64,000 nucleotides of DNA from Sedimentibacter hydroxybenzoicus DSM 7310. Lineage in GTDB: Bacteria; Bacillota; Clostridia; Tissierellales; Sedimentibacteraceae. Shown here piece after piece: positions 1 to 64,000 of this stretch (position 1 is the stretch's first letter; each line of letters opens with the position of its first letter). The notes below the pieces were generated by a model. The model saw nothing but the letters and a program-made list of their open reading frames with translations. It was not told where the DNA came from and did no database searches. A program made the position numbers and the translations under genes. Where the stretch lies: NCBI RefSeq assembly GCF_013403245.1, contig NZ_JACBNQ010000017.1, positions 1 through 64,000 of the forward strand. The letters are read 5' to 3'.

Positions 1-1446
1 GAATTTATTGATATTATCGGAAACTTATACAAGCTTAGGAAGTGTTCTCTGAAACTTGACGGTACAAAGAAAAACCAACGTCCTTGCTTGAATTATCACA
101 TTAACAGATGTACGGCACCGTGTATGGGCAATATTGACTATAAGGAGTATCGTGAGGAAGTTAATAAAGCTATAAGTTTTTTGTCCGGCGGCGAGGAAGA
201 GCTGATGAAGTCATTAACCGTAAAGATGAAGTTGGCTTCAGAAAAATTAGATTTTGAAGAGGCTGCTAAATACAGAGATCAAATAAGCTCCTTAAAAATA
301 ATATCCGAAAAACAGAAAATCGTTTCCGCAAATACAGCTATTGATCAGGATGTCATAGGAAGTGCAATAGGAATAGAAGAGGCGTGTATTCAGATTTTCT
401 TTATACGTAACGGCAAAATAATAGGAAATGAACATTATTTGTTGACAAATATAGAGAATGAAACCAGAGAAGAAATTATAAGTTCATTTTTATCTCAATT
501 CTATACCGGTACAGTATATGTACCTAAAGAAATTTACATAGAGACCGATATTGAAGACAGAGAGTTGTTTGAAAAGCTGCTGTCCGAAAAAAGAGGCAAC
601 AAAGTTTCTGTTAAAGTTCCTGCAAAAGGCGATAAAAGTATGCTTATAAAAATGATTAAGAAAAATGCCCTTGAAATATTAGAAAAAGGAAGCCAGAGAA
701 TCAAGAGAAATTTAGATGAAAGTCTTGAAGCTGTTAACGAGCTTAAGGATTTGCTGAATTTAAATGAAGTTCCTATAAGAATCGAAGCATATGATATATC
801 CAATATACAGGGGGTAGAATCAGTTGGGTCCATGGTTGTTTTTGAAAGAGGAGTTCCAAGCAAAAGCAATTACAGACGCTTCAGAATAAAGACAGTAAAC
901 GGTCCAAATGATTACAAAAGTATGGAAGAAGTATTGGAAAGGCGAATTAACAGAGGCTTAGACCAAGGAGATTTAAAGGGCTTTAATAAAATGCCTGATT
1001 TAATATTGATTGATGGTGGTAAAGGACAAACAAATATTGCTGAAGAAGTTATTTATAATTTTGGATTAAATATTCCTGTTTGTGGAATGATAAAGGATGA
1101 CAAGCATACCACAAGGGGCTTAATTTATCAAAATAAAGAAATTGAATTTAAAAAGACGGACAAAGTATATCGTTTAATTTACAGGATACAAGAGGAAGCA
1201 CACAGATTTGCCATAGAATATCACCGTAACCTAAGGGATAAAACTTTGTTTAAATCAGAGCTTGATAATATTGAAAATATTGGAGAGAAAAGAAAAATAA
1301 ATCTATTGAAAGAATTCGGTTCTGTTGAAAATATAAAAAATAAAAGTGTAGAAGAATTAGCTGATATTGACGGAATGAATATAAAAGCAGCGGAGTCAGT
1401 TTATAATTATTTCAGGAACAAAACTAAAAACAACGACGTCAAATAA
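1..1446 (+). CDS. uvrC: Excinuclease ABC subunit C, 5'-truncated by window edge
   Basis: UvrC makes the dual incisions around UvrB-marked DNA lesions in nucleotide excision repair. The frame is open from the first base, so the start and most of the GIY-YIG nuclease domain lie outside the window; about 481 residues are visible. Seen in order: the Cys-rich segment NYHINRCTAPC (visible residues about 30-40), a UVR UvrB-binding helix pair (about 75-97), the RNase H-like endonuclease core with IEAYDISN (about 260) and LILIDGGKGQ (about 336), and tandem helix-hairpin-helix motifs at the C-terminus. hprK follows after a 45 bp gap, a common clostridial neighbour, so the two are probably co-transcribed. 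Confidence 0.97.
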   Translation, partial: EFIDIIGNLYKLRKCSLKLDGTKKNQRPCLNYHINRCTAPCMGNIDYKEYREEVNKAISFLSGGEEELMKSLTVKMKLASEKLDFEEAAKYRDQISSLKIISEKQKIVSANTAIDQDVIGSAIGIEEACIQIFFIRNGKIIGNEHYLLTNIENETREEIISSFLSQFYTGTVYVPKEIYIETDIEDRELFEKLLSEKRGNKVSVKVPAKGDKSMLIKMIKKNALEILEKGSQRIKRNLDESLEAVNELKDLLNLNEVPIRIEAYDISNIQGVESVGSMVVFERGVPSKSNYRRFRIKTVNGPNDYKSMEEVLERRINRGLDQGDLKGFNKMPDLILIDGGKGQTNIAEEVIYNFGLNIPVCGMIKDDKHTTRGLIYQNKEIEFKKTDKVYRLIYRIQEEAHRFAIEYHRNLRDKTLFKSELDNIENIGEKRKINLLKEFGSVENIKNKSVEELADIDGMNIKAAESVYNYFRNKTKNNDVK

Positions 1447-1491
1447 TGAGAAAAATGAAATATTGAACAATATTTAGAGGATGGTAGTATC

Positions 1492-2403
1492 ATGCAATAT
1501 GTAAAACTTGAGGATTTAGTCAGTTATATAGATTTAGAACCGATTTTTTATCCTGCGGATGTTCAGTCAAGAATTTATACTCCGGAAATTATAAGACCCG
1601 GTCTTCAGATGGCGGGATATTTTGATTGGTTTTCTTTTGAGAGAGTTCAAGTAATGGGTAGGGCTGAAATGTTCTATTTAAGTACTTTAGACGAAGATAT
1701 CAGGAAACAGAGGTTAGATAAATTTTTTAGTTATCCTATACCGGCTTTGATTGTTGCTAACGACATGGCAATTGATGAGTTGTTAATTTACTATGCAAAG
1801 AAATATAAAAGACCGGTTTTTAAATCTAATCAAAAGACCGATAAGTTAGTAAACATATTGATTAACTTTTTGGAAGAGGAATTAGCTGAAGAAACAACAT
1901 TGCACGGTGTATGTCTGGAAGTATATGGAGTAGGTGTTTTAATAAAAGGTAAAAGCGGCATAGGTAAAAGCGAAACTTCACTTGAGCTTATTAACAGAGG
2001 ACATAGGTTAGTAGCGGATGATGCCGTTATAATCAAAAAACTTGATAATAATTTAAAGGCAACGTGCCCTGAGCTTACTCAGCATCTGATGGAAATCAGG
2101 GGTATAGGAATTTTGGATATTAAGCATTTGTTTGGTGTGGGCTCCATAAGAATTGAACAATTTGTTGAACTGGTAATAGAATTAGAAGAATGGGATCAAA
2201 ATAAGGAGTATGACCGTATCGGCACAGATGAAGATTATACAGATATATTGGGTATAAAAATTCCTACTGTTGTCATTCCTGTAAGACCCGGAAGAAACAC
2301 TTCGGCAATAGTAGAAGTAGCGGCTAAAAACTACAGACAGAAGCTGTTGGGTTATAATCCTCTTGAAACTTACAACAGAAAATTCAGAGGTTTATACAAT
2401 TAA
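1492..2403 (+). CDS. hprK: HPr kinase/phosphorylase
   Basis: HprK phosphorylates or dephosphorylates Ser46 of HPr and so links glycolytic flux to CcpA-dependent catabolite control in the cytoplasm. At 303 residues it is of normal family length. The P-loop GKSGIGKS lies near residues 153-160, followed by the catalytic region LVADDAV and the family signature EIRGIGILDI near residue 202. The ATG follows a GAGGATGG ribosome binding site. It probably shares a transcript with uvrC and is followed by a terminator hairpin at 2531. No HPr or CcpA gene lies in the window. Confidence 0.96.
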   Translation: MQYVKLEDLVSYIDLEPIFYPADVQSRIYTPEIIRPGLQMAGYFDWFSFERVQVMGRAEMFYLSTLDEDIRKQRLDKFFSYPIPALIVANDMAIDELLIYYAKKYKRPVFKSNQKTDKLVNILINFLEEELAEETTLHGVCLEVYGVGVLIKGKSGIGKSETSLELINRGHRLVADDAVIIKKLDNNLKATCPELTQHLMEIRGIGILDIKHLFGVGSIRIEQFVELVIELEEWDQNKEYDRIGTDEDYTDILGIKIPTVVIPVRPGRNTSAIVEVAAKNYRQKLLGYNPLETYNRKFRGLYN

Positions 2404-2530
2404 TGATTTATAATAAATTTTGAATATTTACAATATTGTCAAAATTTATACTTTTATAACAATTTTATATCATCCTTACAATGATAAGCATTATAGGAAA
2501 AACGTTTCTTTAATAAAAGAATATATTGGG

Positions 2531-2560
2531 AATTGCATTAATAATTAATGCAATTTTTAT
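2531..2560 (+). terminator. Terminator after uvrC-hprK
   Basis: A perfect 11-bp stem (2531-2541 with 2545-2555, 3-nt loop) leads into a T run at 2554-2558. It sits in the 271 bp gap between hprK and nifJ. The remainder of that gap is AT-rich, and no convincing nifJ promoter was picked out in it. Confidence 0.7.
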
Positions 2561-2674
2561 TGTTGCATTTATAGTTTCTTTGCGATATAATCATTTTGTG
2601 TATTGATTTTTTTATACAATACTTATTAATGGTTACATTATATTTAATTAATTATTAAATAGGAGGATACATAA

Positions 2675-5600
2675 ATGTCAAAAGTTATGAAAACTATGGA
2701 CGGAAATACCGCTGCAGCGTATGTCTCATATGCGTTTACTGATGTTGCCGCAATATTTCCTATAACACCTTCTTCTAACATGGCTGAGCTTGCAGATGAA
2801 TGGGCAGCCAACGGACAAAAGAATATTTTTGGCCAAACAGTTAAAGTTGTAGAGATGCAATCAGAAGGTGGAGCAGCAGGAGCAGTTCACGGCTCATTGC
2901 AGGCAGGAGCGTTAACAACTACTTATACTGCTTCACAGGGATTATTATTAATGATTCCAAACATGTATAAAATAGCAGGGGAATTGTTACCTGCAGTATT
3001 TCACGTTTCCGCAAGAGCAATTGCCGGTCACGCGTTATCAATATTCGGTGACCATTCAGACGTAATGGCTGCAAGACAAACAGGATTTGCCTTACTTGCA
3101 TCAAGCAGCGTTCAGGAAGTTATGGATATAGGCGGTGTTGCTCATTTAGCTACACTTAAAACAAGAGTTCCGTTCGTACATTTCTTTGATGGATTCAGAA
3201 CATCACATGAGGTTCAAAAAATTGAAGTAATAGATTATGATGATTTTGCAAAATTAGTTGATATGGATGCAATCAATGAATTCAGAGCAAGAGCATTGAA
3301 TCCTGAGCATCCTGTTACAAGAGGAACAGCACAAAACCCTGATATATTCTTCCAGGCAAGGGAAGCTTCCAACAAATACTATGAAGCAGTTCCTGATATG
3401 GTTAATGACTATATGAAGGAAATGGAAAAGATAACAGGAAGAGAATACAAACCATTTAACTATTATGGAGCACCTGATGCTGAAAATATTATAGTTGCAA
3501 TGGGATCAGTTACAGAAACTGCAAAAGAAGTTATAGACTTCCTAACTGCAAAAGGTGAAAAAGTTGGTATAGTAATCGTTCACTTATACAGACCTTTCTC
3601 TTCAAAATATTTCTTTGATGTATTGCCAAAAACAGTTAAGAAAATAGCGGTACTTGACAGATGTAAAGAGCCCGGCTCAATTGCTGAACCATTATTCTTA
3701 GACGTTAAATCTTTATTCTATGATAAAAAGGAACAACCGGTTATAGTTGGCGGAAGATATGGTTTAGGTTCAAAAGACACTACACCGGCTCAGATATTTG
3801 CTGTTTATAACAACTTAAAGGAAGAAAATCCAAAGAACGGTTTTACTATAGGTATAGTTGATGATGTAACATTTGCATCATTAGAAACTCCTGAACTTGT
3901 TAATACATCAGGTGAAGGCACACGTAGATGTAAATTCTGGGGACTTGGCTCGGACGGTACAGTTGGAGCTAACAAAGACGCCATAAAAATTATCGGTGAC
4001 CATACTAACATGTATGCTCAAGGATATTTCTCATATGACTCTAAAAAATCCGGCGGTGTTACGGTATCTCACTTAAGATTCGGTAAATCTCCTATAAGAT
4101 CGACTTATTTAATTGATGAAGCTGACTTTGTATCATTGTCACAACAATCTTATGTAGATAAATACGATGTGTTGACAGGACTAAAAAAAGGCGGAACATT
4201 CCTGCTAAATACAATTTGGTCAACAGATGAATTAGAGACAAATTTACCTGCAAAATATAAAAAATATTTAGCTGAAAAAGATATTAACTTCTATATAATA
4301 AATGCTACAAAAATTGCTCAGGAATTAGGACTTGGCAACAGAACAAACATGATAATTCAGTCAGCGTTCTTCAAATTAGCCGATGTTATACCTGTAGAAG
4401 ATGCAGTAGAATATTTAAATGCTGCTATTGTTAAATCCTATGGCAGAAAAGGTGATGCAATAGTTGAAATGAACCAACAAGCAGTACAAAAAGGTATATC
4501 AGAATTAGTAAAAGTGCAGGTTCCTGAAAGCTGGAAAAATGCTAAAGATGAAGTAAGTGCAAACAGCGGACTTGCGGTACCATTTACAGAAGAAGAAAAA
4601 CCTGATTTCATTAAAAATGTAGTTGACGTTATGAACAGACAAGAAGGCGATAGCTTACCTGTAAGTACATTCGACGGCATCGAAGACGGAACATTCCCAG
4701 CAGGAACTTCCGCATTTGAAAAGAGGGGAATAGCTGTTGAGGTTCCAAAATGGTTACCTGAAAATTGTATTCAATGTAACCAATGTGCTTTTGTATGTCC
4801 TCATGCAGTAATCAGACCTACATTGTTAAATGAAGAAGAAAAGAATAACGCACCTGAATCTTTTGGAACTATTAAAGCAATAGGCAAAGGATTAGAAGGA
4901 TTAGAATACAGATTGGTTATAAGCCCGTTAGATTGTACAGGATGCGGAAACTGTGCTGATATCTGCCCAGGAAGGAAAAATAACAAAGCTTTAGTGATGA
5001 ATCCAATTGCAGAAGAAGTTGGGGCAGGAGTTCCAAACTGGAAATATGCTACAGAAAAAGTTTCTATCAAAGATAGCTTAATGGATAAAGTATCTGTTAA
5101 AGGCAGCCAGTTCTGCAAACCATACTTCGAGTTCTCAGGAGCTTGCGCAGGTTGCGGAGAAACAGCTTATGTTAAGGCAATAACTCAATTATACGGCGAT
5201 AGAATGATGATTGCAAATGCTACAGGATGCTCATCAATTTGGGGAGCTTCAGCACCTGCAACACCATACACAAAGGATGCTTGCGGAAGAGGTCCGTCAT
5301 GGGCTAACTCATTGTTTGAAGACAATGCAGAATATGGATTCGGTATGGCAACTGCAGTAAGACAGATGAGAGACAGCATTCAGATATCTATCAACAATTT
5401 AATGGAAAAAGATATACCACAAGAATTAAAAGATGCTTTTGCTGCTTGGGAAGCAACCAAGAACAACGGTGAAGAATCAAGAGCAGCTTCAGAAAAAGTT
5501 TTAGCAGCTTTAGAAGGATTCACTCCATGCGAAGCATGTGCAAAAGATATTAAAAATATATTAGATAAGAAAGATTATCTTGTTAAGAAATCACAATGGA

Positions 5601-6241
5601 TAATCGGTGGTGACGGCTGGGCATATGATATCGGATACGGCGGATTAGACCACGTATTGGCATCAGGCGAAGACGTAAATGTATTGGTACTTGATACAGA
5701 AGTTTATTCAAATACCGGCGGACAGAGTTCAAAAGCAACTCCGACTGCTTCCATAGCTAAATTTGCTGCATCAGGAAAGAAAATTAAGAAAAAAGATCTT
5801 GGCTTGATAGCTTCAACTTATGGTTACGTATACGTAGCACAGGTTGCTATCGGTGCTAACATGAATCAATTCTTAAAAGCAGTAAAAGAAGCTGAAAACT
5901 ATGATGGACCATCATTGATTATAGCTTATGCACCATGTATCAACCATGGTATTAAAGCAGGTATGGGTAAGACTGTTGAAAGAGAAAAACTTGCAGTTGA
6001 AGCAGGATACTGGCATTTATACAGATTCAACCCGCTTCTTAAAGAAGAAGGCAAGAATCCATTTGTGTTAGATTCTAAAGCTCCAAGTGCATCATTCAAG
6101 GAATTCCTTGAAGGTGAAGTGAGATATGCTTCATTGAGCAGTTCATTCCCTGAAATAGCTGAAGAATTATATGCAAGAGCAGAAAAAGATGCAAAAGACA
6201 GATATGACAGCTATGTAAGAATGGCTGATATGAAATACTAA
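2675..6241 (+). CDS. nifJ: Pyruvate:ferredoxin (flavodoxin) oxidoreductase
   Basis: A single-chain homodimeric PFOR, which oxidises pyruvate with CoA to acetyl-CoA and CO2 and reduces ferredoxin. This is the central step of clostridial fermentation. At 1188 residues it is full length. The N-terminal pyruvate/TPP domain carries ITPSSNMAELADEW. The two [4Fe-4S] motifs are CIQCNQC-x3-CP (from residue 698) and CTGCGNC-x3-CPG (from 754). The proximal cluster begins with CAGCGE (824), and the TPP pyrophosphate motif GDGWAYDIGYGG is near 979 with EVYSNTGGQSSK downstream. The start follows AGGAGG at about 2661. Codon use is strongly biased, as expected for a highly expressed gene. It is monocistronic, with a terminator 14 bp downstream. 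Confidence 0.98.
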   Translation: MSKVMKTMDGNTAAAYVSYAFTDVAAIFPITPSSNMAELADEWAANGQKNIFGQTVKVVEMQSEGGAAGAVHGSLQAGALTTTYTASQGLLLMIPNMYKIAGELLPAVFHVSARAIAGHALSIFGDHSDVMAARQTGFALLASSSVQEVMDIGGVAHLATLKTRVPFVHFFDGFRTSHEVQKIEVIDYDDFAKLVDMDAINEFRARALNPEHPVTRGTAQNPDIFFQAREASNKYYEAVPDMVNDYMKEMEKITGREYKPFNYYGAPDAENIIVAMGSVTETAKEVIDFLTAKGEKVGIVIVHLYRPFSSKYFFDVLPKTVKKIAVLDRCKEPGSIAEPLFLDVKSLFYDKKEQPVIVGGRYGLGSKDTTPAQIFAVYNNLKEENPKNGFTIGIVDDVTFASLETPELVNTSGEGTRRCKFWGLGSDGTVGANKDAIKIIGDHTNMYAQGYFSYDSKKSGGVTVSHLRFGKSPIRSTYLIDEADFVSLSQQSYVDKYDVLTGLKKGGTFLLNTIWSTDELETNLPAKYKKYLAEKDINFYIINATKIAQELGLGNRTNMIIQSAFFKLADVIPVEDAVEYLNAAIVKSYGRKGDAIVEMNQQAVQKGISELVKVQVPESWKNAKDEVSANSGLAVPFTEEEKPDFIKNVVDVMNRQEGDSLPVSTFDGIEDGTFPAGTSAFEKRGIAVEVPKWLPENCIQCNQCAFVCPHAVIRPTLLNEEEKNNAPESFGTIKAIGKGLEGLEYRLVISPLDCTGCGNCADICPGRKNNKALVMNPIAEEVGAGVPNWKYATEKVSIKDSLMDKVSVKGSQFCKPYFEFSGACAGCGETAYVKAITQLYGDRMMIANATGCSSIWGASAPATPYTKDACGRGPSWANSLFEDNAEYGFGMATAVRQMRDSIQISINNLMEKDIPQELKDAFAAWEATKNNGEESRAASEKVLAALEGFTPCEACAKDIKNILDKKDYLVKKSQWIIGGDGWAYDIGYGGLDHVLASGEDVNVLVLDTEVYSNTGGQSSKATPTASIAKFAASGKKIKKKDLGLIASTYGYVYVAQVAIGANMNQFLKAVKEAENYDGPSLIIAYAPCINHGIKAGMGKTVEREKLAVEAGYWHLYRFNPLLKEEGKNPFVLDSKAPSASFKEFLEGEVRYASLSSSFPEIAEELYARAEKDAKDRYDSYVRMADMKY

Positions 6242-6254
6242 AATAAAAAAACTG

Positions 6255-6290
6255 TGGCAGTTCTATAAAGAACTGCCATATTTTTTTTCT
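6255..6290 (+). terminator. Terminator after nifJ
   Basis: A perfect 10-bp stem (6255-6264 with 6269-6278) with a 4-nt ATAA loop is followed by eight T residues from 6281. Confidence 0.92.
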
Positions 6291-6415
6291 TCGCGCTAAA
6301 GCCTTAGGACGACATAAATAGGGAACTGTTTTTGTATTATATCTGTAATATCCCCCAATCACAATTAGTGGTAAAATAATGGAAGAAATATATTGCTTGA
6401 ATAAGGAGACTGATT

Positions 6416-7837
6416 ATGGTTAAAAGAAAAATAAGTTTATTTATTGCAGTACTTATGTTGTTTTCAGTGCTTACGGGATGTACCGTAAATGAGCTTGGTT
6501 ATTTAAATATGTCAAGTGAAATAAACAAGCTTACGCAGTATGAATTTAAAAATTCAACACAAATGGAAATATCCAAACTGATTACAGGAGGAGAAAAGAA
6601 CTCTAAAATCGATGTTGAAATCAGTGGAGAGGCAAATATAGATGACATTAATGCAATGTATCTGAATATGGATGTTAAGATTAAGGTTGACGGAAAAGGA
6701 AATTCAGAGCCTGTTAAAATGATAATGGCAGATAATAAAATCTATGTTTCAAAAAATATAATAGCAGAGGTCTCAAAGCTTCAGGAGGATTTTGGATTCT
6801 ACGGTTACAATGGGCTTGTTGCTGAAAAGATGCTTGAGGAGCTGAAAGATACAGAATATATAGTTGTTGCAGAAATGGATGATATTTACGGAAGCGTTTC
6901 GTACAAGGAAAACTACACGGTGTTGCTTGAAAGTGCTAAGGAATATTTAACCAATGCATTCAAGGGATTTGATTCCAAGCTTATAAAAAAGACAAGCAAC
7001 GGCTATTCGATGGAGCTTACTGCTGAAAATGCAGTTGAATTTGTTGAAAGACTTGTTAAGTATGTAAGCGAAAACAAGGAGTTGGTATTTGACGAAACAA
7101 TCAAATATCTTGAAAATATATATGCCGCTGTAGAAATTAAGGGAATGGAAGGCACTGTGGAAACTGAAGAAATAATAGCAGAGCTTGAAGGAATGAGAGA
7201 AGATTTCTATGATACAATAGATGAAATTGCTGAATTTTTTGAAACAGGTGAACAAAGATTATATGCAGGTATGCTTGACAGAAGCTACATTAAAAATGAA
7301 ATATACAAAAAAGGCAGAGTATATGGACAGAGTATAGAGGGAGAATTGATATATGAGAGTATTATTTTTGGAAATATCAAATCTGAATCTGAAATTACGT
7401 CAAAGACAGTTAACAACGCTTCTGTTACAGAAAAAACAATATCTGTAGAAGAACTTGAAGAACTCTACGGTGTATTGGAAAACAAATATAATCCTGTTAA
7501 TACTGTTGAGCTAAGTTGGAACAGCAATGACACTCAGGTATTCGTAGGTAAAATCAGATTGGATGGAGCAGCAGAATATGAATATGTGCAATTTGCAATT
7601 ATAGAAAACAGAGCTTATTTACCGTTAAGGTATATAGGAGAAGCTTTCGGAGAGGAAGTTCAGTGGGATGATGCAAATAAAAAAGCATATGTTGTGAGAG
7701 GAACCGAGAAAATAGACATGACAGGTACCCTGATTGATTCAGCTACTATGGTTAAGATAAGAGATTTTGAGAAGCTTGGATATGTTATAGGATATGAACA
7801 GGAGTATGATTATTCTACTGCAACAATTACCAAGTAG
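6416..7837 (+). CDS. Lipoprotein with C-terminal stalk-type (copper amine oxidase N-like) domain
   Basis: A 473-residue probable cell-surface lipoprotein of unknown function. It starts with a basic, hydrophobic signal peptide ending in the lipobox LTGC, so Cys21 or so should be lipidated. The middle (about residues 30-330) is a charged, mostly helical region with no domain I recognise. Residues about 385-440, including YLPLRYIGEAFGEEVQWD, match the small repeat known as the copper amine oxidase N-terminal-like or stalk domain, common on clostridial surface proteins. The ATG follows AAGGAGACTG. It lies alone between terminators, with no pathway context. Confidence 0.8.
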   Translation: MVKRKISLFIAVLMLFSVLTGCTVNELGYLNMSSEINKLTQYEFKNSTQMEISKLITGGEKNSKIDVEISGEANIDDINAMYLNMDVKIKVDGKGNSEPVKMIMADNKIYVSKNIIAEVSKLQEDFGFYGYNGLVAEKMLEELKDTEYIVVAEMDDIYGSVSYKENYTVLLESAKEYLTNAFKGFDSKLIKKTSNGYSMELTAENAVEFVERLVKYVSENKELVFDETIKYLENIYAAVEIKGMEGTVETEEIIAELEGMREDFYDTIDEIAEFFETGEQRLYAGMLDRSYIKNEIYKKGRVYGQSIEGELIYESIIFGNIKSESEITSKTVNNASVTEKTISVEELEELYGVLENKYNPVNTVELSWNSNDTQVFVGKIRLDGAAEYEYVQFAIIENRAYLPLRYIGEAFGEEVQWDDANKKAYVVRGTEKIDMTGTLIDSATMVKIRDFEKLGYVIGYEQEYDYSTATITK

Positions 7838-7903
7838 GGATTTGTCGATTATCGCGCTGGAATATATTGTATAAATTAGTAAAACAAAAAAATAATTAAA
7901 ACG

Positions 7904-7942
7904 GGGCGATTAAGCAAATATAGGCTTAATCGCTCATTTTGT
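7904..7942 (+). terminator. Terminator after the lipoprotein gene
   Basis: A 10-bp perfect stem (7906-7915 with 7924-7933), extended by two further pairs including one G-U, is followed by a short interrupted T run. Confidence 0.75.
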
Positions 7943-7979
7943 ATGTAAAATCAGAAAAAATTTTTTTATCTGTTGATTA

Positions 7980-8008
7980 TTTACTATTGACACATGCTAT
8001 GTTATAAT
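7980..8008 (+). promoter_or_regulatory. Candidate promoter of the CdaR-type regulator
   Basis: TTTACT at 7980-7985 and TATAAT at 8003-8008 are spaced 17 bp apart, with an extended -10 TG one base upstream. A TTGACA at 7988 lies too close to the -10 to serve as its -35. Confidence 0.55.
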
Positions 8009-8097
8009 TCTTATATTCTTTTTCCGGAAATGATTTCATAAATTAAATGCTTGGGTAATTGAAGTAAAACACCAAAATTAATTTGGAAGGTGAACAT

Positions 8098-9234
8098 ATG
8101 TTAAGCAATAATTTTTATATTTCAGAAAAGTATTTACAAAATATTTTATGTGAGATGAAGGAAATCGTTGATCAGGATTTAATTTTTATGAATACAGATG
8201 GGATTATCAAGGCAAGCACTGTTACCAGCCGCATAGGGAATGTGCATTATGGTGGTAAAAAGGTAGTTGAAACCGGCAGGGATTTAATGATTTACAGTGA
8301 TCAAGAATATATTGGTGCAAAAAAGGGGATTAACATGCCGGTCAGGTTAGATGAAACTATAATTGGAGTTATAGGCATTACGGGTAACAGTGATGAGGTT
8401 ATAAAGTATGTTAAAATTATAAAAAGACTGACTGAAATTTTTATCAAAGACGGTTATGCCAAGGATATTGAAAACAGCGAGATTAAAAAGGATAGAATGA
8501 TTTTGGAATCTTTGTTGTTCAGCGAAACAAATATAGATCAGAATTATATTGCAAGATATGAGAATTTATTTGGAATTAAGAATAAAATCCCTCGTTTTGT
8601 TATTATTTCAACTATCATAGGGAATGAAAGCAAGATAGTAAGAAACATAGATGATGTGTTCAGAATATTTAGAGCTACTCTTAAAGGCAGCAAGACAATT
8701 ATTTCTCTGACCGGGAATAATATAGTAATGATTTTAGAGAGTGATTCAACGGGCTATTGTAATGAACTTATTATCAAAGTAAAAAACGAAATAAAGAATA
8801 AGATTAACTTGAACATGAGATTCGGTATAGGAGATAAGCAAACCGAAATATCCAGACTTAGAATATCATATCTAAAGGCAATGGATGCATTAAAGTGGTC
8901 TAGTATCGTTACAAAGGAAAACGTTACATACTATGAAGACTTTGATATTGAGATTATTCTTAGCAAGATGCCTTCAACAGTTATGGATGAATATGTAGAA
9001 AAGCTGTTTTCTAAATTAGGAGCTTCAGAAATAAAAGATATGGGAAAGATTATAGAGTTGTATGAAAATCATAACGGTTCCTTAAAATTAATCTCTCAAG
9101 AATTATTTATTCACAAAAATACACTTCAGTATAAAATTAACAAACTACATGAAAAAACAGGATATGATATGCGAAACCTTAGACATTTTATGGCTTTGAG
9201 GATAGCTTTCATACTAAAAAAATATGTTTCATAA
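8098..9234 (+). CDS. CdaR/PucR-family transcriptional regulator, probably of the lactate operon
   Basis: A 378-residue activator-type regulator of the sugar-diacid (CdaR) family. The N-terminal part (residues about 1-130) resembles the putative sugar diacid recognition domain. A degenerate GGDEF-like middle follows, and the C-terminus (about 315-375) is a PucR-type helix-turn-helix containing LISQELFIHKNTLQYKINKL. The start is set at the ATG at 8098 because GGAAGGTGA lies just upstream. A TTG 15 bp earlier in frame would overlap that site. It precedes the lactate-utilisation operon in the same orientation and has its own terminator, so it is the likely local regulator, with lactate or a related hydroxy acid as ligand by inference only. 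Confidence 0.85.
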   Translation: MLSNNFYISEKYLQNILCEMKEIVDQDLIFMNTDGIIKASTVTSRIGNVHYGGKKVVETGRDLMIYSDQEYIGAKKGINMPVRLDETIIGVIGITGNSDEVIKYVKIIKRLTEIFIKDGYAKDIENSEIKKDRMILESLLFSETNIDQNYIARYENLFGIKNKIPRFVIISTIIGNESKIVRNIDDVFRIFRATLKGSKTIISLTGNNIVMILESDSTGYCNELIIKVKNEIKNKINLNMRFGIGDKQTEISRLRISYLKAMDALKWSSIVTKENVTYYEDFDIEIILSKMPSTVMDEYVEKLFSKLGASEIKDMGKIIELYENHNGSLKLISQELFIHKNTLQYKINKLHEKTGYDMRNLRHFMALRIAFILKKYVS

Positions 9235-9270
9235 ATAAGATTATGTGTTACGTAGAACATATGATGGGAA

Positions 9271-9305
9271 AGATAAATGGTTTTTAGACCATTTATCTTT
9301 TTTTT
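9271..9305 (+). terminator. Terminator after the CdaR-type regulator
   Basis: A perfect 10-bp stem (9271-9280 with 9289-9298) with an 8-nt loop ends in a run of eight T residues. Confidence 0.9.
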
Positions 9306-9327
9306 AGTACAACATATAATTATTAAC

Positions 9328-9341
9328 AGAAATCGTTTCCA
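9328..9341 (+). promoter_or_regulatory. cre-like catabolite control site ahead of the lactate operon
   Basis: AGAAATCGTTTCCA agrees with the CcpA cre consensus TGAAARCGNTTWCA at 11 of 14 positions. It lies about 95 bp upstream of etfB. The presence of hprK in the window makes CcpA control plausible, but no -10/-35 pair was identified nearby. Confidence 0.35.
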
Positions 9342-9434
9342 AACATTATTTTAATTACAAAACATTTAAAAGGTAAAAAAATAAAAGCTGTAAATACGTT
9401 TTAACGAATTTGATTATTAAGTATGGAGGTCTAA

Positions 9435-10226
9435 ATGAATATAACAGTTTGTATTAAGCAAGTACCGAGTACATCAGAAGTAGAAATTGATGAAAAAACC
9501 GGAAATTTGAAACGCGATGGTGTGGATTCAAAAATTAATCCATATGATTTGTATGCAATTGAAGAAGCCATAAGACTTAAAGAAAGAACTCAGTCTACTG
9601 TAAACGTAATGACCATGGGACCAAATCAAGCAGTGTCAATTTTGAAAGAAGCTTACACAATGGGTGCAGATAACGGATATCTGATTACTGACAGAAAATG
9701 TGCAGGTTCTGATGTTTTAGCTACTTCAAAAGCGTTATCTGAAGGCATAAAAAAGATTGGAGAAACAGATTTAATTATATGCGGTAAACAAACAACTGAC
9801 GGAGATACGGCTCAGGTAGGAGCAGCAATTGCAGAATTACTGGATATTCCACATACTAATAATGTGCTGAAAATTATAGAGATAAATAATGATTTCATAA
9901 TTGTTGATGTAGATATGCCTACTATGATTCAAACTATTAAAATTAAGCTGCCTTGCTTAATTTCAGTTGAGAAAGACTTGAATCAGCCTAGATTACCATC
10001 CTATAGATTGAAAAAGGCTACAAAGGATAGAGATATTGTGACACTCGGTGTTGAAGATTTTGAAGATACAGATGAACAGAAGTATGGTTCCAATGGGTCT
10101 CCGACCAGAGTTGTAAAAATTTTCCCGCCTGTGGCTAATGATAGTACAGAAATATGGAAAGGTTCATCTGAAGAATTATCAACAAGGATAGCAGAAAAGA
10201 TATCAGAACTTAAAATTTTATCTTAG
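9435..10226 (+). CDS. lctB: Electron transfer flavoprotein beta subunit of lactate dehydrogenase complex
   Basis: EtfB subunit (263 residues, normal length). In electron-bifurcating Etf complexes this subunit binds the bifurcating FAD and NAD. It begins MNITVCIKQVPST, typical of the family, and contains the characteristic GKQTTDGDTAQVGAAIAELL segment near residues 116-135. The ATG follows GGAGGT. It is the first gene of a tightly spaced four-gene operon (lctB-lctC-lctD-lctE type) of the kind characterised in Acetobacterium woodii, where endergonic lactate oxidation with NAD is driven by ferredoxin oxidation. Confidence 0.93.
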   Translation: MNITVCIKQVPSTSEVEIDEKTGNLKRDGVDSKINPYDLYAIEEAIRLKERTQSTVNVMTMGPNQAVSILKEAYTMGADNGYLITDRKCAGSDVLATSKALSEGIKKIGETDLIICGKQTTDGDTAQVGAAIAELLDIPHTNNVLKIIEINNDFIIVDVDMPTMIQTIKIKLPCLISVEKDLNQPRLPSYRLKKATKDRDIVTLGVEDFEDTDEQKYGSNGSPTRVVKIFPPVANDSTEIWKGSSEELSTRIAEKISELKILS

Positions 10227-10240
10227 ATAGGAGGTATGCA

Positions 10241-11473
10241 ATGGCTAGAATAGATATTAATCAAAATATAAAAATCAATGAAATTAAAGGCGAGGAAATT
10301 GTAAAAATCTGCCCTTTTAATGCAATTGAATATAAGAATGGAAAGCTGGACATTAACAGCGCATGTAAGATGTGTAAAATATGTGCAAAACAAAAACCTG
10401 AAATATTTACATTTATTGAAGAGGAACAGACTGAGATAGACAAGTCTCTTTGGAATGGAGTAGTAGTGTATGTTGAACATACATGCGGCAATGTACATCC
10501 TGTCACTTTGGAGTTATTAGGCAAGGCAAGGGAATTAGCTGATAAAATCGGGCACGAAGTCCTTTGCTTATTTGCAGGATACAATATTAAAGAAGCTGCA
10601 GAGGAACTTTTACACTTTGGTGCAGATAAAGTCTTTGTTTATGATAACAAGGAACTGGAAGATTATAGAATCGAGCCTTATGCCGCAGTATTTGAAGACT
10701 TTATAAATAACAACAGCCCTTCAGTAGTATTGGTAGGGGGAACAACGGTTGGCAGAAGCTTAGCTCCGAGGGTTGCAGCAAGATTCAGTACAGGCCTGAC
10801 CGCAGACTGCACAAGCTTGGAAATTGAAGAAAATACTGATTTAATACAAATAAGACCTGCATTTGGTGGAAACATCATGGCTAAAATTAAAACACCAAAT
10901 AACAGACCTCAGTTTGCAACCGTCAGATATAAGATATTTTCTGCAATAGACAGAGCAGAAGAAGCAAAGGGACATATAGTCTGTTGTGATATACCGGTAG
11001 AATTGCTTGCTTCAGGCATCAGCATTTTAGACAGAAAAGAAAAGCCTAAAGCAAAATATATAGAGGATGCGGATGTTTTAGTAGTAGCAGGTAACGGAGT
11101 TAAAAAGGAAGAAGACTTGGCTATGATAAAAGAGCTTGCTGACAAATTAGGCGGCATGGTAGCAAGTACCAGACCATTGATTGAAGCCGGATGGACAGAT
11201 CCAAAATCACAAATCGGATTATCCGGAAGAACCGTAAAGCCGAAACTAATCATTACGTGTGGAGTAAGCGGGTCAGTTCAATTTATAGCAGGAATGAAGG
11301 GTTCTGAACAAATTATTGCCATAAACACAGATCCAAAAGCGCCAATATTCAATGTTGCCAATTATTCAGTTATCGGTGATATATATGAAATTGTACCTCA
11401 ATTGATTGAAAAAATAAATGCTATGGATAAAGTTAGTGTTCTGGGAGGAGGAATAGCATGTCAAACATCATGA
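10241..11473 (+). CDS. lctC: Electron transfer flavoprotein alpha subunit with N-terminal ferredoxin domain
   Basis: EtfA of 410 residues, longer than the usual 320 because residues about 1-65 form a ferredoxin-like domain with one [4Fe-4S] set (ICPFNAIE, then CKMCKIC). This fusion is the hallmark of the bifurcating LctC/FixB-like subunits that accept or donate ferredoxin electrons. The C-terminal FAD-binding region shows [20 protein letters not shown] near residues 328-347. It starts 15 bp after lctB with AGGAGG, and its last 16 bp overlap the next gene, suggesting translational coupling. In the complex it passes electrons between the beta subunit and the FAD dehydrogenase. Confidence 0.93.
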
Positions 11474-12897
11474 ATAAATATAAGAAAATCGATACTTCAG
11501 ATATTGAATTTTTAAAATCAATAGTAGACGAAGACAGGATTCATATAGGTCAGGAGAATATACATCACGATTACAGCAGAGATGAACTGGCAGGGATAGA
11601 AAGGTATCCTGATGTATTGATGCATCCTGTTAATGCTGAAGAAATTTCAAAAATATTAAAGTATGCCAATGAAAAATTAATACCGGTAACTACAAGAGGT
11701 CAGGGTACAGGCCTTGTGGGAGGAGCCGTTCCTTTATGCGGCGGTATTATGATCAGTACGGAAAAAATGAATAAAATACTTGAGATAGATGAAGAAAATC
11801 TTACAGTTACAGTTGAGCCAGGCGTCTTACTTATGGAGTTAACCGCCTTTGTTGAATCTAATGATTTGTTTTATCCTCCGGATCCCGGTGAAAAAAGTGC
11901 TTCAATCGGAGGTAATATATCTACAAACGCAGGCGGTATGAGAGCTGTGAAGTATGGTGTAACCAGAGATTATGTAAGGGGCATGGAGTTTGTTTTGCCC
12001 GATGGAGAGATAATGAATTTCGGAGGCAAAATCGTTAAGAACAGCTCGGGATACAGCTTAAAAGATTTTGTTGTCGGGTCTGAAGGTACTCTTGGAGTAG
12101 TAAGCAAGCTGATTTTAAAGTTACTGCCGAAACCAAAGTATAAATTAAGCTTGCTGATTCCTTTTAAAGACTTAACTTCGGCAATTAAGACTGTACCTGA
12201 GGTTATTAAGTCGAAGAATATACCTACAGCCATAGAATTTATGCAGGGAAATGTTATATTAGCAGCTGAAGAGTTTTTGGGAAAGAAATTTCCGGACAAT
12301 TCATCCGATGCATACCTGTTGTTGCAATTTGACGGAAACTCAAAGGATGAAATAGAAGCAGCATACGAGAAGGTCGCAGAAATCTGCTTAAATTGCGGTG
12401 CGTTGGATGTCCTTATTTCTGATACAGATGAAAGACATGATTCAATCTGGTCTGCAAGAGGGGCTTTCCTGGAAGCAATTAAGGCTTCTACTACTCAAAT
12501 GGATGAATGTGATGTTGTGGTTCCTAGAAATCGAGTAGCAGACTTTATTATATATACTAATGAATTACAGAAGGAGTTTGATTTAAGAATCAGTAGTTTT
12601 GGTCATGCCGGAGACGGTAACCTCCACGTCTATATTTTAAGAGATGAAATGGATGAAGAAACATGGAATAAGAAAGCTGCGTGTGTATTTGAAAAAATGT
12701 ACGGCAAGGCTTTTGAAATGGGCGGAGCAGTATCGGGTGAACACGGTGTTGGATTTGCCAAATTACCGTATTTAGAAGAAGAATTCGGAGAAGCAGGTAT
12801 GAAGCTTTTTAGAGGAATTAAATTAGCTTTTGACCCAAATGAAATAATGAATCCCGGTAAAATAGGCTCAAATTTCAGAGTGAAGTTGTACAGTTAA
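11458..12897 (+). CDS. lctD: FAD-linked lactate dehydrogenase (GlcD/D2HGDH type)
   Basis: A 479-residue flavoprotein of the vanillyl-alcohol oxidase fold that oxidises D-2-hydroxy acids, here most likely lactate to pyruvate, and passes electrons to the neighbouring Etf. The FAD-binding PCMH domain shows [20 protein letters not shown] near residue 140 and [20 protein letters not shown] near 190. The C-terminal substrate domain shows [14 protein letters not shown] near 382 and GEHGVGFAK near 427. Its start overlaps lctC by 16 bp, downstream of GGAGGAGG. Glycolate oxidase subunits are close relatives, but the lactate permease downstream favours lactate. Confidence 0.92.
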
Positions 12898-12918
12898 ATA
12901 GCTTAGGCTATTTAACTG
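12891..12918 (+). other. Intra-operon hairpin spanning the lctD stop codon
   Basis: A perfect 12-bp inverted repeat (12891-12902 with 12907-12918, TTAG loop) includes the lctD stop codon and has no T run after it. It could stabilise the upstream mRNA or mark a processing point, giving different levels of dehydrogenase and permease. Confidence 0.6.
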
Positions 12919-12945
12919 TTGCAAATATAAAAAGGAGGGTAATAA

Positions 12946-14619
12946 ATGTACGTATATGCGTTAGTTGGAGCAATACCTATTGTAATTACAATTGCGTTAA
13001 TGGTTGGATTTGATTGGCCTGCAAAAAGAGTTATGCCTTTGGCATGGCTGTCAGCAGTAATATTAGCTTTTAGTGTATGGAAGATGCCGCTTGATTGGGT
13101 GGCAGGTGCTACTGTTTTTGGTGCCCTTAGTGCCTTTAATATTTTGGTTATAGTATTTGGTGCTATTTTGCTGATGAATACCCTTGGAAACAGCGGAGCC
13201 ATGAAAGTAATAAGCAGTGGTTTTTATGGTATATCTCCTGACAAAAGAATACAAGCAATAATTGTAGCCTTTCTGTTTGGATCATTTATTGAGGGCGCTG
13301 CAGGATTCGGAACACCGGCTGCTTTGGCCGGACCGTTGCTTGTGGGGTTAGGATTTCCGCCATTAGCAGCTGCAATAGTTGCTTTAATTTCCAATAGCAC
13401 ACCTGTTACTTTTGGAGCTGTTGGTACACCTATTTTAGGAGGAACCTCTACCTTATTAAATCCCGAAACTATAGCAGAAATAGAAGCGGCAGGAATGACA
13501 TCAGCAGAATTTTTGCATAATGCAGGAATATGGGCTGCAATTCCTCATTCAGTAATGGGTATATTTATTCCATTAATACTAGTAATGGTACTTACAAAGT
13601 TATTTGGTAAAAACAAATCTTTTAAGGAAGCATTTGAGGTTGCACCGTTTGCAATATTTGCCGGAATGTCTTTTGTAATACCTTATCTTTTAATTGCAAT
13701 ATTCTTTGGACCTGAATTACCTTCTTTGCTCGGTTCATTAATCTCACTGGTTATTGTTGTATCGGCAGCGAGAAAAGGTTTTCTATGTCCGAAAAATATT
13801 TGGGATTTTGAATCTCAGGATCAGTGGGACAGCAAATGGAGATCTAACAAAGAAGTTGCTTTAACAGAGTCGGAGATTGAAAAACCAATGAGCTTGTTTA
13901 AAGCATGGCTGCCATACCTACTGGTTTCATTGATACTGGTAATAAGCAGAGTTTCTTCCTTTGGACTTAAAAACATATTGACCGGACTATCTATAAATGT
14001 TACGGGTATTATGGGAACAACATTAAATTTCTCATTTCAATATTTATACGTACCGGGTTCAATATTCATAATAGTTTCAATTATCACCATTCTCCTTCAC
14101 GGTATGAAATCTGATGTCGTCAAAAAAACATGGACACATTCATTTAAGCAGGTTATACCTGCAGCAATTTCTCTTGTATTTGCAATATCAATGGTTCAGA
14201 TCATGTTAAACTCGGGTAATAACAACTCCGGATTGATTGGTATGTTAAACTCTATGTCAACTGCAGTTGCTGAATTATTCCAAGGAGTATGGCTGGTATT
14301 TGCACCTTTCATAGGAGGCTTGGGAGCTTATATGGCAGGCAGTAATACAACATCTAACATACTGTTTTCAGCTTTCCAATACAATGTTGCAAGTCAGGTA
14401 GGATTGTCAAGATTAATCACACTTGGTCTGCAGTCTTTAGGTGGAGCTGCAGGCAATATGATTTGTGTCCATAATGTTGTGGCTGCAAGTACAACAGTTG
14501 GTTTGCTGGGTAGAGAAGGTAAAATTATAAGGACAACTTTAATTCCATTTGCAGTATACTGTGTAGTTGCCTTTATTGTCGCTTATATAGCAAGTGCTCT
14601 TGTTCCGGGATTATTCTGA
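12946..14619 (+). CDS. lctP: L-lactate permease (LctP family)
   Basis: An integral membrane transporter of 557 residues, the usual LctP length, with roughly a dozen hydrophobic segments. It imports lactate with protons. Family features include the conserved [20 protein letters not shown] segment (about residues 109-128), the [18 protein letters not shown] segment (about 148-165) and the late [18 protein letters not shown] segment (about 465). The start follows AAAGGAGGG. As the last gene of the operon it fixes the probable substrate of the upstream dehydrogenase complex. No lactate racemase gene follows, unlike in A. woodii. Confidence 0.95.
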
Positions 14620-14655
14620 TATATAGGTTATATAATTGAATTAAAAATTGTTATT

Positions 14656-14690
14656 GGGACAGTTTTAATCAGGACTGTCTCTTTTTGTCT
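14656..14690 (+). terminator. Terminator of the lactate operon
   Basis: An 8-bp stem with one G-U pair (14656-14663 with 14674-14681) is followed by TTTTTGTCTTTTTT. Confidence 0.85.
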
Positions 14691-14743
14691 TTTTTGAAAA
14701 GTTAGACAGGAAAAAAACAATGTATATAAATCTAATGACATTA

Positions 14744-14822
14744 TGGTATAATGCATATATCATACCATCGCCTTGACAATGCAAGCGAGCTTGCGCTGTA
14801 CTCGGCTCAGGTATGATATAAT
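14744..14822 (+). repeat. 65-bp palindromic repeat (copy 1) with extended -10 boxes at both edges
   Basis: The repeat proper is 14756-14820. Its 11-bp outer arms are inverted repeats (ATATCATACC opposite GGTATGATAT plus one more pair), and it has an inner GCAAGC/GCTTGC hairpin. A second copy at 35399-35463 has the same length and 61 of 65 bases identical. In both, an extended -10 box ends exactly 3 bp before the repeat (here TG-G-TATAAT, 14744-14752), and another forms across its right edge (TGATATAAT, 14814-14822). It sits 37 bp ahead of lrgA and probably supplies or shapes its promoter and leader. Confidence 0.75.
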
Positions 14823-14859
14823 GTTAAGGACTATTTATAAGGACTAGAAAGAGGCAATA

Positions 14860-15219
14860 ATGAAACATATTAAACAATTTGCAATAATACTTTTAATAAC
14901 ATTTTTGGGAGAATCTTTGCATAAATTTATTTCCCTCCCCATCCCATCCAGTATATATGGACTTTTGATAATGCTTATCTGTCTGCAAACAAAAATTTTA
15001 AAATTAGAGCAGGTTAAAGAAGCGGGAAATTTTTTGCTTGAAATAATGCCCGTTATGTTTATACCCTCGGCTGTCGGATTAATCAAAATATGGAGCAGTA
15101 TTACAAATGTTGTAATACCCATAGTATTTGTAGTTTTGTTTACGACGATTCTGGTTATGGTTACAACAGGCAAAATGGCTGATTTTATAATCAGCAGGAA
15201 CAGGGGTGAAGACAAATGA
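14860..15219 (+). CDS. lrgA: CidA/LrgA family holin-like membrane protein
   Basis: A small membrane protein (119 residues, four predicted hydrophobic helices) of the CidA/LrgA family, which in staphylococci modulates murein hydrolase activity and lysis and has been linked to pyruvate transport in other Gram-positives. The conserved PIPSSIYGLLIML segment lies near residues 28-40, and EIMPVMFIPSAVGLI near 65-79. The ATG follows AAAGAGG. Its last four bases overlap lrgB (ATGA), so the pair is translationally coupled. Confidence 0.88.
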   Translation: MKHIKQFAIILLITFLGESLHKFISLPIPSSIYGLLIMLICLQTKILKLEQVKEAGNFLLEIMPVMFIPSAVGLIKIWSSITNVVIPIVFVVLFTTILVMVTTGKMADFIISRNRGEDK

Positions 15220-15911
15220 GAGAGGTTATAAATAATTCGGTTTATTTTGGTGTTGCTATAAGCTTAATATCATATATCATAGGTTTAATGGTAAAGAAAA
15301 AATTCAAATATAATATTTTGAACCCTTTGTTGATTGCTATAATAATTGTTATAGTAATATTAACTACCTTTGATATAGACTATGACACCTATAATCAAGG
15401 CGGCGAATATATAAACTTTTTGTTGACACCTGCAACTGTATGTTTGGCAATTCCTTTATATCATCAGCTTGACTTGCTGAAGAAAAATTTCAAGGCAATT
15501 ATGGCAGGTATTTTGGCAGGCTCATTCTCAAACCTTATAGGTATTTTTGCCCTGTCTTTAATGTTCAAATTTACCCACGAAATATATGCTTCACTGCTGC
15601 CTAAATCTATCACTACAGCAATAGGGCTTGCCGTATCAGGAGAAATAGGGGGCATACCGACCATAACGGTTGTGTCTATATCACTTACGGGTATATCAGG
15701 TAACGTGATAGGTGAAAGTGTATGTAAGCTGTTCAGAATTAAAGATCCTATATCTGTGGGATTGGCGCTTGGTACTGCATCACATGCTGTAGGAACAGCA
15801 AGAGCCCTGGAATTAGGAGAGATAGAGGGAGCAATGAGCAGTCTCTCAATTGCTGTAGCCGGTCTAATAACCGTGGTACTTGCCCCGATATTTGCTAATT
15901 TTTTGTTGTAG
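15216..15911 (+). CDS. lrgB: LrgB family membrane protein
   Basis: A 231-residue polytopic membrane protein, the obligate partner of LrgA. The family core is seen in LPKSITTAIGLAVSGEIGG (about residues 127-145) and GLALGTASHAVGTARALELG (about 187-206). Start and stop of the pair overlap by 4 bp. Location directly after the lactate operon is suggestive, because LrgAB-type proteins have been proposed as pyruvate carriers, but that is inference. No clear terminator follows. Confidence 0.9.
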   Translation: MREVINNSVYFGVAISLISYIIGLMVKKKFKYNILNPLLIAIIIVIVILTTFDIDYDTYNQGGEYINFLLTPATVCLAIPLYHQLDLLKKNFKAIMAGILAGSFSNLIGIFALSLMFKFTHEIYASLLPKSITTAIGLAVSGEIGGIPTITVVSISLTGISGNVIGESVCKLFRIKDPISVGLALGTASHAVGTARALELGEIEGAMSSLSIAVAGLITVVLAPIFANFLL

Positions 15912-16001
15912 GTATTTTGGAGGTCAATAGTAACTAATTATTATATATATAAAAATCGACAGAAGAAAAGGCAAGAATAATCTGTATTAAATCGAATTTA
16001 C

Positions 16002-16526
16002 TTACTCTATACCTCCACTATTTAAAAAACTTGATAAATTTAAAACATCTTCTCTATCTTCGCAAGGTGCTGAAATTCTGTAACTTGAAGATCCATTTCC
16101 ACTATAAAAGAAAGGCACAAAAGTAATTTTTGATAATTTCTTATCTAAATAAATCATAAAATATACATTGTTTTCAAATTCATCAAACAGATTGCTTTTA
16201 TCATTAAAATTCCATAAAATATTCTTACTCTCTTTATCTAAAGTTAATCGTATTGTTTTACGCACTTTATCAAATATTACTTTTTGCGGTAATTCAAGTA
16301 TACTATCATTTATAGATATTGTACCATAAAAAGATTCGGGCTGAAGTAGAAAATTCTTCTTTACAACACCATCAATAACGACATTAACTTGCTCATTAAA
16401 GTCTAAATTATTACGATCGATGTATAACCCTTTAAGTGATGTATTTATATACATTGGACTATACGCGATATAGATAAGTAAAAAAATAGCAACCACAAAT
16501 ATTATAACTAAAACTTTTTCTCTCAT
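16002..16526 (-). CDS. Hypothetical membrane-anchored protein
   Basis: A 174-residue protein with no family I recognise. The N-terminus is a basic residue pair followed by a single hydrophobic helix (LVIIFVVAIFLLIYIAY) without a clear signal peptidase site, so it is likely an anchored extracytoplasmic protein. The rest is polar and predicted beta-rich. I place the start at the ATG at 16526 behind GGGG rather than at a TTG four codons earlier. It is convergent with lrgB and stands alone. The 277 bp between it and murF hold only a small CTCAC/GTGAG hairpin near 16697 and no gene. Confidence 0.65.
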   Translation of the reverse strand: MREKVLVIIFVVAIFLLIYIAYSPMYINTSLKGLYIDRNNLDFNEQVNVVIDGVVKKNFLLQPESFYGTISINDSILELPQKVIFDKVRKTIRLTLDKESKNILWNFNDKSNLFDEFENNVYFMIYLDKKLSKITFVPFFYSGNGSSSYRISAPCEDREDVLNLSSFLNSGGIE

Positions 16527-16803
16527 ATATATCCCCAAATAAAGATTTTAGTAAAATTAGTACTATATTTAAATTCTACAATAAGAGGCAACATTTTTCA
16601 ACCTTTCTATCTACCCATATCACTTTTATTAAAAAAATATTGTTAACTTTTTTTAATAATTTTTGCAGCAAGTCCTATCCTTTAGTTAAAATTGCTCACG
16701 CGGTGAGTATATGATTAAAACATTTTCCTTTTTATTATTGATAATACGTGTTAATTGCAATATAATAAGTTAATAAACTTTTTTACAAAAGCGGGTGAAT
16801 AAT

Positions 16804-18201
16804 ATGAAAATAAGAATAAAAGAAGCTGCGGATATTTTAAATGCGGGATATATGGATTTTGTCGATGTGGATAAGTACATAAGAGGTGTTAGCATAGATT
16901 CAAGAAAGGTTTCCGAGAACAATTTATTTGTTCCTATAAAGGGAGCTACGACAAACGGTCACAGTTATGTAAAGGATGCAATAAAGGGTGGAGCTATAGC
17001 AACGCTCTGGAATAAGGATGAACCTGATCCTCCTACTGATATTGCCGTTATTCTGGTTGATGATACTGTAAAAGCTTTGCAGGAGTTATCATTGTTTTAC
17101 AGAAATACATTGAAGGCTAAGATAGTTGGGGTTACCGGCAGTAACGGAAAGACATCCACCAAGGATATCACGGCAAGCATATTGGCCCAAAAGTTTAAAA
17201 CTCAAAAAACCACGGGAAATTATAATACGGAAATAGGTGTGCCGTATACATTGCTTAGCCTTGATGAAGACTGTGAGGTTGCTGTAATAGAAATGGGTAT
17301 GGAGAAAAAGGGAGAAATTGACTTTTTAACAAGACTGGTTCAGCCGGACATCGGAATTATAACGAGTGTCGGACTTGTGCATATAGACAATTTCCCTTCC
17401 ATAGAGGAAATAGCAAAGGAAAAGCTTGATATTGTAAACGCTATTAAGGAAGATGGATTGTTTATATATTTTGGAGATGATCCTTTAATAGAAGATACTG
17501 TAAATAAAGCAGCTGTAAAAGAAAGCATAAGAAAAGAAACATTCGGATTGAATGATACCAATACCTTATATTTGAGAGAGTTTCATGAGGACTTAGACGG
17601 TATAACATTAAGGGTAAGCGATGAAGAATTTGACGAGCTTCACGTTGATATACTCGGGAAGCATCAGGCGTTAAATACAATGGCAGGTATACTTGCAGCA
17701 AAAGAGCTTGGAATGAATCCTGAAGAAATTCGTCAAGGACTGCTGAAAATAGAAAAAACGGGCTTGAGAAATGAAATAATTAGCATAAAAAATTGTACAA
17801 TTCTCAACGATTGCTATAAATCTAATCCGGTAAGCATAAATGCCGCTTTAAATATTTTTGAAATGTTTAAAGCAGATAAACGGATTGTTGTCCTGGGGGA
17901 CATGTTAGGATACAGGGAAATGAGCTACGACATGCACTACAATGTCGGAAAAGATTTGAGTTCATTTAATATAGATGAGTTAGTAACAATCGGCCAGGAA
18001 GCAAAAAATATGGCGAAGGGTGCGAGAGAAAATACAGGTATAAAAAGCATCGTGGAATTTGATACTAAGGAAGAAGCAACAGAATATTTAAAGAAATATA
18101 TAAATGAAAACTGCTCTATAATGATTAAAGGTTCCAGGTTTTTAAAGCTTGAATATATAGCAAATACACTAAAGGATTTGGAGGAAAAAGATGAAAAGTA
18201 A
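16804..18201 (+). CDS. murF: UDP-N-acetylmuramoyl-tripeptide--D-alanyl-D-alanine ligase
   Basis: MurF adds D-Ala-D-Ala to the UDP-MurNAc-tripeptide, the last cytoplasmic step of peptidoglycan precursor assembly. The 465-residue Mur ligase shows the N-terminal UDP-substrate segment (VSIDSRKV), the ATP-binding GVTGSNGKTSTKD (about residues 109-121), the central EMGMEKKGEI with GLVHIDNF, and the C-terminal DCYKSNPVSINAAL. I chose the ATG at 16804, since GGGTG lies 6-7 bases upstream; a GTG nine bases earlier overlaps that site. The 3' end overlaps ddl by 11 bp, so the ligases that make and use D-Ala-D-Ala are coupled. Confidence 0.95.
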   Translation: MKIRIKEAADILNAGYMDFVDVDKYIRGVSIDSRKVSENNLFVPIKGATTNGHSYVKDAIKGGAIATLWNKDEPDPPTDIAVILVDDTVKALQELSLFYRNTLKAKIVGVTGSNGKTSTKDITASILAQKFKTQKTTGNYNTEIGVPYTLLSLDEDCEVAVIEMGMEKKGEIDFLTRLVQPDIGIITSVGLVHIDNFPSIEEIAKEKLDIVNAIKEDGLFIYFGDDPLIEDTVNKAAVKESIRKETFGLNDTNTLYLREFHEDLDGITLRVSDEEFDELHVDILGKHQALNTMAGILAAKELGMNPEEIRQGLLKIEKTGLRNEIISIKNCTILNDCYKSNPVSINAALNIFEMFKADKRIVVLGDMLGYREMSYDMHYNVGKDLSSFNIDELVTIGQEAKNMAKGARENTGIKSIVEFDTKEEATEYLKKYINENCSIMIKGSRFLKLEYIANTLKDLEEKDEK

Positions 18202-19252
18202 ATTGGCAATATTGTTTGGGGGCAAATCCGATGAGTATTCAGTTTCGCTGCATTCCGCTGCAGCTATAATTAATAATGTACCCGAGGAATTGTTTGATAC
18301 AATATTTATTGGAATAACTCAGGAAGGAAAATGGTTATTGTATGAAGGAAGTGCCGATAAGATAAATGATGACACATGGCATAAAGAAAAATTAAGTCCT
18401 GTGCTGTTGAATATGGGAGATGATTTCAAGGGCTTTATAAAGCTTAATGAAAAAGATAATACATTTGAAAGAATAGAAATTGACTGTATATTTCCGGTGC
18501 TTCATGGCAGGAACGGAGAGGACGGAACTATTCAGGGTCTTTGCCAGATGACAGACATACCGTTTGTAGGATGTGACATGACTTCTTCGGCAGTTTGTAT
18601 GGATAAGGAATTTACACATATTATTTGTGAAGCTGCAGGTATAAAAACAGCTCCATACGTTGCGGCCACAAACAGCAGCAAATTAAATATCAAAAATTTA
18701 TATGATGAAGTTGTTGAAAAGTTTTCAATTCCAATATTTATTAAACCGGCAAATAACGGCTCTTCCATAGGAATAAGCAAAATAAGAAACTATGATGAGT
18801 TTGAAAGAGGAATAATGGAAGCGTTTCAATTTGACAATAAGGTTGTTATTGAGAAGGGAATAGACGGCTTTGAAATAGGCTGTGCAGTTGTGGGAAACGA
18901 AGATTTAATAATCGGAGAAGTGGATGAAATAGAAACTAAGAATGATTTTTTCGATTATGTTGAAAAATACAGTCAGCATAATTCTAAAATTCATTGTCCC
19001 GCACGAATCAGCGATGAATTAAAAGTAAAAGCTAAAATAATAGCCGAAAAGACCTACAAGGCGCTTGGCTGCAAAGGCTTGGCAAGAGTTGATATGTTTG
19101 TAACCACAGACAACAGAATAATATTGAATGAAATTAACACTATACCCGGTCTGACTGATTTAAGCAGATACCCGTCCATGCTCAGAAAAATAGGTATAGA
19201 ATACAAGGATTTAATAGTTAAGCTGGTGGAACTTGCGTTAGAACTAAATTAG
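18191..19252 (+). CDS. ddl: D-alanine--D-alanine ligase
   Basis: An ATP-grasp enzyme joining two D-alanines to supply MurF. It has 353 residues, the longer DdlA-like size. Motifs seen: FGGKSDEYSVSLHSA (N-terminus), HGRNGEDGTIQGL (about residue 104), the ATP-grasp KPANNGSSIGISK (about 185), and NEINTIPGLTDLSRYP (about 318). The omega-loop region contains EKY, as in D-Ala-D-Ala enzymes, which argues against a D-lactate-type resistance ligase. GGAGG precedes the start inside the murF tail. Confidence 0.94.
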   Translation: MKSKLAILFGGKSDEYSVSLHSAAAIINNVPEELFDTIFIGITQEGKWLLYEGSADKINDDTWHKEKLSPVLLNMGDDFKGFIKLNEKDNTFERIEIDCIFPVLHGRNGEDGTIQGLCQMTDIPFVGCDMTSSAVCMDKEFTHIICEAAGIKTAPYVAATNSSKLNIKNLYDEVVEKFSIPIFIKPANNGSSIGISKIRNYDEFERGIMEAFQFDNKVVIEKGIDGFEIGCAVVGNEDLIIGEVDEIETKNDFFDYVEKYSQHNSKIHCPARISDELKVKAKIIAEKTYKALGCKGLARVDMFVTTDNRIILNEINTIPGLTDLSRYPSMLRKIGIEYKDLIVKLVELALELN

Positions 19253-19326
19253 CAATTTAAGCTATTGATAACATTGGAAAGTAAGTCTTAAACAATAGTT
19301 AAAAAACTTTTATGAAATTTGAACTA

Positions 19327-19365
19327 CTCCTTCTTGGTTATATACAAATATTTAAACTAAGAAGG
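19327..19365 (+). promoter_or_regulatory. Inverted repeat upstream of the sigma-54 activator gene
   Basis: An 11-bp inverted repeat with one G-U pair (19327-19337 with 19355-19365) encloses a 17-nt AT-rich loop and lies about 55 bp upstream of the chosen start. It has no T run, so an operator or leader hairpin is more likely than a terminator. Confidence 0.4.
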
Positions 19366-19418
19366 TAATGTTCATTGCGTTTTGTGCCTTGAGTGTAACG
19401 AAAGGATTGAATATAATT

Positions 19419-21458
19419 ATGAAAAAAAGGCTTGGTATTGTTACTTCGAGTAAAGATGTTGGTAGTGAATACAAAAGACAATTACTTAAGGTTTTTAATG
19501 ATGATATAGAGGTATTCAATTATTCTTTTGATATAAATAATGTAAAAGATATTAATAATATTGATGTTTTACTCATAAGCACTTATTCCCAATATGAAGT
19601 TATTAGAAAAGATATAGATAAGAATATTCCCGTTGTCATAGCAAAACTAACTCTTTCAAAAAAAGGTTATAATATGCTAAAGGATAACGTTATTGATAAT
19701 AAAGTGATGTTGGTAAACCTGAGTTTTGAAATGTGTATTGAGACAATAGCCTTACTTTATCAACTTGGTTTTGATGATTATGAACTGGTACCTGTATTTC
19801 CGAATATGAAGGCAGTACCTGATTTAAAGACAGCTATTACAACCGGTGAAAAGAGATATGTTCCGGATGGAGTAGAAACAGTGATAGATTTGGGACATAG
19901 AGCTATAGATAAGAATACTTTGGTTGATATCGCTATAAAGCTTCAAATGGAAAATGTACTTACAGACAGAAGGATACTTGATTATTTTGATGAACTTGTT
20001 TCGTCAGATGAAGGGTTTGAATTTTTGATTAGTAAATCAAGAACACTAAAAAATCAGTTCAACACCTTGTTATCTATTATGAACAAGGGTGTTATTGGCG
20101 TGAGTGAGGATGCTGTTATTGAAAGCTTTAATGAAAATGCCAGAAAACTTATTGGTAAAAGCACTGCATACATTGGTAAACATATTACAGAAGTATTACC
20201 TGAGATTGAGTTTGAACAGTTTTTAAAGACAAAAAAACAAATCATTAATAAGTTAGTTAAAATAAATGAAAACAATATTACAATGTCCATATTTCCTGTT
20301 TCTGGTTTAAATGAAAAAGACGGATTAGATAATGGTGCGTATGTTATTATAGAAAGCTTTGAATCCCAGGAAAACGCACAAAATATGTTGAGGCTGCAAC
20401 TGGCAAATAAAGGACATATAGCTAAATATGATGTTACAAATATAATTGGTAAAAGCAAAGAAATTGAAGAGGTTAGAAAATTAGTCATTCGCATGGGAAA
20501 ATCTAAATCGGGGGTTTTAATTACGGGAGAAAGCGGAACAGGCAAAGAACTGGTTGCTCAGGCTATTCATAATGCTTCGTCTATAAAAGATAAACAGTTT
20601 GTGGCCATTAATTGCGCCGCGCTATCTCCTAGTTTATTGGAAAGTGAACTTTTTGGATATGAAAGTGGAGCTTTTTCAGGAGCTTTAAAGGGTGGTAAAA
20701 TAGGCATTTTTGAACTTGCAAACAATGGTACTCTTTTTCTTGATGAAATTGGTGAAATGCCAATAGACTTACAAGTTAGACTGCTAAGAGTAATACAGGA
20801 GAAAGAGGTTATGCGTGTGGGCGGAAGTATGATAATAAAAGTCAATGTGCGAATAATTGCAGCTACAAACAAGAATTTATATGAACAGGTGGAAAAGGGC
20901 CTTTTTAGAAAAGATTTATATTTTAGATTGAATGTCTTGCCTATTAACATACCATCTCTTGGAGAAAGGGTTGAAGACATTAGTGTATTGTTTGATTATT
21001 TTAAGGAAATGAATGGCTGTAGATTTGAATTATCTACAGAAGTAATAAACTTTATGAGAAATTATATTTGGCCGGGCAACATCAGAGAACTTCGAAACTG
21101 CGTGGAATATTTTGATAATATTGGAGTCAAAATTATTACTTTGGATCATTTACCATATCATATGAAGACTTTTATAAAAGGAACTGTAAACAAAGAAAAT
21201 GTTATCACTTTATTAAATTTAACAAGTAATGAAAGCTTTGTCTTGAGTCAGTATTACAATGCATTTAAAGATAGAGTGAAGCTTGGAAGAAAAAGCATAT
21301 CCAAGAAAGCCTTTGAGAACAACATATTTTTAAGCGAATATGATGTAAGAAGAATTTTAACGAATTTAAGTAGTTGTGGATATATTAACGTAGCTGTCGG
21401 ACGTGGTGGTAGTACAATAACTAAAAAAGGTATAGAGTTACTTGAAAGCACGGAATAA
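19419..21458 (+). CDS. Sigma-54-dependent activator with PrpR-type N-terminus and GAFSGA motif
   Basis: A bacterial enhancer-binding protein of 679 residues that should remodel sigma-54 RNA polymerase. Residues 1-190 resemble the PrpR_N sensor domain, followed by a PAS-like region (about 215-325). The AAA+ domain has Walker A GESGTGKE (about 369), the sigma-54 contact loop GAFSGA (about 417; the usual motif is GAFTGA) and Walker B TLFLDEIGEM (about 437). The C-terminus is not a Fis-type helix-turn-helix but a basic, winged-helix-like segment (SKKAFENNIFLSEYDVRRIL). The start is the ATG at 19419; an upstream ATG at 19368 lies only 2 bases after its AAGAAGG. It faces a sigma-54 promoter 134 bp downstream of its stop. 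Confidence 0.9.
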   Translation: MKKRLGIVTSSKDVGSEYKRQLLKVFNDDIEVFNYSFDINNVKDINNIDVLLISTYSQYEVIRKDIDKNIPVVIAKLTLSKKGYNMLKDNVIDNKVMLVNLSFEMCIETIALLYQLGFDDYELVPVFPNMKAVPDLKTAITTGEKRYVPDGVETVIDLGHRAIDKNTLVDIAIKLQMENVLTDRRILDYFDELVSSDEGFEFLISKSRTLKNQFNTLLSIMNKGVIGVSEDAVIESFNENARKLIGKSTAYIGKHITEVLPEIEFEQFLKTKKQIINKLVKINENNITMSIFPVSGLNEKDGLDNGAYVIIESFESQENAQNMLRLQLANKGHIAKYDVTNIIGKSKEIEEVRKLVIRMGKSKSGVLITGESGTGKELVAQAIHNASSIKDKQFVAINCAALSPSLLESELFGYESGAFSGALKGGKIGIFELANNGTLFLDEIGEMPIDLQVRLLRVIQEKEVMRVGGSMIIKVNVRIIAATNKNLYEQVEKGLFRKDLYFRLNVLPINIPSLGERVEDISVLFDYFKEMNGCRFELSTEVINFMRNYIWPGNIRELRNCVEYFDNIGVKIITLDHLPYHMKTFIKGTVNKENVITLLNLTSNESFVLSQYYNAFKDRVKLGRKSISKKAFENNIFLSEYDVRRILTNLSSCGYINVAVGRGGSTITKKGIELLESTE

Positions 21459-21469
21459 GGAGTATGAAC

Positions 21470-21513
21470 AAAAAGGGTTATATGGTGACATAGTCACCAT
21501 ATAACCCTTTTTG
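21470..21513. terminator. Perfect 20-bp stem: terminator and possible activator binding site
   Basis: A 20-bp perfect inverted repeat (21470-21489 with 21493-21512, 3-nt loop) begins with five A and ends with five T, so it can terminate in either direction. Its core ATGGTGACATAGTCACCAT is also an ideal protein-binding palindrome centred about 103 bp upstream of the -24 element, the usual distance for an enhancer site. Confidence 0.8.
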
Positions 21514-21591
21514 TGGAGATGTTAAAAAATATAAATATTAAAAAGTCCTTATGATTACTGTGTCTTAATTCACTATATTATAATTAAATAA

Positions 21592-21608
21592 TTGGCATAT
21601 AATTTGCT
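21592..21608 (+). promoter_or_regulatory. Sigma-54 (-24/-12) promoter
   Basis: TTGGCAT-N5-TTGCT matches the consensus TTGGCAC-N5-TTGCT in all positions but one, with the invariant GG and GC at the correct spacing. It lies 71 bp before the symporter start and downstream of an enhancer-binding protein gene. Confidence 0.88.
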
Positions 21609-21678
21609 ATTATGTATATGAGGAGGAAAAGTTAGTGAAATTCAGTTAGAAAAAAATATAATATTATTAGGAGGTCTT

Positions 21679-22962
21679 ATGTCTAAAATTACCGCAAAAT
21701 CTGTATTAAAATCTTATAAATCAATGATATTTCTGATTATTGGTATTACAATCGGTTGTATTATAGGTTTGGTATATGGTGAAAAGGCAAAAGTGCTGGA
21801 GCCATTTGGTCAAATATTTTTAAATTTTATGTTTACAGCTGTAGTACCGCTTGTGTTTTTTAGCCTATCAAGTTCCATAGCAAAAATGTCAAACATGAAA
21901 CGACTTGGCAAGATACTTAGTAACACTATAGCAATATTCTTTATAACAGGAATTATAGCTTCTATATTTATTATTGCTGTAGTGACAGCTATTCCTCCTG
22001 CTGAAGGAGTAAGCATCGATATGGGTGTTTATGAAGAATCATCACAAATGAACATGTTGGATCAAGTAGTAAAGGCACTTTCTGTAAGTGACTTTAACTT
22101 GATATTATCAAGAAATGCAATGTTACCTCTCATAATTTTTGCAATGACATTTGGCTATTGTATTAGCTATGTAAGCAAGAAAAGAGGCCTAATTAATAAT
22201 CCTGTGGTTGATGTACTTGATATTTGCTCTGATGCATTAATGAAAATGATAAATATTATTATGCTTTATGCTCCGGTTGGCTTGGGTGCATATTTCGCAT
22301 CTTTGATTGGAACCTATGGATCGGAGCTTTTAGGAGCATATACTAAAGCAGTAGTAATGTTCTTTCCTATCTGCATATTCTATTTCTTATTAGCATTTAC
22401 TGCATATGCTTATTATGCAGGCGGGGTTAAAGGTGTTAAACTATTTTACAAATATATTTTTCCGGCTGTTATAACATCATTAGCGACGCAAAGTTCTATA
22501 GCCACATTACCTACAAATTTAGCAGGAACTAAAAAAATGGGTGTACCTGATGATATAGCAGATATTGTATTGCCATTGGGGGCAACAATACATATGGATG
22601 GTACAGCACTGACCACACTGATGAAAATTGCTTTTTTATTTGGAATTTTCAATATGCAATTTTCAGGATTAGGAGTATGGGCTACTGCAATTGCATTATC
22701 GGTAATGAGTGGAGTAGTAATGAGTGGAATTCCTGGTGGTGGAATGATGGGGTCCTTAATTATCGTAGGGTTCTATGGATTTAATACAGAAGTAATACCT
22801 ATAATAGTTACTATTGGTTTGTTGACTGATGCCATAGCTACAATGATTAATGCAACTGGTGATGCCGTAGCAGCAATGATGGTTACTAAAAGAGTTGAAG
22901 GCAAAAACTGGGTTGATAAAATATATGATGAACAAAATATAGAAGTAGAGGTTACTATTTAG
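21679..22962 (+). CDS. Dicarboxylate/amino acid:cation symporter (DAACS family)
   Basis: A secondary transporter of 427 residues with about eight hydrophobic helices and two hairpins, related to GltP/TcyP-type carriers. Family signatures: QSSIATLPTNLAG (about residue 271), HMDGTALTTLMKIAFLFGI (about 304) and the C-terminal MINATGDAVAAMMVTKRVEG. Co-transcription with two PLP enzymes acting on sulfur amino acids suggests uptake of cystine, cysteine, methionine or a related compound rather than C4-dicarboxylates; this is inference from context. The start follows AGGAGGTC. Expression should depend on sigma-54 and the upstream activator. Confidence 0.88.
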   Translation: MSKITAKSVLKSYKSMIFLIIGITIGCIIGLVYGEKAKVLEPFGQIFLNFMFTAVVPLVFFSLSSSIAKMSNMKRLGKILSNTIAIFFITGIIASIFIIAVVTAIPPAEGVSIDMGVYEESSQMNMLDQVVKALSVSDFNLILSRNAMLPLIIFAMTFGYCISYVSKKRGLINNPVVDVLDICSDALMKMINIIMLYAPVGLGAYFASLIGTYGSELLGAYTKAVVMFFPICIFYFLLAFTAYAYYAGGVKGVKLFYKYIFPAVITSLATQSSIATLPTNLAGTKKMGVPDDIADIVLPLGATIHMDGTALTTLMKIAFLFGIFNMQFSGLGVWATAIALSVMSGVVMSGIPGGGMMGSLIIVGFYGFNTEVIPIIVTIGLLTDAIATMINATGDAVAAMMVTKRVEGKNWVDKIYDEQNIEVEVTI

Positions 22963-22975
22963 TATGTTTAAGGAA

Positions 22976-23032
22976 GGGTGACACACCTCTTTTTCACAGG
23001 GCAAGTCTTTGTAGGACAGGAGGAATGTCACC
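22976..23032 (+). promoter_or_regulatory. Possible structured RNA element between symporter and lyase genes
   Basis: GGTGACA (22977-22983) can pair with TGTCACC (23026-23032), enclosing a second pairing of CCTC (22986-22989) with GAGG (23020-23023). The fold ends 9 bases before the AGGAGG of the downstream gene. I do not recognise it as a known riboswitch class. Confidence 0.35.
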
Positions 23033-23049
23033 AATTAGGAGGAGGTAGT

Positions 23050-24237
23050 ATGTATAATTTAGATTTGACAATTGATAGAAGCAACACATGTTCGGTGAAA
23101 TACGAAGAAATGGATCTCAAATTTGGACATAAAGATCTTTTGCCATTTTGGGTAGCAGACATGGATTTGAAATGTCCTGACTTTATGATAGAAGCTTTAG
23201 TGAAAAGAGCACAACATGGCGTGTTTGGTTATACAAAAAGAATGCCGGAGTTCTACGATGCAATCATAAGCTGGTTAAAAATCAGGCATGATATAGAGGT
23301 ATCAAGAGATGACATTGAATACGGGCCGGGAGTGGTGTTTTTACTTAATATAATGATTCGTAAATTTACTAAACCCATGGATAAAATAATCATGCAATCT
23401 CCGGTTTACTATCCGTTCAAAAATATCATAGAAGGCAATAACAGAGTTATAAGTGATAATACGTTAAAATTCGACCATGGTAAGTATATGATGGATTTTG
23501 AGGATCTCGAAGAAAAGGCGAAAGATCCAGATTGCACAATGATGATTTTATGCAGTCCACATAATCCAGTGGGAAGAATTTGGACTAAAGAAGAACTCAT
23601 TAAAGTCTCTGATATATGTCTTGCAAATAATGTGTTACTGGTTTCTGATGAAATACATTTTGATTTGGTTTTTAAAGGTAACAAACATATCTCTGTGGCA
23701 AATTTAGAAAAAAAATATAAAGATAATTCTATTGTCTGTACAGCACCTAGCAAGACATTTAACATAGCAGGTCTACACTCAGCATATTGTATCATTTGGG
23801 ATAGGGAACGAATGGATGCATACAGAAAAGAATTGGGATTGTTGGATCTAAACCGTTCCAATATATTCAGCAGAGAAGTTACACAAGTTGTTTATGAACA
23901 AGGTGCAGAGTATGTAGATAATTTGGTTGATTTTCTTGAAGAAAATATGAATTATGTTTATAACTTTATATGTGAGAATATAAAAGGAATCATTCCTTAT
24001 AAAATGGAGGCTACCTATCTTATGTGGCTGGATTGCAGAGGATTAGGATTGGATGATGATGGTATTGATGATCTATTCTTCAACAAAGCAAAGATAGCAT
24101 TAGATAGTGGACGATGGTTCGGAGAAGCGGGCAACGGATTCATGAGAATTAATATAGCGTGTCCGAGATCAATGCTTGTAGAAGGAATGCATAGGTTAAA
24201 AACAGCTGTTGAAAATTTACAAGGAGCAGAAATATGA
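23050..24237 (+). CDS. MalY/PatB-type PLP-dependent C-S lyase/aminotransferase
   Basis: A fold-type I PLP enzyme of 395 residues in the MalY/PatB group, which has cystathionine beta-lyase (C-S lyase) activity. Seen: PFWVADMDLKCPDF near the N-terminus, CSPHNPVGRIWT (about residue 171), SDEIHFDLVF (about 200) and the PLP-lysine segment APSKTFNIAGLHSAY (about 234). The start is at the ATG at 23050 behind AGGAGG; an in-frame ATG 72 bp upstream lies inside the structured leader. It overlaps the next gene by 4 bp. Likely products are pyruvate, ammonia and a thiol or H2S. Confidence 0.88.
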   Translation: MYNLDLTIDRSNTCSVKYEEMDLKFGHKDLLPFWVADMDLKCPDFMIEALVKRAQHGVFGYTKRMPEFYDAIISWLKIRHDIEVSRDDIEYGPGVVFLLNIMIRKFTKPMDKIIMQSPVYYPFKNIIEGNNRVISDNTLKFDHGKYMMDFEDLEEKAKDPDCTMMILCSPHNPVGRIWTKEELIKVSDICLANNVLLVSDEIHFDLVFKGNKHISVANLEKKYKDNSIVCTAPSKTFNIAGLHSAYCIIWDRERMDAYRKELGLLDLNRSNIFSREVTQVVYEQGAEYVDNLVDFLEENMNYVYNFICENIKGIIPYKMEATYLMWLDCRGLGLDDDGIDDLFFNKAKIALDSGRWFGEAGNGFMRINIACPRSMLVEGMHRLKTAVENLQGAEI

Positions 24238-25403
24238 AATTTAATACAAAGACAATACACTTTGGAGAAGTTCGTGACAAACAATTTGGTGCACATATTA
24301 CACCAATATATCAAACTTCTACATTTATATTTGATGATTGCGCGCAAGGCGGAGATAGGTTTGCTGGTAGAGATGATGGGTATAAATACACAAGATTAGG
24401 GAATCCGAATACTCATGAGATTGCTAGAAGAATGGCGGCTTTAGATGAAACAGATATGGGACTTTATACAAGCACAGGCATGTCGGCTGTATCTACAGCG
24501 CTTTTAGGACTTATGAAATCCGGAGATCATTTAATATCCTCAGACTGTATTTATGGAGGTACTGTTGGGGTTATTGATAAAGTGATAACATCATATGGAA
24601 TTGAAGCAGATTATGTTAAAGTAAATGATTATGAATTGTTTAGAAAAGCATTTAAAACCAATACAAAGGTTGTATATATAGAGACACCGGCTAATCCTAC
24701 ACTTGAATTGATTGATATAAAAAAGGTAGCAGAAATAACTCATGAGAATGGAGCGGTGCTTATAGTAGACAATACATTTTTAACACCATATCTTCAAAGA
24801 CCTATGACACTCGGTGCAGATGTTGCAGTTTATAGTGTTACAAAATATATAAATGGGCACGGAGATGTAGTCGGAGGAGTTATCACTGGAAAAAAAGAGT
24901 ATATCAATAAAATCAATAATCCATATTTAGTGAATTTAGGCGGTACAGGCTCACCATTTGATGCATGGTTAGTTTCAAGAGGATTGAAGACATTAGGATT
25001 AAGAATGGACAGACATTGTTCTAATGCTATGGCTGTTGCAAAATATTTGGAAGCTAATCCTAAAGTGGCAGTTGTGTATTATCCAGGACTTGAATCCTTT
25101 CCTCAGCATGAACTTGCCAAAAAGCAAATGGACGATTTTGGCGGGATGATTGCATTTGAGTTAAAAGGTGGATTTGAAGCAGGAGAAAAATTATTGAATA
25201 ATTTAAAAATAATATCACTTGCAGTAAGCCTTGGAGGCGTAGATTCACTCATACAGCATCCGGCTTCAATGACTCATGCTGCTGTCCCAAAAGAAGAAAG
25301 ACTCAAAGGTGGAATAACGGATGGACTTGTTAGATTATCTGTTGGAATAGAAGATTTAGAGGATATAATTGAAGATATAGAAAAAGGTTTTGCCAAAGTT
25401 TAA
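24234..25403 (+). CDS. Cys/Met metabolism PLP enzyme, probably methionine gamma-lyase
   Basis: A trans-sulfuration enzyme family member of 389 residues. The PLP-lysine segment is YSVTKYINGHGDVVGG (about residue 199), and IETPANPTLELIDI (about 143) and HPASMTHAAVPKEER (about 340) are family motifs. The sequence is closest in character to methionine gamma-lyases, which release 2-oxobutyrate, ammonia and methanethiol. However, the active-site cysteine of the well-studied enzymes (YGCT) is glycine here (YGGT, about residue 105). Cystathionine gamma-lyase or homocysteine lyase activity is therefore possible. It is the last gene of the sigma-54 operon, overlapping the preceding one by 4 bp. Confidence 0.85.
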   Translation: MKFNTKTIHFGEVRDKQFGAHITPIYQTSTFIFDDCAQGGDRFAGRDDGYKYTRLGNPNTHEIARRMAALDETDMGLYTSTGMSAVSTALLGLMKSGDHLISSDCIYGGTVGVIDKVITSYGIEADYVKVNDYELFRKAFKTNTKVVYIETPANPTLELIDIKKVAEITHENGAVLIVDNTFLTPYLQRPMTLGADVAVYSVTKYINGHGDVVGGVITGKKEYINKINNPYLVNLGGTGSPFDAWLVSRGLKTLGLRMDRHCSNAMAVAKYLEANPKVAVVYYPGLESFPQHELAKKQMDDFGGMIAFELKGGFEAGEKLLNNLKIISLAVSLGGVDSLIQHPASMTHAAVPKEERLKGGITDGLVRLSVGIEDLEDIIEDIEKGFAKV

Positions 25404-25431
25404 GTATTTCATAGTACTATTGAATTACATC

Positions 25432-25488
25432 GATGTGCTCCCTTCAGGATAGACAATTTCTAACTATCTATCTTGAAGGGAGCACATC
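25432..25488. terminator. Bidirectional terminator between convergent operons
   Basis: A 21-bp stem with one G-U (25432-25452 with 25468-25488) lies between the lyase gene and the convergent cleavage-enzyme gene and can serve both. Confidence 0.85.
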
Positions 25489-25507
25489 TTACTTTAAAAT
25501 TATTTAA

Positions 25508-26323
25508 TTATTTCTTCAGTCCTAAAATTACTCTTGCTTCGTCCGGAGTCGCCACTTCACGGCCGAATTCTCTTGAAAGACGTGCCAATCTTTCAACTAA
25601 TTGGGCATTTGATTTTGCCAGAACTCCTTTAGAATAATAAATATTGTCTTCAAATCCTGTTCTTACATGACCGCCCAGCATTATAGCAGCCATGTTTAAC
25701 GGAAGCTGGTATCTTCCAACGCCTGCTACAGTCCATGTTGAGCCGGCAGGAATTGATTCAACCATGTAAAGTAAATCTCTTAATTCTCCGCCCATTGCAC
25801 CGGGTACTCCAAGAACAAAATCAAAATGCATAGGTGTGTTTATTATCCCCTTTTTAGCAAATCTCAGAGCTGTATCAATCATGCCTTTTTCAAAGCATTC
25901 CAATTCCGGCTTAACTCCAAGCTCATTCATTCTGTTTGCAAATATTTTGATATTTTCCTCAGTATTCATGAAAACATCATCCGCAAAGTTACAGGTTCCC
26001 ATACTTAAGGTAGCCATTTCAGGACTCAATTCAATCGGCTGCATTCTTTGCTGCGGAGTATGCCATGTAGCTCCGCCTGTGGATGGCTGGAATATGATGT
26101 TGCACTTAGCTTCGATTTTTTCTTTGATTTGTTTGTAAACTTCATAGTCCTGAGTAGGATTTCCATCCTTGTCTCTTGCATGTACATGCACCATTGAGCA
26201 GCCTGCTAAATAGCATTCATATGCTGCTTCCGCAATTTCATCAGGTGTAAGCGGAAGATTTGGCTGTTGTTCTCTTGTTACCTCTGCTCCCGTAAGGCAA
26301 GCAGTAATTATTAATTTTTCCAT
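25508..26323 (-). CDS. Beta-keto acid cleavage enzyme (BKACE, Kce-like)
   Basis: A 271-residue TIM-barrel enzyme of the DUF849/BKACE family. The founding member, Kce of lysine fermentation, condenses 3-keto-5-aminohexanoate with acetyl-CoA to give acetoacetate and an aminobutyryl-CoA. The metal-binding MVHVHARDKDGNPT (about residue 44), QPSTGGATWHTPQQRM (about 78) and the GVGRYQLPLNMAAIMLGGHV segment (about 200) are as in the family. The other lysine-fermentation genes (kamA, kamDE, kdd, kal) are absent here, so the substrate may be another beta-keto acid. It is the second gene of a two-gene minus-strand operon with the aldehyde dehydrogenase. The ATG follows AGGAGGTT. Confidence 0.85.
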   Translation of the reverse strand: MEKLIITACLTGAEVTREQQPNLPLTPDEIAEAAYECYLAGCSMVHVHARDKDGNPTQDYEVYKQIKEKIEAKCNIIFQPSTGGATWHTPQQRMQPIELSPEMATLSMGTCNFADDVFMNTEENIKIFANRMNELGVKPELECFEKGMIDTALRFAKKGIINTPMHFDFVLGVPGAMGGELRDLLYMVESIPAGSTWTVAGVGRYQLPLNMAAIMLGGHVRTGFEDNIYYSKGVLAKSNAQLVERLARLSREFGREVATPDEARVILGLKK

Positions 26324-26393
26324 AGTAACCTCCTATTAATCATTTTTTGCCTACTATTATTTTACAGTATTTGGCTGATATAGTCAATTACAA

Positions 26394-27830
26394 TCAACCC
26401 AATATTCCCTTCATTACGATTGTTTTTACTTGCGTGAGCTCCTCTAGTGTTGAGCTTACACCCTCTCTGCCGATTCCGCTCATCTTGTATCCTCCGAATG
26501 CGATATCAGGATGTCTGTATCTGCCGTTGCCGTTCAGAACAACAGTGCCGCATTCAAGCTGATATGCTGTCTTCATGGCCTTGCCGGTGTCTTTGGTAAT
26601 TATGCCTCCGTTGAGACCGTAAACAGAAGCGTTATGTATTTCAACAGCTTCTTCAAGTGTATCAAAACCTATCACAGGAAATACAGGACCAAATACCTCC
26701 ATATCTTGTGCAATATCCATGCTTGCGTCTACATCGGCAAGTACTGTTGGTTCAAAAAATGCTTTATTTATTATGTTTCCGCCCAGTACGCATTTTGCAC
26801 CCTGCTTAAGTGTGTGTTCAATCTGTTCCTTAATTTTGAGTGCTGCAGCTTCGTTAATGAGGCAGCCCATATCGCAGGATGGGTCCATAGGATCGCCGAT
26901 TTTCAGGCTGTTAAGCTTATCAACAAGCTTTCTTGTGAATTCATCCTTAATTGAATTCTGGACGATAAATCGTTTTGTAGCTATGCATATTTGTCCGCAG
27001 TTTGTAGTCCTTGCCATTATCGCTTCCTGAACAGCAAGATTTATATCTCCGTCTTCGTAAACAATCATTGCATCATTGCCGCCAAGCTCAAGAAATACAC
27101 GGTGAAGGTTTGATGCAGCCTGCTTTGCCGTCTCCACACCTACTTCTGTGCTGCCTGTGAGGCTTACAGCATCAATATGAGGGCTGCCTACAAGGTATTT
27201 CCCTACAACAGATCCGCTTCCCGTTACAATTTGCAGAGCATCTCCCGGTACACCGCATTCTGTCAGAAGCTCGGACATTCTTATAAGCGTGAGAGGATTG
27301 TCTGAAGGCGGCTTTACAATGACAGAGTTCCCGGTTGCAAGAGCCGGAGCGACCTTGTATGCATAGGTTGAAGCAGGAAAATTAAACGGGATGATACAAA
27401 GAATTGTTCCCAGTGGTTCCCTGCGTGTAAATATTAGGTCTCTTTCTCCTCCGGGCTGGCTGTCGGGTAATGTTATACCATACATATGGTTTGCACCTTC
27501 AAGGAAGCGTCTGAATATAACAGGAACAAGACCAACCTCTAATTTCGCCTCTTTAATGTTTTTTCCGGTTTCCCTGCATAAAAGTTCTGCCAGTTCGTCA
27601 ATATGTAAGCTGAATTTATCAATAAAATTTAACAAGATTTTTGAGCGTTCATGAAGAGGTGTACCTCCCCAGAGCTTTTTTCCTTTTAATGAGTGCTCAA
27701 GTAACAGGTCAAGATCCTTCGTTGATGAATTCGGAACTGTATCAATCAACTCTCCATTGGCAGGATTAAATATATTTATAACCTTTCCGTCAATAGAATC
27801 TCTTTTTTGTCCTCCAATAAGCATTTTCAT
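26394..27830 (-). CDS. Aldehyde dehydrogenase family protein (NAD(P)-dependent)
   Basis: An enzyme of 478 residues that oxidises an aldehyde to the acid. Catalytic elements: FNFPASTYAYKVAPALATGN (about residue 152), the general-base LELGGNDAM (about 245) and the nucleophile in NCGQIC (Cys278). The C-terminal YKMSGIGREG resembles the lactaldehyde/GapN-like branch. Substrate is unknown. The start at 27830 uses GGTGAT upstream; an in-frame extension of 47 codons to 27971 reads through AT-rich leader and is rejected. A 70 bp gap separates it from the downstream cleavage enzyme, so both are likely co-transcribed. The 215 bp to divergent glpX must hold both promoters; none was clear. Confidence 0.88.
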   Translation of the reverse strand: MKMLIGGQKRDSIDGKVINIFNPANGELIDTVPNSSTKDLDLLLEHSLKGKKLWGGTPLHERSKILLNFIDKFSLHIDELAELLCRETGKNIKEAKLEVGLVPVIFRRFLEGANHMYGITLPDSQPGGERDLIFTRREPLGTILCIIPFNFPASTYAYKVAPALATGNSVIVKPPSDNPLTLIRMSELLTECGVPGDALQIVTGSGSVVGKYLVGSPHIDAVSLTGSTEVGVETAKQAASNLHRVFLELGGNDAMIVYEDGDINLAVQEAIMARTTNCGQICIATKRFIVQNSIKDEFTRKLVDKLNSLKIGDPMDPSCDMGCLINEAAALKIKEQIEHTLKQGAKCVLGGNIINKAFFEPTVLADVDASMDIAQDMEVFGPVFPVIGFDTLEEAVEIHNASVYGLNGGIITKDTGKAMKTAYQLECGTVVLNGNGRYRHPDIAFGGYKMSGIGREGVSSTLEELTQVKTIVMKGILG

Positions 27831-28045
27831 AAGTATCACCATTCCTTTCTTATATACTTTAATTATGTCATATTTTTTATGCAATTGCAAACTCATTGTG
27901 ATAATGAAGGTATAGGGTCCATCATCGAAAATTAAAAAAAATTTGTAAATAGGGTGGTAAAAATTCTTCATTTATAGTATAACTTTATAGTAGAAATATA
28001 TAGCATAAGTTTATGAGATAATTAAAATAAAACGGGAGATAAAGA

Positions 28046-29026
28046 ATGGATAGAGAATTAGCGCTTAACATAGTAAGGGTAACAGAAGCTGCCGCCTTAG
28101 GCTGCGGAAAATACATGGGAAGAGGAAATAAAGAAATAGCGGATCAAGCTGCGGTTGACGGAATGAGAAGCATGTTTCAGGTTCTTGATATAGCAGGAAC
28201 CGTAGTTATAGGCGAAGGAGAATTGGACGAAGCGCCGATGCTCTACATCGGTGAAAAAATAGGTACATGGGAAGATGGAGCACCTGAAATAGATATAGCA
28301 GTAGATCCTTTAGACGGTACAAAGTTAGTGGCGAAGGGCTTGCCGGGAGCGTTAGCTGTCGTTGCGGTTGCTCCTAAGGGATGTCTTTTGCATGCACCTG
28401 ATATGTACATGGATAAGATAGCAGTGGGACCCAAAGCAGCAGGATGCATTGATATAACTGCTTCCATAGAAAAAAATCTTTATAATGTAGCTAAAGCGCT
28501 GTGTAAGGATATAACTGAAGTGACGGTTATAATTCAGGACAGAGAAAGGCACAGCGATATAATAAACAGAGCAAGAAGCATCGGCGCAAGAATCAAGCTG
28601 TTCGGTGACGGTGATGTTGCAGCAGCCATAGCTACCTGCTTCAGTGAATCGGGAGTGGATATGTTTATAGGAAAAGGCGGAGCTCCGGAGGGTGTTATTT
28701 CGGCAGCAGCACTTAAGTGTCTGGGAGGAGAGTTCCAGGGAATTTTAAGACCGGAAAATGATGAAGAAAAAAGAAGATGCAAGGAGATGGCAGGCGACGC
28801 AGATTGGAGCAGGGTTCTTACCATGGAGGATTTAGCAAGGGGTAATGACATCATCTTTGCAGCTACCGGAGTATCGGACGGAGAATTGCTAAAGGGTGTG
28901 AGATACATGGCAAACAACAGAGCAAGAACTTCATCCATGGTTACACGTTCAAAGTCGGGAACTATCCGTTTCATAGATACAACACATGTATTAGACAAAA
29001 AACCAAAATATGCATATGTGAAGTAA
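28046..29026 (+). CDS. glpX: Fructose-1,6-bisphosphatase class II
   Basis: GlpX hydrolyses fructose 1,6-bisphosphate to fructose 6-phosphate in gluconeogenesis, which fits growth on lactate or amino acids. The 326-residue protein shows GEGELDEAPMLYIGEKIG (about residues 55-72) and the lithium-sensitive phosphatase metal motif VDPLDGTKL (about 89-97). GGGAG precedes the ATG. Its stop codon directly abuts the stop of the convergent phosphatase gene, leaving no room for a terminator between them. Confidence 0.95.
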   Translation: MDRELALNIVRVTEAAALGCGKYMGRGNKEIADQAAVDGMRSMFQVLDIAGTVVIGEGELDEAPMLYIGEKIGTWEDGAPEIDIAVDPLDGTKLVAKGLPGALAVVAVAPKGCLLHAPDMYMDKIAVGPKAAGCIDITASIEKNLYNVAKALCKDITEVTVIIQDRERHSDIINRARSIGARIKLFGDGDVAAAIATCFSESGVDMFIGKGGAPEGVISAAALKCLGGEFQGILRPENDEEKRRCKEMAGDADWSRVLTMEDLARGNDIIFAATGVSDGELLKGVRYMANNRARTSSMVTRSKSGTIRFIDTTHVLDKKPKYAYVK

Positions 29027-30202
29027 TTAAAAAAACAACACATCCACCTGTTTTCCAGCTTTCTTTAGTTCATCGATTAAGTTATCAACTATATTTTGCT
29101 TAATATTGTAACCCATAGGGAAATTAGGATTTTGATGGGCAGGGTTAACGGCTCTGCCTATATAAAAATTAATATGGGTTCCTATGTCTGTCAGCATATA
29201 TGTAAGCAATGTTGCCCCATCGTAGCTATTGTTTCTTACTACACTTTCATAGCTTGATTTGCTGAGGCTTTTGATATTTTCCAAGGCTTTTCCAAGAGTC
29301 AATACTCCTTCTGTGACAAGATCAAATCCATCCATGTATGCAATGGGAGGAACATCATCTTTCATGGAATCCAGATCAACTTCCAATTGTTTGTCTAGTT
29401 CTCTTTCGGCAATTAAAGCAGTTGTTCCGCCACAGATTATTTTCATATTTTCACTGTTTTTCATTATATCGGCAAGCTGACTGTCCAAAGATTTATCTGC
29501 GGGAGGGCCTATGAAAACATCTATAACTTCCGGCTTTCGAACTTTAATTGTTAAAATTGTTGTATCATCCCCGGGCTCATTATTGTACAAATTGTTGCAC
29601 ACTCCTATAAAGTTGCCGTTAATAAGCTGTGATGACTTGTTTACATTATTCAATTCCCGTAAATATTCATTGATTTCATCTCTTGACCAGCCTAAATTGA
29701 GCAGTTGACCGATACCGGCATGTACTGCTCCATCACTTACAACACAGATGGTGTCTCCTATGTCTAATTTTATATTTGATTCATATATTTTTTTACTGCC
29801 TATTATTCTTTCCTTTTTTTCAACAGGTATAATTCTTTTATGAGAATAATAAAAGTAAGGGGGATTATCATATTCCGCAATGTAAGCATTATTTTCCTTG
29901 TCAATTTTAATTATAGTAAAGGTTGAATAAGCAAGCTTTCTGACTTTGCATTCGGGTAGCGTATTAATTATTGTTTCAATTGTATCATCAATGGATGCAT
30001 TATTTTTCAGCATAGTCACAGCAATTTTTGTGGTCATCGTTGCAAGAATGTTTGCTTTTACGCCGCTTCCTAATCCATCCGATATAACAATAATACATCC
30101 GTCATCATCATAAATGTATTCAACCTTATCGCCGCACAGCTCTTCATTATGTTTATTTATGCTTTTATAATTAATATCAAAAAAATTATCCATTACTCTC
30201 AT
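29027..30202 (-). CDS. SpoIIE/PP2C-type serine phosphatase linked to the sensory hydrogenase
   Basis: A 391-residue PP2C-fold phosphatase with metal-binding motifs VISDGLGSGVKAN (about residues 36-48), VVSDGAVHAGIG (about 154) and GDDTTILTIKV (about 213). Residues 225-391 form a C-terminal domain I do not recognise, containing IICGGTTALIAERELDK. It has no membrane segment. It is the third gene of a module with a [FeFe]-hydrogenase homologue and a thioredoxin-like ferredoxin and overlaps the hydrogenase gene by 17 bp. It is the likely output: dephosphorylation of an unknown protein in response to H2 or redox state. An alternative ATG lies at 30193. Confidence 0.82.
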   Translation of the reverse strand: MRVMDNFFDINYKSINKHNEELCGDKVEYIYDDDGCIIVISDGLGSGVKANILATMTTKIAVTMLKNNASIDDTIETIINTLPECKVRKLAYSTFTIIKIDKENNAYIAEYDNPPYFYYSHKRIIPVEKKERIIGSKKIYESNIKLDIGDTICVVSDGAVHAGIGQLLNLGWSRDEINEYLRELNNVNKSSQLINGNFIGVCNNLYNNEPGDDTTILTIKVRKPEVIDVFIGPPADKSLDSQLADIMKNSENMKIICGGTTALIAERELDKQLEVDLDSMKDDVPPIAYMDGFDLVTEGVLTLGKALENIKSLSKSSYESVVRNNSYDGATLLTYMLTDIGTHINFYIGRAVNPAHQNPNFPMGYNIKQNIVDNLIDELKKAGKQVDVLFF

Positions 30203-31904
30203 TTTCCTCTAACACTACTTTTTTTAATTTTAATAAAGCTGTCTTTGTTTCCGCCGTGGTTTCTCCCAAAAGTCCGGCAATTTCCTGAGCCACTCTCATT
30301 TGCTTTTCAATAACCTTATCAGCCGTTTCCAAGGTATTGAGTTTGAAATTAATAATTTGCTCTTTCTTCATTTCCTCCATGGATATATCATTAAGTATGC
30401 CGAACAAAATCTTATTTTTCGGCAGATAAATAATTCGCTGAAATACTATTAATCCGTAGTTTTCAAGATTAAGCTTTCTTCCTACCATATTTGATTCAGT
30501 TTCAATCACAGATTTAAAATCATCAACGGGCATAATAGAAGACAGAGGTTTTTTCCTGATATTATTAATGTTAATATTAAATGCTTTTTCTCCCGCCGGA
30601 TTCAAATCCAATATATTTAAGTCCAAATCGACAATTAAAATGATACTCGGTGAATATTCAAAGTAAATATTCGAAATTTTTTCTGCTTCACTCCTCATAT
30701 AAGGCATGCACATTTGAGGATGTGAAAGTCCTTCAAGAACGGAAATTGCTTTTTCTCTGCATGTGTCATACCCGCAGGCGCCGCAGTTAAGCTCATCTGC
30801 TTTGCCATGCTTTCCTGTAATTTCTAATATGTTCTTTATATCCTCTTCTGTATACGATAAAAATTCATAATGCTTATTTCTAAAGTTTCTTACATAACTT
30901 ATCGTTTTATCCTGAGAATAATTAGTATATTCTTTATTTTTGAAGGACTGCACCTTTGTTTTCACCTTCGTTTTTCTTACATGAACATTTTTGCTTTTCT
31001 TAGGTATGGCAGGGCCTCCGAGACAGCCGCCATCACAGCTGTTTGCTTCAATTATCACATCGGATAAATCACCGGATAATAATGCGTCAAAGGCTCCTCT
31101 TAAATTATCAATACCTGATATGGAAAGAGGGGTAAAATTATTTTCTTGTACAACTTCCTTCATACCTGACAAAACACCATTATCCAAGGGATACTTTTTG
31201 CCTGTATAATTACCCTCAACATCAGGATAAGATTCTTCAAAGGTCGATATATCGATATTTCTTAACTCCAATAGCTTGTCAAGCTCTTCAAAAGATATAA
31301 CTCCGTCAAGTATACCAGACAGCTGATAGCCGTATGCCTCACATTTTTTGGATATGCAGGGACCGAGAAAAACAATAAAAGCTTCACTCCCATATTTTTT
31401 TCTAATCATTTTGCAGTGGGCAATCATGGGAGAATCTATTGGAATCAGATATTTTATTAAATCGGGATAGTATGTCTGAACCATCATATTTACAGTGGGG
31501 CAACAGGTAGTGATTACATTTTTAATATTAGTTTCTTTTACAAATTCCTTATAGAGCTCGGTAACTTTAGCTGCGCCTATTGAGGTTTCCTCGACTGCTG
31601 AGGCTCCTAGATGCTTCAGGACAGTTATTAATTTATATGGTTCTTCGTAAACACCAAGATAGGAGGGCGCAATTGAAATAATTATCTTTTTGCCTCTTTT
31701 TAATGCCTGTGTTACATTGTCCAGATCGCTATGAATATTTCTTGCATTTTGAGGACAAACTAAGAAACAGTTACCGCAGGCGATACATTTTTCTTCAACA
31801 ATTTGTGCTTGGTCATCTATCATCTTTATAGCCTTAACAGAACAGTTTCTTACGCATTTATAGCAATTTTTGCAATTAGCAGGGTAAAAATCAAGAATTC
31901 TCAT
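30186..31904 (-). CDS. Sensory-type [FeFe]-hydrogenase homologue with PAS domain (HydS-like)
   Basis: A 572-residue multidomain redox protein. In order: two [4Fe-4S] clusters (Cys11/14/17/21 and Cys40/43/46/50); the H-cluster domain with TTCCP (Cys134-135), GPCISKK (Cys183) and NSCDGGCLGG (Cys290/294); a further four-cysteine FeS motif CGACGYDTC with Cys399; then a PAS domain (about 405-520) and a helical tail. The usual MPC and EVMAC motifs are GPC and EANSC here, changes seen in sensory rather than catalytic hydrogenases. Gene order with a phosphatase is the known HydS arrangement. The ATG lies one base after the upstream stop and uses AAGGAG inside that gene. Confidence 0.88.
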   Translation of the reverse strand: MRILDFYPANCKNCYKCVRNCSVKAIKMIDDQAQIVEEKCIACGNCFLVCPQNARNIHSDLDNVTQALKRGKKIIISIAPSYLGVYEEPYKLITVLKHLGASAVEETSIGAAKVTELYKEFVKETNIKNVITTCCPTVNMMVQTYYPDLIKYLIPIDSPMIAHCKMIRKKYGSEAFIVFLGPCISKKCEAYGYQLSGILDGVISFEELDKLLELRNIDISTFEESYPDVEGNYTGKKYPLDNGVLSGMKEVVQENNFTPLSISGIDNLRGAFDALLSGDLSDVIIEANSCDGGCLGGPAIPKKSKNVHVRKTKVKTKVQSFKNKEYTNYSQDKTISYVRNFRNKHYEFLSYTEEDIKNILEITGKHGKADELNCGACGYDTCREKAISVLEGLSHPQMCMPYMRSEAEKISNIYFEYSPSIILIVDLDLNILDLNPAGEKAFNININNIRKKPLSSIMPVDDFKSVIETESNMVGRKLNLENYGLIVFQRIIYLPKNKILFGILNDISMEEMKKEQIINFKLNTLETADKVIEKQMRVAQEIAGLLGETTAETKTALLKLKKVVLEENESNG

Positions 31905-31905
31905 A

Positions 31906-32154
31906 TTAGCTCCTTATAGTTTTCATAACTACATCATCAAAAAACTTTTCAGCATTTTCTATGTTGATTGAATAAATCTTGTCATTGTAGCTTACAGAAA
32001 CAGCTTCTGTACAATGTCCGAGGCAAAAGGCCGCCTTAATTGTAACTTTGTCCAAAACGCCCCTGCTTTGGACGCAATATTTAAATATTTCGATAACATC
32101 ATTGGAACCTTTTAAATGACATGCGCTGCCTACACAAATTTTTAAATCAGTCAT
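31906..32154 (-). CDS. Thioredoxin-like [2Fe-2S] ferredoxin (NuoE/HydC C-terminal type)
   Basis: A small protein of 82 residues with the thioredoxin-like ferredoxin pattern: CVGSAC (Cys at about 6 and 11) and CLGHC (about 46 and 50). It resembles the C-terminal half of NuoE/HydC subunits and likely carries one [2Fe-2S] cluster feeding the hydrogenase-like sensor encoded next. The ATG at 32154 follows AGAGG; six earlier codons in frame overlap that site. It is the first gene of the three-gene minus-strand module, divergent from rho. Confidence 0.82.
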   Translation of the reverse strand: MTDLKICVGSACHLKGSNDVIEIFKYCVQSRGVLDKVTIKAAFCLGHCTEAVSVSYNDKIYSINIENAEKFFDDVVMKTIRS

Positions 32155-32267
32155 TTTTAACCTCTTTATCAATTTTTATATGTTAATTATATAACAATAT
32201 TTATGTGAATACAAGCACATATGTTAAAACATTAACACTGCGACACTGTGAAATTTCGTATTGCACC

Positions 32268-32296
32268 TTGACTTATTAATAATTAAATGATATTAT
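32268..32296 (+). promoter_or_regulatory. Candidate rho promoter
   Basis: TTGACT and TATTAT are separated by 17 bp, with a 71 bp leader before the rho start. The 213 bp between the divergent genes hold no other feature I can support. Confidence 0.55.
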
Positions 32297-32367
32297 TGTA
32301 ACACCTATCAAACACTTATCTTGTTTATTCCATAAATGATAAAATTTAAACAGAAACGGAGGTTTTT

Positions 32368-33828
32368 ATGGATAAAAACCAATTAGCCGGTATGAAACTT
32401 AATGAGCTTAAAGAACTGGCTAAATCAAGAGGCATACGTGATGCCTATAAGTATAAAAAGGAAGAATTGCTTATTAAATTAAGTGATTTTGAAGATATGG
32501 CAAAAGAAACGAAAGATATTTCAAGTGAAACTTCAAAGGAAGGTATAAAGCTTTCCGAAAAAGCAAAAAATTTAGTGGAATTTGAAAGTGAATCCGAGGC
32601 TGATACAAATAAAGAAGTTAATACTACAAATTTACCGGAAAAAATAGTTGAAGAAATTGAACTTAGCGGTGATGAAGCTTTAAAGGTCGAAGGAATTTTA
32701 GAAACTCATCCTGATGGTTATGGATTTTTAAGAACTAATAATTATCTTACAAGCGAAGATGATGTCTATATATCTCCGTCTCAAATCAGAAGATTCCATA
32801 TGCAAACGGGAGATAAAATTACAGGTATTACAAGACCTCCCAAGCAAGGCGAAAAATTTAAGGCGTTGTTGTATGTTAAGCAAGTCAATGATGATAACCC
32901 CGAATCCGCACGTAACAGGAAAGACTTCGATTCACTCACTCCGATATACCCGGATAAAAGATTAAGATTAGAAAGCTCATTTAAAGATATAACAATGAGA
33001 TTAATTGATTTAGTAGCACCCATAGGAAAAGGACAAAGAGGTATGATTGTTGCACCGCCTAAGGCAGGAAAGACAACAATCCTTAAAAATATAGCCAACA
33101 GCATAGCAGATAATTATCCTGATGTACAGATTATCATGCTTTTAATAGATGAACGTCCCGAAGAAGTTACGGATATGAAAAGAAATGTAAAGGGAGACGT
33201 TGTTTATTCTACATTTGACGAACTTCCTAAAAATCATATTAAGGTTGCTGAGATGGTTCTGGAAAGAGCAAAGCGTTTAGTTGAGCACGGTAAGGATGTA
33301 GTTATATTATTAGACAGCATTACCAGATTGGCGAGAGCATACAATCTTACTATAACTCCTACCGGAAGAACATTGTCGGGTGGATTGGATCCCGGAGCTT
33401 TATACGGACCAAAGAGATTTTTCGGCGCGGCGCGAAATATAGAACATGGCGGCAGCTTGACCATACTTGCGAGTGCTCTTATTGAAACGGGGAGTCGTAT
33501 GGATGATATGATATTCGAAGAATTCAAGGGTACCGGAAACATGGAAATACACCTTGACAGAAAGCTTTCAGAAAAGAGAATATTCCCTGCAATTGATATA
33601 AACAAATCAGGAACAAGAAGAGAAGAGTTGCTGTTAAATCCCGAAGAACTTCAAACTATATGGCAGCTTCGAAAGGCACTCAGCAATTACTCTGTCGCAG
33701 ATGTCACAGAAAGATTAATTGACGGTTTATTAAAAAATAAAACGAACGAAGGCTTTATTAAGACTGCTGCGGCACAATTAAGCAACATAGATAAAATAAA
33801 AGATGATTTACATGACAGGAATTATTAA
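32368..33828 (+). CDS. rho: Transcription termination factor Rho
   Basis: Hexameric RNA/DNA helicase that ends transcription of untranslated RNA. At 486 residues it carries the N-terminal Rho SAP-like domain ([18 protein letters not shown]), an acidic low-complexity insert (about residues 50-110) typical of clostridial Rho, the cold-shock RNA-binding domain with GYGFLRTN (about 114), and the ATPase core with APPKAGKTT (about 229). The Q-loop/R-loop region includes [18 protein letters not shown]-like sequence near 350. GGAGG precedes the ATG. rpmE follows, the usual neighbour in Firmicutes. Confidence 0.97.
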
Positions 33829-33844
33829 AACAAGCAAAAAAACA

Positions 33845-33873
33845 TTGTAATATATTTTTGACTGTGTTATAAT
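33845..33873 (+). promoter_or_regulatory. Candidate rpmE promoter
   Basis: TTGTAA and TATAAT are 17 bp apart, with an extended -10 TG. It begins 17 bp after the rho stop, and no terminator is visible between the genes. Confidence 0.6.
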
Positions 33874-33934
33874 ACTCAAGGTAATTTGCTAATTAATATT
33901 TAATTAATATAGAGAACAGAAAGAGGTGAAAAGG

Positions 33935-34144
33935 ATGAAAGAAGGTATACATCCAAATTATAAAACTGTTACGGTTAGATGCGCATGTGGAAATACTTTT
34001 GAAACAGGTTCAGTGTTAGACGAAATCAAAGTTGAAATTTGTTCAGAGTGCCATCCTTTCTTTACAGGCAAACAGAAGTTTGTTGATAAAGGCGGTAGAG
34101 TTGACAGATTTAAAAAGAAATATGGTATGGATAATAATAATTAA
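33935..34144 (+). CDS. rpmE: 50S ribosomal protein L31
   Basis: A 69-residue large-subunit protein starting [10 protein letters not shown]. It is the zinc-binding (C+) form, with cysteines in CAC (about 15-17) and CSEC (about 36-39). The ATG at 33935 follows AGAGGTG; a GTG nine bases earlier lies inside that site. The C-terminal basic [12 protein letters not shown] is typical. Confidence 0.96.
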
Positions 34145-34159
34145 ATCATACACATTCAG

Positions 34160-34196
34160 GCGAATCCCTTGCACTTGTCAAAGAATTCGCTTTTTT
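34160..34196 (+). terminator. Terminator after rpmE
   Basis: A 6-bp GC-ended stem (34160-34165 with 34185-34190) with a long loop is followed by six T residues. Confidence 0.7.
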
Positions 34197-34211
34197 ATTG
34201 CTCTTATATTT

Positions 34212-34952
34212 TCAATAAAACCTTCCCATACTTTCAACAGGTTTGTTAACTAAAGTTCTAATTATGTCAATATGCTTTTCTTCAATTGTAACCAGAGCAC
34301 TGCAGGAAGGACCGCCGGATTTTTTTAAATCTATGTTTATGTCCTCATTCAGATTAATGGCTATTTCGTTATAATTGCATAAATCATTTAATTCTGCCTT
34401 TATTCCCCTTGATCCCACAGGTAATATTTCCTTAATGAAATCACAAAGATACAATTTCTCAAAATCATCAATATCCAAAACCTTATCCGGATTATTTATA
34501 ACTTCATTTCCAACAAGAGGCATTCCAATTGTTAAGCATATATCGTTTTTGTTTGTTTTTTTGTATTTTAGTTTGTCCTTGTCGCACATACCAATGCATG
34601 TAACGCCCATAGAAGTTTGGACCGTTTTAATGTTTTCTTCGGTGCTGCCGGTTAAATGTACCTTGGTAGTTTTAAGCTTTGACAATACTTCGTTAAAACC
34701 ATCTATCAGCTGCTTACCTGTATCATTCATTTCTACCGCGAGACCGTCAGCCATAATCATAGGCTTAAATCCAAGGCTCATTAATTCCGCAAGTACAACC
34801 TTACCTGTATGATAAGCAGTTACTTGAGGTGCAACCTTAACGACATCGTGCTCCTTAAGACCGATCCCTCCGCATGAATCACAAGCAATGCCTAAATATC
34901 TGTTTTCATCAAAACTTATAACCGTTATATCTCTTATTTGTTTTATATCCAT
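34212..34952 (-). CDS. PurM/AIR-synthase-like protein, probably alpha-ribazole kinase CblS-like
   Basis: A 246-residue protein with the N-terminal ATP-binding features of the AIR synthase (PurM/ThiL/SelD) superfamily, e.g. CDSCGGIGLKEHDVVKV (about residue 24). Overall length and the DIRDLT-like start resemble CblS, which phosphorylates alpha-ribazole in salvage of the cobalamin lower ligand. No other cobalamin gene is nearby, so the role is inferred from resemblance only. The ATG at 34952 follows GGGAG. It is convergent with rpmE. Confidence 0.55.
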   Translation of the reverse strand: MDIKQIRDITVISFDENRYLGIACDSCGGIGLKEHDVVKVAPQVTAYHTGKVVLAELMSLGFKPMIMADGLAVEMNDTGKQLIDGFNEVLSKLKTTKVHLTGSTEENIKTVQTSMGVTCIGMCDKDKLKYKKTNKNDICLTIGMPLVGNEVINNPDKVLDIDDFEKLYLCDFIKEILPVGSRGIKAELNDLCNYNEIAINLNEDINIDLKKSGGPSCSALVTIEEKHIDIIRTLVNKPVESMGRFY

Positions 34953-35128
34953 TTTCAACTCCCTAAGTATAGACGTTAAATGATTCCAATAATCTTAATA
35001 AAATTTTATCACAGCCAAAGATAAATTTCATTAACTATTAAAAAATATTATGTATATATTGAAATATATCTGAATACATATATTCAGGCGGTTGAAAATT
35101 TTCCGGTTAATTGATGAGGCTTGTATTT

Positions 35129-35203
35129 ATGAAAATATATATGAGTATCGGAACAAAAATAAAGAAAATTACGTCTAAAAATGTAACTAATCAAAAAGAT
35201 TGA
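35129..35203 (+). CDS. Possible 24-residue basic peptide
   Basis: A short ORF starting MKIYMSIGTKIKK with a GAGG nine bases upstream. The product is strongly basic and has no recognised family. Its stop lies 9 bp before the next small ORF. The 547 bp between the CblS-like gene and dnaX otherwise hold only that ORF, a terminator and a repeat. Confidence 0.25.
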   Translation: MKIYMSIGTKIKKITSKNVTNQKD

Positions 35204-35211
35204 GGTTTTTT

Positions 35212-35310
35212 ATGGATAAAGTATTTTTATTAATGAGTTTAGCCGCAATTGTGGCATCAACAATATATATGTTATACAGCACAATAAGATACTATACTGA
35301 TAAATTATAA
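35212..35310 (+). CDS. Possible 32-residue single-span membrane protein
   Basis: A short ORF (MDKVFLLMSLAAIVASTIYM, then a polar basic tail) with TGAGG 6-7 bases before its ATG. The hydrophobic stretch of about 20 residues would span the membrane once. Unrecognised. It lies ahead of a terminator at 35356 and may be expressed with the preceding 24-codon ORF. Confidence 0.45.
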   Translation: MDKVFLLMSLAAIVASTIYMLYSTIRYYTDKL

Positions 35311-35355
35311 ACCGGCAAACAACGATAAAAACTATTTGTTAAAGAAATTTTCGCA

Positions 35356-35386
35356 AATACAATGTGTTGTGCATTGTATTTTTTTA
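35356..35386 (+). terminator. Terminator upstream of the dnaX promoter repeat
   Basis: A 9-bp stem (35356-35364 with 35372-35380) runs into seven or more T residues. It isolates dnaX from upstream transcription. Confidence 0.75.
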
Positions 35387-35465
35387 TGCTATACTACGTA
35401 TATCATACCATCGCCTCGGCAATGCAAGCGAGCTTGCGCTGCACTCGGCTCAGATATGATATAAT
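35387..35465 (+). repeat. 65-bp palindromic repeat (copy 2) with extended -10 boxes, upstream of dnaX
   Basis: The repeat proper is 35399-35463 and shares 61 of 65 bases with 14756-14820. The left extended -10 is TG-C-TATACT (35387-35395), exactly 3 bp before the repeat as in copy 1, with a weak TTGTGC 17 bp upstream. The right edge forms TGATATAAT (35457-35465). It lies directly after a terminator and 35 bp before the dnaX start, so dnaX transcription must begin in or beside it. Confidence 0.78.
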
Positions 35466-35499
35466 TAAAAAAAATTACCATGAGGGCAGGTGGTTAAAA

Positions 35500-37197
35500 A
35501 TGTCTCATCAAGCCATATACAGAAAATTTCGTCCCCAAATATTTGATGATGTTCTAGGTCAGGAGCACGTTACTAAGACACTCAAAAATCAGATATTAAC
35601 GGACAATATTGCCCATGCCTATCTTTTCAGCGGCATCAGAGGAACAGGAAAAACATCGACTGCAAAGATATTCTCAAGAGCAGTAAACTGTACTAACAAT
35701 CATGACGGCAATCCGTGCAACGAATGTGAAATATGCAAAAGCATATTGGATGAAACAAACATGGATGTTATTGAAATGGATGCTGCTTCGAACAATGGTG
35801 TTGATGACATACGTGAGCTGAGAGACAAGGTTAAATTCATGCCTGTTAAGAGCAAGTACAAGGTATACATAATAGACGAGGTTCACATGCTTTCAAAAGG
35901 TGCTTTTAACGCGCTTCTTAAAACCTTGGAGGAACCGCCTGAGCATTTATTATTTATACTTGCTACGACAGAGCCGCAAAAAATACCGGCTACAATTTTG
36001 TCAAGATGCCAGAGATTTGACTTGAAAAGAATTAAATCCTCGGTAATTGTAGACAATATGATTAAAATATGCAATGAATTAGGCATCAAATATGAAGAAA
36101 AGGCATTAAAGCTGATAGCTGCAAATTCAGAAGGTGCCATGAGAGATGCCCAGAGCATTCTCGACAGATGCATGTCATTTAATGAAGAAATAATAGATTA
36201 TGAAACAGTAATAAATTTATTGGGTACGGTTAATTATCAGGTTGTGCTTGAGGCAGCCGAATTCATTATAAACAGAGATATAAAAAGCACCATGGTATTG
36301 GTTGATGATATATTGAATTCAGGCAAAGAAATTTCATTTTTTCTTGATGAGTTAATAATAACTTTTAGAAATCTGCTGATAATTAAAACAACAAATTCAT
36401 CGGACAATTTAATACGTATATCTGAAGATGAAGCAGATGAACTGAAAAGTTTAAGTGACAGGGTATCTGTGGATACAATAGTTAAATTTATAGAAGATCT
36501 GTCCATCGCTCAATTAGAATGCAAAAGATCACTAAACCCGAGAGTACTTTTAGAAACAAAGCTCATAAAGCTTTTGCATCCTATAAACGACACAAGTATT
36601 GAAGCACTTATAGATAGAATTCAGGAGCTTGAAAATAATATAAAAAGCGGCAGCTTTAATACAAGTACTGCAGTGATAAAGACACCCGTAAAAAAACAAG
36701 CATATACAGAGCCAAAGACGACTTTTACGGAACCGAAAAAGCAAGAGGAATCGTTCAAAAGTGTTAAGCAGAATGAAAATCAACAGGATGCTGAAGAGCA
36801 AGTACCGATAAAATCATATGAAAATAAAAGTGATGAAGCAATCTATAATGGAATCATAAACGGCTGGCAGAATATACTTAAGCAAATAAGAAGTGAAAAT
36901 GCGGGACTTCAGGCAATTATCAGAGAATCAAAATTAACTGAGGTTCTAAACAAGAAAGCAATATTTGAATTTGATCCGAAATTCACTTTTCACATTAATG
37001 CGGCAAATCAACCTAAAAACAAACAGAAATTTAAAGAAGTTTTACAAAGTTTTTTAAATGATGAATGTGAAATTGAATTTATAATAAAAAAAGAAAAAGA
37101 AGAAAAGTCTATGAAACCAAAGAAAAATATCGAAGATATATATGAAGATTTGAAAAATGAATTTGGTGATATAGTTGAATTTAAGCAGGAGGATTGA
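35500..37197 (+). CDS. dnaX: DNA polymerase III subunit gamma/tau
   Basis: Clamp-loader ATPase and replisome organiser. The true start is [13 protein letters not shown] at 35500; the open frame extends 46 codons upstream, but that stretch is the palindromic repeat and terminator. The 565-residue protein shows Walker [10 protein letters not shown] (about residue 45), a four-cysteine zinc module (from about 64, ending CNECEIC), the DEVHML Walker B (about 126) and sensor 1 [19 protein letters not shown] (about 152-170). A variable linker and C-terminal tau region follow. The classic dnaX-ebfC-recR order follows. Confidence 0.97.
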
Positions 37198-37198
37198 A

Positions 37199-37549
37199 AT
37201 GAGTAAAGGTAGACGTATGCCGATGGGAATGCCCGGAGGCGGAAATATGAACAATATGATGAAACAGGTTCAGAAAATGCAGAAACAAATGGAAGATATG
37301 CAAAAAGAGCTTGAACAAAAAGAGGTTGAAGCTACTTCCGGTGGTGGAGCTGTTATGGTCAGGGTAACCGGTAAAAAAGATTTGTTACAAGTTAAAATAG
37401 ATCCTGAGGTTGTAGATAAGGATGATGTTGAAATGCTTGAAGATATGATAGTTGCTGCTGTTAACGAAGCATTCAGAAAAGCAGATGAAATGATGGAAAC
37501 CGAAATGAAAAAAGTAACTGGTGGAGTAAATATACCGGGGTTATTCTAA
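37199..37549 (+). CDS. YbaB/EbfC family nucleoid-associated protein
   Basis: A small DNA-binding protein of 116 residues. It has a Met/Gly-rich N-terminus, a coiled-coil segment ([20 protein letters not shown]-type, about residues 21-42) and the conserved [19 protein letters not shown]. The ATG at 37199 follows AGGAGG at the dnaX end; an upstream in-frame start would overlap dnaX. Its stop overlaps the recR start by one base (TAATG). Confidence 0.94.
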
Positions 37550-38145
37550 TGGAGCAATATACACCGCCAATAACTAAATTGATAGAAGAGCTTGCCAAGC
37601 TCCCGGGAATAGGAAGAAAATCGGCTCAACGACTTGCATTTCATATTTTGGACATGAAGGGCAATGATGTGGTGGAGCTTGCAAAGGCTATTGTAAATGC
37701 CAAAAAGTATACGAAGCATTGTACGACCTGTGGCAATTTAGCAGAAGGAGACATATGCAGTATCTGCAGCAGCTTTAAACGCGACCATTCTACCATCTGT
37801 GTAGTGGAGGATGTACGAGATATATCTGCAATGGAACGTACCAAAGAGTTTAAAGGTGTATACCATGTTCTCCACGGTACGATATCACCCCTTGACGGCA
37901 TAGGTCCTGATGAAATTAATATAAAAAGCTTAATCAGCAGATTGAATGCAGATGTGACAGAAGTGATACTTGCAACCAATCCGACCATTGAAGGTGAAGC
38001 AACAGCCGTATACATATCACGGCTCATAAAGCCAATGGGTATCAAGACAACACGTATAGCTCACGGCATACCTGTAGGCGGCGACATAGAATACGCAGAC
38101 GAGGTAACCCTGATGCGTGCAATGGAAGGCAGAAGAGAGATGTAG
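37549..38145 (+). CDS. recR: Recombination protein RecR
   Basis: RecR acts with RecO/RecF in gap repair by RecA loading. The 198-residue protein has the N-terminal helix-hairpin-helix ([18 protein letters not shown]), the zinc finger CTTCGN-x5-CSIC (about residues 57-70) and the Toprim domain starting [13 protein letters not shown] (about 84). Translation is coupled to ebfC through the one-base stop/start overlap. Confidence 0.97.
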
Positions 38146-38162
38146 CTTCAATAAATATTTAC

Positions 38163-38190
38163 AGCAGGTTTAAATACACCTGCTTTTTTT
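38163..38190 (+). terminator. Terminator of the dnaX-ebfC-recR operon
   Basis: A 7-bp stem (38163-38169 with 38178-38184) with an 8-nt loop leads into seven T residues. Confidence 0.88.
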
Positions 38191-38248
38191 ACAAATTAAA
38201 TTAATTGATAATAAGACATCCATAATCATGACAAGAAAAGGGGTAGAA

Positions 38249-39163
38249 ATGAAAAAATATTCAAATTATATAATAATAACATTAATAATAGTAAATGTAT
38301 TCAGCATATTCAAAATAAGCAGCCTTGAAAGGACAATGGATAATTATTATCTGCAAATTGTGTCAGGGATAAATAGAAACAACAGTGAAATATCAAATAT
38401 TTACTCTAATATTAATTCAATTCTTGAAAAACAGAGCAGCTTGCTTGACAGCTACAAAATAGAATTTGGTGAAAGCTTAAATGAAGAAAGCCTGACAGTA
38501 CCGGTTAAAATTACTGTTGTGCCCAAAGAATATTCAGAAGGACTTACAGTAAATATCCAATTAAACGATGAAAGCTTTACATTAATTAAAAAGGGTACAT
38601 CTTTTGAAGCAACCATTGATGCAGACATATTCGAAACGTTCCAGCCAAAAGTAGTTATCAGTCAGGATGGAATTCAGAAAACAGAAAGTTTAGAGGAATA
38701 TTATGATTTATATAATAAGTTCCTGCTGAAAGTAGAAGGATACCATAATGGAAGTACACAATATATTAATGGCAAACATATATACAAGGGTGGAAGGTTT
38801 GAATTCAGAATTACTAATATAAATGACAACATGCCTGAAAAGATGAGCATTGTATATGATATAAACGGAAGCATATTGAGAGAGGATGAAGTTGACATAT
38901 CTCAAATTGATGATGAAGACGAAACAACCAATTATATATACAAGGATATCATTGATGAAGTTAAGCTGGGAGCCAATGAAGTATTGATGGTATATGCAAA
39001 TATACAAGACAAGTATGGCATTAATTACAAATATGTAGTCCTGCGTGATGAAGTAGATGCTAACGGAGAACCTGTATTTAGAAGACCTGAATGGTCAAGT
39101 GGCGGCATTCTTGAAATAACAAGAAACGGAAAGGCGTTTAACGTACCAGATTATAGATATTAA
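38249..39163 (+). CDS. Hypothetical membrane-anchored protein
   Basis: A 304-residue protein without a recognised family. It has a short basic N-terminus, one hydrophobic helix (IIITLIIVNVFSIF) and then a likely short coiled coil (residues about 28-70, with repeated Ile/Leu/Ser-Asn). A mostly beta-type extracytoplasmic region follows. The start is the ATG at 38249 behind AAAAGGGG; an earlier ATG at 38228 lacks a site. The C-terminal EWSSGGILEITRNGKAF looks like a small ligand- or substrate-facing motif, but no function can be assigned. Confidence 0.65.
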   Translation: MKKYSNYIIITLIIVNVFSIFKISSLERTMDNYYLQIVSGINRNNSEISNIYSNINSILEKQSSLLDSYKIEFGESLNEESLTVPVKITVVPKEYSEGLTVNIQLNDESFTLIKKGTSFEATIDADIFETFQPKVVISQDGIQKTESLEEYYDLYNKFLLKVEGYHNGSTQYINGKHIYKGGRFEFRITNINDNMPEKMSIVYDINGSILREDEVDISQIDDEDETTNYIYKDIIDEVKLGANEVLMVYANIQDKYGINYKYVVLRDEVDANGEPVFRRPEWSSGGILEITRNGKAFNVPDYRY

Positions 39164-39217
39164 TATGGATTGTGATAAAATGGTTAAACGAGACATTGAT
39201 TGTATGGAGGAGGAAAT

Positions 39218-39667
39218 ATGTTTGAGTTTAAAGAACTTAACTTTTTAACTGATGGTGAAATAGACTTAAAAATAGAAGCAAAAATATCATCTGATGAGAA
39301 GAAAGGATATGCTCCTGCATATAAATATAGAATTACCCTGCATGATTCGGATGATGGTATAGGAGTTATTTCCATTCGGATTGGTTGCAGTGAAAGCTTA
39401 TATTATGCGGGTAATATTGGTTACTTCATTAATGAAGCATACAGAGGAAATAATTATGCTTTAAAGGCTTGCAAAATTATAAAGGACGTTGCAATTGCAC
39501 ATGGTATGAATAAAATTATAATAACATGTAATCCGGACAATATTCCATCGCGTAAAACCTGTGAAAAAGCAGGTCTTGAATTTAAAGGTATAGTTAATTT
39601 GCCGCCACACAATGAGATGTACCAAAGGGGCGAAAGGCAAAAATGCATATATGAATGGAGTCTGTAA
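39218..39667 (+). CDS. GNAT family N-acetyltransferase
   Basis: A 149-residue RimJ/RimL-type acetyltransferase using acetyl-CoA. The acetyl-CoA-binding motif A region is NIGYFINEAYRGNNYALKAC (about residues 67-86), followed by the C-terminal NPDNIPSRKTCEKAGLEFKG typical of the family. The ATG at 39218 follows GGAGGAGG. A degraded copy of its first 50 bases occurs at 45079, so this locus has been partly duplicated. Substrate unknown. Confidence 0.85.
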   Translation: MFEFKELNFLTDGEIDLKIEAKISSDEKKGYAPAYKYRITLHDSDDGIGVISIRIGCSESLYYAGNIGYFINEAYRGNNYALKACKIIKDVAIAHGMNKIIITCNPDNIPSRKTCEKAGLEFKGIVNLPPHNEMYQRGERQKCIYEWSL

Positions 39668-39711
39668 AAGAGGGATTACGTGTATAATAGATGGTATACT
39701 TGGGAGATGAT

Positions 39712-39852
39712 ATGAGATTAAATAGTACACAAACGATTGAAATAGAGAGACTTTTGTTAAGAAAATACACTTTAAATGATGCTGAGGCAATGTACAATAA
39801 TTGGGCTATAAATAACGAACCGTATTATATTATTATTCCTGCACTGAAATAA
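39712..39852 (+). pseudogene. Truncated GNAT acetyltransferase remnant
   Basis: A 46-codon ORF starts MRLNSTQTIEIERLLLRKYT and continues NDAEAMYNNWA, the standard N-terminus of RimJ-type acetyltransferases of 170-190 residues. It then runs into unrelated sequence and stops. The remaining acetyltransferase domain is absent. Confidence 0.75.
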
Positions 39853-39935
39853 GACATTGCATTTACATACATTTACAATGCATATATTTACATTTGAAAA
39901 ATGCGATTATTTCAACAAATATCATGCTGTTATAA

Positions 39936-40070
39936 AATGAAGGTGCAGATTATGAAGAAAAACTCAAAAATCCACGATCTCATTTTGAATATATATGCGA
40001 TATTTTAGTCGTTAAAGGATATTGTTGTTATTATATTCCTCAATACATGAATTGTTACAATTCCTTTTAA
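39936..40070 (+). pseudogene. Possible coding remnant
   Basis: A 44-codon open stretch without a start codon reads like real protein (ADYEEKLKNPRSHFEYICDI), followed by a stop. I do not recognise it. The 400 bp between the GNAT remnant and Uma2 otherwise contain only a terminator. Confidence 0.25.
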
Positions 40071-40187
40071 AAGTTTTGCTGAAATTACATACAGACTTGA
40101 AATAATCACGCAAAATTTATTTGCCTTAATTTAGTATATTTGATATAATTATTGAAATAATGATTAAAAATTAATAATGTCACATAG

Positions 40188-40228
40188 GCAGGAGCATATT
40201 GAAATAACACCAATATTCCTGCTTTTTT
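40188..40228 (+). terminator. Terminator upstream of Uma2
   Basis: A 12-bp stem with a 2-nt bulge (40188-40201 with 40211-40222) is followed by six T residues. Confidence 0.7.
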
Positions 40229-40268
40229 CAACAAAGATATAGTTAAGATAAAGTAATGAGGTGAATAT

Positions 40269-40823
40269 ATGATTCCATTAGAAAAAGAGCGTACGTATGA
40301 AGAATTTTTAGATATAGACGAACAAAGCAATGAAAATCTGGAGTTTATTGACGGCAGGATATATCTGTTATCAGCCCCTTCTGTAATTCATCAGACTGTT
40401 GTAACAAATCTTTCTACAGAATTTGGTATTTACTTTAAAGGGAAAAAATGCAGGCATTATGTTGCTCCCTTTGATGTTGTACTTAAGGATGATGAAAAAA
40501 CTCACAGAGTACAGCCTGATCTGACTGTTATATGTGATAAGAAAGGATTAGGAGAGCAAAGCTATAATGGTGTCCCTGCTTTAGTTGTAGAGGTTTTATC
40601 ACCGGCTACGGCATCGGTCGATTTTATTAAAAAAATGGGAATCTATATGAATGCAGGGATAAAAGAGTATTGGATAGTATCACCGCAGAATAGTACGGTG
40701 CAAATATTTATATTAAAGGAAAATGGAATTTATTCAGAGCCTACAATGTATTCCAAAAATGATATAGTGAAATCAGAAACGTTTGAGGAATTAAAAATAA
40801 AGCTGTCAGAGATATTTCAATAG
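40269..40823 (+). CDS. Uma2 family endonuclease-fold protein (DUF820)
   Basis: A 184-residue protein with the PD-(D/E)XK nuclease fold typical of the Uma2 family. The active-site residues are visible as VQPDLTVIC (Asp near residue 84) and VVEVLSP with a lysine in FIKKMGIYMNAGI (about 103-125). These proteins are common in cyanobacteria and Firmicutes, usually as multicopy genes of unclear biological role. The start follows GAGGTG. It is monocistronic, in the accessory region. Confidence 0.85.
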   Translation: MIPLEKERTYEEFLDIDEQSNENLEFIDGRIYLLSAPSVIHQTVVTNLSTEFGIYFKGKKCRHYVAPFDVVLKDDEKTHRVQPDLTVICDKKGLGEQSYNGVPALVVEVLSPATASVDFIKKMGIYMNAGIKEYWIVSPQNSTVQIFILKENGIYSEPTMYSKNDIVKSETFEELKIKLSEIFQ

Positions 40824-40891
40824 AATAATAGAAATAAATTACATGCAGACTTGAAAGAGTCTGTTTTTATTGCAAATGAAACTGTTTATTC

Positions 40892-40942
40892 TTGACAATA
40901 TCGATATTCGATGTTACTATGCATATAATATCGAATATCGAT
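40892..40942 (+). promoter_or_regulatory. PadR-gene promoter with 13-bp inverted-repeat operator
   Basis: TTGACA (40892-40897) and TACTAT (40915-40920) are 17 bp apart. ATCGATATTCGAT (40900-40912) lies in the spacer, and its exact reverse complement ATCGAATATCGAT (40930-40942) lies downstream of the -10. This arrangement suggests autorepression by the PadR-family protein encoded 17 bp further on. Confidence 0.82.
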
Positions 40943-40959
40943 GTTTGTGAGGTGATTGG

Positions 40960-41295
40960 ATGGCACGGGAAAAATATCAGACCTTAACAGAGCAAATGTT
41001 TTATATCCTTATTTGCTTAACGCATGAGAACTGTGGCGTTGATATTATGAAAAGGGTTGAGGAGCTGACAACTGGAAGGGTTATCATCGGACCCGGAACC
41101 TTGTACAGCCTATTGGATAACTTTGTAAAAGAAAAAATTATTATTGAAACTAAGATAGAAAACAGAAAGAAAAGCTATGTCATAACAAAGCTTGGTACGG
41201 AAATGCTTGAAAAGGAATATGAGCGATTGAATAAATTAAAAGAAGACTATGAAATATTGGTAAAAGGTGGTGGCAGCAATGAAGGGTACAACTAA
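40960..41295 (+). CDS. PadR family transcriptional regulator
   Basis: A small winged-helix repressor of 111 residues with the typical PadR segment GPGTLYSLLDNFVKEKIII (about residues 45-63) and a short C-terminal helix for dimerisation. It starts 17 bp after its likely operator, with GAGGTG upstream. The 3' end overlaps the next gene by about 17 bp; PadR with a DUF2812 membrane protein is a frequent Firmicutes pair in which the regulator controls its partner. Confidence 0.92.
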   Translation: MAREKYQTLTEQMFYILICLTHENCGVDIMKRVEELTTGRVIIGPGTLYSLLDNFVKEKIIIETKIENRKKSYVITKLGTEMLEKEYERLNKLKEDYEILVKGGGSNEGYN

Positions 41296-42664
41296 AAGAA
41301 TAATAAATTTTAGATTTGATCGTTATGAAGATACGGAAAATAAATTGAAGAAGTTAGCAGCTAAGGGTCTTTTTCTTGAAGAATGCGGGTCGCTTTTATG
41401 GACGTTCAGAAAAGGAGAGCCGAAGAAATTAAAATACACAGTGACATATTTTTCTGAGGGTTCTGTTTTTAATCCGGACATAACCGATAATCAGCAAACA
41501 TATTTTGATTATGCGAAAGCTGCCGGTTGGAATTTTGTGACTCAATTAAATCAAATGCAAATATTTTGCAGCGAAGCTGACAACCCCATACCATTCGAGA
41601 CAGATGAGAAAGAGAAATTTAATAATATAAAAAGATGTATGAAAAAGAGTTTTATTCCGTCTATGTTCATGATCATATTAATATTTATTTTAAACATGTT
41701 TTTGCAATTTAATTCTTTTCAACGTGACCCCATAGATTTTTTGTCAGACACAAGTCGTCTATTTTCTGTTTCTATGATGCTTGTAGGTACTATCTATCTG
41801 ATGTATTCATTGCTTGATTACTTTGCATGGTGTAAACGTTCAGAGAGATCAATTGCCAACGGCGGCGGGTGTGCTGAAAGCAATAATACGATCCATAAAA
41901 TTGTCGATACGCTTTTTATGATTTTTATTTTCGGGTTTGCAGGGTACATTTTGTTCCATATAGCTTTTGAAACAGGCTGGATTATCTTGCTTTTTATTGC
42001 ACAGATGCCGATTTTGACATTTGTATTTTTGACATCAATTAAGTATCTGAAAAGAAAAAAAGTATCAGCTGTAAAAAACAAGGTAATATCTGTTACATTG
42101 CTTACAATTGTCACTTTTGCTTATATTGCATTCATTATGATTTTCGTTATGAAATTTGGATTTAATACAGATAATGGTTCTGATTATAGAACTGTTTCAT
42201 GGCCTGTTAACGCAGCACATAATCGTGAGTATAAACTATACAACGATGACATCCCACTCACATGTGAGGATTTGTACGGCGAAATTGACTATGACTATTA
42301 TTCTTATGAAGAAAAGAAAGACAGTACATTATTTCTTTCCAAAAGTGTCTACAGGCAGGATTCTCTCCCGGCGAAAAATTCTCCGCCGGAGATAGAATAT
42401 GAGATTTTAGAGACTCAATTTGACTTTATTTATCAACTTTCAAAGGAGCATCTGCTTAAAATTCCGGAGTGGAGAGACAACACCGGCTTTGAGTCTGTTG
42501 ACAATGAAGCTTTCGGAACGAAAGAAGCTTATCAGCGATATTATGTTGATAATCCCACAGGTGAGTATATTTTGCTTTTTGATAATAAGATTATTGTACT
42601 GAACATGGAAAAACCTGTCACGGCAGAGCAAGTAAAAATTATTAAAGAAAAGCTGCAAATTTAA
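41279..42664 (+). CDS. DUF2812 domain membrane protein
   Basis: A 461-residue protein. Its N-terminal DUF2812 region (residues about 1-115) contains WTFRKGEPKKLKYTVTYF. Four or five hydrophobic helices follow between about 125 and 300, then a polar C-terminal domain. Such proteins are encoded next to PadR regulators and are of unknown role, possibly stress- or drug-related. The ATG at 41279 overlaps the padR end, giving translational coupling. No terminator is seen before the serS promoter. Confidence 0.82.
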   Translation: MKGTTKRIINFRFDRYEDTENKLKKLAAKGLFLEECGSLLWTFRKGEPKKLKYTVTYFSEGSVFNPDITDNQQTYFDYAKAAGWNFVTQLNQMQIFCSEADNPIPFETDEKEKFNNIKRCMKKSFIPSMFMIILIFILNMFLQFNSFQRDPIDFLSDTSRLFSVSMMLVGTIYLMYSLLDYFAWCKRSERSIANGGGCAESNNTIHKIVDTLFMIFIFGFAGYILFHIAFETGWIILLFIAQMPILTFVFLTSIKYLKRKKVSAVKNKVISVTLLTIVTFAYIAFIMIFVMKFGFNTDNGSDYRTVSWPVNAAHNREYKLYNDDIPLTCEDLYGEIDYDYYSYEEKKDSTLFLSKSVYRQDSLPAKNSPPEIEYEILETQFDFIYQLSKEHLLKIPEWRDNTGFESVDNEAFGTKEAYQRYYVDNPTGEYILLFDNKIIVLNMEKPVTAEQVKIIKEKLQI

Positions 42665-42682
42665 TGATAATTAAAAAAACAC

Positions 42683-42710
42683 TTGCAATATATTTAAAAT
42701 ATTGTATAAT
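42683..42710 (+). promoter_or_regulatory. Candidate serS promoter
   Basis: TTGCAA and TATAAT are separated by 16 bp, directly upstream of the T-box leader. Confidence 0.65.
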
Positions 42711-42716
42711 AAACAA

Positions 42717-42951
42717 AAATGAGTATTTCAGCTGTGATTAAAGCTACGATTGCTGTATTTCAGAAGAGAGTCGGTGTCTGGTGCAAACCGGTGAAAGACG
42801 CAGTCCTTCCACTTTAGGAGCTGCCGGCGATGAGTCGGAGGATGGTAATCTTTAATTTACTTTCGAGTGGTCGGGAAACCGGCAATTTGGGTGGCAACGC
42901 GGAATCTTTCGTCCCATTATAATTATTTATTGTATGGATGAAGGATTTTTT
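42717..42951 (+). promoter_or_regulatory. T-box leader controlling serS
   Basis: A tRNA-sensing leader. The conserved T-box sequence GGGTGGCAACGCGG is at 42889-42902. The terminator stem is 42903-42914 with 42936-42947 (12 pairs including two G-U), followed by a T run to 42951. Stem I occupies about 42765-42835 (AGAGAGTCGG onward); UCC at 42808-42810 is a candidate serine specifier codon. Uncharged tRNA-Ser should favour the antiterminator and raise serS expression. Confidence 0.93.
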
Positions 42952-42975
42952 ATTTTATTTATAATTGGAGGGCAT

Positions 42976-44253
42976 ATGTTAGATTTAAAATTTGTAAGGG
43001 AAAACCCTGAAATAGTTAAGCAGAATATCAAAAATAAATTTCAGGACGGCAAACTTCCGTTAGTGGATGAAGTTATTGCTTTGGACATTGAAAACAGAGA
43101 AATAAAGCAGCAGGCAGATGCGTTGAGAGCGGACAGAAATAAAATATCAAAGGAAATTGGCGGCTTAATGGCTAAGGGCAAAAAAGAAGAGGCTGAGGAA
43201 TTAAAGAAAAAGGTTACTGAGGAATCAGAGAGGCTTGCTGCTCTTGAAGCAAGAGAAAGTGAGCTTGATGAAAAAATCAAAAAAATAATGATGACTATTC
43301 CGAACATAATAGATCCAAGTGTCCCTTTAGGTAAGGATGACAGTGAAAACGTTGAGGTTCAGCGCTATGGTGAGCCTATGGTTCCGGACTTTGATATTCC
43401 GTACCACATTGACCTTATGGAAAAGTTCAGCGGAATTGATTTAGAAAGTGCCAGAAAGGTAGCAGGCAACGGATTCTACTACCTGATGGGAGATATTGCG
43501 AGACTGCACTCGGCGGTTATATCATATGCGAGAGATTTCATGATAGACAGAGGCTTTACATACTGTGTTCCTCCTTTCATGATTCGAAGCGAGGTTGTAA
43601 CGGGAGTAATGAGTTTTGCGGAAATGGATGCCATGATGTATAAAATTGAGGGAGAGGATTTGTACCTCATCGGAACAAGCGAACATTCAATGATTGGTAA
43701 GTTTATAGATACAATACTGACAGAAGAATCGCTGCCACATACGCTTACAAGCTACTCTCCGTGCTTCAGAAAGGAAAAGGGAGCTCACGGACTTGAGGAA
43801 AGAGGAGTTTACAGGATACATCAGTTTGAAAAGCAGGAAATGATTGTTGTATGCAAGCCCGAGGACAGTATGATGTGGTATGAGAAGCTTTGGCAGAATA
43901 CGGTTGATTTGTTCCGCTCGCTGGATATACCTGTGAGAACTCTTGAATGTTGTTCAGGAGACTTAGCAGATTTGAAGGTGAAATCGGTGGACGTTGAAGC
44001 ATGGTCACCGAGACAGAAAAAATATTTCGAGGTTGGAAGCTGCTCCAATCTGGGAGATGCTCAGGCAAGACGTTTAAAAATCCGTGTTAACGGAGAAGAC
44101 GGTAAGTACTTTGCCCATACATTAAACAACACTGTTGTGGCTCCTCCGAGAATGCTTATAGCGTTTTTAGAAAACAATCTTAATGAAGACGGTACAGTAA
44201 ATATACCTGCAGCACTCCAGCCGTACATGGGCGGAATGAAGGTTATGAAATAA
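42976..44253 (+). CDS. serS: Seryl-tRNA synthetase
   Basis: Class II synthetase charging tRNA-Ser. The start MLDLKFVRENPEIV at 42976 has GGAGGG upstream; 14 extra in-frame codons upstream lie in the T-box terminator and are not coding. The 425-residue protein has the N-terminal antiparallel coiled-coil tRNA-binding arm (about residues 25-105) and the class II core with TSEHSMIGKF (about 240), CFRKEKGAHG (about 262) and a C-terminal motif 3 NGEDGKYFAHTLNNTVVAPP, normally ending in the invariant arginine of PPRMLIA. Confidence 0.97.
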   Translation: MLDLKFVRENPEIVKQNIKNKFQDGKLPLVDEVIALDIENREIKQQADALRADRNKISKEIGGLMAKGKKEEAEELKKKVTEESERLAALEARESELDEKIKKIMMTIPNIIDPSVPLGKDDSENVEVQRYGEPMVPDFDIPYHIDLMEKFSGIDLESARKVAGNGFYYLMGDIARLHSAVISYARDFMIDRGFTYCVPPFMIRSEVVTGVMSFAEMDAMMYKIEGEDLYLIGTSEHSMIGKFIDTILTEESLPHTLTSYSPCFRKEKGAHGLEERGVYRIHQFEKQEMIVVCKPEDSMMWYEKLWQNTVDLFRSLDIPVRTLECCSGDLADLKVKSVDVEAWSPRQKKYFEVGSCSNLGDAQARRLKIRVNGEDGKYFAHTLNNTVVAPPRMLIAFLENNLNEDGTVNIPAALQPYMGGMKVMK

Positions 44254-44258
44254 AGATG

Positions 44259-44290
44259 TCCCCCGCTGATATAAAGGTGGGGGATTTAGT
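44259..44290 (+). terminator. Terminator after serS
   Basis: A GC-rich 8-bp stem with one G-U (44259-44266 with 44277-44284) is followed by TTTAGTTT. Confidence 0.7.
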
Positions 44291-44376
44291 TTCAGGTTGG
44301 AATTTAATGTAATATTGTGGTATAATTAGTAAAGGTATAATTGTTTTATTGAGACAATGTAATTAGGGGGAAAACA

Positions 44377-45039
44377 ATGAATATTAAATGGGAAAACGAG
44401 TGGGATAAAATATACAGGGATCAAGGAGAAGTTCAATTTGATATACTGCCAACCGCAATAGCAGCAACGGATATTTTTAAAAACAACAACTGTAAGCGTA
44501 TAATGGATTTGGGATGCGGTACGGGAAGGCATTCTATATATCTTGCTCAACAAGGTTTTAATGTCTATGCTACCGATATTTCGGAGATCGGATTAGAAGT
44601 TACTAAATCAAAGGCGGAAAAGCTCAACTTAAATAATATTCAATTTAAGCAGCATGATATGAGAAATATATCCTTTAATAATAACTTTTTTGATGGAATT
44701 TTATGTGTATGGACTACAGGGCACGGAATATTTGAAGATTCCCGTAAAAGTGTAGATGAAATTTACAGAGTATTAAAGCCTGATGGGATAGTAATAATTG
44801 ATTATGTTTCAATATATGATGAACATTATGGCAAGGGCCAAGAAATAGAAAAAGATACTTTTATAAATAATTTTGAAGGTGAAGAAAATATACCTCATCA
44901 TTATTCTACAATTGGCGAATTGGAAGATTTATATTCAAATTTCAGACAGGTTGAAATAAAGCCAATAGACTATTATTTTTTTGATAACTATAATAATAAA
45001 CATACTATAAAAGCATTTGTTGTTATATCAATAAAATAA
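44377..45039 (+). CDS. Class I SAM-dependent methyltransferase
   Basis: A 220-residue methyltransferase with motif I MDLGCGTGRHSIYLAQQG (about residues 47-64), the acidic end of strand 2 in ATDIS (about 69), and motif IV-like DGILCVWTTGHG (about 107). The N-terminal EWDKIYRDQGEVQF suits the methyltransferase-11/25 group often acting on small molecules such as tellurite, thiols or quinones. Substrate is unknown. AGGGGG precedes the ATG; monocistronic. Confidence 0.82.
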   Translation: MNIKWENEWDKIYRDQGEVQFDILPTAIAATDIFKNNNCKRIMDLGCGTGRHSIYLAQQGFNVYATDISEIGLEVTKSKAEKLNLNNIQFKQHDMRNISFNNNFFDGILCVWTTGHGIFEDSRKSVDEIYRVLKPDGIVIIDYVSIYDEHYGKGQEIEKDTFINNFEGEENIPHHYSTIGELEDLYSNFRQVEIKPIDYYFFDNYNNKHTIKAFVVISIK

Positions 45040-45078
45040 TTTTTAAAATATGAAGAATTGCGTGGCGAGGGAAGTATA

Positions 45079-45233
45079 TGTTTGAGTTTAAAGAGCTTGA
45101 CTTTTTTAACTGATGGTGAAAAAAGGATGCAAAATTTTTTAGATTTGATGATATACCTGATAAAATTAGCCCGCCTGTAAGGGGGATAATAGATGATTTC
45201 GTGTCAAATTATGAAAAAATTATGTATTTATAA
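45079..45233 (+). pseudogene. Degraded copy of the GNAT gene at 39218
   Basis: The first 45 or so bases match the start of the acetyltransferase gene at 39218, including the ATG context (MFEFKEL). One extra T in the T run shifts the frame and brings an immediate stop. A second frame then reads protein-like sequence (KFFRFDDIPDKI to NYEKIMYL) up to the stop at 45231. It looks like the fused ends of a decayed gene. Confidence 0.7.
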
Positions 45234-45298
45234 ATTGGTGTATATTTTCATTGACATATAATATATTCCATACTATAATCTATTAGTAAAACTAAATA

Positions 45299-45377
45299 AA
45301 GGGTGATGGAGTTCACCATAATCGCATAGTGCTAATGACTCCTACAGGATACAGTGTATCTCTGTGGGAGTTTTTTT
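45299..45377 (+). promoter_or_regulatory. Fluoride riboswitch (crcB motif)
   Basis: The sequence matches the fluoride aptamer pattern: GGTGATGGAGTTCACC at 45302-45317, the ATAATCGC linker, GCTAATGACTCCTAC at 45331-45345 with the pseudoknot segments, and an expression platform hairpin (45338-45347 with 45362-45371) ending in seven T residues. Fluoride binding should prevent terminator formation and switch on the downstream antiporter. Confidence 0.95.
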
Positions 45378-45401
45378 GTGACTGACATAGGAGTTGATTT
45401 T

Positions 45402-46586
45402 ATGGCTGCAAGCTTAGCAGTAATTTTATTATTGGGATTACCGGCAAGAAAAATATTCGAGAAATTGAAATTGCCTGGGTTGATAGGAATGTTAATATTG
45501 GGGGTTCTTATAGGACCATATGGTTTTAATCTGCTTCAGGAGGATATGCTTAAAATATCAGCAGATTTAAGGGGAATTGCTTTGATTATCATTTTATTAA
45601 GAGCGGGATTTGGAATTGATAAGGATGATTTAAAAAAGATTGGTATAACTGCATTGAAGATGAGCTGCATACCAGGACTCATAGAGGGTTTGTTTATTGC
45701 CGCTGCATCGATGTACTTTTTGGGATTTACATTTAGTCAGGGTGGAATGCTGGGCTTCATTATTGCTGCTGTTTCCCCTGCTGTTGTAGTACCGGCCATG
45801 CTTGGATTAATAGAAAATAATCTTGGTACTAAAAAGGGGATACCCGCCTTGATATTGGCAGGGGCATCCATTGATGATGTCTTTGCCATTACAATATTCA
45901 GTGTTTTTTTAGGATTGTACAGCGGTTCAAACATCAACATAGGTGTGCAATTGTTAAGTATACCTGTATCAATCATATTAGGTATTGTTACCGGAGTGAT
46001 TATAGGATTTGTGCTCATAGTAATCTTTAAAAAATATCACATCCGTGATACAAAAAAGGTACTGCTGGTTCTTGGATTCTCCATACTGCTTAATCAATTA
46101 GAAATTGTATTAAAGACTAAGCTGCAAATTGCTTCACTGTTAGGAGTAATGGCAATCGGATTTGTTATTGCTGAAAGAATATCTGACATTGGCAAGCGTC
46201 TGGCTGATAAGTTCAATAAAATATGGGTATTAGCGGAAGTATTGCTGTTTGTATTGGTAGGAGCACTGGTAGATGTAAATGTTGCATTAAAAGCAGGTGG
46301 AATAGGTATTGTCATAATATTAATAGGGCTGACAGGTCGCTCAATAGGAGTAATAATTTCCTTATCAGGAACAGAATATAATTGGAAGGAAAGATTGTTC
46401 TGTGTTATTGCATATTTACCTAAGGCTACTGTTCAGGCAGCAATGGGCGCAGTTCCATTATCATTGGGAGTAGAGTCAGGAGATGTAATTTTAGCTATTG
46501 CAGTTTTATCTATACTAATTACTGCACCGTTAGGTGCAATCGGAATTCATTATTCGGCAGAAAAACTATTAGTGGAAAAAAATTAG
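45402..46586 (+). CDS. Cation:proton antiporter family protein, fluoride-controlled
   Basis: A 394-residue polytopic membrane protein with about 11-12 helices and the Na+/H+ exchanger (CPA) fold: GLIGMLILGVLIGPYG near the N-terminus, AAVSPAVVVPAMLGLIEN (about 127) and the ASIDDVFAITIFSVF segment with adjacent aspartates (about 154). Antiporters of this kind are one of the established gene classes behind fluoride riboswitches, and probably relieve fluoride or acid stress. The ATG at 45402 follows AGGAG; the frame extends upstream through the riboswitch terminator and is not coding there. Confidence 0.9.
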   Translation: MAASLAVILLLGLPARKIFEKLKLPGLIGMLILGVLIGPYGFNLLQEDMLKISADLRGIALIIILLRAGFGIDKDDLKKIGITALKMSCIPGLIEGLFIAAASMYFLGFTFSQGGMLGFIIAAVSPAVVVPAMLGLIENNLGTKKGIPALILAGASIDDVFAITIFSVFLGLYSGSNINIGVQLLSIPVSIILGIVTGVIIGFVLIVIFKKYHIRDTKKVLLVLGFSILLNQLEIVLKTKLQIASLLGVMAIGFVIAERISDIGKRLADKFNKIWVLAEVLLFVLVGALVDVNVALKAGGIGIVIILIGLTGRSIGVIISLSGTEYNWKERLFCVIAYLPKATVQAAMGAVPLSLGVESGDVILAIAVLSILITAPLGAIGIHYSAEKLLVEKN

Positions 46587-46665
46587 TATATGTATTAAAA
46601 TTAATGAAATTAACTTGTACATTTTGATAATGGTCTATGATAAGATATAAATGAGAGGTATTGCT

Positions 46666-47199
46666 ATGATTTCTGAGGTTAAATTAATAAAAGCATTAAT
46701 AAAAGGCAGATATGAATGCTATGTAAAAAAGAATTCTGAATATAACCCATATGTTAAATCTGAATTATATGATTGGGATTTCAAAATAGAAATAGATGAT
46801 TTGATATTTACGGACTCTTACAGGGGTGTTAATCCTTATAGCGGTGTAGAGTATGTATATGAAAAAGGTGGTAATACTCCTGTTTGGTCATGTGATTATG
46901 TAGGATACGTAAATCAGGATGAAAAGGTATCATCCGGGGAAATCTATAAATTTCTGAAGGAAGCAAGAGGGAATCATTTGTTGAATTGTCAGGATAATTT
47001 ATTTTCGGATTATACTTATGAAAATGAGATATTTAAATATGAAACCTTTTTTCAAGGTGATGTAAGCTCATTATTACAAATTGAGAACTTTTATTATACT
47101 TACAGTAAAAGCGACCGACACCAAGACAAAAGATTTGGGTCGTCTGCTTATATGAATTTATTGGTGGCACAACAAATGACAGCTGGCAGGTTAAAATAA
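46666..47199 (+). CDS. DUF5680-like protein with repeat-derived C-terminus
   Basis: A 177-residue soluble protein. Residues about 10-120 resemble the DUF5680 domain (DLIFTDSYRGVNPYSGVEYV, then NTPVWSCDYVGYV). The start at 46666 lies behind GAGAGG; an ATG 15 bases earlier overlaps that site. The last 33 codons (from about 47099) lie in a palindromic repeat also found at 54822, so the natural C-terminus has probably been replaced. The upstream gap is only 79 bp, so it may share the fluoride-controlled transcript. Confidence 0.6.
   Translation: MISEVKLIKALIKGRYECYVKKNSEYNPYVKSELYDWDFKIEIDDLIFTDSYRGVNPYSGVEYVYEKGGNTPVWSCDYVGYVNQDEKVSSGEIYKFLKEARGNHLLNCQDNLFSDYTYENEIFKYETFFQGDVSSLLQIENFYYTYSKSDRHQDKRFGSSAYMNLLVAQQMTAGRLK
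47099..47153. repeat. Imperfect palindromic repeat, copy A
   Basis: About 55 bp starting CTTACAGTA, with inverted arms (AAGCGACCGACACCAA opposite TTTGGGTCGTCTGCTT). It is closely similar to 54822-54876. This copy lies inside an ORF and supplies its last codons. Confidence 0.7.
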
Positions 47200-47315
47200 T
47201 TTCAAATATTTTGCAAAGTTTGAAATTATGAAATATAATTATGAAAACAGCTATTGTAGGAGATTTTTCTGTTTATGAAAATAATTGAAGGATTCACAAG
47301 AAGTAAAGTGCATAT

Positions 47316-47362
47316 AAAAAACTGTTTCAACCTAATAATTATAAGTTCGAAACAGTTTTTTG
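47316..47362 (-). terminator. Terminator of the sigma/anti-sigma operon
   Basis: A 12-bp perfect stem (47317-47328 with 47349-47360) flanked by A and T runs, working in either direction. The 120 bp before it hold only another AT-rich hairpin at 47201-47228. Confidence 0.75.
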
Positions 47363-47376
47363 TTCAACGTATAAAT

Positions 47377-48273
47377 TTAATAAATATATTCATTGCTTAC
47401 TAAAATATTTTTCAATATCTCTGTAGGTATTTCAAATTCTACTACTCCCATATAACCCGGAGCAACTTCATATTTATCGAAAGAAATTATCAATTTTCCA
47501 TTTGATGATATATAAAAGGATTGGTTTATTGATATCTTTTCAAATAATTCTGCCAATTCATTTTCTATACCTTCAACCCAATAAAATTTGTTCTCATCTT
47601 TATTATGCTGCTCCACCATCTGTTCTTTTATATTGCTGCTGATTATATCAACATAGCTTTCATCTTTAAAAAGACTTGGAAGAGTGATTAAAATTTCATT
47701 TTTCTTGTCTATTGTATCATATCTAAATGTAGTTGATGAAGAACCTACTGTATTTACAATATAGCGACCTACGGACAATATTTTATCTGTATCGGTTTTC
47801 ACGACATATCCGCTTGATACTCCCATATGCCCACCGCCATTTTCTTCTAAGCTTTTCATATCATTTATAAATTGCTCATACAATTCTTTATTTTCGTTAA
47901 AATATTTTTCATTTAAGCTGTTTTGCAAGCTTTTATTTTCCAATCCATCTAATGCCGGCGTTTCGATATCGACATCGTAAGTTTTTTCGCTGAATTTGTA
48001 TTCTTTAAAAGTCAAGACCTTTACGATACCACCCAAAACAGGTATATCCGATAAGGTTTCTGCCAACGCTTCATTTGTATTTATTCCTACTGTAAAAGAT
48101 ATTGCAATAACGGCTGCCGAAGCTGCAGTTGCCAATAATCTTTTAATATAAATTTTTTTGTTCATAGCTTTTTTACCTTCCTTTAACGATTTTTTAACTT
48201 TAAATTCTAATTCTGCAGGGATAGGTATACTCATGTATTCATTTTTTAGTTGATTTATTTTTTTATCATTCAT
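47377..48273 (-). CDS. RsiV-like anti-sigma factor (DUF3298 type)
   Basis: A 298-residue type II membrane protein. It has a cytoplasmic N-terminal segment (about residues 1-45), one transmembrane helix (LLATAASAAVIAISFTVGI, about 47-66) and an extracytoplasmic region with the RsiV/DUF3298 pattern (YDVDIETPALDGLEN, SGYVVKTDTDKILSVGRY, ITLPSLFKDESY). RsiV of Bacillus subtilis and its Clostridioides relative bind lysozyme, which triggers their proteolysis and frees SigV. The ATG at 48273 follows AGGAGG; it starts 16 bases after the sigma gene. Confidence 0.85.
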   Translation of the reverse strand: MNDKKINQLKNEYMSIPIPAELEFKVKKSLKEGKKAMNKKIYIKRLLATAASAAVIAISFTVGINTNEALAETLSDIPVLGGIVKVLTFKEYKFSEKTYDVDIETPALDGLENKSLQNSLNEKYFNENKELYEQFINDMKSLEENGGGHMGVSSGYVVKTDTDKILSVGRYIVNTVGSSSTTFRYDTIDKKNEILITLPSLFKDESYVDIISSNIKEQMVEQHNKDENKFYWVEGIENELAELFEKISINQSFYISSNGKLIISFDKYEVAPGYMGVVEFEIPTEILKNILVSNEYIY

Positions 48274-48289
48274 TGCTAATCCTCCTAAA

Positions 48290-48778
48290 TCAATCATTCA
48301 TTTTAATTCGCAATTTATCCAGTGATTTATATAATCTGGTTTTGATAGTATTAATATTTTCATTAAGAATTTCAGCAATTTCTTCTATTTTTAAATCCTC
48401 AAAAAATCTTAATATAATAATACTGCGATAGCTGTCAGGCAGCTCGTCAAGTGCCTTGTGTAAATCTATATCTGTATATGTATCATTGACTTCATCGATA
48501 TAAGAATATAAAACTTCATTGTCTAAAGTTATTATCTTTTTTTGCTTCCTGATACAATCCAATGAGCAGTTTACCAATATCCTATAAAACCAAGTTTTCA
48601 TAAATTCAGGATTCTTTAAAGTGTTTAAAGATATTAAAGCTTTAAATATGGATTCTTGAACAATATCCAAAGCATCATCAGTATTTTTTACATAACTATA
48701 TGCTATCCTGTAATGTTTTTCTTTGTTTTCAACAACATATTCTTCTAATTGTTTTTCTAATTTTGAACTGATTCGCAC
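48290..48778 (-). CDS. ECF sigma factor, SigV-like
   Basis: An extracytoplasmic-function sigma factor of 162 residues. Region 2 contains YVKNTDDALDIVQESIFKAL (about residues 29-48) and MKTWFYRILVNCSLDCIRK (about 60-78). Region 4 contains LPDSYRSIIILRFFEDL (about 111-127) and a helix-turn-helix with EIAEILNENINTIKTRLYKS. I prefer the GTG at 48778, with AGGTGA five bases upstream, over another GTG nine bases earlier. It forms an operon with the RsiV-like anti-sigma factor. Expected targets are lysozyme-resistance genes elsewhere. Confidence 0.9.
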   Translation of the reverse strand: MRISSKLEKQLEEYVVENKEKHYRIAYSYVKNTDDALDIVQESIFKALISLNTLKNPEFMKTWFYRILVNCSLDCIRKQKKIITLDNEVLYSYIDEVNDTYTDIDLHKALDELPDSYRSIIILRFFEDLKIEEIAEILNENINTIKTRLYKSLDKLRIKMND

Positions 48779-48907
48779 GAATTTCACCTGTCTTAATATT
48801 GATGTACATCTTAATGTGTTACGTTATTTAGACTATAATACAGTTAAAAAAGTTTTAATAATATATATTATTATAAATTATTCATTTTTTATTTTGAAAT
48901 TAAAAAA

Positions 48908-49062
48908 GGTGATGGAGTTCACCATAATTGCTTATTAGTATTACTGGCAGAAAAATTATTAGTGGAAAAAAATTAGTATATATATTACAATTAATTGGAT
49001 TAGCATGTGCATCTTGAGAATGGTTTATGATAAGAACAAATGAGAGGTTATTATATTTTCGG
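48908..49062 (+). pseudogene. Collapsed duplicate of the fluoride riboswitch-antiporter locus
   Basis: 48908-48930 repeats the 5' half of the fluoride aptamer (GGTGATGGAGTTCACC). After a short junction, 48945-49062 matches the last codons of the antiporter gene (LAEKLLVEKN and stop), its downstream region and the ribosome binding site and start of the DUF5680 gene, with scattered mismatches. The whole middle is deleted. The 363 bp between the sigma gene and the next acetyltransferase hold nothing else. Confidence 0.85.
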
Positions 49063-49141
49063 AAAATAAAAAGAAGAAAGAATAGCAGGAAAAATTAACT
49101 TGACTGTTGGAAGTATTTAATGAGGGAGAGTGAAGATTTAA

Positions 49142-49687
49142 ATGAAATTATATGATGGAGATAACGATATGGAGAAAAGCGTTATATTAATAAAACCTTG
49201 TACTAATTATAAGGATGAATATTTAGATATGCTTTCTGAATGGGAAAAATCGGAGGAAGAGCTTATACCTTGGACTTTAAATCTTGACAGTACGGATTTT
49301 GACATGATGGTAGATAAGTTGAACGGTTGGAGTAATGGAGTCGGATTACCTGACGGATTTGTTGAGAGCTCAACTTATTGGTTAGTGAATGATGGTAGAT
49401 TAATCGGAGCCATAGATATAAGACATAGATTGAATGAAGCGTTAGCATATAGGGGTGGACATATCGGCTATGGGATAAGACCAAGCGAAAGAAGAAAAGG
49501 TTATTCCACATTGATGCTGTCACTTGCCCTAAAAGAATGTGAAAAAATAGGATTGTCAAAGGTATTGATAACCTGTTCTAAAAGTAATATCGGCTCATCC
49601 AAGACAGTAATCAATAACGGAGGTATTCTTGATTCTGAGGATATAAGTGATGGTGAGATTTTTCAAAGATATTGGATAACACTTTAA
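49142..49687 (+). CDS. GNAT family N-acetyltransferase
   Basis: A 181-residue acetyltransferase. The acetyl-CoA pocket is in HIGYGIRPSERRKGYSTLML (about residues 107-126), followed by VLITCSKSNIGSSKTVINNG (about 140-159). This is the arrangement of predicted acetyltransferases with an N-terminal EWEKSEEELIPW segment. The ATG at 49142 follows GGGAGAG at 11 bases; an alternative ATG at 49169 has GGAG at 8 bases. Substrate unknown. Confidence 0.85.
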   Translation: MKLYDGDNDMEKSVILIKPCTNYKDEYLDMLSEWEKSEEELIPWTLNLDSTDFDMMVDKLNGWSNGVGLPDGFVESSTYWLVNDGRLIGAIDIRHRLNEALAYRGGHIGYGIRPSERRKGYSTLMLSLALKECEKIGLSKVLITCSKSNIGSSKTVINNGGILDSEDISDGEIFQRYWITL

Positions 49688-49733
49688 TAAAATCAATAGC
49701 AATGTAATATCAGCAGTATCAGGAGGAATTAAT

Positions 49734-50033
49734 ATGTTTTTTGACGCGTTACAGCTTATTGGGGGAGCAATTATGTCCTTTGGACAAATACCTCAGATTA
49801 TTCAGATACTAAGGACAAAATCCGCTAAGGATTTAAATTTAAAAACATTTTCTATGATGTTTACCGGAATTCTGTTAATGGAGATATATGCTATAAATCT
49901 TGTGTTAAACGGCAGTGGTGAGGCTTTTCTTATAACAAATACAGTATCTCTTATTGCTTCTGCAATTATGGTATCTTTAATTCTGAAATATGGTAATAAA
50001 CAGAACAAAACTGATACGGAAAATCAGAGGTAA
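49734..50033 (+). CDS. SemiSWEET/PQ-loop family transporter
   Basis: A 99-residue three-helix membrane protein with the PQ-loop signature SFGQIPQIIQILRTKSAKDL (about residues 16-35). SemiSWEET proteins dimerise to move sugars down a gradient; substrate here is unknown. The ATG follows AGGAGG, and the next gene begins 2 bp after its stop. Confidence 0.9.
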   Translation: MFFDALQLIGGAIMSFGQIPQIIQILRTKSAKDLNLKTFSMMFTGILLMEIYAINLVLNGSGEAFLITNTVSLIASAIMVSLILKYGNKQNKTDTENQR

Positions 50034-50035
50034 TT

Positions 50036-50539
50036 ATGAAATATGAAATTAAGGAAATGGAATCATCTGATTGGGAGCAAGTAAAAAATATTTATTTAGA
50101 AGGAATAAAAACAGGATTAGCAACCTTTCAAGGTGAATTCGATTTACCATCTTGGGAGAAGTGGAATCAAGACCATATCAGCTCATGCAGGTTAGTTGCA
50201 ATTTTGAATAATGAGATACTAGGATGGGCAGCTCTCAGCCCTACTTCAAAACGACCTGTTTATTCCGGTGTAGCGGAAGTGAGCATTTATATAAAGAAGC
50301 TGTATAGTGGATACGGTATAGGAACGGAACTATTAAATAAACTTATATCAGCTTCAGAGAAAAATGGTTTTTGGACTTTACAATCTGGAATTATCAAAGA
50401 AAATACTGCAAGTATAGAATTACATAAAAAGTGTGGTTTCATAGTAATTGGAATAAGAGAAAAGCTTGGAAAAATGGAAAATGGCATATGGCATGATGTT
50501 GTTCTTATGGAAAGAAGAAGTAAAGCCGTTGGTATATAA
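50036..50539 (+). CDS. Phosphinothricin/methionine sulfone-type N-acetyltransferase
   Basis: A GNAT protein of 167 residues with the Pat/MnaT-type features: TGLATFQGEF (about residue 28), GWAALSPTSKRPVYSGVAEV (about 62), GYGIGTELLNKLI (about 95) and NTASIELHKKCGF (about 123). Family members acetylate methionine sulfone/sulfoximine or phosphinothricin-like amino acids. GAGGT precedes the start, and it is coupled to the SemiSWEET gene. Confidence 0.88.
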   Translation: MKYEIKEMESSDWEQVKNIYLEGIKTGLATFQGEFDLPSWEKWNQDHISSCRLVAILNNEILGWAALSPTSKRPVYSGVAEVSIYIKKLYSGYGIGTELLNKLISASEKNGFWTLQSGIIKENTASIELHKKCGFIVIGIREKLGKMENGIWHDVVLMERRSKAVGI

Positions 50540-50554
50540 TTTGGGGGAATGTTT

Positions 50555-51418
50555 ATGAATATTTTGGTAATTGGCGGAACAAGATATTTCGGAATTTATC
50601 TTGTCGAAGAGCTGCTGGCACAGGGACACAATGTAACAATTGCAACGAGAGGTATTACAAAAGACAATTATGGAGACAAGGTTTCAAGAATTGTTTTTGA
50701 CAGGACAGATTCTGATAGTGTGAAAAACTCGCTATCAGGAAAATATTTCGATGTGGTATATGATAATCTTGCTTATTGTTCAAATGACGTAAAATACATA
50801 TTAGATGTTATAAATTGTAATAAGTATATCATGATGTCCAGTACTTCAGTCTATGAAAAGCATTTGGATACAATGGAGGAAGAGTTTCAAACATTGCATA
50901 AAAAGCTTATTTGGTGTTCGAGAACAGATTTTACGTATGATGAAGCTAAAAGACATGCAGAGTATGCACTATGGCAGAATTACAATTACATAAATGCAAT
51001 TGCCGTAAGATATCCATTTGTTATCGGAAAAGGCGATTATACAAAAAGACTATATTTTTATGTCGAGCATGTTATAAAAGAAATACCAATGTACATAGAT
51101 AATATTGATTGTCAGATGGGATTTATCAGGTCGGATGAAGCCGGTAAATTTATGGCTTTTCTCGCTGATAAAGATTATTCAGGCCCCATTAACGGAAGCT
51201 CTTATTGTACTATTTCTATAGGAGAAATATTAGGGTATGTTACAGAAAAAACCGGCAAAGAACCTGTTTTATCGGAAGACGGTGAAAAGGCACCTTATAA
51301 TTGTGAGCCGGAATACAGTATAAATACAAGTAAAGCGAAGAAATTAGGATTCAGGTTCAGTAATCTGAAAGATTGGATATATGAGTTAATAGATTATTAT
51401 ATTGATATAATATATTGA
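50555..51418 (+). CDS. NAD-dependent epimerase/dehydratase family protein
   Basis: An extended short-chain dehydrogenase of 287 residues with the Rossmann motif ILVIGGTRYFGIYL at the N-terminus and an SSTSVYEKH segment (about 104), where Ser-Thr and Tyr of the catalytic set would lie. The usual YxxxK is less clear (TYDEAKRHAEYAL). Sugar-nucleotide substrate not predictable. The ATG at 50555 sits 6 bases after GGGGGA; another ATG two codons earlier directly abuts that site. Confidence 0.82.
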   Translation: MNILVIGGTRYFGIYLVEELLAQGHNVTIATRGITKDNYGDKVSRIVFDRTDSDSVKNSLSGKYFDVVYDNLAYCSNDVKYILDVINCNKYIMMSSTSVYEKHLDTMEEEFQTLHKKLIWCSRTDFTYDEAKRHAEYALWQNYNYINAIAVRYPFVIGKGDYTKRLYFYVEHVIKEIPMYIDNIDCQMGFIRSDEAGKFMAFLADKDYSGPINGSSYCTISIGEILGYVTEKTGKEPVLSEDGEKAPYNCEPEYSINTSKAKKLGFRFSNLKDWIYELIDYYIDIIY

Positions 51419-51425
51419 AGTATTT

Positions 51426-51456
51426 AAGGGGAGAGGCTTTTAAGGCCCCTCCCCTT
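51426..51456. terminator. GC-rich hairpin between convergent genes
   Basis: A 12-bp stem with one mismatch (51426-51437 with 51445-51456) lies between the epimerase gene and the convergent pseudogene. T runs are short on both sides. Confidence 0.6.
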
Positions 51457-51461
51457 TAGCT

Positions 51462-52694
51462 TTATTTTATTTCTGTGCCGCCCCATTCAATAACTGAAAA
51501 ACCGCTTCTGTTAAAAGTGCTGAGCTGCTGTTCAGGAATTTCGATATAATTATCTAATGCTTTGTATGCCATGAAAATTCTCAGAATATTGTCAGGCTCT
51601 GGTGTAATGTGAAGTTTTGCATTATTTTCATATGCAGTTGTCTGGAAGGTTATTAGGTTATACTTATTTTCCTTCATCAACGGCAGCCAATACACAATAA
51701 ATTCATTCAGTTCTCTTGTGGTTAATCCGAGATATTCAAGCTTTTCCTGTAAAAATTCAATCGTATCTTCTCCCTTTACTACAAAGCCCTTTGATAAATC
51801 CCAAATTGCATTGCCCTTGCCTTCCCAATACAAATATGAGTATTCACGTCCGTCGGTCTTGTTAATAAGTGTGCCGTCGGGATTTGCAGTGACGTTCCAT
51901 CCGTTGTTATATTCAGGATATGTGCAGGTCAATCTACCTTGAAGCTCGATTTTGACAGATACATCGGTTTGAACTGTCGGATACAGATATATAACAGGCT
52001 TTGCATAATCACCTAAAAATCTGTATTCAAAATACTGCTTACTGGGATTATATGAACCTAAATAAAAGGAATCAACTAGGTAGGCAATGTTGTAGCTCAT
52101 CATGCGTTCGGTTAGTGGAAATTTATATGATTTCGTATATGGTTCTGTCATATATTACTGTATGATAGTTATAAAGTGTATCTATATATATGAGTTTATT
52201 ATCTTCAATTCTGTAAATATCAACATCCGCAACCTCGTTATCGACATTTCCAAAGTTTACACCCACATCTGTTGAATACCTGGTCACAAGGAGCTCGGGA
52301 GTTTCATCAAAATCTAAATCCAGCAAGGTTATTCCTAAGGTTGAATCTGTGTTTATAATATTCATATTTGACATGAGGGTATCGTAGATCTGAGCCATTT
52401 CAGTATCTTTATTTTCTCTGTTATCAAACAAGAATGCCCTTGTCAACACTCTTTCCGTATCCTTAGTAAGCAGTTTACAGTATATTCACCTGAAGATGAA
52501 TCGGAATGATAAACAGGCATCCCATACATATATGCCGGGTCAACTATAACGTCAAAAATGGAGGTTGAAACTCTTCGTGCAAAACAATTTAAGGTAATAT
52601 TTTCTGCTGTATAGCCGTAAACTATATCATTGACATTATATTGAGATTCATTAAAATCAAAAACTAAATTAGTATTGTGTTTAGTTAATTGTAT
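51462..52694 (-). pseudogene. Frameshifted gene for an extracellular protein of unknown function
   Basis: Three consecutive minus-strand frames read as one protein: 52694-52455 (HNTNLVFDFNESQYNV onward, no start codon), 52449-52123 (LTKDTERVLTRAFLFD to YDRTIYEII) and 52151-51462 (MTEPYTKSYKF to EWGGTEIK). Each ends in a stop just past the point where the next takes over, so at least two frameshifts are present. The last part contains KPVIYLYPTVQTDVSVKIEL and WNVTANPDGTL, a module I have seen on clostridial surface proteins but cannot name. The N-terminus, including any signal, is missing. Confidence 0.75.
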
Positions 52695-52737
52695 TTATTA
52701 TATCACTATTAAAATTCTAAGGGAATAAATAATGTAA

Positions 52738-52770
52738 CAAAAAACCACATACAAATTGCATGTGGTTTTT
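52738..52770. terminator. Terminator of the small minus-strand gene
   Basis: A stem of 10 or more bp (52741-52750 with 52760-52769), A-rich on one side and T-rich on the other, lies 12 bp beyond the stop of the minus-strand small protein gene. Confidence 0.78.
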
Positions 52771-52781
52771 ATATAGATTGA

Positions 52782-52997
52782 TTATTTTATTTTGTTTTTA
52801 AATTCTTTTATGTCCTTGTTTGTTGGGTTGGTATATTTGAAATTTCCTGCTTTACTTTCAAGTGCGCTCGGCTTTCTCGGGTAAGTATTCGGATATAATT
52901 TATTAGAGTCATTGGTTATACCATTACAAGCACCATCAAACTTATCCATATCATTTCCTTTGCCTGTATTGCTTTTTCTTCCATTACCTTTACTCAT
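52782..52997 (-). CDS. Small hypothetical protein
   Basis: A 71-residue polar, lysine/asparagine/glycine-rich protein (MSKGNGRKSNTGKGNDMDKF) with no hydrophobic segment and no recognised family. It has an excellent AGGAGG ribosome binding site and its own terminator, so it is likely expressed. It might be a small spore or nucleic-acid-associated protein, but nothing in the sequence proves this. Confidence 0.65.
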   Translation of the reverse strand: MSKGNGRKSNTGKGNDMDKFDGACNGITNDSNKLYPNTYPRKPSALESKAGNFKYTNPTNKDIKEFKNKIK

Positions 52998-53114
52998 TAT
53001 ATTGCCTCCTTTTTTGTAAATATTTTTTCCATATTTGTGATGATTTATTCTTTAAGTTGAAAGATGAAAAATTTCTATGTATAATGAAATTACCAAATAT
53101 AATGGGGGAAGAGT

Positions 53115-53615
53115 ATGATAGAAACTATTAACTTAAATTTAATTGAGGCGAGAGAAGAAGACATAAAAGATATAATGGAAATGGAAAACCATGAGGATAA
53201 TCGCAATTTTATATGGCAGGGTACATATGAACAGCATTTAAATGAAATTATGGACAAGGATTATTTGCTGTTGATATTTAAAAGGAAGGAAGATAATTTA
53301 ACGGTTGGCTTTGCTTTAAATTATTTAGATTACAAATCTGAGAGATTTGAGTTGAGAAGAATTGCTGTTACTGTTAAAGGTAAGGGATATGGTAAGGAAG
53401 TATTGGATGCATTGATAAGATACACTTTTGAAGATTTGAAATTTAATAAATTTTGGTTGGACGTATATCCTGATAACGTTGTCGGAATTAAGCTTTATGA
53501 AAACGCAGGACTTCATTGTGACGGAGTGCTAAGACAAAATTACAAATCTGAAAGAGGATTTTTGGACCAAAAGGTTTATTCAATGCTTAGAAGTGAATAT
53601 GAGGGTTTAAATTAG
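53115..53615 (+). CDS. GNAT family N-acetyltransferase (RimJ/RimL type)
   Basis: A 166-residue acetyltransferase with RRIAVTVKGKGYGKEVLDAL (about residues 76-95) as the acetyl-CoA loop and LDVYPDNVVGIKLYENAGL (about 115-133) as the conserved C-terminal block. Substrate unknown. Its stop lies one base before the next ATG, so it is coupled to the EFR1 gene. Confidence 0.87.
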   Translation: MIETINLNLIEAREEDIKDIMEMENHEDNRNFIWQGTYEQHLNEIMDKDYLLLIFKRKEDNLTVGFALNYLDYKSERFELRRIAVTVKGKGYGKEVLDALIRYTFEDLKFNKFWLDVYPDNVVGIKLYENAGLHCDGVLRQNYKSERGFLDQKVYSMLRSEYEGLN

Positions 53616-53616
53616 T

Positions 53617-54438
53617 ATGATGGGTAAAGATATGAGCATTTGTTCAATGCATTTCAGTCCGACAGGAACCACCGAAAAAATTGTAAAAAAAATTGCAGAC
53701 ACCTTAAAAGATAAATTTGAAAAACAAGACATTACGAATATTGATTTTACCAATATTAAAAACAGACAGACCGGGCAATCATTCAGTAGTGATAATCTTG
53801 TTGTTTTTGGTGTACCCGTTATTGCCGGAAGGGTGCCCAATGTCTTATTGAAATATTTAAATAATGTCAAAGGTAATGGAGCTTTGGCTGTTTGCGTAGT
53901 AGTTTACGGCAATAGAAATTATGATGACGCATTAATAGAATCAAGAGATATACTTACTGATAATGGATTCAGAGTTATAGCAGCCGGAGCATTTATAGGA
54001 GAACATTCATTTTCAAAAATTCTTGCAAAAGAAAGACCTGATGATGAGGACATGTCAGTAGTTAAGAATTTTTCGGATCAAATATACGATAAAATATCAA
54101 AAGGAAATTTTGATGATGTTAAAGTAAAAGGAAGTAACCCCTATAGAGATTATTATAGGCCTAAAGATAAAAGCGGTAATTTTGTTGATATTAGAAAAGT
54201 TGCTCCAAAGACAAATGAAAATTGTATTGACTGTAAGATATGTGCAGAGGCATGTCCAATGGGAAGTATTGATTTTAAAGATGTGGCTGTATTAAACGGA
54301 ATTTGTATCAAGTGCTGCGCATGTATTAAGAAATGCCCAACTGAAGCAAAATATTTTGATGATATGGATTATTTAAATCATAAATATGAATTGGAAGTCC
54401 AATTTATAAAAAGAAAAGAAGCGGAAATATTTATATAA
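53617..54438 (+). CDS. EFR1-type flavodoxin-like ferredoxin
   Basis: A 273-residue redox protein. The N-terminal half is flavodoxin-like (FSPTGTTEKIVKKIADTL, about residues 11-28, as the FMN phosphate loop, and VFGVPVIAGRVPNVLLKYL, about 66). The C-terminus has two [4Fe-4S] motifs, CIDCKICAEACP (from about 206) and CIKCCACIKKCP (from about 229). The family is widespread in anaerobes, with electron-transfer roles that are mostly unproven. It starts one base after the acetyltransferase stop. Confidence 0.88.
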   Translation: MMGKDMSICSMHFSPTGTTEKIVKKIADTLKDKFEKQDITNIDFTNIKNRQTGQSFSSDNLVVFGVPVIAGRVPNVLLKYLNNVKGNGALAVCVVVYGNRNYDDALIESRDILTDNGFRVIAAGAFIGEHSFSKILAKERPDDEDMSVVKNFSDQIYDKISKGNFDDVKVKGSNPYRDYYRPKDKSGNFVDIRKVAPKTNENCIDCKICAEACPMGSIDFKDVAVLNGICIKCCACIKKCPTEAKYFDDMDYLNHKYELEVQFIKRKEAEIFI

Positions 54439-54493
54439 CCATGAATAAAAAGGAAATCAACTGTCTATAATAGTATAGATAGGAGGTTTTTCC

Positions 54494-54775
54494 ATGAGCA
54501 GCGTATCGGGTAAGGAAGTAAAAGGTATATTAGATTTATTTAAAGTACAAAAGGATGTCGACGAAAAAAAAGATTTATATGCTAGTTTAGAAAATGCAAA
54601 AAAGGAATGGGAAGAAGCTAAAAACATTTTTGAAAATGTTAGTGAACCGGATTTAGTGGATTATGCCATATATAATATAGAAGCCGCGGAAAGAAAATAT
54701 GTTTATTTGCTTCGGAAAATAAAAAGTGAAGGCTCTAACGAAGGCAGAAATGAAGGTATCAGTGAAACCAGCTAA
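54494..54775 (+). CDS. DUF2508 (YaaL-like) family protein
   Basis: A 93-residue, mostly helical, charged protein. The segment SEPDLVDYAIYNIEAAERKY (about residues 50-69) is the family signature. In Bacillus the homologue yaaL sits next to recR; here it is 16 kb away in an accessory region. Function unknown. The C-terminal GSNEGRNEGISET is low complexity. GGAGG precedes the ATG, and a terminator follows. Confidence 0.82.
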   Translation: MSSVSGKEVKGILDLFKVQKDVDEKKDLYASLENAKKEWEEAKNIFENVSEPDLVDYAIYNIEAAERKYVYLLRKIKSEGSNEGRNEGISETS

Positions 54776-54781
54776 ATATAT

Positions 54782-54819
54782 AAGGATACAAACAAAACAG
54801 TTTGTATCCTTAATTTTTT
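54782..54819 (+). terminator. Terminator after the DUF2508 gene
   Basis: A perfect 12-bp stem (54782-54793 with 54800-54811) with a 6-nt loop is followed by AATTTTTT. Confidence 0.9.
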
Positions 54820-54821
54820 CA

Positions 54822-54876
54822 CTTACAGTATAAGCGACTGACACCAAATCAAAGATTTGGGTCATCTGCTTATGTG
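54822..54876. repeat. Imperfect palindromic repeat, copy B
   Basis: About 55 bp closely matching 47099-47153, with inverted arms AAGCGACTGACACCAAATC and GATTTGGGTCATCTGCTT. It is intergenic here. The following 160 bp show no gene. Confidence 0.7.
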
Positions 54877-55038
54877 CCAATTATTGTGTTGGATATATCA
54901 ATTGCGGATTAAAGCTGTCAAAAATCTCTGAACTGAGGAAATACTCAATCAATGAAACTGCATATTTATACATATGTAGTTGTATATGAAATGGAGTGCT
55001 AAAGTGGAACCTTTACTGTTGTTAATAATGTAAGTATG

Positions 55039-55126
55039 AAAACATCTACGGATGTTTTTTGATTTTCGTTATATTTTACTAAGTATAACGAAAATAATTA
55101 ACTAAAAAATTTATTCATTTTTAGTT
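55039..55126. other. Three consecutive hairpins upstream of the AOR cluster
   Basis: Stem 1 pairs 55039-55046 with 55051-55058 and ends in a T run (terminator-like). Stem 2 is a perfect 12-bp repeat, 55062-55073 with 55084-55095. Stem 3 pairs 55100-55108 with 55118-55126. They lie about 135 bp before the first gene of the cluster, in a 485 bp gene-free stretch. Confidence 0.55.
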
Positions 55127-55210
55127 ATATACACTTCTTAGATTACATAAAAATGTATTGAATAAAATACTAAGTATTGATTATTCTGCATTAATATGTT
55201 ACAATTCGTT

Positions 55211-55238
55211 TAATTGTTAGTTTTATAATTAACAATTA
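55211..55238. promoter_or_regulatory. Inverted repeat near the start of the AOR cluster
   Basis: TAATTGTTA (55211-55219) and TAACAATTA (55230-55238) form a perfect 9-bp inverted repeat, 22 bp upstream of the first ATG. It may be an operator; a -10-like TATAAT lies between the arms (55224-55229). Confidence 0.45.
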
Positions 55239-55260
55239 TGATTTTGGAGGGATAAGTTGT

Positions 55261-55878
55261 ATGAGTTATGAGTTTAATATAACAGGGGATAGCGAGAATG
55301 GTAATGAGGCGGAACCTATTAGCTTAGACGAAGCTGAAGAAGTTAAAGATATAGTTGCTTTGATCGGTAACTTTGTAAGAGACAAGTCTTCTGAGGGGCA
55401 ATTGGTAAATGGTGAGGAGCTGCTGGAGGAGCCACTGTCTGTAGAGGTGGAGGATATCATACCAACCATAGAAGAGCTCAGGCTAAGGGAAGACTTTTCA
55501 GATATAATTATGTATAAAGGAAAAGAAAAAATATATTTATATTCTGAAAAATTTATAACCCCAAATTATGCCAATATTATGATAACAGCAGAGGAAAAAG
55601 ACTTTTTTAAAATGATTGTCGATACGGTCAGACAAGAATCAAGAATTTATCCGAGACCAACCAGCGTCAATCTTTTCAGAAAAGCTCCCTTTAATATGTC
55701 TAAGGATGAGTTTTTCAAAGTTTATAATCAATTGAAAAGAAAAGAAGAATATGAGGATATTAAAGAGGTCAAAGCATCTAACGATGCCATATATTTGTAC
55801 TCAGATGAGTTTATGAAGAAAGCACATGCGCGTTCAATCGCCGAATGGATAGAAGTAGAATCAGAACAAAACCCATAA
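55261..55878 (+). CDS. Unrecognised acidic protein leading the AOR/Tat cluster
   Basis: A 205-residue cytoplasmic protein without signal or membrane segment. The N-terminal 75 residues are very acidic. The rest contains two related blocks, GKEKIYLYSEKFITPNYANI (about 92-111) and SNDAIYLYSDEFMKKAHARS (about 174-193), suggesting an internal duplication. I do not recognise a family; a role like that of E. coli YdhW, the accessory protein beside an AOR-type enzyme, is possible from context. GGAGGG precedes the ATG. It is first in a run of eight same-strand genes. Confidence 0.7.
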   Translation: MSYEFNITGDSENGNEAEPISLDEAEEVKDIVALIGNFVRDKSSEGQLVNGEELLEEPLSVEVEDIIPTIEELRLREDFSDIIMYKGKEKIYLYSEKFITPNYANIMITAEEKDFFKMIVDTVRQESRIYPRPTSVNLFRKAPFNMSKDEFFKVYNQLKRKEEYEDIKEVKASNDAIYLYSDEFMKKAHARSIAEWIEVESEQNP

Positions 55879-55919
55879 ATTAAAAAAAATATATATTAAT
55901 TTGAAAGGAAGGTATAAAA

Positions 55920-56093
55920 ATGGGCAAATTTGGACCAGGAGAACTAATTTTAATTTTAGCGATAGCATTGGTAATTTTTGGACCCTCAAAATTACCGGAA
56001 ATAGGCAAGGCTCTTGGAAAATCTATTAGTGAATTTAAAAGTAGTGTAAACAAGACAGATAATTCTGCCGACGAAAAAATTGAGGACAATTAG
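55920..56093 (+). CDS. tatA: Twin-arginine translocase TatA/E subunit (short)
   Basis: A 57-residue protein starting [20 protein letters not shown], the TatA transmembrane helix, followed by the [20 protein letters not shown] amphipathic helix and a short acidic tail. GGAAGG precedes the ATG. It lies 49 bp before a gene for a Tat-signal iron-sulfur protein. A second, longer TatA follows the enzyme genes. No TatC gene is in the window. Confidence 0.94.
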
Positions 56094-56142
56094 GGAATAT
56101 TTGAAAATTTTGTATTATCTATTTTGAAGGGAGAGAATAATT

Positions 56143-56823
56143 ATGTTTGAAAGAGAAATTGATAATTTTATCAATAAAGTAAGGACAAGACGTGAATTTT
56201 TAAAGGTGAGCGGTAAAAGTATTGCCGGAGTTGCAGTTACGACTTCAGTCCTGAATCTGATAGGCTGTTCGAAAACTACCGGGGATGAGGACGAACCGGT
56301 TGACAGTGTGCAGGCATTTGTAACTCCTGCAGGATTACTTGTTGCTGAAGCTAACAGATGCACAGGCTGCCAAAGGTGTGAAATGGTCTGTACAGTAACA
56401 AATGACGAAAAAATTCATCCTTTGATATCAAGAGTAAAAATAGCAAGGAATTTTAATTACGGGGAAGAAATAACGGATAATTATCGCCATGAGAACGGAT
56501 ATTTCGGAAACTTTTTAATGACACCGGAAACATGTCATCAATGCGAGGATGCTAAATGCGCAGCTGCATGTCCGAAGCAGGCTATAAACCAAAGCGAAAC
56601 AACAAAAGCCTGGACTGTGGATGATGATCTTTGCATCGGATGCGGAGCATGTACTCAGGCATGTCCATGGAATATGCCTACAATTGATTCCGAAACCAAT
56701 AAATCGACAAAATGCATTTTGTGCGGTGCCTGTGCGGATAATTGCATAACAGGAGCATTAAGGGTTATACCTTGGGAAAAATTTGAAGCTACAGTTAGAA
56801 GAAAAGGTTATTTAGTATCATAA
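56143..56823 (+). CDS. Tat-exported lipoprotein ferredoxin, electron-transfer subunit of AOR
   Basis: A 226-residue iron-sulfur protein. Residues 14-42 form a twin-arginine signal (TRREFLKVSGKSIAG) ending in a lipobox-like LIGC, so it should be exported folded and lipid-anchored outside. The mature part has cysteine sets for four [4Fe-4S] clusters: CTGCQRCEMVC (from about 73), CHQCEDAKCAAACP (from about 129), CIGCGACTQACP (from about 165) and CILCGACADNC (from about 190). It resembles DmsB/YdhX/HycB-type subunits. It is followed 33 bp later by the AOR-family enzyme, its likely partner. Confidence 0.9.
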   Translation: MFEREIDNFINKVRTRREFLKVSGKSIAGVAVTTSVLNLIGCSKTTGDEDEPVDSVQAFVTPAGLLVAEANRCTGCQRCEMVCTVTNDEKIHPLISRVKIARNFNYGEEITDNYRHENGYFGNFLMTPETCHQCEDAKCAAACPKQAINQSETTKAWTVDDDLCIGCGACTQACPWNMPTIDSETNKSTKCILCGACADNCITGALRVIPWEKFEATVRRKGYLVS

Positions 56824-56856
56824 TTATTTAAATAAATTTTGATTGGAGGAAGAATA

Positions 56857-58959
56857 ATGGCTAAAGTAACAGGATGGATAGGGAATTTATTAAGGGTTAA
56901 TTTGACTACCGGTAATATTACAGTTGAAGACTCAATGAAATATAAAGACTTAGTAGGCGGAGCCGGACTTGGATATAAAGTTATATTTGATGAGGTACCT
57001 CAAGGTACAAAAGCTTTTGATGAGGCTAATAAGGTTGTAATTGCTGTAGGTCCTCTTACCGGTACTGCGGCTCCATGCAGCGGAAGAACAAACATTACAT
57101 CATTAGCACCTACAAATCCATATCATGCTATCACAGACAGTCATATGGGAGGAAATTTCGGACCATGGATGAAGTTTGCGGGATATGATGCAATTATAAT
57201 TGAAGGTGCAGCCAAATCTCCTGTATGGGTGAGAATAGAAGATGATAAAGTGTCTATTGAAGATGCAGGCAGCTTGTGGGGAAAAGGCACGGTAGATACC
57301 ACTAAGGCAATCAATGATATAATGGGTAAGGAAGCCTGTATTGCAGCAATAGGTCAGGCAGGTGAAAAACAAAGGAATTTAGCATCAATAGTTAATTCGG
57401 TTAATCACTCAGCCGGAGGACATGGAGGAATATTAGGTGCAAAAAATTTAAAGGCAATAGGTATAATCGGAAAGAGAGCTGTACACCTGGCAGATGAAAA
57501 TGCTAAAGAATGGCTTAAATTAAATGAATATATGATGAGTGATATTATAGGAGCCAACAATCAGCATGTGGTTCCGAATACTCCACAGCCATGGGCTGAA
57601 TATCACAACCCGGGAAGCCGTTGGACAGCACAGCTGGGATTGTTCTGGGGAGCTGCCAATCCACCGGTAGAGACAGGCGAATGCCCTCCGGGAGATAAAA
57701 ACAAGGTTGGTCTTCGTACACAAAAAGCAATATTTGATTTAGGTCCGGTAGCTGAAGAAAGAACAATAAAGATGGCAGGCTGCTATTCATGTCCTATTCG
57801 CTGCCAATCAAATATGTATATGCCGGAACTTGAAAAGTACGGGTTAACTCCTTATGCAACAAGCACATGCATCAACTACTCATCTCCGGGCACTGCAATG
57901 GTTAAGGGATATGCAGACGGGGAAAGCAAGGGAATGGATGCAATGATTACTAAATGTCTCGGCTCAAGACTTGCTGACGATTATGGTATTTGGAGCAATT
58001 ACGGTCAATTGCCAAGAGACTTTAGACATATGTACAACTCAGGAAAGTTGAAAGAAGTTCTTCCTAAGGAAGAATATGATAGTATTAATTTTGATTTATT
58101 GGAAAAAGGTGATCCGGGATGGATGCTTGAATATTATAACAATTTAATTGGGGACGGAGAATTTTCACATCTTTTAGACGGACCTTATTGGATGGCTCAA
58201 AGATGGAGTATGGGTGATGAATATTGGAATGAATACTCAAATAACATATGGTCCAAGATGGCTTATCCAAAGCACCACAGTAATGAAGCGGGAGCACAGG
58301 TAGGAGTATTGGTCAATATTATGTTTAACAGGGATGCTAATTCTCATACCCACATGAACTTTATAGGTGCAGGCCTTCCTATAGGATTATTGAAGGAGAT
58401 TGCCGGCGAGGTCTGGGGTTCTCCCGACGCATTGGATGCTCCAAAGGATTACACACCTATGAACGAATATAAAGCTAAATTTGCTAAATGGTCCATCGAC
58501 AGAAACTTCCTGCATGACTCTATTACTCTTTGTAACTGGGTATGGCCTATGGTTGTTTCGCCGTCTAAATCAAGAAATTATCGTGGAGATACTGCATTGG
58601 AGTCTAAATTCTTCAGCCTGGCTACAGGAATAGAAACATCAGAAGAAGAATTGGATTATATGGCAGAAAGAATATGTACTCTTCACAGAGCGGCAACTAT
58701 CAAGCAAATGGCAACTATTGATATGAGAAATGAACATGATACTATACCTGAATGGGTGTTTAATGTAGACCCCGACATGGAGCCATTTACCGAAGGAACG
58801 GTTAAGCTTGACAGAGATGACATGCAGCTGGCTTTAACAATGCTTTACAAAGAGTATGGATGGGATGAAAAAACCGGAGCACCGACCAGAGCTACTTATG
58901 AAAAGTTAGGTCTTAAGGATGTTGCGGATGAACTAGAAGGATTAAATTTACTTCCTTAG
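56857..58959 (+). CDS. Aldehyde ferredoxin oxidoreductase family enzyme (tungsten/molybdenum)
   Basis: A 700-residue AOR-family oxidoreductase binding a bis-pyranopterin tungsten or molybdenum cofactor and one [4Fe-4S] cluster. The N-terminal domain shows GPLTGTAAPCSGRTNITSLA (about residues 70-89) and SHMGGNFGPWMKFAGYDAI (about 98-116). Cluster ligands are CYSCPIRC (from about 308) with a distal LCNWVWP cysteine (about 569). It lacks a signal peptide; the preceding gene carries one, so export as a complex is plausible. E. coli YdhV is a comparable non-canonical member. The ATG at 56857 has GGAGGA seven bases upstream. Substrate unknown. Confidence 0.92.
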   Translation: MAKVTGWIGNLLRVNLTTGNITVEDSMKYKDLVGGAGLGYKVIFDEVPQGTKAFDEANKVVIAVGPLTGTAAPCSGRTNITSLAPTNPYHAITDSHMGGNFGPWMKFAGYDAIIIEGAAKSPVWVRIEDDKVSIEDAGSLWGKGTVDTTKAINDIMGKEACIAAIGQAGEKQRNLASIVNSVNHSAGGHGGILGAKNLKAIGIIGKRAVHLADENAKEWLKLNEYMMSDIIGANNQHVVPNTPQPWAEYHNPGSRWTAQLGLFWGAANPPVETGECPPGDKNKVGLRTQKAIFDLGPVAEERTIKMAGCYSCPIRCQSNMYMPELEKYGLTPYATSTCINYSSPGTAMVKGYADGESKGMDAMITKCLGSRLADDYGIWSNYGQLPRDFRHMYNSGKLKEVLPKEEYDSINFDLLEKGDPGWMLEYYNNLIGDGEFSHLLDGPYWMAQRWSMGDEYWNEYSNNIWSKMAYPKHHSNEAGAQVGVLVNIMFNRDANSHTHMNFIGAGLPIGLLKEIAGEVWGSPDALDAPKDYTPMNEYKAKFAKWSIDRNFLHDSITLCNWVWPMVVSPSKSRNYRGDTALESKFFSLATGIETSEEELDYMAERICTLHRAATIKQMATIDMRNEHDTIPEWVFNVDPDMEPFTEGTVKLDRDDMQLALTMLYKEYGWDEKTGAPTRATYEKLGLKDVADELEGLNLLP

Positions 58960-58978
58960 GATTGAAAATTGTAAAACG

Positions 58979-59013
58979 GTAAAATGGGAAAGCATTATGT
59001 TTTCCCATTTTAC
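58979..59013 (+). other. Intercistronic hairpin after the AOR gene
   Basis: A perfect 13-bp stem (58979-58991 with 59001-59013) has no T run. It may protect the 3' end of the AOR message or cause partial termination before the polyferredoxin gene. Confidence 0.6.
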
Positions 59014-59031
59014 TTAAAGAGGGAAAGCTTT

Positions 59032-60117
59032 ATGATATTAGATTATTTAATATATAGTTTGACTAAAGATAATCCACCTAAATTAAATAAAGATAAATGC
59101 ATAAATACTTTCATGAAGGGATGCCATATATGTGAGCAGTCCTGCCGGGAAAAAGCTATTTCCGAAAAAAACGGTAATATATTTTTTGATGGAAAATTGT
59201 GTAATGAATGTGGTGTGTGTAGGGTAAAATGTCCAACTCAAGCTATAATGACAGCAGAATGTAAAGATGAAGAAATACTGACTAAGGCGGCTGAAAAACA
59301 AAATTTGGTTATTTCATGTTCGTTGTCGGATACTATAGGAAACTTAAAAGTAAGTTGTTTAAACTCTTTGCATCCCGAGCTTATAGCTTGCATGTTCATA
59401 CTATATGAAGGAAAAAAAATTTATTTCAATTTGAGCAGCTGCATTGATTGTGAACACGGATATGATGAAGAGTTGCTCAGGGACAGTTTAAACAAGGCCT
59501 TAAAATTTGTAAAATCTATGGGAGTAAATCCTTCTTATGAAATACATGAAGAAGAAGATAATCTTTCGGAGCTGGCAACTGAAACTATATCCAGACGCAA
59601 TTTGTTTAAAATGGTAAAAAAAGAATCCGGCAGTATGGTTGTTAAAACCATATCTTCAATAGTTCACCTTGACGAAAGCAATGATAGTCAGATTTCCATA
59701 AGAAAAACATTGTTAAAACTATTGAAAAGTGATAAAATTATCAATAATAGCGGTAATTCGGATGTGTTTTGGGAATGTTGGGAAGTTAACGAAAACTGTG
59801 ACGGATGCGGTAGATGTGTATCCGTATGCCCGGGTAAGGCGTGGAAAATTGAAAATACTGATACAACATCAAAGTTGTATCACAACATGGCCAATTGCTT
59901 CAAATGTGGTTTGTGCAAAAAAGCATGTGATAAGAAGGCCCTGAACAAGGGAAATATAGACAATCCATTTTTGGATGAATTCAATCTTAAAAGGGAAATA
60001 CTTTTTAATATATGCAATATCTGCAGCAGGAAGTATATACCTAAAAATAAAGAAGATGAAAAATGTGATATATGCAAGAAAAAAGAATTACTAAGAGAAA
60101 AAATATCCGCATTATAA
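59032..60117 (+). CDS. Polyferredoxin-like protein of the AOR cluster
   Basis: A 361-residue cytoplasmic protein with four ferredoxin-type cysteine sets in two pairs: CHICEQSC (about 31) and CNECGVCRVKCP (about 58) near the N-terminus; CDGCGRCVSVCP (about 253) and CFKCGLCKKACD (about 280) near the C-terminus. A final rubredoxin/zinc-ribbon-like CNICSRK-x9-CDIC follows. The middle has a Cys-rich SCIDCEHG (about 137). SRRNLFKMVKK near 192 resembles a twin-arginine motif but is internal. The family is not recognised; electron transfer to the oxidoreductase or cofactor/cluster loading are both possible. The start uses GAGGG eight bases upstream. Confidence 0.75.
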   Translation: MILDYLIYSLTKDNPPKLNKDKCINTFMKGCHICEQSCREKAISEKNGNIFFDGKLCNECGVCRVKCPTQAIMTAECKDEEILTKAAEKQNLVISCSLSDTIGNLKVSCLNSLHPELIACMFILYEGKKIYFNLSSCIDCEHGYDEELLRDSLNKALKFVKSMGVNPSYEIHEEEDNLSELATETISRRNLFKMVKKESGSMVVKTISSIVHLDESNDSQISIRKTLLKLLKSDKIINNSGNSDVFWECWEVNENCDGCGRCVSVCPGKAWKIENTDTTSKLYHNMANCFKCGLCKKACDKKALNKGNIDNPFLDEFNLKREILFNICNICSRKYIPKNKEDEKCDICKKKELLREKISAL

Positions 60118-60150
60118 TTAATACAAAATTCTAAAATTAAGGAGGATGTT

Positions 60151-60414
60151 ATGGGCAGGTTAGGACCAGGAGAATTAATACTTTTATTGGCTATTGCTTT
60201 AGTTATATTTGGACCGTCTAAGCTCCCGGAATTAGGAAAATCTTTGGGGAGAACAGTAAATGAGTTTAAAAAATTCTCGAATGATTTAAAGGTAGATGTA
60301 TCCTTAGATGAGAATAAGCCAACAAAAACGGATAAAAAAGAAGATAAAAACAGTTCAAAAGAGAAGCTTGATTTTACAGGATCAAATCAGGCTGATGAGC
60401 ATATAGAACTATAG
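60151..60414 (+). CDS. tatA: Twin-arginine translocase TatA/E subunit (long)
   Basis: An 87-residue TatA with the same core as the 57-residue copy ([20 protein letters not shown]) but a longer, charged C-terminal tail (TKTDKKEDKNSSKEK). AGGAGG precedes the ATG. It lies between the polyferredoxin and cofactor genes, so both TatA paralogues belong to the same run of genes. Clostridia often lack Tat, so two copies here point to a dedicated transport need. Confidence 0.95.
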   Translation: MGRLGPGELILLLAIALVIFGPSKLPELGKSLGRTVNEFKKFSNDLKVDVSLDENKPTKTDKKEDKNSSKEKLDFTGSNQADEHIEL

Positions 60415-60447
60415 TATGTAGAAAAAAACTTTACTACGGAGGTTTGG

Positions 60448-61476
60448 ATGGAATTTTATAACAAATTGTACAATCTTGATATGACACGAGAAAATATAGC
60501 TGTAACAATATTGACGGGTGCAAGCATAGGTGATAAGCTTTTATTATCAGATAAAGAAAAAATATATACCACGAACGAAAATTCGGATTGGAATGAAGTT
60601 ATAGCACAAATTCCTGAAAACAAAAAAAGTCAAACAATTACTGTGGGTAAAGAGAAAATATATTATGAATTCATGCGCCAATCTTTTAATGTAGTGATAT
60701 GCGGTGCTGGACATATATCCATGCCGCTGATTAAAATGTGTAAAATGCTGGCATTACCTGTAACGGTAATAGATGACAGAATTACGTTCACAAACAATGC
60801 AAGAAGGGAGGGCGCTGATAAGGTAATCTGTGAGTCTTTTGTTGATGCTTTGCGTAAGGTTGAGGGAGATACCGGAACCTTTTTTATAATAGTTACAAGA
60901 GGACACCGATATGATCAGGAATGCTTGCAAAGTATTATACAAAAAGAAAATGCATATATAGGGATGATCGGCAGCAAATTGAGAGTTAAAAAGGTTCTTG
61001 AATATTTAGAGAGCGAGGGAACTCCAAAAGAAAAGCTTGATGCGGTATATACTCCCATAGGCTTAAAGATTGGAGCTGAAACTCCGGCTGAGATTGCGGT
61101 TTCAATTATGGCTCAGGTTATAGAGGTAAAAAATAAAAAAGCGGGAGCAGGTACATATCCCGAAGAATTGAGAAATTGCTTGTTCAGCGAAAAGCATAGA
61201 GACATTCCCAAGTCTTTGGTTACATTAGTTTCAAGGAAGGGTTCAGCTCCGAGAGAAGTCGGTACAAAAATGATTATACTGAAGGATGGAAATACTGAGG
61301 GTACTATTGGAGGCGGATGTGTAGAAGCAAATATAAGGCAGACGGCTCTTTCTTGCATGGATAATATGGAATCCCGGTTAGTTAAAGTTGATATGACCGG
61401 AATAGAGGCAGAAGAAGAAGGAATGGTCTGCGGCGGAATAGTAGAATTGTTTGTAGAGCCGATTATAAATATTTAG
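60448..61476 (+). CDS. XdhC family molybdenum/tungsten enzyme maturation protein, swapped domain order
   Basis: A 342-residue protein related to XdhC/CoxI, which bind and sulfurate the molybdenum cofactor before insertion into hydroxylases. The NAD-binding-like Rossmann domain with VVICGAGHISMPLIKMC is at about residues 80-96. The block usually at the N-terminus, PREVGTKMIILKDG with GTIGGGCVEANIRQ, lies at about 270-295, and MVCGGIVELFVEP closes the protein. The common XdhC order is thus reversed. GGAGG precedes the start. Its position in the AOR cluster suggests a role in pterin-cofactor delivery. Confidence 0.85.
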   Translation: MEFYNKLYNLDMTRENIAVTILTGASIGDKLLLSDKEKIYTTNENSDWNEVIAQIPENKKSQTITVGKEKIYYEFMRQSFNVVICGAGHISMPLIKMCKMLALPVTVIDDRITFTNNARREGADKVICESFVDALRKVEGDTGTFFIIVTRGHRYDQECLQSIIQKENAYIGMIGSKLRVKKVLEYLESEGTPKEKLDAVYTPIGLKIGAETPAEIAVSIMAQVIEVKNKKAGAGTYPEELRNCLFSEKHRDIPKSLVTLVSRKGSAPREVGTKMIILKDGNTEGTIGGGCVEANIRQTALSCMDNMESRLVKVDMTGIEAEEEGMVCGGIVELFVEPIINI

Positions 61477-61493
61477 AATTACGGGAGCAGGAC

Positions 61494-62528
61494 ATGAAAC
61501 AAATTAAAACAACAGATGCGGTTGGACATGTACTATGTCACGACATAACTCAAATAATCAAGGATGTTACAAAGGATGTAGTTTTTAAAAAAGGGCACGT
61601 AGTCAGAGAAGAAGATATACCGGTTCTTTTATCTGTGGGGAAAGAAAATCTTTTTGTATGGGAAAAGCAGGAAGGTATGCTGCATGAAAATGAAGCTGCA
61701 GAAATACTTTATGAAGTATGCAAAAATGATTATATGAAACCATCACCGGTAAAAGAAGGCAAAATAGAAGTTATAGCTGATATAGACGGTTTGTTTAAGC
61801 TGGATTCAGAAAGACTTCTGAAAATAAATAGCCTGGGCGAAATTATTATAGCAACGAGACATGGAAATACAATTGTAAAAAAAGGGGACAAGTTAGCAGG
61901 TACAAGAGTTATTCCACTTATAATCGAAGAAGAAAAAATAAAGAAGGTTCAGGAAATTGGCGAAAGTAAGCCTATAATGTCAATACTTCCGTTTAAACAT
62001 AAAAAGGTGGGGATAGTTACCACAGGAAGCGAAATTTTTCATGGAAGAATCAAAGATACCTTCGGACCTGTGATCGTTGATAAATTCGGAGAGTTTGACT
62101 CTGAAATACTTGGACAGACAATTGTGAATGACAATAAGAATGAAATTACAGCGGCAATACTTGAGTTTGTTGAAAATGGAGCGGATATAGTGGTTTGTAC
62201 CGGAGGAATGAGCGTTGACCCTGACGATCATACACCGGGTGCCATAAAAGATACCGGAGCAGAAATAGTTACCTACGGAGCTCCTGTGCTTCCCGGAGCT
62301 ATGATGCTGGTGTCATATTATAATCGTAACGGCAGAGAAATACCTGTATTAGGACTTCCGGGATGTGTTATGTATGCAAAGCGCACTATATTCGATTTGC
62401 TTCTTCCGCGAATAATGGCTGATGACAAAATAATCAAATCAGATATATATCGTTTAGGTGAAGGGGGATTGTGTTTAAACTGCCAGGTTTGCACATATCC
62501 TAACTGTGGATTTGGAAAGGGCCGTTAG
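61494..62528 (+). CDS. Molybdopterin-binding protein (MoeA/MogA-like)
   Basis: A 344-residue protein with the MoCF-biosynthesis domain at about residues 168-315: VGIVTTGSEIFHGRIKDTFG, then VVCTGGMSVDPDDHTPGAI and LPGCVMYAKRTIFDLLLPRI. The N-terminal half resembles a degenerate MoeA domain. The extreme C-terminus CLNCQVCTYPNCGFGKGR carries four cysteines that could bind a metal or cluster. Such proteins bind adenylylated molybdopterin or catalyse metal insertion. It is the last gene of the cluster, 17 bp after the XdhC-like gene. Confidence 0.88.
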   Translation: MKQIKTTDAVGHVLCHDITQIIKDVTKDVVFKKGHVVREEDIPVLLSVGKENLFVWEKQEGMLHENEAAEILYEVCKNDYMKPSPVKEGKIEVIADIDGLFKLDSERLLKINSLGEIIIATRHGNTIVKKGDKLAGTRVIPLIIEEEKIKKVQEIGESKPIMSILPFKHKKVGIVTTGSEIFHGRIKDTFGPVIVDKFGEFDSEILGQTIVNDNKNEITAAILEFVENGADIVVCTGGMSVDPDDHTPGAIKDTGAEIVTYGAPVLPGAMMLVSYYNRNGREIPVLGLPGCVMYAKRTIFDLLLPRIMADDKIIKSDIYRLGEGGLCLNCQVCTYPNCGFGKGR

Positions 62529-62562
62529 TGGTTTTAATTCAAAATATCATGTTAATATTAAT

Positions 62563-62592
62563 AAGGATGCAAACAAAACAATTTGCATCCTT
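62563..62592. terminator. Bidirectional terminator ending the AOR cluster
   Basis: An 11-bp perfect stem (62563-62573 with 62582-62592) lies between the molybdopterin gene and the convergent regulator gene. It resembles the hairpin at 54782. Confidence 0.8.
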
Positions 62593-62597
62593 AAATT

Positions 62598-62840
62598 CTA
62601 TATCAGCTCTTGCTCCAATCTATCGAAAATTTCTGAAGTAAAAAAGTCTTGCAATGTTATTTCAAGTCCATCACAAATTTTTTTAATAAGAACAATTCCA
62701 ATATCCTTCCTCTCTATGTCAAAAACACTATATACTGTTGAAGGAGTTATGCCTGATAAATTTGCAAGCCTGTTTACGGCTATTCCTCGTTCGTTACAAA
62801 TTTCATTAATCCTTTTTAAAACTGCTTCCTTAACACTCAT
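62598..62840 (-). CDS. XRE family helix-turn-helix regulator
   Basis: An 80-residue Cro/CI-type DNA-binding protein whose helix-turn-helix is VNRLANLSGITPSTVYSVFD (about residues 22-41), with no separate sensor domain. AGGTG precedes the ATG. It is convergent with the AOR cluster and divergent from the iron-type promoter. Target unknown; the cluster or itself are candidates. Confidence 0.9.
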   Translation of the reverse strand: MSVKEAVLKRINEICNERGIAVNRLANLSGITPSTVYSVFDIERKDIGIVLIKKICDGLEITLQDFFTSEIFDRLEQELI

Positions 62841-63041
62841 TTTTGCACCTACTTTAAAAATTAAAATTACAAATTTATTTTACCACTTAATCGCTAATGC
62901 GTATACGCAATAACGAGCATTTTAATAAATTATCCAAAAAAATTAATAAAACAATATAAAAAATACACATATTTGGAATAAAATGAATAAATATAAATTG
63001 CCTGCAAGATTCACAGTATGAAAAAATCAAAATTGATATAC

Positions 63042-63167
63042 TTGACAAAACAATATATTTATGATATTCTTCATATGGTTAGCGTAGACTAACCAAGGAG
63101 CATATAATTAAGGGCAATTACTTATTTTTGCCCATTAAAAATACATTTCAGTTAGTGCAGGCTAACC
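63042..63167 (+). promoter_or_regulatory. Promoter with two GTTAG-N6-CTAAC palindromes (DtxR/IdeR-like sites)
   Basis: TTGACA (63042-63047) and TATTCT (63065-63070) are 17 bp apart. GGTTAGCGTAGACTAACC (63077-63094) falls on the expected transcription start, and a second site (63151-63167) with the same half-sites lies in the leader. The half-sites resemble those of iron-dependent DtxR-family repressors. A GGGCAA/TTGCCC hairpin lies between them (63113-63133). The upstream part of this 358 bp gap holds nothing else. Confidence 0.65.
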
Positions 63168-63198
63168 ATAGTATAAAAAATCTAGGTGAGGTGATATC

Positions 63199-63498
63199 TT
63201 GAGTAGTATTGTAATAATTGGTGGTAATGAAAGAATGGTATGTCAGTATGAAGGCATTTGCAAAAATTATGGATGTAAGGTAAAGGTTTTTACTAAGGAG
63301 AACGGGGCACTCAAGAAAAAAATAGGATTGCCGGATCTTTTGGTTCTTTTTACGAATACAGTATCGCATAAAATGGTAATCAGTGCGGTTGGAGAGGCAA
63401 AACGTAACAATATACCTGTTGCGCGTATTCATTCAAGCAGTGCCACTGCTTTATGCAACATATTAGAAGAACATATTTTAAAACCTATGGAGGCTTAA
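63199..63498 (+). CDS. DUF2325 domain protein
   Basis: A 99-residue Rossmann-like protein: SSIVIIGGNERMVCQYEGIC at the N-terminus, PDLLVLFTNTVSHKMV in the middle and NIPVARIHSSSATALC near the end. DUF2325 proteins occur in clostridial clusters with iron-uptake and DUF3793 genes; biochemical role unknown. The start is a TTG behind AGGTGAGGTGA; the first in-frame ATG would remove the conserved first strand. The two upstream palindromes suggest repression by metal. Confidence 0.82.
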   Translation: MSSIVIIGGNERMVCQYEGICKNYGCKVKVFTKENGALKKKIGLPDLLVLFTNTVSHKMVISAVGEAKRNNIPVARIHSSSATALCNILEEHILKPMEA

Positions 63499-63503
63499 TT
63501 GTT

Positions 63504-64000
63504 ATGGAACATTTTTTGATTGAACATTGCTCTCCCACATTGGCGGGCTTAAAAACAGCTAATTTGTTCAGTTGTACTGTTGGTTCTGCATCTGAATTGA
63601 ACTCATATTTATATAAAGTTAATCACGATTTGAATAATAAGGATGTTTTTCTGGAGGTGTTGCAACACAACAATAAACGGGCAGTTATACTTGTTTATCG
63701 TAAAAACAGACTTCAAAAAGAATTGCATGGTAAAAGTGTTTCGGATTTTCTTGCGTCATATGGATATAACTGCAATTCTGTTACATATTGTATCGAGCGT
63801 TTAAAGCAACGCTTCGAATACAGCGATAGTTTTCCACATGAAATCGGGGTATTTTTGGGATATCCTCTGGAAGACGTTGTCGGGTTTATTGAAAATGGTG
63901 GAAAGAACAGCAAATCTTCCGGTTTCTGGAAGGTTTACAGTGATGAATATAGTGCGTCGAAACTTTTTGAACAATATAATAAGTGTAGAAAGGTATATAT
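63504..64000 (+). CDS. DUF3793 family protein, 3'-truncated by window edge
   Basis: An open frame of 165 codons from ATG 63504 to the window end, starting MEHFLIEHCSPTLAGLKTAN, the typical DUF3793 N-terminus. The conserved FPHEIGVFLGYPLEDVVGFI (about residues 111-130) is also visible. Family members lie next to flavodoxin and ferrous-iron genes in clostridia and are of unknown function. It begins 5 bp after the DUF2325 stop with GGAGG upstream, so it shares the probably iron-regulated promoter. The C-terminal part lies outside the window. Confidence 0.85.
   Translation, partial: MEHFLIEHCSPTLAGLKTANLFSCTVGSASELNSYLYKVNHDLNNKDVFLEVLQHNNKRAVILVYRKNRLQKELHGKSVSDFLASYGYNCNSVTYCIERLKQRFEYSDSFPHEIGVFLGYPLEDVVGFIENGGKNSKSSGFWKVYSDEYSASKLFEQYNKCRKVY

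Follow-up and report, generated by a model that had tools for sequence, protein, structure and literature searches.

Gene content of the cluster

How might a tungsten (W)- or molybdenum (Mo)-dependent enzyme that carries no export signal of its own come to work outside the membrane, and with what would it exchange electrons there? The question is raised by eight consecutive genes, all read on the + strand at 55261..62528 of the window (the whole 64,000-nucleotide stretch of Sedimentibacter hydroxybenzoicus DNA analyzed here), which an earlier note had described as a self-contained Tat export cluster around an AOR-family enzyme. Pfam and NCBIfam searches indicated that the eight genes are real and that their domain assignments hold:

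54781..54812, no strand: terminator-like stem-loop of 32 nt at the left cluster edge
55261..55878, + strand: ydhW homologue, 205 aa, no signal (NF007411)
55920..56093, + strand: TatA1, 57 aa (PF02416, 70 bits)
56143..56823, + strand: WorS/YdhY, Tat-signal lipoprotein ferredoxin (NF007382; TRREFLK...LIGC; TIGR01409 marginal)
56857..58959, + strand: WorL/YdhV, W/Mo pyranopterin catalytic subunit, 700 aa, no signal (NF007354)
59032..60117, + strand: polyferredoxin, 361 aa, no signal and no membrane span
60151..60414, + strand: TatA2, 87 aa, with a longer charged tail (PF02416, 63 bits)
60448..61476, + strand: XdhC-type cofactor maturation protein (PF13478, PF02625)
61494..62528, + strand: MoeA/MoaB-like molybdopterin-binding protein with a Cys-rich C-terminal tail (PF00994, 91 bits)
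62562..62593, no strand: sister stem-loop of 32 nt at the right cluster edge, a second copy of the left one

The start of WorL was placed at ATG 56857, which is preceded by GGAGGA, rather than at TTG 56839, and for the polyferredoxin ATG 59032 is the most likely start rather than 58984, given a ribosome-binding-like sequence and agreement with its relatives. In the XdhC-type protein the Rossmann domain comes first (PF13478 at 82-224) and the CoxI domain second (PF02625 at 254-314); its score against NF045664 (258.6 bits) lies under the cut-off of 350.

Relationship to Class V WORs and to E. coli ydhYVWXUT

WorL scored 1135 bits against NF007354 (YdhV-type AOR; cut-off 868), WorS 284 bits against NF007382 (YdhY-type ferredoxin; cut-off 213), and the product of the first gene, unnamed before, 195.6 bits against NF007411, just below the cut-off of 203; identities to E. 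coli YdhV, YdhY and YdhW were 57%, 43% and 32% respectively. Judged by sequence, the core of the cluster is the ydhWYV set. The contrast previously drawn with E. coli ydhYVWXUT was thus overstated: V, Y and W are all in the window, and only YdhX, the cytochrome YdhU and YdhT are without counterpart as separate genes. A further difference lies in the twin arginine, which is complete in WorS, whereas E. coli YdhY reads TRLEFL.

The pairing of WorL with a Tat-signal WorS is known from an earlier paper (PMC13328260, 2026) under the name "Class V WOR, clade 41"; AOR-family enzymes with a Tat signal were recognised there as a class, so the headline of the earlier note is not new. Clade 41 there includes WOR41LSW of Cetobacterium somerae and E. 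coli YdhVYW, and shares with the window a WorL/YdhV, a Tat-signal WorS and a YdhW-type third protein; moreover the C. somerae operon has Tat genes nearby, as the window does. Against the features of the class the window compares as follows: i) the catalytic subunit belongs to the YdhV clade, both by its profile score and by a quick tree that placed WorL inside a 32-row clade with E. coli YdhV (SH-aLRT 100); ii) the small subunit, which in this class has a Tat signal and/or a transmembrane domain, carries a Tat signal; iii) the class also has at least one further subunit, for which the YdhW encoded here is a candidate.

Within this setting the window falls in a separate Firmicutes sub-lineage with a polyferredoxin, a second tatA and often XdhC; in its sister lineage FdhD is found instead, mostly together with tatC. 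Relative to clade 41, the polyferredoxin and the second TatA are thus additions; relative to the sister clusters, XdhC stands in place of FdhD and tatC is missing from the cluster. The main text of PMC13328260 mentions neither "polyferredoxin" nor "XdhC" nor "Sedimentibacter", although the arrangement may be drawn in its supplement, and a literature search found no paper joining "tungsten-containing oxidoreductase" with "hitchhiker" or "Sedimentibacter" with "aldehyde ferredoxin oxidoreductase".

The active site of WorL

Alignment columns assigned Cys309, Cys312, Cys316 and Cys559 of WorL to a [4Fe-4S] cluster. A further residue, Cys338, falls in the column of Cys336, the metal ligand of YdhV, and all 27 sequences of the alignment (the window WorL, E. 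coli YdhV and 25 others) have Cys there. The ligand role of that Cys in YdhV comes from a review (PMC12096430), which names YdhV and BamB only as having a protein Cys ligand on the metal, describes aldehyde oxidoreductases sensu stricto as lacking a protein ligand there, and reports that second-shell residues conserved in aldehyde enzymes are absent from the YdhV clade. By its Cys338 position WorL would not fit that description. Since Cys338 matches the YdhV metal-ligand Cys, WorL probably does not oxidise aldehydes; that it instead catalyses a reduction is our guess, the direction being unproven. The designation "AOR-family enzyme" accordingly stands as to the AFOR_N and AFOR_C domains and the YdhV-type profile, but not in the sense of aldehyde oxidation.

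Detoxification of extracellular aldehydes by an exported aldehyde oxidoreductase, with electrons passed outward to flavins, would agree with these AFOR domains and with the AOR-type small-subunit homologues that were found. Yet the conserved metal-ligand position speaks against it, as does the report that C. somerae WorL, partly purified and tested without its WorS, oxidised 0 of 46 aldehydes (PMC13328260), and we consider it quite improbable. Regarding W versus Mo, the genome encodes a TupA-like protein, at 66% to one beside a type-B cluster (NF041772, 217 bits; cut-off 400), and also a ModA, so that neither metal is favoured.

Probable export by the signal of WorS

Near its N-terminus WorS carries TRREFLK and LIGC, followed by 16 Cys in four groups of four, in keeping with its description as a Tat-signal lipoprotein with four predicted [4Fe-4S] clusters. 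In the whole-genome scan its signal was marginal against TIGR01409 (16.4 bits, or 16.8 with in-frame neighbours; cut-off 16.7) and was not listed by PF10518. Several lines of evidence suggest that the earlier proposal of hitchhiker export, in which WorL leaves the cytosol on the signal of WorS, is likely correct: i) WorS has a signal and WorL has none; ii) across a non-redundant set of 28 related loci, not counting the window, the RR motif is present in 27 WorS (RRxF[LM] in 21, RRxVV in six, none in L053) and in no WorL, a lipobox following the WorS motif in 18; iii) solved entries 8c0z, 6x1o and 9mqx contain homologues of both proteins, and it is on this homology that the putative WorL-WorS interface rests. 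In the Firmicutes rows RRxF[LM] was found in all 21 WorS, and all 18 lipoboxes fall among them.

The host has the rest of the pathway. A single tatC and four tatA genes were found in the genome, and two Tat signals were detected; the tatC, whose presence the earlier note had made a check, lies on another contig, and tblastn found none within the window. The cluster is thus self-contained as to its two TatA genes but not as to TatC. TatA1 grouped with the TatA encoded between W and S of relatives (SH-aLRT 83) and TatA2 with the TatA encoded after their polyferredoxin (SH-aLRT 82). Nearly all Firmicutes clusters whose neighbourhood was covered have tatA: none was found in L043, and L032 has one adjoining tatC.

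Two conserved proteins proposed as helpers

The AF2 model of YdhW (pLDDT 85.6, pTM 0.71) shows helices plus a hairpin, twice, in keeping with the internal repeat of the sequence. Each unit runs helix-helix-helix-strand-strand-helix, and a second look in the PDB gave winged-helix chains, while Foldseek against the PDB returned 0 matches at E<=0.001, and comparison of 26 members with Pfam, and with PDB sequences, brought no convincing match. The prediction for YdhW is an acidic protein with winged-helix-like units in tandem, and we propose that it is an assembly chaperone. Such a fold might instead belong to a protein that binds DNA or RNA and regulates the operon. That reading we hold to be unlikely: all 26 members are acidic, with net charges of -4 to -31 when the region matching residues 29-205 is counted together with its inserts, and ydhW accompanies the enzyme, at varying operon positions, in 20 of 21 YdhV loci fetched by WorL alone, the sole miss (L039) beginning inside worS. 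TorD is all-helical, and a TorD-like identity for YdhW was rejected on the model; nor did Pfam assign a TorD-like gene among the eight of the window.

In the polyferredoxin 20 Cys, readable as five groups of four, and an internal RR are invariant in 15 of 15 sequences, and a C-terminal CxxC...CxxC is nearly so. Six weaker profile matches (117-144 bits) adjoin proteins with RR-type N-termini. For three of these six distant operons gene order was the sole basis; domain scans of the others, which covered members of L101 and L103 and one protein of L100, showed DMSO-reductase-family domains, with a TorD-like PF02613 protein in L101 and L103 and a MobA-like protein in L101. One polyferredoxin family may hence accompany Tat-signal enzymes of two different Mo/W superfamilies. 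The protein resembles NapF of the periplasmic nitrate reductase in being a multi-cluster ferredoxin without signal but with an RR motif, encoded beside a Tat-exported Fe-S/pterin enzyme. It differs in that the RR is internal rather than N-terminal, in its 20 Cys plus the C-terminal CxxC pair, and in giving no alignment outside the Fe-S motifs; at 25.8 bits against TIGR00402 (cut-off 102.2) the likeness is one of working, not of family membership. NapF is described as helping to build or protect Fe-S clusters (PMC10609526).

Given its invariant internal RR and the presence of its distant homologues in DMSO-reductase-type operons with Tat signals, the polyferredoxin probably does not act as an electron partner; a role in assembly, by analogy with NapF, is the likelier one. 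An exported subunit was rejected, the protein having no signal and only an internal RR. As the electron carrier, it would link WorLS, at the inner membrane face or before export, to cytosolic ferredoxin, as in ordinary WORs. In favour of this are the lack of signal and membrane span, the cytoplasmic, ferredoxin-linked nature of simpler WOR classes (PMC13328260) and an earlier survey predicting YdhV of two genomes, where membrane components are lacking, to be cytoplasmic (PMC4257093). The signals and lipoboxes of the Firmicutes WorS, the near-constant tatA and the Tat-signal DMSO-reductase-type partners of the distant polyferredoxins oppose it, and we give this carrier role little credence.

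Electron route and proposed mechanism

As the earlier note observed, Pfam and NCBIfam found no cytochrome b or quinone-reactive subunit among the eight genes. On the quinone question, the PF01209 matches were weak and incomplete (the best, at 50.7 bits, covered 112 of 233 positions), and since the model also matched all 14 controls they carry no information. The genome does hold 17 FMN_bind stretches, and a 389-aa protein with Fer4_5 and FMN_bind domains like the PceC/RdhC and NapH-type membrane flavoproteins (PceC topology taken from PMC5928378). It is unlinked to the cluster and its role here is hypothetical; our hypothesis is that the FMN_bind proteins and this PceC/NapH-like flavoprotein are the best candidate extracytoplasmic partners.

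On balance we think that the cluster probably encodes a YdhV-type W- or Mo-enzyme that faces outward on a lipid anchor, plus its own assembly and export helpers. From their families, the XdhC and MoeA-like proteins would prepare the pyranopterin cofactor in the cytosol and insert it into WorL; the polyferredoxin may aid the building or protection of the Fe-S clusters, and YdhW may stay bound to WorL, or to the signal region of WorS, until assembly of the complex has finished. The folded WorL-WorS dimer would then very likely be exported through TatA1/TatA2 and the unlinked TatC by the WorS signal alone, and WorS lipidated. Outside, WorL might exchange electrons through the WorS clusters with a partner encoded elsewhere.

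None of the Class V WORs has been given an activity or role (PMC13328260), and the present analysis narrows the question, in that the active site sides with YdhV rather than with aldehyde enzymes, and gives both conserved helpers testable roles. If right, it also tells assembly genes apart from electron-transfer genes where an operon "ferredoxin" is read as a redox subunit. A bolder and rather doubtful extension is a minimal, near-private export line: Tat would serve mainly two lipoproteins, each with an adjacent TatA, one of them carrying a Cys-ligated W/Mo reductase, with tandem winged-helix YdhW and an RR polyferredoxin (of a family common to two unrelated Mo/W superfamilies) as new helpers and a shared extracytoplasmic flavin network replacing any dedicated membrane subunit. 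This would mean cell-surface respiration without a quinone-linked subunit.

The stem-loops at the cluster edges were the only two copies found in the genome when up to three mismatches were allowed (<=3).

Gene content of the cluster

Profile searches of the cluster, carried by a 3.8-Mb genome of 71 contigs, identified in order YdhW, TatA, YdhY, YdhV, a ferredoxin-repeat protein (the polyferredoxin), TatA, XdhC and a MoeA/MoaB-like protein:

55261 to 62528, all in one direction: eight-gene cluster

Identity to the E. coli K-12 proteins was 57% for YdhV (here WorL, the catalytic subunit), 43% for YdhY (WorS, the ferredoxin lipoprotein) and 32% for YdhW. Thus, by this comparison, the cluster is a ydhWYV core: V, Y and W are common to both systems, while YdhX, YdhU and YdhT of the ydhYVWXUT operon are missing from the cluster. 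Ribosome-binding sequences and relatives placed the starts of WorL and the polyferredoxin at 56857 and 59032, respectively. WorL shared 88% identity with its homologue in Firmicutes bacterium UBA6113; for the Sedimentibacter sp. LM3-B4.1 homologue the figure was 84%. In the XdhC protein (60448-61476) the Rossmann domain comes first and CoxI second; the usual arrangement is CoxI, then Rossmann. The MoeA/MoaB-like protein (61494-62528) carries a Cys-rich C-terminal tail (LCLNCQVCTYPNC) beyond its Pfam match. The cluster is bracketed by two near-identical 32-nt stem-loops (54781-54812 and 62562-62593), which differ by a compensated A-T to G-C change; no further copy was found in the 3.8-Mb genome with up to 3 mismatches.

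Active site and class of the enzyme

Judged by sequence, the window enzyme is not an ordinary AOR. In a quick tree of 35 proteins, its WorL fell with E. coli YdhV in a 32-row clade (SH-aLRT 100), the three remaining AOR-family rows lying outside on long branches. Five Cys were invariant across an alignment of 27 rows (E. coli YdhV, the window and 25 more): the four of the [4Fe-4S] cluster, and Cys338, which occupies the column of YdhV Cys336. In a 2025 review (PMC12096430), YdhV Cys336 is described as a metal ligand found otherwise only in the benzoyl-CoA reductase BamB, and the second-shell residues of aldehyde enzymes as missing; our profile alignment ended at BamB residue 321 and did not confirm the BamB column. 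According to PMC13328260, partly purified C. somerae WorL without WorS, the sole Class V enzyme tested, oxidised none of 46 aldehydes.

In PMC13328260, Class V is defined by a WorL/WorS pair that is membrane-associated and whose WorS bears a Tat signal or a membrane domain; this definition covers the earlier note's central claim, an AOR-family enzyme exported via a Tat-signal partner. The class itself is already known, and our additions describe a useful variant rather than a separate kind: the YdhV-type active-site placement, the difference in gene content between types A and B, a recurrent polyferredoxin, a predicted tandem winged-helix YdhW and two detected Tat clients in the genome.

Tat signal and probable export

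WorS of the window carries TRREFLK followed by LIGC, and WorL has no signal. The RR motif of WorS was surveyed in 28 related loci, made non-redundant and not counting the window (selected by WorL: identity >=40%, BLAST score >350). It is present in 27, as RRxF[LM] in 21 (the Firmicutes rows) and as RRxVV in six, all Coriobacteria; the sole locus without it was L053. A lipobox follows the RR in 18 of the 28. RR was found in WorL at 0 of 28 loci vs the 27 for WorS, so that export of WorL by hitchhiking on the WorS signal, as proposed earlier, appears well supported. The solved entries 8c0z, 6x1o and 9mqx each hold homologues of both subunits.

The genome contains one detected tatC, on another contig, and four tatA, two of them within the cluster. 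The Tat-signal scans (TIGR01409, PF10518 and hydropathy), which are able to miss signals, gave two with TIGR01409, i.e., WorS (at the cut-off) and a lipoprotein on contig C20; PF10518 listed the latter alone, under its cut-off, and hydropathy found no strongly hydrophobic stretch in WorS. The C20 protein (L037:7568-8451) is C_GCAxxG_C_C/split-Soret-cytochrome-like (115 bits, cut-off 400), lacks the CxxCH haem motif, and has its own tatA directly after its gene. E. coli YdhY keeps the lipobox with TRLEFL in place of the twin arginine, and E. coli YdhX has a complete TRRKFV motif at its N-terminus.

Two architectures in Firmicutes

Gene order and BLAST presence scans (>=150 aligned columns, E 1e-8) told apart two types: type A, that of the window (W-tatA-S-L-polyferredoxin-tatA, to which XdhC and a MoeA-like gene are often added), and type B (S-L-W-fdhD-tatA, usually with tatC). 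In eight type-A vs ten type-B loci (window excluded; type A includes the close sisters L022 and L023 and two short contigs, L026, which stops within WorL, and L039, which begins within WorS), FdhD was present in 0/8 vs 10/10, TatC in 0/8 vs 7/10, the polyferredoxin in 6/8 vs 2/10 and XdhC in 4/8 vs 0/10. Of the six type-A loci with a polyferredoxin, five have a second tatA after it; none was found in L043. XdhC of L025 is downstream and 65% identical to that of the window; those of L021, L024 and L043 are on the opposite strand (39-41%).

Type A formed a single nine-row clade in the WorL tree (SH-aLRT 100), and TatA1 and TatA2 each grouped with their positional counterparts (83 and 82, respectively). 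The YdhW marker was patchy in its distribution, occurring in 14/249 genomes of the order; the YdhV marker, at a strict threshold, occurred in 3/391 sampled genomes of the class, the window's genome counted in both. One genome, G170, has both types; beside its type-A cluster lies a second, distant AOR-family gene (L025:11180-13779), 34% identical to WorL and accompanied by a WorS-like gene of 144 aa. Near WorL/WorS, the coriobacterial loci L052 and L053 have a DMSO-reductase-family molybdoenzyme, joined in L053 by an NrfD membrane protein.

The polyferredoxin

Across 15 polyferredoxin homologues, an internal RR, in most followed by a hydrophobic pair, was invariant, as were 20 Cys that can be read as five groups of four. 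Its profile (E<=1e-20) matched 11/249 genomes of the order: six strong matches (>500 bits) in type-A clusters and six weaker ones (117-144 bits), one being a second copy in G185. All six weaker-match operons encode proteins with RR-type N-termini, and tatA is immediately upstream of the polyferredoxin in three (L103-L105). Among scanned members of these operons were DMSO-reductase-family domains (L100, L101 and L103), a TorD-like PF02613 protein (L101 and L103) and a MobA-like protein (L101). Because the polyferredoxin stands beside two unrelated Mo/W superfamilies and has neither signal nor membrane span, a role as assembly factor would fit. The functional model is NapF, a cytosolic four-cluster protein which, according to PMC10609526, is needed for Fe-S reconstitution of Rhodobacter NapA in vitro and is dispensable or of marginal effect elsewhere. 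No family membership is claimed (25.8 bits vs a cut-off of 102.2).

In three of these genomes, an in-frame TGA interrupts the TtrA-like gene:

L103:3232-3234: in-frame TGA
L104:2758-2760: in-frame TGA
L105:12140-12142, minus strand: in-frame TGA

The common context (HGYS-stop-GGSK in all three) suggests putative selenocysteine enzymes; the L103 gene scored 546 bits with NF011567, under the cut-off of 1750. A DMSOR-family gene of L100 is split by a different in-frame TGA.

Electron route across the membrane

None of the eight cluster proteins is a transmembrane redox protein, bearing out the absence of a membrane redox subunit reported earlier; clear membrane spans within the cluster were confined to the TatA proteins. 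Elsewhere, the genome has 17 FMN_bind stretches. The proteins scanned included three with FAD_binding_2 plus FMN_bind and one of 389 aa with Fer4_5 plus FMN_bind, as in PceC/NapH:

L106:13998-15167 (contig C71): PceC/NapH-like membrane protein, Fer4_5 + FMN_bind

The FMN domain of PceC is outward-facing, according to PMC5928378. The FMN_bind proteins and the PceC/NapH-like protein are no more than candidates for the electron route. The latter adjoins an FMN_bind + Oxidored_molyb protein, and the two could possibly form a transmembrane electron hub.
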